From NCBI GenBank assembly GCA_016839385.1, contig JAEOUK010000742.1, positions 1-5,177 of the forward strand: a stretch of 5,177 nucleotides of DNA. The letters run 5' to 3'. The stretch comes from Promethearchaeota archaeon (lineage in GTDB: Archaea > Asgardarchaeota > Lokiarchaeia > Sigynarchaeales > MK-D1). Shown here one piece after another: positions 1-5,177 of this stretch; the stretch's first letter is position 1, and each line of letters starts with the position of its first letter. The notes under the pieces were generated by a model. It saw nothing but the letters and a program-made list of their open reading frames with translations. It was not told where the DNA came from and did no database searches. The position numbers and the translations under genes are program-made.

Positions 1-280
1 ATAATCCGAAGAATAAAATCATATAGATACAATTTGGAATTAATTGCTTACGCATCATTGTTCTATAAGTTTGCATCGCTTCAGCTTGTAGACGTTGTAA
101 AGCGACTGGGTCATCGCGTACCGCCATCATTTCTTCTTGCATATCTTTAAGTTTTTGCTGCAAATCCATTGACTGTTGAGGCCTCATACCGAAAAAGTAT
201 CGATATAACTGAGATATAGTAGTCATACCGACACAAATACCTAAAATCCAAAGATATTGAGCAGTACCAGCTGGAATCAT
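1..280 (-). CDS. EMC3/DUF106-family membrane protein insertase (C-terminus outside window)
   Basis: The first 93 residues are visible, reading leftward from an ATG at 280. An in-frame TGA at 287-289 leaves no usable earlier start. Residues 8-30 form a hydrophobic transmembrane segment (AQYLWILGICVG and on). Residues 35-75 form a charged, Met/Gln-rich cytoplasmic coiled coil. At 76-93 the 'MMRKQLIP' motif leads into a second membrane segment cut by the window edge. This order of membrane helix, cytosolic helical hairpin and 'P..IYMILFF' segment is characteristic of archaeal DUF106 proteins. These belong to the Oxa1/YidC/EMC3/GET1 superfamily and are thought to insert or assist membrane proteins co-translationally. 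Archaeal members are usually about 170-200 residues, so roughly half is missing here. No Shine-Dalgarno sequence precedes the ATG. It lies 87 bp downstream of the DUF35 gene on the same strand, probably with its own promoter, although read-through is possible. Confidence 0.87.
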   Translation of the reverse strand, partial: MIPAGTAQYLWILGICVGMTTISQLYRYFFGMRPQQSMDLQQKLKDMQEEMMAVRDDPVALQRLQAEAMQTYRTMMRKQLIPNCIYMILFFGL

Positions 281-323
281 AATTATTCAAAACTGACTAG
301 TGAAGTAGTTGTAATGAATTAAT

Positions 324-331
324 ACTATAAA
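324..331 (-). promoter_or_regulatory. Candidate TATA box for the DUF106/EMC3 gene
   Basis: Read on the minus strand the site is TTTATAGT, centred about 48 bases upstream of the ATG at 280. Archaeal transcription normally starts about 25 bases downstream of the TATA centre, which would place the start near 300 and give a leader of about 20 nt. No good BRE is seen, because the flank is a run of T. The match is reasonable but AT-rich sequence gives such matches easily. Confidence 0.4.
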
Positions 332-353
332 AAAAAGTTTCAGAATGAAAAAA
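329..353 (-). terminator. Candidate T-rich archaeal terminator after the thiolase/DUF35 unit
   Basis: Reading leftward past the DUF35 stop at 368, the minus strand shows a run of six T (353-348) and then eight T (336-329). Archaeal termination commonly needs only such oligo-T tracts without a strong hairpin, and no hairpin is seen here. The second tract abuts the candidate TATA box of the next gene, so terminator and promoter would be nearly superimposed. Confidence 0.45.
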
Positions 354-367
354 CTAGAAAATAAGGT

Positions 368-793
368 TTATGCGGGTTCAAATCCCAAGTCAATTTTTGG
401 CTCTTTTCCTTCTATTTCGACGGTGATAAATTTCATCTTTACAGGCAAACCAACTTTGATATTATCAGAATTTTGTTCAAATCCCTCAGGACCAATTATA
501 TGACCTGAAATGTGCGGTCCTTCTTCTAATTTTACAACTCCAAAGCAATAAGGTTTTTTAATACTGTATCCTTGACCTGCGAAATAACGTGCACCTACAC
601 CTATTAAAGAAAAGGATTCCAAGGTTCCTTTCCCGCTAAATTCAAACCATTCAAGCTCTGTTTCATAGCATTTATTGCAAATTTTCTTCGGAGGAATGTG
701 TATTGCACCACATTTTTTACATTTGTTTCCCATTAATTTGTTTTCCTGGAAGAAATCGAAGTAATTCTTTATAGTAAACTCTTTTTCACTCAT
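368..793 (-). CDS. DUF35 zinc-ribbon/OB-fold acyl-CoA-associated protein, thiolase partner
   Basis: This 141-residue protein has the two-part DUF35 layout. An N-terminal helix with a rubredoxin-like zinc ribbon (Cys25, Cys28, Cys39, Cys42; 'CKKCG' and 'CNKC') is followed by a beta-rich OB-fold at about 47-138 with the typical 'GKGTLESFSLI' and 'PYCFGVVKLEEGPHISGHI' strands. Family knowledge: in archaea DUF35 proteins bridge acetoacetyl-CoA thiolase and HMG-CoA synthase and shuttle the acyl-CoA intermediate between them. Relatives accompany thiolase-like enzymes in other lipid and sterol pathways. Immediate pairing with the thiolase upstream (12-nt gap) supports that role. The start is fixed by a strong Shine-Dalgarno sequence seven bases before the ATG. 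Length is normal and all four zinc ligands are present. The protein is expected to be cytosolic. The DUF35 family is sure; the exact pathway is inferred. Confidence 0.93.
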   Translation of the reverse strand: MSEKEFTIKNYFDFFQENKLMGNKCKKCGAIHIPPKKICNKCYETELEWFEFSGKGTLESFSLIGVGARYFAGQGYSIKKPYCFGVVKLEEGPHISGHIIGPEGFEQNSDNIKVGLPVKMKFITVEIEGKEPKIDLGFEPA

Positions 794-800
794 CTTAGTT

Positions 801-807
801 ACCTCCT
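801..807 (-). promoter_or_regulatory. Strong Shine-Dalgarno site deciding the DUF35 start, overlapping the thiolase stop
   Basis: On the minus strand AGGAGGT lies seven bases before the ATG at 793. Its first two bases are the last two bases of the thiolase stop codon TAG (808-806), so ribosomes ending on the thiolase sit directly on the next ribosome-binding site. Such overlap favours coupled translation and balanced production of the two partners. It contrasts with the other starts in the window, which have no or only weak Shine-Dalgarno sequences. Confidence 0.8.
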
Positions 808-2068
808 ATTTTTCATATATGTGGACAATTGCGGTTGCACCACTTCCACCCACATTGTGAGTCAATGCTCGTTCTACATCAAATTTCACTTGTCGATTAC
901 GTTCCGCAATACCCCGCATCTGTTTGAAAACTTCCACTGCTTGTGCGGTACCGGTCGCACCTACAGGGTGCCCCTTGGTCTTTAAACCACCACTTGTATT
1001 AATTGGTAGATTACCATCTCGCTTTGTTTCCCCTGCAGATACTGCTGGAGCTGCTTCTCCGGGTTTATAGAACCCAATATCTTCCATTGCTACTAATTCT
1101 GCAATAGTAAAACAGTCATGTACTTCAGCCATTTGAATGTCTTTTGGTTCAAGACCACTAATTTTGAAAGCGGTTTCGGAGGCATATCTTGCGGATAGGA
1201 ATGAGGTAAACGAGTCTCGATCATGCAAGGACAATGTATCGCTTCCCTGTCCGGTTCCTGTGATCCAAATAGGGGTATCTGTATATTTCTTCGCTACTTC
1301 CTCAGATGCTAATAGAACACACGCTGCTCCATCAGTAACCAGAGAGCAATCAAACAATCTTAACGGATTTGCGATGTAAGGATTAGCACTTGATTGTAGA
1401 AAATCATAAGGGGTGTTCCATGTTGGAGCTTCTAATCCCTTTTCTTTTGCTTTATCTATTTTTGATTGCATTACTTGTTCAATTGTTTGTTGAACTTGGG
1501 CAAATGGATTTTCAGCACCATTTTCATAATTTTTAATTGCAACATCGAAAAGATTTTGGTCTGTCGTGCCATATTTATGCATATGTGCTGTTGCTACAGT
1601 GGCGTATAAACCCGGAAATGTTGCACCTGCTGGATATTCTAGTCGTGTATCTGCTGCAGCTGCTAAAGCGTCTGTTACATCAACCGTTGGAACTTCAGTC
1701 ATTGTTTCAACACCCCCTACCATTACGAAGTCATGAACACCAGATGCTACTGCTAAAACTCCGTATCGTAAAGCAATTCCACTTGATGAACATGCTGCTT
1801 CAATGCGAGCTGCTGGTTTTGGAATAATTCCTGCTAGTTGTGCCATTAATGGTGCCAAATGAGCTTCATGATTGAATAAATCCGCCGAAAAATTCCCTAA
1901 ATATAATTCCTCAACATCTTTTGCTAAATCCACTCCATTATCAACGCTATTGATTGTATTAATGAGAGCATCTTGCCAAAGATCTCGATTTTGCTTAATG
2001 GGGAAGTGTGCTCCAAATTTACTCATACCTGCTCCCACCATTGCAACCTTACGTGCTAGTTTAGCCAT
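806..2068 (-). CDS. Archaeal thiolase (acetyl-CoA C-acetyltransferase type, SCP2-thiolase-like)
   Basis: A 420-residue thiolase. The nucleophilic Cys is Cys93 in 'EAACSSSG'. The C-terminal half carries 'HDCF' (His317, Cys319), 'NTSGG' (357-361) and 'GHPVGATG' (His367). The last motif region is 'HNVGGSG' (404-410), where bacterial biosynthetic thiolases have a CxG cysteine. In the SCP2/archaeal branch the HDCF cysteine is taken to serve as acid/base instead, so the enzyme looks complete. It would condense two acetyl-CoA to acetoacetyl-CoA, or cleave 3-ketoacyl-CoA, in the cytosol. With the DUF35 partner directly downstream, the first step of mevalonate/isoprenoid synthesis is the likeliest role; beta-oxidation-type use is the alternative. 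It is somewhat longer than typical archaeal members of about 390 residues, with the extra, lysine-rich helical stretch at about 190-225. The start ATG has no Shine-Dalgarno sequence, consistent with a leaderless or short-leader mRNA. Confidence 0.93.
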   Translation of the reverse strand: MAKLARKVAMVGAGMSKFGAHFPIKQNRDLWQDALINTINSVDNGVDLAKDVEELYLGNFSADLFNHEAHLAPLMAQLAGIIPKPAARIEAACSSSGIALRYGVLAVASGVHDFVMVGGVETMTEVPTVDVTDALAAAADTRLEYPAGATFPGLYATVATAHMHKYGTTDQNLFDVAIKNYENGAENPFAQVQQTIEQVMQSKIDKAKEKGLEAPTWNTPYDFLQSSANPYIANPLRLFDCSLVTDGAACVLLASEEVAKKYTDTPIWITGTGQGSDTLSLHDRDSFTSFLSARYASETAFKISGLEPKDIQMAEVHDCFTIAELVAMEDIGFYKPGEAAPAVSAGETKRDGNLPINTSGGLKTKGHPVGATGTAQAVEVFKQMRGIAERNRQVKFDVERALTHNVGGSGATAIVHIYEK

Positions 2069-2087
2069 TTTTTATCACAAAATTTCA

Positions 2088-2127
2088 GTTATAAGTAGTA
2101 AGTTGGGTTAGAACCGATAATATTAAA
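2088..2127 (-). promoter_or_regulatory. Candidate promoter region of the thiolase/DUF35 unit
   Basis: Two weak TATA-like sites are visible on the minus strand. CTTATAAC at 2095-2088 would place the transcription start almost exactly on the thiolase ATG at 2068, giving a leaderless mRNA. TTTAATAT at 2127-2120 would give a leader of about 30 nt. Neither has a good BRE. The absence of a Shine-Dalgarno sequence before the thiolase slightly favours the leaderless option. Confidence 0.3.
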
Positions 2128-2264
2128 GACTTACATTACATTTTTTGAAGTTGGATAAGGAATTGTCCCTCTCATTTAGAAAAGAAAAGTCCGTATTTTA
2201 TCGGCTTAAGTCTCTACTCTTTGAAAAATTGGTATGAATTGGCAATAAGCTTTATAAGTTGGAC

Positions 2265-2301
2265 TTGTTTTATAGATAGAGGGCAAATTTGTATAAAACA
2301 A
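2265..2301. repeat. Perfect 10-bp inverted repeat in the divergent promoter region
   Basis: TTGTTTTATA at 2265-2274 and its exact reverse complement TATAAAACAA at 2292-2301 are separated by 17 bases. The right arm overlaps the best TATA box of the AAA+-like/SMC unit. The left arm would be the same TATA-like element facing the other way. It may be an operator, a pair of divergent promoter elements, or chance in AT-rich DNA. Confidence 0.65.
2283..2296 (+). promoter_or_regulatory. BRE/TATA promoter of the AAA+-like/SMC operon
   Basis: GCAAAT at 2283-2288 fits the archaeal BRE pattern (purine, any base, A/T, A, A, A/T) and is followed directly by TTGTATAA at 2289-2296 as TATA box. The expected start of transcription is near 2318, giving a leader of about 30 nt before the ATG at 2350. 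The TATA box sits inside the palindrome ATTTGT-ATAAA-ACAAAT (2287-2303), so a repressor bound there would block TBP. This is the best promoter match in the window. Confidence 0.5.
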
Positions 2302-2349
2302 ATAGCACTCTCTGTGTTAAAATTTACAACTAATTATATGATCTGAAAG

Positions 2350-3627
2350 ATGACCGAGAAAGACAGTACTAATAAGAAAATATTATGTATGATGGATGAA
2401 TTCGTGCAGTTTCAGTCCATATTTGAGATGTTATCGGATGCAAGTTTGGATAAAAAGGTCTCAATCTTAAATCCTCGAATGTTTCTTGTTCAAGATTCCA
2501 TCGGTTCTGAATTTATAGATTTCTTTCGGGAAGAAATCCTTAAAAAATTCCCGATTCGCGAGATAATTTGTAATATTAAAAAGCTCGATAAGCAAATGGA
2601 AGAAATTGAAAGCATTTTTGAAAAATCAGATGAAGAAGAATCAGACAATATTGATGAGGAGCATAAAACCCAAAATTCAACTCAGATTAATGCGAAATTA
2701 TTAGGTAAAACGATCCTTTTCATAAACAACCCAGAATTTCAGACTGTAGAAGATAAAGAACGAATAGTCGAAATTTCTACATTCCTTTCTAAAAAGATTA
2801 AGGATAATCTTGAATTTTATTTTGTTTTAAGGCTAGAACACAGCGAATTTCCTAGAGAGTTGGTTAATCTGTTTGATTTCACATTTGTTATCCCCTATCC
2901 TTCAAAAATTCAACGCATAAATATCTTTGAATCCCTTCTAGAACAACTAAATATCCATACAGTTGATATAACTCATTTGGCAGACCTTACCGAAGATAAA
3001 TGGAATGTTTTAGATCTTAAACGGTTAGTAGATCGAGCATTCATTCAATGGAAATTACTCAATTATACAGAATATAAAATTAGAGCTCACAATGAAGATT
3101 ATACAGATAAAGATCAAATTGAAGCAGAAGATGAAGAACAACAGAAAAAATCCATTCCAAAACCTGTAAATATATTGAATGGAATTCCCAAAATCCCGTT
3201 AACAGGGGAAATCTTTTCAAATCTTATAATAACAGGTAAAATTCGACCATTAAGTTTACATAATTCATATAAATTCATTGAAACCCCTCCAATTGAGAAT
3301 AATATAGAGTCAAAAATTGATCAACAATCCCCTTCTTACTCGAAGAATATCCCAGGATCAACTAATTCATTTGAAGGATTGGGAATCTCAGAAATTGATA
3401 GCTTCACATCCTCTCAACTCTATCAATATGCTGCTGCGAATAAATTTGAAGAGTTAACTTCAACCTTGGAAAAACTGGATCAAGGTAAAAAGCTTGATGA
3501 AGTTGATCGAATAGTATTGGCCGATTTTGCTTTTATCTTGAAAGATCCTCCTAACCGTGCATTATTAAAACTGACTAATGCAAGAAAAACCATTGATCGA
3601 ATCTTTAAACTGCAAAAAGGCAAATAA
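2350..3627 (+). CDS. Degenerate (pseudo-enzyme) AAA+ ATPase-like protein, upstream partner of SMC
   Basis: A 425-residue protein with a recognisable but inactive-looking AAA+ domain at about 10-240. The P-loop position is 'QDSIGSEF' (48-55), which aligns with GPPGTGKT; the lysine is Glu54 and the Thr is Phe55. The Walker B strand 'TILFINNPE' (121-129) lacks the Asp-Glu pair. The sensor-1 strand 'FYFVLRLEH' (156-164) lacks the Asn. At 171-177 'LVNLFDF' lacks the arginine fingers, yet 'FVIPYPSKIQRINIF' (179-193) and the lid helices (205-235, 'DLKRLVDRA') match classical AAA proteins well. Acidic stretches lie at 82-105 and 248-264. A Pro-rich linker spans 268-345 and a helical C-terminal domain 346-425. 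No signal peptide or membrane segment is seen. It probably does not hydrolyse ATP. Ending one base before the SMC start, it is likely co-translated and may act as an SMC accessory, scaffold or loader. That role is inferred from position. An in-frame TGA at 2344-2346 fixes the start region. Confidence 0.82.
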   Translation: MTEKDSTNKKILCMMDEFVQFQSIFEMLSDASLDKKVSILNPRMFLVQDSIGSEFIDFFREEILKKFPIREIICNIKKLDKQMEEIESIFEKSDEEESDNIDEEHKTQNSTQINAKLLGKTILFINNPEFQTVEDKERIVEISTFLSKKIKDNLEFYFVLRLEHSEFPRELVNLFDFTFVIPYPSKIQRINIFESLLEQLNIHTVDITHLADLTEDKWNVLDLKRLVDRAFIQWKLLNYTEYKIRAHNEDYTDKDQIEAEDEEQQKKSIPKPVNILNGIPKIPLTGEIFSNLIITGKIRPLSLHNSYKFIETPPIENNIESKIDQQSPSYSKNIPGSTNSFEGLGISEIDSFTSSQLYQYAAANKFEELTSTLEKLDQGKKLDEVDRIVLADFAFILKDPPNRALLKLTNARKTIDRIFKLQKGK

Positions 3628-3628
3628 T

Positions 3629-5177
3629 ATGGCTACACGACCTAAAATCGAACGAATAATCCTTAATAACTTCAATTCTTTTAAGGTAGATGAAGTTCCG
3701 TTTAATAAAAGGTTCACCGTAATAACCGGACCAAACGGAGCAGGTAAATCCACCATATTTCAAGGGATCAAGTTCTCTTTAGGTTCAAATGAGAAAGATG
3801 GACGTGCAAAAGTATGGTCAGATTTCATTCGGATTGGACAAAAAGCAGGTTATGCTGAAGTTCATTTTCGAGAAAAAAAAAATATTATCAAAATTCGAAG
3901 GACTATCATAAAAGGGCAAGCACCGTACTTTCAGATACAAGAAGCTTCAGACAAAAAATTAAAAAAATGCACCGTTTCCAGAATACAATCAATCCTTCAT
4001 GAATTTGATATTAATCCGGATAATGTGTTCGCTTTTGTTTCTCAAGGCAATATTACAGCAATTAAAAACATGGAAAAGAAAGAAATTTGTGATTATCTTG
4101 AAAAAGGATTAGGATTGTTTCCTTTGCGAACCGAGATTCTGGACACCAAAGCAACAATTCAAGATTTAGAAGCACAAATTCATAGTTTACAGATGCTTGA
4201 TAAAACAGCTACTTACGAACTAAACATATTAGCACCTCAAATCACACGTTTACAAGAAAAAAAGGTCCTAGAATCAGATCGCGACCATTTAGAGAAAGAA
4301 CGAATTTGGTTAAATCGAGCAAAAATTCAAGAAGAAATCCACCAAATTCAAGAAGAAATCAAAAAACTAGAATCTAACGTTACTAAATTGGAGGAAGACA
4401 AAAACTCGGTCAATATTACTATAACACGTTTAGAAGAATCAGTTAAAGAAAGTAATGTTAAAATTTCTGAATTGACCCAGACGATAATGGATGAGAAAAT
4501 TAAGGAAAAAAATCTGGATCTAGAAATTGATCGTTGGCAATCGGATAAAAATAACTACGGAGATAAGATTCTTCGAACAAAAAGTAAAATTAAAGTTCTA
4601 ACTGCAGAAAAAAAACGCTTCATAGAAGATCAAAAAATTTGCTTAGCAGAGATAAAAAAATACAAATTCGAGCTATCACTTCTGAATCAACAACGGAAAT
4701 CTCTATTAGATGAATTTGAATCTCATCAAAAGACCCGAAAGAAATATCAGTCAATTATGGGTAAATATGAAGAATTGAAAAAGAAAAAAGATGCTTTTGA
4801 ATTGAGTTCAAAAGAAAAAATCTTAGAAATTGAAGCGATAGACAGAGATATTCAAAGTTGTATGAATGAAATTCGGTATCTTCGACAAGAGTTAGAGAAA
4901 GATAAGTGGTATCTTAAGGATCCAGAAAAAAATACAATGGAATCACTCAACCAGAAGAAGCGCAAAATCAATTTTGCGCTAGAAAAATTATCAAGAAACT
5001 CAAACGAAGTGGAAATTGACAATAAAGAACTTGATAAACAAGTTGAACGACTAAAAAGTTCTGTGTTGATGAAAGAATTACCCAAAAGTCAAGCTATTTT
5101 GAACTTGATAAAGGAAATTCAATTGCGGAACTTGGATGTGATTGGTCCAATTATCGATTACATTGAATTTAAGCCTG
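3629..5177 (+). CDS. smc: SMC-family chromosome organisation ATPase (N-terminal half; runs off window)
   Basis: The frame stays open for 516 codons to the window end. The head begins 'PKIERIILNNFNSFK', followed by Walker A GPNGAGKST (34-42), the head segment 'RAKVWSDFIRIG' (59-70) and the Q-loop 'VSQGNIT' (137-143). The SMC-type switch to coiled coil follows ('EICDYLEKGLGL', 152-163). A long, Lys/Glu-rich coiled coil runs from about 168 to 488. The last residues, 'NLDVIGPIIDYIEF' (501-514), look like the first strand of an SMC hinge rather than a Rad50 zinc hook, which has a CxxC. Arm length therefore matches a full SMC of about 1150-1200 residues. SMC dimers use ATP to compact, segregate or repair DNA. 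Canonical SMC proteins usually end Walker A with GKSN; GKST here hints at a divergent or paralogous subfamily. The start lies one base after the upstream stop, with a weak AAAGG eight bases before it. Signature motif and Walker B lie outside. Confidence 0.92.
   Translation, partial: MATRPKIERIILNNFNSFKVDEVPFNKRFTVITGPNGAGKSTIFQGIKFSLGSNEKDGRAKVWSDFIRIGQKAGYAEVHFREKKNIIKIRRTIIKGQAPYFQIQEASDKKLKKCTVSRIQSILHEFDINPDNVFAFVSQGNITAIKNMEKKEICDYLEKGLGLFPLRTEILDTKATIQDLEAQIHSLQMLDKTATYELNILAPQITRLQEKKVLESDRDHLEKERIWLNRAKIQEEIHQIQEEIKKLESNVTKLEEDKNSVNITITRLEESVKESNVKISELTQTIMDEKIKEKNLDLEIDRWQSDKNNYGDKILRTKSKIKVLTAEKKRFIEDQKICLAEIKKYKFELSLLNQQRKSLLDEFESHQKTRKKYQSIMGKYEELKKKKDAFELSSKEKILEIEAIDRDIQSCMNEIRYLRQELEKDKWYLKDPEKNTMESLNQKKRKINFALEKLSRNSNEVEIDNKELDKQVERLKSSVLMKELPKSQAILNLIKEIQLRNLDVIGPIIDYIEFKP
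4322..4363 (+). repeat. Tandem 21-bp heptad duplication inside the SMC coiled coil
   Basis: The 17-base word AAATTCAAGAAGAAATC occurs at 4323-4339 and again at 4344-4360, exactly 21 bases apart. In protein this gives KIQEEIH (232-238) followed by QIQEEIK (239-245), one coiled-coil heptad duplicated in register. Synonymous positions are identical too, which suggests a recent slippage-type duplication rather than selection on the protein alone. Confidence 0.8.

What the first reader, a model, noticed from the sequence alone, without database searches (positions are those of the whole stretch)
2350..5177. Pseudo-AAA+ and SMC form a coupled operon: possible new SMC accessory system
The stop of the AAA+-like gene and the ATG of the SMC gene are one base apart on the same strand, with one promoter region upstream. 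Archaeal and bacterial smc genes are often next to kleisin genes (scpA/scpB), but here the adjacent upstream partner is a catalytically dead AAA+ protein with an acidic linker and a separate helical C-terminal domain. Tight coupling suggests stoichiometric production and a shared complex, perhaps a loader, a kleisin-like bridge or a regulator of head engagement.
Basis: inference. Interest (0 to 1): 0.78.

Follow-up and report, generated by a model that had tools for sequence, protein, structure and literature searches.

The report
Dead AAA+ protein paired with SMC
In many Asgard archaea, the closest known relatives of eukaryotes, a gene for a catalytically dead AAA+ protein sits directly before the gene of a second, non-canonical SMC chromosome-organising protein, and a related lineage still has an ATP-binding version at the same spot, so the pair looks like a new SMC machine with a dedicated AAA+-derived partner.

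Summary
The window (Lokiarchaeota-type Asgard fragment) has a 425-aa AAA+-fold protein without catalytic AAA+ motifs (2350-3627) and an SMC gene starting one base after its stop. The pair is widespread: of 227 genomes of the phylum, 106 carry the AAA-like gene and 111 the operon-type SMC; in 102 of 104 with both they are adjacent, and every exception lies at a contig end. A kleisin-like gene follows in 46 of 46 loci with room, a KITE-like gene in 43; both assignments are weak by sequence. The two genomes read also hold a canonical SMC operon, so this is a second SMC system. In Jordarchaeia/Freyarchaeota the same slot holds an AAA+ with Walker A, sensor 1 and arginine finger but Asn for the Walker B Glu; G054 has a full set. 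The SMC is distinct from canonical SMC and shares a head signature with SMC5/6; its branching is unresolved. Best reading: a non-catalytic adaptor/loader-type partner of an SMC5/6-like complex. Physical contact is untested. The idea that the AAA-like protein replaces the kleisin is not supported.

The parts
2250..2258 (+). TATA-like stretch CTTTATAAG in the 281-bp divergent intergenic region, about 92 nt before the pseudo-AAA start (candidate promoter element, untested)
   Evidence: read from the sequence; the sigma-70 scan found nothing and does not cover archaeal promoters
2350..3627 (+). pseudo-AAA+ gene, 425 aa, first gene of the conserved row
   Evidence: AAA fold:
2494..2520 (+). degenerate P-loop DSIGSEFID (residues 49-57) at the Walker A place
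2710..2736 (+). degenerate Walker B TILFINNPE (residues 121-129)
2890..3054 (+). conserved strand after sensor 1 and AAA lid (residues 181-235, IPYPSKIQRI ... RAFIQWK)
3391..3621 (+). C-terminal helical domain (residues 348-424), the most widely matched part of the family, related to the C-terminus of the Jordarchaeia/Freyarchaeota AAA+
3628..3628 (+). one-base intercistronic gap
3629..5177 (+). SMC gene (operon type), truncated by the window end; 1128 aa in L001 and L002
3728..3751 (+). intact SMC Walker A GPNGAGKS
   Evidence: read

Best explanation
The window holds the first two genes of a conserved Asgard row: pseudo-AAA+ / SMC / kleisin-like / KITE-like. It encodes a second SMC system, separate from canonical SMC-ScpAB and SMC5/6-like in some features, with a dedicated AAA+-derived partner. 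Related loci show a series: a full catalytic set in G054, an ATP-binding form with Asn in place of the catalytic Walker B Glu in Jordarchaeia/Freyarchaeota, and a form without any of these motifs in the lineages of the window. What the dead form keeps is the lid and above all the C-terminal helical domain. Most likely the protein docks on its SMC complex through these parts and acts as a non-catalytic adaptor/loader or regulator of the SMC ATPase cycle, in the role that Nse5/6 has in eukaryotic SMC5/6; the ATP-binding forms may act as a nucleotide-controlled switch or remodeller. Shown: the gene family, motif loss in the members checked, the gene row, its distribution, the ATP-binding-type homologues. 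Inferred: physical contact, the role, the direction of loss.
For: Adjacency: 62 of 62 loci compared (window, L001, L002, L045-L103; L045-L103 were picked by their pseudo-AAA) have the SMC next to the pseudo-AAA on the same strand. Phylum-wide 104 of 227 genomes have both, 102 adjacent, the two others at contig ends. Kleisin-like gene in 46 of 46 loci with at least 1.5 kb of room (45 directly after SMC), KITE-like in 43 of 46. Pseudo-enzyme. AAA+ with Walker A in the same slot, with SMC, kleisin-like and KITE-like genes: L142-L145; C-terminal domains related, hhalign E 3.3e-6, probability 87.8; organism names Freyarchaeota/Jordarchaeaceae. Second SMC system: canonical SMC, ScpA-like and ScpB genes elsewhere in G001 and G002 (ScpB 1.9e-34). 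Distinct SMC family: 848-1443 bits for full-length genes against at most 328 for full-length canonical SMC; tree splits op 100, SMC5/6-like 98, canonical 100 without Rad50.
Against: No contact was predicted or measured. Kleisin homology is weak: profile against ScpA in the PDB E 0.6-1.4, hhalign E 0.1 against canonical Asgard ScpA, Foldseek E 0.13 at best, model pTM 0.38. KITE homology is weak too: 2 of 23 members match PF04079 at E <= 0.1 (best 1.2e-6, the other 0.018 and under the cut-off), no ScpB in the PDB search, hhalign against two canonical ScpB not significant. SMC5/6 affinity is not proven: the AU test keeps all three rootings, and PDB profile scores are higher for SMC2, SMC3 and SMC4 than for SMC5/6. 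The Jordarchaeia SMC scores only 313-334 bits on the operon SMC profile, in the range of canonical SMC, and groups with SMC5/6-like sequences rather than with the pseudo-AAA-linked SMC, so its operon may not be a simple orthologue. In G054 (L141) the AAA+ lacks the C-terminal domain, no kleisin-like gene was found and KITE is marginal (5e-4). Motif loss was checked in the aligned and scanned members (41 in A4, 16 in A6, 62 ORFs by regex, overlapping sets), not in all 106 genomes.
Confidence: 0.58

Rival explanations
1. The pseudo-AAA is an inactive subunit of a mixed ring with an active Vps4/Cdc48-type ATPase encoded elsewhere, and so ties this SMC system to ESCRT or Cdc48 machinery (for example removal of SMC from chromatin or coupling to division).
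For: Fold and homologues belong to the Vps4/Cdc48 class; AAA rings with inactive members are known (recalled). AAA matches in open frames of about 740-780 aa, probably Cdc48, occur in the same phylum.
Against: Arginine finger is lost in 16 of 16 pseudo members of A6 and sensor-1 Asn in 15 of 16. The conserved neighbour is SMC; no ESCRT gene was recognised by eye among the ORFs of L001 and L002, though none was searched for.
Confidence: 0.15
2. An anti-plasmid or antiviral SMC system of the Wadjet/Lamassu kind, with the AAA-like protein as sensor or effector.
For: KITE-type SMC systems include Wadjet (PMC10512200, passages). The SMC of L001 matches mad3 (2.2e-33), LmuB (3.4e-25) and, over coiled coil, JetC (1.2e-12); the Jordarchaeia AAA+ matches IetA (2.9e-37). 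These can be general ATPase similarities.
Against: The pseudo-AAA and the KITE-like protein have no PADLOC hit, the kleisin-like protein only a marginal AbiEii one. The pair is found in about half of the genomes searched, with a fixed order. A JetD-like gene was not searched for outside the operon proteins.
Confidence: 0.11
3. Co-expression only: the AAA-like protein shares the transcript but works apart from SMC.
For: No contact data; operons can hold unrelated genes.
Against: The pair stays together although distant AAA-like members share only about 20% identity with the window protein, while other neighbours change (thiolase, OB/Zn-ribbon and EMC3-like genes only in some loci).
Confidence: 0.13
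4. Decaying gene: the AAA-like ORF is a degenerating copy without function.
For: Loss of catalytic motifs; one match with an internal stop was listed (G100).
Against: Matches in open frames in over 100 genomes and conservation of lid and C-terminal domain.
Confidence: 0.03

Closest known systems
Eukaryotic SMC5/6 complex (Smc5, Smc6, Nse4 kleisin, Nse1/Nse3 KITE, Nse5/6 loader)
   Same: SMC with kleisin-like and KITE-like partner genes; proline at the H-loop place of the SMC head as in SMC5 and SMC6; extra subunit
   Different: one SMC gene in the row; extra partner is AAA-derived; no Nse2-like gene recognised by eye in L001/L002; tree position unresolved
Bacterial/archaeal SMC-ScpA-ScpB
   Same: SMC, kleisin-like and KITE-like genes in a row
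   Different: SMC family distinct from canonical SMC, which has its own ScpA-like and ScpB genes in G001 and G002; starts with an AAA-like gene; kleisin and KITE hardly recognisable against ScpA/ScpB
[quoted passage not shown]
   Same: a second, non-canonical SMC type of Archaea that groups with SMC5/6; possibly the same SMCs
Vps4/CdvC and Cdc48 AAA+ ATPases
   Same: fold and lid; nearest solved structures
   Different: catalytic motifs lost; C-terminal domain not covered by the matches; linked to SMC
MukBEF/MksBEF/Wadjet
   Same: KITE-type SMC systems with accessory factors
   Different: the pseudo-AAA, kleisin-like and KITE-like proteins match no Jet model; the SMC matches JetC only weakly over coiled coil

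Membership tests
AAA+ ATPase (classical AAA, Vps4/Cdc48 class) | AAA fold with lid | tested here: met
AAA+ ATPase (classical AAA, Vps4/Cdc48 class) | Walker A lysine | tested here: not met
   no K in that column in 41 of 41 rows of A4 and 16 of 16 pseudo rows of A6; a Walker A regex matched 1 of 62 ORFs, at residue 114 of L072, outside the P-loop place
AAA+ ATPase (classical AAA, Vps4/Cdc48 class) | Walker B DE pair, sensor-1 Asn, arginine finger | tested here: not met
   pseudo rows of A6: DE pair 0 of 16, sensor-1 Asn 1 of 16 (L151), arginine 0 of 16. Homologues in the same slot: Jordarchaeia DN, N, R (5 of 5), G054 DE, N, R
SMC proteins | N-terminal Walker A head, C-terminal signature and Walker B, hinge, coiled coils | tested here: met
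   window: Walker A, SMC_N 6.9e-11. Whole gene in L001: SMC_N 1e-27, LSGGEQ, DEAQMFLD; hinge PF06470 5.6e-4, 20.7 bits against a cut-off of 22.5
Canonical archaeal/bacterial SMC | groups with canonical SMC by score and in a tree | tested here: not met
   scores; separate split, support 100
SMC5/6 clade | branches with SMC5/6 | tested here: inconclusive
   support 58 with Rad50 as root; AU p 0.52, 0.44, 0.49 for the three rootings
SMC5/6 clade | proline at the H-loop place, as in SMC5/6 rows | tested here: met
   14 of 14 operon-type rows, 4 of 4 Jordarchaeia, G054, 4 of 4 eukaryotic SMC5/6; 1 of 21 canonical rows (L174); 0 of 7 in the L153-L159 group; column invariant in 22 of 22 rows of A5
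KITE (ScpB-like) | tandem winged helix related to ScpB | tested here: inconclusive
   2 of 23 members match PF04079 at E <= 0.1, best 1.2e-6 (L088 0.018, under the cut-off); no ScpB hit in the PDB; hhalign to two canonical ScpB E 0.73
Kleisin | N-terminal helical domain and C-terminal winged helix that bridge SMC heads | tested here: inconclusive
Wadjet | JetA and JetB (kleisin and KITE) models match | tested here: not met
   no Jet hit for the kleisin-like, KITE-like or pseudo-AAA protein of L001/window at E <= 0.001
Wadjet | JetD nuclease gene | not tested
   only operon proteins were scanned

The most novel reading that the evidence does not exclude
Asgard archaea carry an SMC5/6-type complex whose ancient fourth component is a Vps4/Cdc48-class AAA+ protein that loads, removes or switches it. 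The series full ATPase motifs (G054), ATP-binding but without the catalytic glutamate (Jordarchaeia/Freyarchaeota), dead scaffold (the window's lineages) records its loss of catalysis. It would be an SMC complex with a dedicated AAA+ partner, a kind I know of nowhere else, and a candidate archaeal forerunner of SMC5/6.
Probability: 0.3. Interest if true: 0.9.

Novelty: new variant of a known kind. Interest (0 to 1): 0.75.

Why it matters
SMC complexes differ mainly in their accessory subunits, and the path from archaeal SMC to the three eukaryotic complexes is open. An Asgard SMC row with kleisin-like, KITE-like and AAA+-derived partners gives a concrete candidate for an archaeal SMC5/6-like machine and a possible new class of SMC regulator. 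The natural series from full AAA+ motifs to none, at the same place beside SMC, makes the role of that partner testable with purified proteins.

Tried and rejected
Viral relatives of the pseudo-AAA: none by pattern search. Kleisin role for the pseudo-AAA: rejected, a separate kleisin-like gene follows. Filing under Wadjet: not borne out. SMC5/6 membership by tree: not achieved; one long Rad50 branch does not root it, and FastTree placed Rad50 inside the SMC5/6-like group. PDB profile scores do not favour SMC5/6; canonical Loki SMC falls off more sharply towards SMC5 (45-46 bits, against up to 169 for SMC1-4 and 369 for prokaryotic SMC; SMC6 not listed at 1e-10). Kleisin and KITE profiles against ScpA/ScpB: weak. 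The second AlphaFold job went to the kleisin-like protein, with a low-confidence result. No complex modelling was possible. In the VIA looks families not listed are not excluded.

Rows dropped before counts: itself reports a match in 227 of 227 genomes, many of them AAA background. For one search I copied by hand the rows that reach the C-terminal domain (plus G094, cut by its contig end) and left out rows that match only the AAA part (G033, G054, G078-G081, G160, then longer AAA proteins). From I kept rows of 334 bits or more and dropped the rest (canonical SMCs and at least one short operon-type piece, G109:C304). G055 (346 bits over 720 positions, contig start) is counted as operon type but may be a divergent type. 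Both listings were cut off, so counts may be low. In one search two operon SMCs (L094, L098) had no C-terminal head extracted because their signature differs (their printed ends also show the proline), and SMC2/SMC3 rows had N-terminal heads only. L174, labelled canonical, is very divergent. L140 (G033) holds an AAA+ with Walker A but no SMC match in its 3450 bases. The kleisin and KITE profiles were built partly from the loci counted.

Not in print: searches listed no paper that by title or abstract treats an AAA-SMC operon in Asgard archaea; they cover only openly licensed PMC papers, and Yoshinaga and Inagaki 2021 was not held.
Full report
What is in the window. On the minus strand lie an EMC3-like fragment (2-280), a ChsH2-like Zn-ribbon/OB protein (368-793) and a thiolase (806-2068); on the plus strand the 425-aa protein (2350-3627) and an SMC gene from 3629 that runs off the end. 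Where sources name the organism of a relative, it is Lokiarchaeota/Promethearchaeota. No whole genome is held for the window.

The pair is conserved. A first profile matched 89 of 227 genomes of the phylum. I fetched the neighbourhoods of 59 of these (L045-L103). With window, L001 and L002, 62 of 62 loci have the SMC directly after the pseudo-AAA on the same strand; with starts picked mechanically 52 gaps are 1 to 55 bases, six 251-312, and four negative, the window among these (its real gap is 1). With a broader profile (A4) and an SMC profile (A5), 106 genomes have the AAA-like gene, 111 the operon-type SMC, 104 both, and 102 of these adjacent (from rows chosen as told under Tried and rejected). 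The exceptions are contig ends: in G202 an SMC piece follows the pseudo-AAA up to the contig end, in G094 the pseudo-AAA itself is cut; the two genomes with the AAA-like gene only (G128, G146) have SMC pieces of 71 and 97 aa after it; in the seven with SMC only, SMC begins at the contig end. I saw no genome in which the two are separated. The handles that carry the pair fall in blocks, but the tool tells no taxonomy.

A second SMC system. G001 and G002 also carry a canonical SMC (1478 and 1473 aa) next to ScpA-like and ScpB genes (ScpB 1.9e-34; the ScpA-like gene has no Pfam hit at 0.01). Archaeal ScpA proteins tested did not bind ScpB, and 480 of 640 archaeal genomes lacked a readily detectable ScpB (PMC7055376, abstract and passages), so a conserved KITE-like gene here would be notable.

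What kind of SMC. On the A5 profile, full-length operon-type genes score 848-1443 bits and full-length canonical ones at most 328; Jordarchaeia SMCs score 313-334. A head-domain tree (57 sequences, 365 columns) separates canonical SMC with bacterial SMC and SMC2/3, operon-type SMC, and a group of SMC5, SMC6, Jordarchaeia, G054 and L153-L159 SMCs (supports 100, 100, 98 without Rad50). Which two are sisters is not resolved (AU p 0.52, 0.44, 0.49). A proline at the H-loop place is shared by 14 of 14 operon-type, 4 of 4 Jordarchaeia, the G054 and 4 of 4 eukaryotic SMC5/6 rows, against 1 of 21 canonical and 0 of 7 L153-L159 rows. PMC9389158 (passages) reports canonical and SMC5/6-related archaeal SMCs, the latter grouping with SMC5/6 at 100%; the operon SMCs may be among them, which I could not check.

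The ATP-binding relatives. In G078-G081 and G160 (L142-L146) the gene before SMC is an AAA+ with GRPGTGKT/GRSGTGKT, sensor TN, and WTRFD/WPRFD, but FIDNFD in Walker B, that is Asn for the catalytic Glu, in 5 of 5 (PF00004 4.6e-23). In L142-L145 an 831-841-aa SMC, a kleisin-like gene (E 8e-10 to 2e-8) and a KITE-like gene (E 6e-19 to 2e-20) follow. The C-terminal domain is related to that of the pseudo-AAA (hhalign E 3.3e-6, probability 87.8, 60 columns). A protein search gave 11 relatives at E <= 1e-60; sources name the organism for 4 of them, Freyarchaeota, Jordarchaeaceae, Jordarchaeum and Freyarchaeum; FIDNFD is found in 10 of the 11 by regex. G054 (L141) has an AAA+ of 301 aa with a full set (GPPGTGKT, FIDEFD, TN, WRRFD) before a 1067-aa SMC, without the C-terminal domain. 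Loss of motifs is easier than regain, so the dead form is best read as derived; no AAA tree was made.

How it may work (inference). KITE-type SMC complexes have loader or unloader proteins, such as Nse5/6 and MatP (PMC10512200, passages). The lid and C-terminal domain are what was kept when ATP chemistry was lost; this fits a docking surface for the SMC complex and a role as non-catalytic loader or regulator. The ATP-binding form without the catalytic Glu would fit a nucleotide-dependent switch. Contact is the untested step.

Novelty. Nine literature searches listed no paper that by title or abstract treats an AAA-SMC operon in Asgard archaea; in the Asgard review PMC12993045 the one passage on SMC is general. 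I file it as a new variant of a known kind: an SMC system of kleisin/KITE type with a new, AAA-derived partner.

Noticed in passing
L107:4557-8132 (-), genome G002: A single 1191-aa ORF joins an Mre11-like nuclease to a Rad50-like ATPase (by eye) in a Lokiarchaeota MAG.
   Followed up: no
L153, L154, L156, L158 (genomes G172, G167, G171, G165); SMC also in L155, L157, L159: Another Asgard group has a 1054-1080-aa SMC with SMC6-like DEFDVFLD/DEFDVYLD-type motif, followed in the four loci read by kleisin-sized and KITE-sized genes, a primase-large-subunit-like gene, a ThiF/E1-like gene and a coiled-coil protein; in L154 and L159 a coiled-coil ORF weakly matches the Jordarchaeia AAA+ profile (E 1.1e-5, 6e-6). 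No other match to the AAA profiles there; in L158 JAMM-like and ubiquitin-like genes lie near. Labels by eye.
   Followed up: partly
L105:5184-9620 (-), L106:6767-11188 (+): The canonical SMC of these Lokiarchaeota-type genomes is unusually long (1473-1478 aa; open frames of 1482-1514 aa in 18 further genomes).
   Followed up: no
21 of 119 genomes (e.g. G009, G011, G014, G017, G019, G040): No match to the canonical Loki SMC at E <= 0.001; these genomes may lack canonical SMC or have a divergent one.
   Followed up: no
window 2-2068 (-); L083, L094, L101, L088: Thiolase and Zn-ribbon/OB genes lie divergently upstream of the row also in L001, L002, L083 and L094 (thiolase piece alone in L101, at its contig end), and a thiolase piece follows the KITE-like gene in L088.
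   Followed up: partly
L047, L062, L085, L086, L091, L095, L096: The KITE-like gene is displaced 1 to 5 kb downstream of the kleisin-like gene; what lies between was not read.
   Followed up: no
L174 (G175:C60): A divergent SMC on its own long branch near canonical SMC but with the SMC5/6-like proline (ITPR).
   Followed up: no
L142-L146, P0014-P0024: The Jordarchaeia/Freyarchaeota AAA+ keeps Walker A, sensor 1 and arginine finger but has Asn for the catalytic Walker B Glu, as if kept for ATP binding without fast hydrolysis.
   Followed up: partly
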